A stretch of 10,012 nucleotides of DNA from an uncultured Ruminococcus sp. (GTDB taxonomy: Bacteria > Bacillota > Clostridia > Oscillospirales > Ruminococcaceae): contig CAMWKY010000055.1 in assembly GCA_947174965.1 (NCBI GenBank), positions 1-10,012 of the forward strand. The letters run 5' to 3'. Positions 1 through 10,012 of the stretch are shown here, piece by piece. Each line of letters opens with the position of its first letter. The stretch's first letter is position 1. The notes under the pieces were generated by a model, which did not search any database, was not told the DNA's origin, and saw only the letters and a program-made list of their open reading frames with translations. The position numbers and the translations under genes are program-made.

Positions 1-25
1 GTTTGTTACTAAATAATTCTATCAT
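1..25 (-). CDS. possible start of the next operon gene (partial, runs off left edge)
   Basis: An ATG on the minus strand opens a frame of eight codons (MIELFSNK) that is still open at the window edge. It starts 8 nt after the stop codon of the HAD phosphatase gene, which matches the tight spacing of the other genes in this operon. The region just upstream is a run of A residues with no clear Shine-Dalgarno sequence, which weakens the case. In related Ter biosynthetic clusters an ATP-grasp ligase is a common companion gene and none is present in this window. An ATP-grasp gene here would be expected, but eight codons cannot identify it. Confidence 0.3.
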
Positions 26-33
26 CTTTTTTT

Positions 34-774
34 CTATTTGTCAAGAATATAATTTATCAGAAAGTCAGAAAATATTTTATCAGTTGATTTAACAAAACAC
101 TTGTTTTTCAGAAGTGACATATCAAAATCATCAGGTACAACAGCTTTATCCGCAATATCAAGCATTGTGCAATCCATAGAACTGTCGCCAGCTGAAATAA
201 TAATGTCGCTCCTGATAATATCATTCAGCTTTTTTACGGCATTTCCTTTGTTGAGATTTTCGGGGAAAAAATAAATCTTCTTTCCTGATAATTCAATTGT
301 CATATCAACAGCTTCTGCCAGTTCAATTGCAGTTTTTTCTGCATCTGTATCATCTGCACAATATACATAAACATACGATTCGTCAATTATACGGCAATTC
401 GTGAATCGCTTGTCATCTTTATATCTGCTGTAAACCTCTTTCAGCTGATTTGCAAGGCTGTCACTTCTTTCAATCAGATTCCAGTCATTTGTTATAGTAC
501 CATTATGAATAAGTGTTGCGCCGTTTGATGCAAGTGCATATTCGGGGATATAGCCATGCGGAAAATGTATGCGATTATACTGTTCAACAGAACGTGTTGT
601 AACTGGAATAAAGCGGACTTTTTTCGTCATGGCAATAAAATTATTGTATACATATTGTGTCATAAATCCCTGCTCCATGTTCTTGTTTATTTCAACGCAG
701 ATATAGCCGTCCTCTTTCTTTTTGTACGAATAAATAAGCGTATTATCAAGGTCGCAGGCAAAAAATATATCCAT
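34..774 (-). CDS. HAD-superfamily phosphatase of the Ter biosynthetic cluster
   Basis: This 246-residue protein is a predicted cytosolic HAD hydrolase, probably removing phosphate from a small sugar- or nucleotide-like substrate. Motif I is DLDNT, with nucleophile D8 and acid/base D10. Motif II is around VTTRS (T59/T60), the likely motif III lysine is K176 in NKGNAV, and motif IV is GDSSMD (196-201). The segment between motifs II and III (about 63-175), including ASNGA at 82-86, is a C2-type cap as in the Cof and sucrose-phosphatase-like groups. I chose the ATG at 774 because AAGGAG lies 6 nt upstream. A longer frame from 819 has no ribosome binding site and would overlap the upstream gene by 34 nt. 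The Shine-Dalgarno site overlaps the stop codon of the StiP/PELOTA gene, so translation is probably coupled. Family assignment is firm. The substrate is unknown, and a role in the last dephosphorylation step of the Ter-linked metabolite is an inference from the neighbourhood. Confidence 0.88.
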   Translation of the reverse strand: MDIFFACDLDNTLIYSYKKKEDGYICVEINKNMEQGFMTQYVYNNFIAMTKKVRFIPVTTRSVEQYNRIHFPHGYIPEYALASNGATLIHNGTITNDWNLIERSDSLANQLKEVYSRYKDDKRFTNCRIIDESYVYVYCADDTDAEKTAIELAEAVDMTIELSGKKIYFFPENLNKGNAVKKLNDIIRSDIIISAGDSSMDCTMLDIADKAVVPDDFDMSLLKNKCFVKSTDKIFSDFLINYILDK

Positions 775-780
775 AAAAAA

Positions 781-786
781 CTCCTT
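781..786 (-). promoter_or_regulatory. ribosome binding site deciding the HAD phosphatase start
   Basis: The minus strand reads AAGGAG, then six T residues, then ATG at 774. The first A of the site is the last base of the upstream TGA stop codon (786-788). This supports the shorter start and translational coupling. Confidence 0.8.
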
Positions 787-1841
787 CAAATATCTGATAA
801 ATCTCTGATAAGTCCGCAAGATTTATAATGCTGTAGCGGATAAACTTCAACAGGAACATTTTTTTCTTTTGCAAGCTGATATATATGACCGAGGTTATTC
901 TCATCATTCAGACTATGCACAAGTATCTTATAAGGCACACGCCGAAGCAGTACCCTTGTTGTTTCGCCTATACTTGGTTTCACAAAATTGATACTGCTGA
1001 TATTGAACTCCTGACGGATTTTTTCAGCTTCCGCAAGTCCTGCATAAGTAAGCTGATTATCCGTGTCGGTGCTATAGGATTTTGTGAAGCTGAAATCCTG
1101 TTCTATGCGATTTATAAATTCATATGTCACATCTTTTTCAAGAAGTTCACTATAAAATGCACAACCATGAAAATCGTTTTCACCGATAATATCGGAGCGC
1201 AGAAAGGTCCTGCTAAGAAGTCCCGAAACAGTGGAATTAAGGCAGGAGCTTGCTATTAAAAAATCCTCATGAGTACCACATTTTTCAGCAGAATACGCAG
1301 AATCAGACAAAACAGCAAGGTCTTTTGCAACTTGCGGATAGTCTTTCAACGCCTGATTAAGAACACTCCTTATTGCTCCCTTGCCTGTCCAACCGTCTAC
1401 AAACTGTATTCCTTTTGGATTGTGTCTTTCAATGATATAATCCATAGCATTTTTGTCAATTCCTCTGCCACGTATGATAGAGATTGTATAATGCGGAATT
1501 TTACAGCAATATCTCTGTTCCATATAATGCTTTATAAGTATTCCTATTGACGTTCCTGCCCTTGCAAGCGATATAAGTACAGTATCTCTGCCCTTGTCGC
1601 TCCATATTTTACTTGCAACTGCTCCGACTGCATCAGCTGTTACAGCAGAAAAACGCTCCAGAGCAAGCTTATATATAGTCATGTATTCAGGTGTCGGCTC
1701 ATATTCAAGCGGTAACATCTCACTGTAATGTACTCCAGACTGAATTTTCGCTTCACGTTCTTTCGTTTCAAGAGGTGTAACAAGTCCTGTTATATCTTTC
1801 AGCAGGATTGTCACATCATCAGCTTTATAAGTTCCGAACAT
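786..1841 (-). CDS. StiP-family PRTase-like protein with C-terminal PELOTA domain
   Basis: This 351-residue protein matches a Ter-cluster family made of an N-terminal PRTase-like domain (Pfam StiP, formerly PRTase_1) and a C-terminal PELOTA_1 RNA-binding-like domain. Visible landmarks are SLARAGTSIGIL (91-102), an IIRGRGID segment (122-129) and the PRPP-loop-like FVDGWTGKGAI (147-157). A well-conserved block follows, from CGTHEDFLI (188-196) to CLNSTVSGL (200-208). The PELOTA-like part covers about 284-351. The family carries two incompatible labels, phosphoribosyltransferase and 'cysteine protease StiP'. The PRPP-type loop and the second PRTase next door favour the enzyme-of-synthesis reading here, but the conserved cysteines C188 and C200 keep the other open. 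The start at 1841 has a GGGAG site upstream and follows the stop of the TRSP gene by 4 nt. It probably acts in the cytosol with the lyase, the other PRTase and the HAD phosphatase. The reaction is unknown. Confidence 0.88.
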   Translation of the reverse strand: MFGTYKADDVTILLKDITGLVTPLETKEREAKIQSGVHYSEMLPLEYEPTPEYMTIYKLALERFSAVTADAVGAVASKIWSDKGRDTVLISLARAGTSIGILIKHYMEQRYCCKIPHYTISIIRGRGIDKNAMDYIIERHNPKGIQFVDGWTGKGAIRSVLNQALKDYPQVAKDLAVLSDSAYSAEKCGTHEDFLIASSCLNSTVSGLLSRTFLRSDIIGENDFHGCAFYSELLEKDVTYEFINRIEQDFSFTKSYSTDTDNQLTYAGLAEAEKIRQEFNISSINFVKPSIGETTRVLLRRVPYKILVHSLNDENNLGHIYQLAKEKNVPVEVYPLQHYKSCGLIRDLSDI

Positions 1842-1845
1842 ATTT

Positions 1846-2946
1846 TTACTCTCCCATGAAATAGTATCTTTTTTCTATACCGTGCTTTGCAAGTACAGCA
1901 TCAAGCATAGCAAGGGCTTTCGGGTAGGGATTTTTTGCATCTGAAATGACAACAACTGCATCATATTCATGTATATTGTAGATATAGTTTACTCTTGCGG
2001 AATCATAAAAGCTTGCTATCTGAAATCCGTTTTTTATCGGGTAATCCTCTGCACTGTTAATGCAGATTGGACTTCTTGTTGTTGAGTGGCAGAACGTATT
2101 TATATTATAGCGTTCCGCAATCAGCTTTGCACAGCAAACAGACGGAAACATACATTCCTCCGTACCAATAAACAGAACATTTTCAAATGCCGAAAAATCA
2201 ACACTTTCTGCAATCTGTTCCGCAATATTCCCGCATTTTACAATATAATCAAATATATTAGTAAAATATCGTGTATCGGGAAACACAATCCTTGAAAAAT
2301 CAGGTATAACTTCAGATTCGTCAGTAATAGACGGTGCATACAGTTTACTGAAATTCCTTTTAAGCATTTCATCTGTCCAATGAACAGAAAAAAGACTTAC
2401 AAAAAATATGTTGTTCTGCTCAAAAAATGCCGTTCTTTCAGGTGTAAGGCGATTTATTACTGAGCCTACAACAAACTTTATCTCCGCAAGTTCGGGGACT
2501 TCTGCCCTCATAGCCTGAATTATATTATACAGTGTTTTTCCTGTTGATATTTCGTCATCAACAAGTACAATTTCACTTATATTTTTAATATAATCAGCAA
2601 TATTTCTGATACAGAGTTTCTGATTTACAGCGTGACTATGTTCCTCTTTAAAGCAGATGCAGTCGCTTTCGGGGATATAATCTTCTCTTGTTGTATTGAT
2701 GTAAATACCGCCCAGTTTTGCCGAAACAACTACACCTATAGCTGTAGCTGTTTCAGCAAATCCGATAGTCAGATGTGCATCAGGATAACTCTGCTTGATT
2801 TTTATGCCAAGTTCGCTGAAAAGTTCCAATGCTTCATCTGGTTTTGTCGGAATGTGCTTTGCCTGAATTTTATTCACAAGAAGATATGAACGCTTTTTAT
2901 TATTATATCTGCTTGCAATTTCTATAATCTCATTCAGATTTTTCAT
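1846..2946 (-). CDS. phosphoribosyltransferase with C-terminal TRSP domain
   Basis: This 366-residue protein is a two-domain, Ter-associated enzyme (Pfam PRTase_2 plus TRSP). The first domain has a textbook PRPP-binding loop, VLVDDEISTGKT (127-138), preceded by GFAETATAIG (62-71), so it should transfer to or from phosphoribosyl pyrophosphate. The second domain (about 256-366) opens with the strand VLFIGTEECMFP and contains the diagnostic TRSP residues at 290-293, within HSTTRSPI. The gene starts with an ATG that overlaps the stop codon of the lyase gene by 4 nt (ATGA), with GAGGTGA just upstream, so its translation is very likely coupled to the lyase. It ends 4 nt before the StiP/PELOTA gene. 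Family assignment is confident from the motifs. The base or acceptor substrate is unknown. In the proposed pathway it would supply a ribosyl-phosphate moiety for a nucleoside-like product, which is inference. Confidence 0.92.
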   Translation of the reverse strand: MKNLNEIIEIASRYNNKKRSYLLVNKIQAKHIPTKPDEALELFSELGIKIKQSYPDAHLTIGFAETATAIGVVVSAKLGGIYINTTREDYIPESDCICFKEEHSHAVNQKLCIRNIADYIKNISEIVLVDDEISTGKTLYNIIQAMRAEVPELAEIKFVVGSVINRLTPERTAFFEQNNIFFVSLFSVHWTDEMLKRNFSKLYAPSITDESEVIPDFSRIVFPDTRYFTNIFDYIVKCGNIAEQIAESVDFSAFENVLFIGTEECMFPSVCCAKLIAERYNINTFCHSTTRSPICINSAEDYPIKNGFQIASFYDSARVNYIYNIHEYDAVVVISDAKNPYPKALAMLDAVLAKHGIEKRYYFMGE

Positions 2947-3905
2947 TGGCTCACCTCATTTATACCATATATCTCACCAAGAATAAGCATTTTTTCTGCC
3001 CATTTCTGATGCGTCTTTACCTCATTCATTCTGTTTCCGCTGATATTTCTGCTCACACCAAGTTTTTCCGTCCATGAAAGAATCTGCTTTGCATCTTCAT
3101 AATCCTGTCGGCAAGGCTTCAGACTTTCATATATAACAGGCAGTTGTGACGGGTGAATAGCTGTTTTTCCGATAAATCCGTTAAGCCTGTCAAGTTCAAG
3201 CTCCTTTTCAAGTCCGGTTTTCCATTTATCGTCCGTACCGTTGTCGTAGTATTCCCATACAGCACCCGAAACAATGTAATCACCTGAAAAAACGTTCAGT
3301 ATATTGACGAGAACATCTCTCACAACACCAACCTGATATATATTTTGATTGATATTTCTGCGAAGTCCGTACAGATTCAGAAAATCGTTACCGCCGACAC
3401 GTATATTAAGAACATACTTTCCTGCATAGTCAATCTTCTGTTTCAGCATCTCAAGCTTTTCCTCACCGTTATATGCTGTAAACATAGGACTTTCAATAGT
3501 CGGCATTATATACATTGTCCTGTTGATTGAACTGTTGATTCTGTCCGTTATTTCAAGATACTTGTCGGCATTGTCAAGACTGAATTTAGGCAGGACAAAT
3601 CCTGTAAGCAGTTCTGCATCATAACCAAGCATCTCATATACGTGCTGTAGATGTTCGGGCGTTCTCACTCTCACAAAAAGCAATGGCAGATTTTCTGTAT
3701 TTCTTAAATCAGCCATTATTTTTTTCAGATTAATTTCTGCCTCGTCTAAAATATCATCTGTAATAGAATCCTCTAAACACAATGCAAGAGAAGTTATATT
3801 TTTTATCATATTTTCTTTGAGATGATGTACAATATTTCTGTCCGTTGCAGGAGTATACAGCAGTCCGCCGACTTTATAAGGCAAAAAATTATCCTCAATA
3901 ATCAT
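2943..3905 (-). CDS. CitE-like C-C bond lyase (HpcH/HpaI TIM-barrel), Ter-associated
   Basis: This 320-residue protein belongs to the CitE / HpcH-HpaI aldolase superfamily, most likely the Ter-linked 'C-C_Bond_Lyase' branch. These are cytosolic, metal-dependent enzymes that break or form a carbon-carbon bond next to a carboxylate. Superfamily landmarks appear in order: LYTPA (16-20), LCLEDS (42-47), RVR (79-81), LPKF (105-108), PTIESP (135-140, metal ligand E138), VGGNDFLN (170-177, metal ligand D174) and GKTAIHPSQ (246-254). All expected metal-ligand and substrate-phosphate positions seem present, so the enzyme should be active. It is the first gene of the downstream module. It starts at an ATG preceded by AAAGGGGAG at 8 nt, and a strong hairpin lies just upstream. 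Its stop overlaps the next gene's start. It is not citrate lyase beta, since no citrate lyase alpha or gamma genes are near. The real substrate is unknown. Confidence 0.9.
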   Translation of the reverse strand: MIIEDNFLPYKVGGLLYTPATDRNIVHHLKENMIKNITSLALCLEDSITDDILDEAEINLKKIMADLRNTENLPLLFVRVRTPEHLQHVYEMLGYDAELLTGFVLPKFSLDNADKYLEITDRINSSINRTMYIMPTIESPMFTAYNGEEKLEMLKQKIDYAGKYVLNIRVGGNDFLNLYGLRRNINQNIYQVGVVRDVLVNILNVFSGDYIVSGAVWEYYDNGTDDKWKTGLEKELELDRLNGFIGKTAIHPSQLPVIYESLKPCRQDYEDAKQILSWTEKLGVSRNISGNRMNEVKTHQKWAEKMLILGEIYGINEVSQ

Positions 3906-3931
3906 TCCAAATTCTCCCCTTTACACAAATC

Positions 3932-3958
3932 CGCACACACCAAAAAATGATGTGTGCG
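3932..3958 (-). promoter_or_regulatory. RNA hairpin between calcium ATPase and lyase genes
   Basis: In the sense (minus-strand) RNA, CGCACACAUCA pairs with UGGUGUGUGCG. This gives an 11-bp stem with one G-U wobble closed by a UUUUU loop. On the plus strand the same bases pair for only 8 bp, so the structure is best in the direction of transcription. It sits in the longest intergenic gap of the window (61 nt), just after the ATPase stop codon. It is followed by GAUUUGUGU and not by a clean U tract, so a full intrinsic terminator is doubtful. A partial terminator, an attenuator or an RNA processing and stability element separating the two halves of the operon would fit. Confidence 0.6.
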
Positions 3959-3966
3959 TTCTGTAA

Positions 3967-6594
3967 TTATTTTTTACCTGTGAATAATTTTCTTATTAAA
4001 TCAAGCGGAATTACTATAATCGCCAAAAGAATACATACAAGCCACTGCATTGGATTGAGTGCTGTAACGCTAAGGAAGTCACCGCCGAATGTTACGAAGA
4101 TTAACTGTACTACAAAGATAGAGAACATAACAGCTAAAAAGCTCTTGTTTCTGCCGATACCGTTAAAGATATTGAGATGATTTGTTCTTGCGTTGAATCC
4201 GTTGAATGTTATAGCCATCATAAATGTTGCGAAAAGTGCGGATTTAAGAACAGTTTTATCCATTTCAACAAGGTCTTTATAGCTTTCTCCCACTATACCC
4301 AGCATTTCACGCATGAACGGGAAGAAAAGAATACCAAGACAAACAACTGTTATATACAATGCACTGATGAGAATTTCAATAAGCATATCCTTACTTATAA
4401 TACTTGCTGAACGTGGAATCGGTTTTTCTTTCATGTACTCTTTAAGAGCTGGCTCACTTCCGAACGCAATAGCGGCAAGTGTGTCCATAGCAAGATTTAT
4501 GAGAAGAAGCTGAATAACTGTAAGTGCTACATTTTCGCCAAGAAGCGGAGAAATAAAGCAGGTCAGAACAGCCGCAACGTTTACTGTGAGCTGGAATATG
4601 AGGAATTTACGTATACTCTTGAACATTGTACGTCCATAGAGAATAGCTTTTTCGATTGATGAGAAATTGTCGTCCATAATTGTTATATCGCCGGCATCTT
4701 TCGCTACTTCTGTACCACTTCCCATAGCAAAACCAACATCAGCCTTTTTAAGTGCAGGAGAATCGTTTACGCCGTCTCCGGTCATACCTACAACGTAGTT
4801 GAGTTCCTGCGCAACTCTTACAAGTCGGCTCTTATCCATAGGCAATGCACGTGCAACAACTCGAAGATTAGGCAGGATTGCTTTAAGTTCGTCATCTGAT
4901 TTTTCAGCCATTTCAGCAGATGTCAAAACAACGTGTTCGGGACTTGTAAGAAGTCCTGCTTCTTTTGAGATTGCAGCAGCAGTTTCTTTTCTGTCACCTG
5001 TTACCATTACAACCTGAATACCTGCATTCTGTACTTCCTTGATTGCATCAGCAGCTTCTTTTCTTACATTGTCACGTATACTTAATACACAAAGAAGTGT
5101 AAGACCCTTGTTTTCGTCGTCGCCCTCAACCTTTGCAACACCAAGCAGACGCATTGAACGGCTTGCCTGTGCATCACTATATTCTGTAAGCTTTGCCTTG
5201 TCGGCATCTGTAAATTCGTGTACACTGCCGTTTTCGTCTGTAAAATGAGTACAGCGGTCAACAATTCTTTCAGCCGCACCCTTGACATATGTCATAGTTT
5301 TTCCGTCTGTATTTACTGTTACACTTGATGATTTCTTGTTTGAATCAAATGCACTGAAATTTACAACATTATTCTTGTTTACTGAATCTGCAACACCTGA
5401 ATCAACAAGAAATTTCATCATTGCTCTGTCAGTGCTGTTTCCTCCGATAACTTCACCGTTGCTTGCTGTTGAACTGTTGTTCACACCTACACCGACAATC
5501 ATATCATCAATCATTGGCTTCGGCAGTTTTGAAAGTGCGTCAAGAGTTTTTGCATTGCCAAGTGCAAGCTCTACAACAGAAAGTTTGCCCTCTGTAATTG
5601 TACCTGTCTTATCACTGAAAAGAATACTAAGACTTCCTGCTGTTTCAAGTCCGTTGATTTTTCTTACAAGTACATTATCTTTTGCCATTCTCAAACTCTG
5701 GAACGAAAGAAGAATTGATGTGAGCATCGGCAGACCCTCTGGAACTGCACATACAATAACTGTAACAGCTACAGTGATAGCATCAATTATAAGTCTAATC
5801 CATTCGCTTGCATTATCGGGAATATTTCCGCCGATAAGTGTCTTTGCAAGTACACCTGCTACAATACAGATAGCACCTACATATCCGAATGTTGAAATCT
5901 GCTTTGCAAGTTTACCAAGTTTAACCTGAAGCGGAGTTTCTCTTGTTTCCTCTTGAACTTCGAGTGCAAGCTTGCCAAAGAGTGTATTATCTCCGACAAC
6001 CTTTACTTCAATATACGCCTCACCACTACATACAACAGTACCACGATAAACATAGTGCTTATTGAGGAGGTCGTTTATGTCATATGAATCACCCGGAATT
6101 TTCTCTGCTTCCTCTGTTTCACCGTTAAGGGCAGCCTGGTCTACTTTGATTTCACCCTCAACAATATTGCCGTCAGCAGCAATTTTATCGCCTGCCTGTA
6201 AAAATACAATATCACCAACAACAACGTCTGCAACATGAATTTCAACAAGCTGTCCGTCTCTGATTACTTTTGCCATTTCTTTTGCAAGTTCCTCTGCTTT
6301 AAGTGCAGATGCCTTGCCTTCCTGCTTGCTTTCGCTGACAGACGAAACACCGTTTGCAATCATAATCGCAATAAGAACTCCTGCCGGTTCATACCATTCT
6401 GCCTGTCCCATAATCCACAAGATTACCTGTACAACGAGAGCCACAAGAAGAATCATAATCATAGGGTCTTTGAATCCCTCTAAGATTTTTTTCCATAGTG
6501 GGTCAGTGGGAATTTCCGTGAGCGTATTTGCGCCATGCTGTTTACGGCTTTCCTCAACCTGTTCTGATGTTAAACCTTTTAACTTCATTTCCAA
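3967..6594 (-). CDS. calcium-transporting P-type ATPase (PMCA-like, P2B)
   Basis: This integral membrane pump of 875 residues is predicted to export Ca2+ using ATP. Visible parts are a short cation-ATPase N-terminus, M1/M2 (about 43-62 and 70-87) and the actuator loop LNGET (156-160). M4 carries VPEGLP (284-289), with the calcium-ligand Glu E286. The phosphorylation site is DKTGT (D328), the nucleotide domain has KGA (438-440), and TGD (532-534) and GDGVND (606-611) follow. M6 has NLAMD (700-704), then further C-terminal helices. The M5/M6 sequence matches the plasma-membrane calcium pump type, which carries one Ca2+ site. There is no C-terminal calmodulin-binding tail and no CPC motif, so it is not a heavy-metal pump. 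I place the start at TTG 6594, with AAGGAG 5 nt upstream; ATG at 6588 would have an 11-nt spacer and is the alternative. It follows the TerA-like gene by 33 nt. An odd point is Asn in place of the Thr of the usual TGES. Confidence 0.95.
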   Translation of the reverse strand: MEMKLKGLTSEQVEESRKQHGANTLTEIPTDPLWKKILEGFKDPMIMILLVALVVQVILWIMGQAEWYEPAGVLIAIMIANGVSSVSESKQEGKASALKAEELAKEMAKVIRDGQLVEIHVADVVVGDIVFLQAGDKIAADGNIVEGEIKVDQAALNGETEEAEKIPGDSYDINDLLNKHYVYRGTVVCSGEAYIEVKVVGDNTLFGKLALEVQEETRETPLQVKLGKLAKQISTFGYVGAICIVAGVLAKTLIGGNIPDNASEWIRLIIDAITVAVTVIVCAVPEGLPMLTSILLSFQSLRMAKDNVLVRKINGLETAGSLSILFSDKTGTITEGKLSVVELALGNAKTLDALSKLPKPMIDDMIVGVGVNNSSTASNGEVIGGNSTDRAMMKFLVDSGVADSVNKNNVVNFSAFDSNKKSSSVTVNTDGKTMTYVKGAAERIVDRCTHFTDENGSVHEFTDADKAKLTEYSDAQASRSMRLLGVAKVEGDDENKGLTLLCVLSIRDNVRKEAADAIKEVQNAGIQVVMVTGDRKETAAAISKEAGLLTSPEHVVLTSAEMAEKSDDELKAILPNLRVVARALPMDKSRLVRVAQELNYVVGMTGDGVNDSPALKKADVGFAMGSGTEVAKDAGDITIMDDNFSSIEKAILYGRTMFKSIRKFLIFQLTVNVAAVLTCFISPLLGENVALTVIQLLLINLAMDTLAAIAFGSEPALKEYMKEKPIPRSASIISKDMLIEILISALYITVVCLGILFFPFMREMLGIVGESYKDLVEMDKTVLKSALFATFMMAITFNGFNARTNHLNIFNGIGRNKSFLAVMFSIFVVQLIFVTFGGDFLSVTALNPMQWLVCILLAIIVIPLDLIRKLFTGKK

Positions 6595-6599
6595 TTTTA

Positions 6600-6605
6600 C
6601 TCCTT
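6600..6605 (-). promoter_or_regulatory. ribosome binding site of the calcium ATPase gene
   Basis: The minus strand reads AAGGAG, TAAAA, TTG, GAA, ATG. The spacing is 5 nt to TTG (6594) and 11 nt to ATG (6588). Other genes of this operon use about 4 to 9 nt, which mildly favours TTG. Confidence 0.55.
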
Positions 6606-6627
6606 TTTTATATACTTTAAACGAAAA

Positions 6628-7776
6628 TCAGTCTTTTTTACCTGCTTTCCATTTAAGACCCCAGTTAAAAGCATTATCTGCATATACCTGATTTTTATAA
6701 AACTCAACAACTTTCTTTACAGTAAAATTGTCGCTGACGTTTTCAAGCAATGCAACTGCACAAAGCGTCAGGTTACTTCCATATTCGTCCATTTTCACGA
6801 CTACTTCAGGACTTCCTGCACATTTTACCGTAACAACTCCGTCTGTTCCCTGCCAGTCTGCACTGCCATCATAAATAAAAGCATAAACAAGTATACGCTT
6901 TATCTCTGAAACCATTTCTGCATTTATACGGAGCGTTTCGCCGTCTGATGATGCACCCGTTCTGTCGTCACCGTCAAGCATTATATATGGTGGCTGATTC
7001 AGTGAGCCGAATCTATTTCCAAGTGCCTGAATAGTTCCCTTTGAACCGTCTTTCAGCTCATACAGACAGCCTAAATCCAAATCGACAGGCTTTGCCGTAA
7101 ATCCCGTCTGTTGTTTCCAGTTGAGATTTATTGAAATTTCACCCTTAATATTATTTCCGCACTTCACAAGACTTATTTTCTGCCCTTTTTGCAGATTGAT
7201 TTTCTGCGGTGGCGGAGTTGTTTCTGCTGTTTTTTCTGTAACTGGTTGTGGTGGAGAAAGATTAATGCTGTCTTTGCCATAAGATTTAATCAAATCATTG
7301 AAACCGTCATTGAATCCCATAGCAACCGCACTTATTCGCCATACATCTTTTTTATAGATTTCAGCCGTTACAACAGCTTTTTCCATTTTAAAATCAGTAC
7401 CGCTCAGTTGAAAATCCAATGCACTGCTGTCATTCTGATAAATGCTGAATACATGAGAAACAATGTTTCTTATCAGTGAACCACCTTCAACAACGAAAGC
7501 AAATACAAGCTTGTTTATACTTTCTGGCAATTCTGAAAGACTGATTCTGAAATCAGCTGAATTTTCTGAACTGCTGTACATGATTTCGCTGTTATGTGAT
7601 AATCTGCGATTATGAAAAATCACATAGTTTTCATCAGTGATTCTGTTATCTGAATCAACTCCGAAACAGAAAAAACTATATTTGTCAGAGCCGTCAACTT
7701 TCATTTTAACATTAAAAGCACTGTTGACATCAATGTGATTTTCCAGTTTATCACGCATACCACGCTGTAAATCCAT
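6628..7776 (-). CDS. tandem TerD-domain protein with TerA-like C-terminal domain
   Basis: This 382-residue protein holds two TerD-superfamily domains joined by a Pro/Thr-rich linker (about 174-192). The first (1-168) starts MDLQRGMRDKL and closely resembles the N-terminus of the next gene upstream. The second begins with the classic TerD opening INLQKGQKISL (193-203). It carries VDLDLGCLYEL (231-241), TIQALGN (248-254), LDGDDRTG (267-274) and the GE pair at 279-280, a pattern typical of TerA. TerD-type domains bind Ca2+ through such acidic loops. The second domain keeps these residues, while the first lacks the usual acidic loop (it reads SSSENSADFRI at 68-78) and may not bind calcium. No signal peptide or membrane helix is visible, so it is probably cytosolic or a peripheral part of a membrane-associated Ter complex. 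The ATG has AGAGGGG 6 nt upstream. It lies 16 nt after the TerD-vWA gene. Its biochemical role is unknown, and tellurite resistance itself should not be assumed. Confidence 0.9.
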   Translation of the reverse strand: MDLQRGMRDKLENHIDVNSAFNVKMKVDGSDKYSFFCFGVDSDNRITDENYVIFHNRRLSHNSEIMYSSSENSADFRISLSELPESINKLVFAFVVEGGSLIRNIVSHVFSIYQNDSSALDFQLSGTDFKMEKAVVTAEIYKKDVWRISAVAMGFNDGFNDLIKSYGKDSINLSPPQPVTEKTAETTPPPQKINLQKGQKISLVKCGNNIKGEISINLNWKQQTGFTAKPVDLDLGCLYELKDGSKGTIQALGNRFGSLNQPPYIMLDGDDRTGASSDGETLRINAEMVSEIKRILVYAFIYDGSADWQGTDGVVTVKCAGSPEVVVKMDEYGSNLTLCAVALLENVSDNFTVKKVVEFYKNQVYADNAFNWGLKWKAGKKD

Positions 7777-7792
7777 AATAATCCCCTCTTTC

Positions 7793-9034
7793 TTATATCA
7801 TATTTTTGTACCTGATTTCTTTCAGCCACTGCGGAAACTCATTCAATAGACGGCTGTACAATTCATTATTCGGAACTCTCCTGAAATCATCAAGAGAAAA
7901 GAAATTTGCATTGTCAACATATCTTCCTGTCATTGTGTCAAGCTCCTCAAGTACTCCGTATCTGTTTCCGCCGATACCGACAAACTGCCAGAAAATCGGC
8001 TTATCTGATACTTCTTTCAATATCTTCTTTACTTTATGCGGACTGTTAAACTCACCGTCTGTTACAAATATAACATATGCAGGCAGTCTTGTTCCGTTGT
8101 ACTCCTTACATACGTCTTTCATAACATCAACCGCATTAGTGCCAAATCCAAGATTAGACATAAGATTTTTCCAATTTTTCGGAACAGCATATGTATAATT
8201 TCCGAGATTTACAGAGTCCATTCTCTGCGTACTTGAACCATAATACCAGAAATCAAGTTCACCGTCATCATCAAACTGTACAGCTAAAGGCAGAATCTTA
8301 TTTACAATCTCCTGAACTGTACCATTTTCATATCTTCCGCTCATTGAACCTGATATATCCATAACAAGTGCAACTCTTGCAACAGTATCAAGAAGATTGC
8401 GTTTTTTCAACTCAACTGTAAGAGGTTTTGCAAGTGAAACAAGTTGTGGAGCTTTTTCAAGCTTTTTTTCAAGAGATACTTTTGCAGGCTGTTGAACAGG
8501 TGCAGGCGGTGGAGCTGACATATCCTCCTCACCGCCGTATGAACGAAGCAAATCACCCAGTCCACCGAAAAATCCTCTTGCAACTGCATTTATTCGCCAT
8601 ACTTCCTTGCGGTATATTTCAACTGTTATAATTGCTTTTTCTTTTGTAAAATCATTTCCACTCAACTGCAATGCAAGAACATTGTTTCCGTTCTGATTCA
8701 ATGTGAACATATGAGAATTTATGTCGCCCATTGATGTATTGCCGTCAATACTTGCTGTAAATACAAGCTTATTTATATTCATGGGCAATAATGCAAGGTT
8801 TATTCTGAAATTTGCTGAATTTCCTGAACCACTGTAATTTATTTCACTGTTTGGTGATGATGTTTGATTGTAGAAAATCATATATCTGTCATCAGAAAGT
8901 TGGTCATTTGCATCAACTCCAAAACAACAGAAATCATAAGTATCTGCGCCATTTATGCTCATCTGAATATCAATTGTGCTGTTTATATTGATATATTTGT
9001 CAAGTCTGTCACGCATACCACGCTTTAAATCCAT
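7793..9034 (-). CDS. TerD domain fused to TerF-type von Willebrand A domain
   Basis: This 413-residue protein has an N-terminal TerD-like domain (1-168), a Pro/Ala-rich linker (about 173-185) with a VSLEKKLEK stretch, and a C-terminal vWA domain of the TerF type (about 218-410). The vWA metal site (MIDAS) looks complete: DISGSMS (226-232) gives D226, S228 and S230, GTN gives T299, and TDGE gives D326. It should bind a divalent metal and mediate protein-protein contacts, probably as a scaffold for the Ter complex. The N-terminal domain is clearly a paralogue of the one in the next gene and also lacks the usual acidic calcium loop (it reads GSGNSANFRI at 69-78), though D34 is kept. I chose ATG 9034 because a perfect GGAGGTG ends 6 nt upstream. 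A GTG at 9043 lies inside that site and is unlikely to be used. It follows the AIM24 gene by 15 nt. The architecture is confidently recognised; the precise role is inferred. Confidence 0.93.
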   Translation of the reverse strand: MDLKRGMRDRLDKYININSTIDIQMSINGADTYDFCCFGVDANDQLSDDRYMIFYNQTSSPNSEINYSGSGNSANFRINLALLPMNINKLVFTASIDGNTSMGDINSHMFTLNQNGNNVLALQLSGNDFTKEKAIITVEIYRKEVWRINAVARGFFGGLGDLLRSYGGEEDMSAPPPAPVQQPAKVSLEKKLEKAPQLVSLAKPLTVELKKRNLLDTVARVALVMDISGSMSGRYENGTVQEIVNKILPLAVQFDDDGELDFWYYGSSTQRMDSVNLGNYTYAVPKNWKNLMSNLGFGTNAVDVMKDVCKEYNGTRLPAYVIFVTDGEFNSPHKVKKILKEVSDKPIFWQFVGIGGNRYGVLEELDTMTGRYVDNANFFSLDDFRRVPNNELYSRLLNEFPQWLKEIRYKNMI

Positions 9035-9040
9035 AAAAAA

Positions 9041-9047
9041 CACCTCC
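9041..9047 (-). promoter_or_regulatory. ribosome binding site deciding the TerD-vWA start
   Basis: GGAGGTG, then six T residues, precedes ATG 9034. The last bases of the site form an in-frame GTG that would otherwise extend the protein by three residues. The site is near-perfect, so ATG is preferred. Confidence 0.85.
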
Positions 9048-9049
9048 GA

Positions 9050-9742
9050 TTAATCTATAATATGAGTTTCATGCGGTCTTTCTGTCGGCTGTATAAGAAC
9101 AGTTGTTTTAGCACTTCCATGCCATTCAAACATATAGCTTTCACCTGAATGTTGTCCGATAAGATTCCGCCATGATATATCAAGTTTTATTTCAGGGTCG
9201 GCATTTGTCCAGCATACAACAGCATCAGGGTCAACTGTAATTGTTGAGTTATTGTCCATATTGCTTAAAACAACAGGATTGCCGTCTGACAGAACAGCAA
9301 CAAAAGATTCATTGCCCGTACCAGTCAGAACAGATGTGAACATACCTTTTTGGGAAATAAGACCCTGACCAAGAAATCTCACACTATAATCACACTGATT
9401 TGAAAATGCAAGCAGATTTTCGCTTTCAACATAAACACTTTCACCTGGCTGAAGATGATACACAACAACGTGTTGTTCCTGATTTGCATAGTATGTCACG
9501 CTGTCGCCCGAAAACTCAACTTTCATAAGCGGTAAATTTTCACCTGTAGCACGTCTTATAATCTGTCCGAATATAGCTTGTCCGATATTCTGTTGAGGTC
9601 CTAATATTACTTTTGTAAATTTGAAATTTCTTGCCCCGTTACATTCCCCCGCAATAAATGCACCCTGCTTTGTGAAAATACAGTCATTTCCGGTACATTT
9701 CACCATGAGACACAATTCATTAATAACCTGAAAATCTACCAA
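9050..9742 (-). CDS. AIM24-family protein of the Ter stress operon
   Basis: This 230-residue soluble protein belongs to the AIM24 (TIGR00266-like) beta-rich family, whose bacterial members often sit in Ter operons and whose molecular role is unclear. Family landmarks are KQGAFIAGE, ATGENLPLMKV, the central YHLQPGESVYVES, then FLGQGLISQKGMFTSVLTGTG, SDGNPVVL and, near the end, ESYMFEWHG. No signal peptide or membrane segment is visible. I place the start at TTG 9742 because AAAGGGTGA lies 5 nt upstream. This lets the protein begin at the strand MVDFQVINEL, as usual for the family, and leaves a 16-nt gap after the terD-like stop. The upstream ATG at 9778 would add 12 residues, overlap the preceding gene by 20 nt and has no ribosome binding site. 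It may help organise the membrane-linked Ter complex, which is inference from recurrent gene neighbourhood. Confidence 0.9.
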   Translation of the reverse strand: MVDFQVINELCLMVKCTGNDCIFTKQGAFIAGECNGARNFKFTKVILGPQQNIGQAIFGQIIRRATGENLPLMKVEFSGDSVTYYANQEQHVVVYHLQPGESVYVESENLLAFSNQCDYSVRFLGQGLISQKGMFTSVLTGTGNESFVAVLSDGNPVVLSNMDNNSTITVDPDAVVCWTNADPEIKLDISWRNLIGQHSGESYMFEWHGSAKTTVLIQPTERPHETHIID

Positions 9743-9747
9743 ATAAA

Positions 9748-9756
9748 TCACCCTTT
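9748..9756 (-). promoter_or_regulatory. ribosome binding site supporting a TTG start for the AIM24 gene
   Basis: The minus strand reads AAAGGGTGA, TTTAT, TTG. The site begins just after the stop codon of the TerD gene (9759-9761). No comparable site exists before the ATG at 9778. Confidence 0.65.
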
Positions 9757-9758
9757 CA

Positions 9759-10012
9759 TTATTTAAGCTGGATTCCATACAGACCGCAGAAATCCGCTAA
9801 ATCTTTTCTGTAGCCTGAACCTACTGCATAGAATTTCCATGAATCCTTATATCTATATAATTCCCCTATAACAAGAGATGTCACACTTTCTGGCAGATAT
9901 TCGCCGTTATATCGTGCAATCTCCGTTCCGTTTCCGTCCATTATTCTTGCGTATATATTTTTAACCATTGAAAAATCAAGCTTTCTTTGAAATGATTCAT
10001 ATATAGTAAGAC
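9759..10012 (-). CDS. TerD-domain stress protein, C-terminal part (5' end beyond window)
   Basis: This is the C-terminal end of a TerD-family protein. The reading frame stays open upstream of the ATG at 9968 to the window edge, with residues LTIYESFQRKLDFS preceding it. The Met at 9968 is therefore internal and the gene is cut by the window rather than truncated in nature. The visible 84 residues carry the family ending: a strand with NIYARIMDGNGTEIARY, then GELYRYKDSWKFYAVGSGY, and a final helix and YGI as in single-domain TerD/TerE/TerZ proteins, which are about 190 residues long. TerD proteins are calcium-binding and cytosolic. Which paralogue it is cannot be told from this part, and the calcium ligands lie outside the window. 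Its stop codon lies 16 nt before the AIM24 start, consistent with one operon. Confidence 0.88.
   Translation of the reverse strand, partial: LTIYESFQRKLDFSMVKNIYARIMDGNGTEIARYNGEYLPESVTSLVIGELYRYKDSWKFYAVGSGYRKDLADFCGLYGIQLK

Follow-up and report, generated by a model that had tools for sequence, protein, structure and literature searches.

A TerC-less Ter-type stress cluster of Ruminococcus with a PMCA-type calcium ATPase beside its TerD genes

Results

Gene content and layout of the locus

The stretch of DNA analysed here (the window, 10,012 bp) is an entire contig, C55, and its gene cluster is consequently truncated at both ends. The source genome is 83% complete. According to the open reading frame list, all nine frames of the window lie on the minus strand, with the following features:

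9759..10010, minus strand: TerD domain protein, C-terminal 83 aa (PF02342, 75 bits; longer orthologue at L024:3482-4273, 97.6% identity over 83 aa)
9050..9778, minus strand: AIM24-family protein, 242 aa (PF01987, 79 bits)
7793..9043, minus strand: TerD + vWA (TerF-like) fusion, 416 aa as listed (PF10138, 240 bits; PF02342, 90 bits)
6628..7776, minus strand: TerD + second TerD/TerA-like domain, 382 aa (PF02342 in two stretches; alignment)
3967..6594, minus strand: putative PMCA-type Ca2+ P-type ATPase, 875 aa (TIGR01517, 633 bits; motifs aligned)
3932..3958, minus strand: predicted stem-loop, 11 pairs, weak T tail (fold z -6.1)
2943..3905, minus strand: CitE/HpcH-like C-C bond lyase, 320 aa (PF15617, 326 bits)
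1846..2946, minus strand: PRTase_2 + TRSP protein, 366 aa (PF15609 and PF12500; APRT-like PRTase fold, residues 1-191)
786..1841, minus strand: StiP + PELOTA protein, 351 aa (PF11202 and PF15608; predicted type-I phosphoribosyltransferase fold)
34..774, minus strand: HAD-family hydrolase (PF08282, 29 bits)

The first TerD gene lacks its N-terminal part, which is cut off by the contig end; in a near-identical relative, JAIDTI010000083.1 from a Ruminococcus sp. MAG (hereafter L024), three more TerD genes lie upstream of it. Four PF02342 matches in the contig exceed the cut-off, and a TerF-type vWA domain is present. TelA was not found on this contig, truncated at both ends, and occurs in relatives (e.g., L018). 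Judged by its gene content, the window holds a stress cluster of the Ter type that lacks TerC.

The initial annotation had described closely spaced, same-strand genes of Ter-linked families, and Pfam and NCBIfam profile searches recovered every family that it had named. The TerD and AIM24 genes share 20 nt, and the following gaps measure 6 nt (AIM24 to TerD-vWA), 16 nt (TerD-vWA to TerD-TerA), 33 nt (TerD-TerA to pump) and 61 nt (pump to lyase). Farther along, the lyase and PRTase-TRSP genes overlap by 4 nt, 4 nt separate PRTase-TRSP from StiP-PELOTA, and 11 nt precede the HAD gene if this starts at the ATG at 774, which is preceded by GGAG; the HAD frame can be extended to a TTG at 819. The listed start of the pump gene is likewise a TTG, with an ATG two codons further in. 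Because related genomes contain this set of genes too, the arrangement is more than a product of chance.

That the cluster forms one operon, in the sense of a single transcript, is a tentative proposal, as a stable stem-loop in the pump-lyase gap separates the two halves. Stem-loops of other sequence occupy the equivalent place in L025, L072 and L075, and 17 of the 22 gaps after pump genes have a fold z below -3, compared with 23 of the 110 other gaps (the count leaves out L173 and L176-L179, repeats of other loci, and includes the window and L073, which are near-copies). The pump-lyase stem-loop is a candidate attenuator or mRNA-processing/stability element.

Acidic motifs of the TerD domains

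In an alignment, the DLD and GDGDDE-like acidic motifs of typical TerD proteins, which would hold the Ca2+ ligands, are missing from the N-terminal TerD domains of both TerD-vWA and TerD-TerA. Similar acids are retained in the second half of TerD-TerA (DLDL, GDD...DGE), and the motifs are complete or nearly so in the three upstream TerD genes of L024. Accordingly, the suggestion that TerD and TerA domains sense Ca2+ agrees with the window in part: it is doubtful for the N-terminal domains of the two fusions and may hold for the second half of TerD-TerA and the TerD proteins of L024. In the accessible part of PMC8123226, work is cited on Ca2+ binding by TerD and on a TerD gene tied to calcium homeostasis.

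An optional enzyme module

By profiles, the lyase/PRTase/HAD metabolite module is present (PF15617, PF15609, PF12500, PF11202, PF15608 and PF08282), as the initial annotation had proposed, and it recurs in related genomes. StiP bears the database name of a cysteine protease, a label given by Pfam and NCBI annotation. Among the matches shown in a fold comparison with VIA-align, which barely covered the TRSP and PELOTA parts, StiP-PELOTA is accompanied by phosphoribosyltransferases, PyrR included, and by one capsule multienzyme. StiP is predicted to adopt a type-I phosphoribosyltransferase fold with a PRPP loop, and this prediction calls into question the protease label, for which the matches shown give no support. 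Residues C200 and H225 of StiP are almost invariant. The presence of two phosphoribosyltransferases in the module would narrow the range of possible products.

Between the window and L024, the PRTase-TRSP gene is divergent, whereas the five other compared genes are 93-99% identical. Accelerated evolution of the protein was rejected as an explanation, since third codon positions diverge as well (identity of 0.56 versus 0.86-0.93), and gene replacement is preferred. The C-C lyases of L015-L017, ~32% identical, were considered as relatives and set aside as paralogues; in L015, the one scanned among the three, the lyase is flanked by genes for a fumarase, a TPP-enzyme, an aldo/keto reductase and an MmgE/PrpD protein. 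The Ter ATP-grasp domain (PF15632) is absent from the contig, and the 83% complete genome has two matches, in reading frames 1072 and 1089 aa long that, judging by size, presumably encode carbamoyl-phosphate synthases.

StiP is present in 23 of the 125 congeneric genomes and in 22 of the 44 that encode TerD. Presence of the pump is independent of StiP in the latter set (20/22 with StiP and 18/22 without; Fisher p 0.66), and the TerD adjacency of the pump persists in genomes without StiP. When four short or truncated contigs (G120, G005, G126 and G076) are subtracted from the 23, 17 of the 19 remaining StiP clusters contain the pump. The enzyme half is optional to the cluster, and the two halves are not the fixed unit that had been envisaged.

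The pump and its pairing with TerD within the genus

The identification of a PMCA-type pump stood up to profile search: the protein contains cation-ATPase domains and scores 633 bits against TIGR01517 (cut-off 507) and below the own cut-off of the PMR1-type model TIGR01522. In an alignment with ACA8 and PMCA1, it keeps the Ca2+-site motifs PEGL, FQLTVN and NLAMD. From family and site residues, we infer a PMCA-type (IIB) ATPase that would transport Ca2+.

Across the 125 congeneric genomes, TerD was found in 38 of the 39 genomes with a member of the pump clade versus 6 of the 86 without (Fisher p 1.5e-24, uncorrected for relatedness), where the clade comprises pumps of at least 45% identity, a limit chosen after viewing the table. 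The search retained matches with E values no higher than 1e-100, and up to 7 candidates were scored per genome. Conversely, 38 of the 44 TerD-positive genomes encode the pump; it was not found in the other six, two of them on contigs shorter than 9 kb.

The association extends to gene order. Of the 30 best genus loci, 29 have TerD adjoining the pump, the remaining one being truncated by the contig end, and in most of the 30 a TerD gene directly follows the pump. It is this TerD-pump link that is conserved, and not the ATPase-lyase junction for which the initial annotation had suggested a neighbourhood search. Other Ca-ATPase-like loci (32-36% identity) have no TerD nearby (0/19, a subset picked from the rows in that range), with just 6 of the 19 coming from TerD-positive genomes; for the 13 from TerD-less genomes, a TerD neighbour was impossible. 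Chance does not account for the place of the pump beside TerD. Genome G016 carries two copies: TerD lies beside one (L019), and the other (L149) is a fragment that stops at a contig end, where the 7.6 kb read contain no TerD.

TerC, the pump and other lineages

TerC was detected in 0 of the 125 genus genomes, including that of the window (83% complete), in a search in which 8 of 14 controls exceeded the cut-off. Among 29 genomes with TerD clusters from outside the genus, 15 have a pump, 8 have TerC, 1 has a Na/Ca exchanger and 5 have none of these. Two candidates were left out of this set: G169, a 6-kb contig without TerD, and G599, with one weak TerD match and an internal stop. Pump and TerC never occur together (0/29); the chance of no overlap is ~7e-4, by genome or by family, for a pattern that was spotted first and tested afterwards, with TerC sought near the clusters using a model derived from 7 of the TerC proteins themselves. 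Outside the window's class, the counts are 8 with a pump, 8 with TerC and 3 with none. All eight TerC genomes thus fall outside this class, and lineage history may explain part of the exclusivity.

A tree of 69 pumps, retained from 82 rows after 13 were dropped (near-duplicates and one partial sequence), places 35 of the 37 TerD-linked pumps in one group (SH-aLRT 98); L196 (G445) and L145 (an Alkaliphilus plasmid) fall among unlinked pumps. The tree was built with a quick method and rooted at the midpoint, and L191 and L199 form long branches. TerD linkage requires 3 changes on it, compared with 23.2 when shuffled, and a single clade of all TerD-linked pumps is rejected (p-AU 1.2e-6). The simplest reading of the tree, among others, is that the pump was captured beside TerD more than once. 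An Entomospira plasmid encodes a pump that is 41.5% identical, with no TerD within the stretch read.

Neither a plasmid nor a phage origin of the window found support, as no plasmid matches its DNA and viral contigs contain no close relative of its lyase. The same gene families are present in MT836648.1, labelled 'Bacteriophage sp.'; there, they adjoin genes that look bacterial by eye, and the entry was therefore not taken as a phage.

Discussion

We consider it moderately probable that the locus is a Ruminococcus Ter-type stress cluster that uses, instead of the integral membrane protein TerC, a PMCA-type Ca2+ exporter from a lineage most of whose members are TerD-linked. Ca2+-binding TerD proteins would register stress that perturbs the envelope or increases cytosolic Ca2+; the TerD, TerD-vWA, TerD-TerA and AIM24 proteins may assemble around the pump at the membrane, and Ca2+ export, as expected from family and site residues, would reset or limit the signal. 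The lyase, the APRT-like PRTase-TRSP, the StiP-PELOTA PRTase and the HAD phosphatase would be an optional add-on, probably yielding a ribosylated and then dephosphorylated, nucleoside-like compound.

Sharp gene differences between near relatives are common in conflict systems, and the PRTase-TRSP gene and the vWA half differ in this way between near-identical relatives; the patchy distribution of StiP within the genus points in the same direction. The cluster could thus serve anti-phage or inter-bacterial defence, in which TerD-type proteins would detect a nucleoside-like alarm signal made by the enzymes and the pump and vWA proteins would act at the membrane, a view of Ter systems that appears in the accessible part of PMC7824862. 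Replacement at two genes in one genome pair nevertheless weighs little, and we regard the defence role as unlikely, if worth keeping in sight.

Rather improbable, in our judgement, is a pump whose own role is resistance to stress or to metals such as Ca2+, Mn2+ or some other divalent ion, and which was merely co-inherited with the Ter genes in a stress island. Gene order around the pump does vary, as it precedes CCL, TerD or PRT and in L089 lies on the strand opposite to the enzymes, and a stem-loop often parts it from the next gene. Against this, the adjacency to TerD is kept in genomes without StiP, and pumps from different branches of the tree adjoin TerD.

Some P-type 'Ca' ATPases carry Mn. 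That the pump exports Mn2+ rather than Ca2+, doing the job of Bacillus TerC in manganese handling and secreted-protein metalation, is nonetheless very doubtful: the accessible part of PMC10550928 connects TerC proteins with Mn, and genomes without TerC have the pump, but the pump matches the PMCA-type and not the PMR1-type model, and no yybP-ykoY Mn riboswitch was found in 21 sources, in which the Rfam matches over gathering were tRNAs and one SAM riboswitch.

Returning to Ca2+ export by a pump in TerC's place, the recurrence of the pump-TerD pairing suggests that metal ion export is a core step of the Ter system. Because clusters contain a pump, TerC or an exchanger, and never pump and TerC together, an exchangeable exporter slot can be envisaged. 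We propose, quite tentatively, that Ter systems need one exchangeable membrane cation exporter, be it TerC (in some families), a largely dedicated PMCA pump (in Ruminococcus and some ten other families, captured more than once) or a Na+/Ca2+ exchanger (one case). According to the accessible part of PMC12054061, heterologous data speak against Zn/Mn efflux by TerC, so that TerC may not be an exporter. If the proposal is true, the bacterial Ter machinery would at its core signal through, and then reset, a divalent cation, probably Ca2+, with tellurite resistance as a side effect. A pump of well-known chemistry, found repeatedly beside TerD where TerC is absent, offers a direct experimental handle on Ter.

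Relation to known systems

The cluster shares TerD, TerF-type vWA, PRTases, HAD and the lyase module with the Ter-dependent stress response system, described by Anantharaman, Iyer and Aravind (2012) according to papers that cite it; relatives of the window also have TelA, YceG, Ter ATP-grasp and the kinase/vWA set of that system. The contig differs in having neither TerC nor Ter ATP-grasp, and in having a PMCA pump beside TerD. In the enterobacterial plasmid ter operon (terZABCDEF), the TerD family is common to both, whereas TerC, described as a central membrane component in the available text of PMC12054061, is missing from the window. StiP relatives ~36% identical are encoded by many enterobacterial plasmids.

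In family score and Ca2+-site motifs, the pump resembles the PMCA/type IIB Ca2+ ATPases ACA8 (8qmp) and PMCA1 (6a69), and the motifs of Listeria LMCA1 (9euq) are more distant; in the tree, which contained no PDB pumps, it sits in a TerD-linked bacterial group. The literature searched, partly in excerpt, contained no Ca2+ pump linked to TerD in the Ter clusters of bacteria, and the 2012 founding paper may describe one. The nearest case, in the accessible part of the preprint PMC12363816, is that of Jug and other huge gut phages, which combine TerD genes with a Ca2+ P-type ATPase in one replicon, both reported as highly transcribed; there, the ATPase is paired with a small upstream gene, and the TerD genes lie in other transcription units. 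The Alkaliphilus sp. B6464 plasmid NZ_CP058558.1 combines lyase, PRTase, StiP, HAD, two TerD, AIM24 and P-type ATPase genes on one strand within ~11 kb, lyase and PRTase being separated by a gene on the opposite strand, and its pump, 34% identical to that of the window, belongs to another branch of the tree.

Gene content and the nearest relative

The contig (C55; 10,012 bases, complete in the window), from a draft genome that is 83% complete, carries nine coding frames on the minus strand, in the order, from the 5' end, TerD (cut), AIM24, TerD-vWA, TerD-TerD/TerA, PMCA-type ATPase, C-C lyase, PRTase-TRSP, StiP-PELOTA and HAD. Every family named in the initial annotation was borne out by family matches. 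By eye, most starts are preceded by purine-rich, ribosome-binding-like letters. Where the HAD gene ends, a promoter-like TTGACA-17-TAGAAT element (window 16-44, minus strand) is directed out of the contig. The nearest relative found is the Ruminococcus MAG contig JAIDTI010000083.1 (L024), with a lyase 95% identical to ours; as read there, our contig end cuts off the remainder of TerD together with a further three TerD genes. The two are about 95% identical outside the PRTase-TRSP gene (window 1846-2946), where identity is about 66-79% in 200-base windows and 0.56 at third positions, and the vWA half of TerD-vWA (window 7813-8530), which differs sharply from L024, whose protein has no vWA match. 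Judged by these alignments, both segments look like replaced cassettes.

Folding of five loci gave a stable stem-loop in the pump-lyase gap of each (z -3.8 to -6.2), its sequence common to the window and L024 and different in the other three. Among gaps of 30-300 nt over the mapped loci, z < -3 was reached in 17/22 after the pump versus 23/110 elsewhere, and in 7/8 TerD-to-lyase gaps; the rank-test p of 1.3e-4 for gap z is too small, since the loci are related. By eye, few stem-loops have a strong T tract, which makes attenuation or mRNA processing a more likely predicted role than full termination.

TerD and the pump in the genus

StiP, pump and TerD were each searched across 125 Ruminococcus genomes. 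StiP was found in 23, TerD in 44 and the pump, at an identity threshold of at least 45% chosen after the table was seen, in 39. TerD was present in 38/39 pump genomes and the pump in 38/44 TerD genomes (the six without it are G070, G079, G092, G093, G009 and G014); the one pump genome without TerD, G126, is fragmented, its pump adjoining a lyase at a contig end (L119). TerD neighbours the pump in 29 of the 30 best pump loci, genomes without StiP among them, and eight of the remaining nine pump genomes likewise have the two side by side on one contig (L070, L076-L078, L081, L147, L148 and L150); in G016 TerD lies beside one of two pump copies (L019). By comparison, none of 19 further genus loci encoding Ca-ATPase-like proteins at 32-36% identity had TerD in the vicinity (0/19); 13 of the 19 come from TerD-less genomes, leaving 0/6 as the informative control. 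The pump thus belongs together with TerD.

Among TerD-positive genomes, the pump showed no dependence on StiP (20/22 versus 18/22). TerD and pump thus form the core and the enzyme half is an add-on. Of the single unit of Ter module, pump and enzymes proposed initially, the TerD-pump link is therefore upheld, but not the enzyme half as a fixed part.

A faecal sequence labelled Bacteriophage sp. (MT836648.1, L144) carries StiP, lyase, YceG, TelA, three TerD genes and the start of a pump; its adjoining genes look bacterial by eye, and the label is doubtful. Kinase, vWA and LRR genes, and another that is PP2C-like by eye, lie between TerD and lyase in L020 (6017-10524), and kinase-like genes adjoin the pump in L081, L104, L108, L110 and L112. 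In L015, fumarase, TPP-enzyme, aldo/keto reductase and MmgE/PrpD genes are the neighbours (read at L015 only) of a second lyase of the C-C_Bond_Lyase family, with about 33% identity; the lyases of L016 and L017 are similar to it.

Calcium

The window pump scores above the PMCA-type cut-off and aligns with ACA8 and PMCA1 across the membrane motifs whose residues are established as the Ca2+ site of such pumps. Both window fusion proteins, when aligned, lack the acidic motifs in their N-terminal TerD halves, which counts against a simple model in which every TerD senses Ca2+. Calcium sensing by TerD/TerA, as first suggested, fits the window in part. In PMC8123226, Klebsiella TerD is cited as binding Ca2+ and a Streptomyces TerD gene as linked to calcium homeostasis.

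Origins of the pump and its relation to TerC

In a quick, midpoint-rooted tree of 69 of the 82 pumps gathered, 35/37 TerD-linked pumps fall in one group (SH-aLRT 98), and two outliers (G445 and an Alkaliphilus plasmid) fall among unlinked pumps. A single clade of all 37 was rejected (p-AU 1.2e-6). Separate pump captures are the simplest reading of this quick tree, which has two long branches within the large group. A spirochaete plasmid (NZ_CP118182.1, L210, 7602-10265) encodes a PMCA-type pump that shares 41.5% identity with the one in the window, and no TerD was found in the stretch read around it; related pumps therefore occur outside Ter clusters.

TerC (PF03741) had no match in the 125 genus genomes, and 8/14 control genomes scored above the cut-off. 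Outside the genus, we read the TerD clusters of 29 genomes located by StiP or TerD searches (G047 lies outside the StiP-positive set): a P-type Ca-ATPase was present in 15, TerC in eight and a Na+/Ca2+ exchanger family protein in one (L093, PF01699), and in the other five (G187, G290, G795, G898 and G637) the stretch read held none of these. The TerD cluster of L088, where a Xanthine/uracil-permease-family gene (13606-14898) lies directly ahead of the lyase, yielded neither pump nor TerC. In three of the 15 pump genomes (G828, G850 and G516) the TerD-pump pair lies away from the StiP locus. Pump and TerC co-occur in 0/29 of these genomes. Counted by family (pump 12, the window's included; TerC 5; exchanger 1), zero overlap has a chance of about 7e-4, in a test devised after the pattern was seen and with deeper lineage effects remaining. 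None of the eight TerC genomes belongs to the window's class; outside that class there are also eight genomes with the pump and three with neither. TerC is missing from the genus genomes searched, and the pump may replace it. The cluster is a real Ter variant that recurs across genomes, with a pump where canonical ones have the integral membrane protein TerC; its function is inferred.
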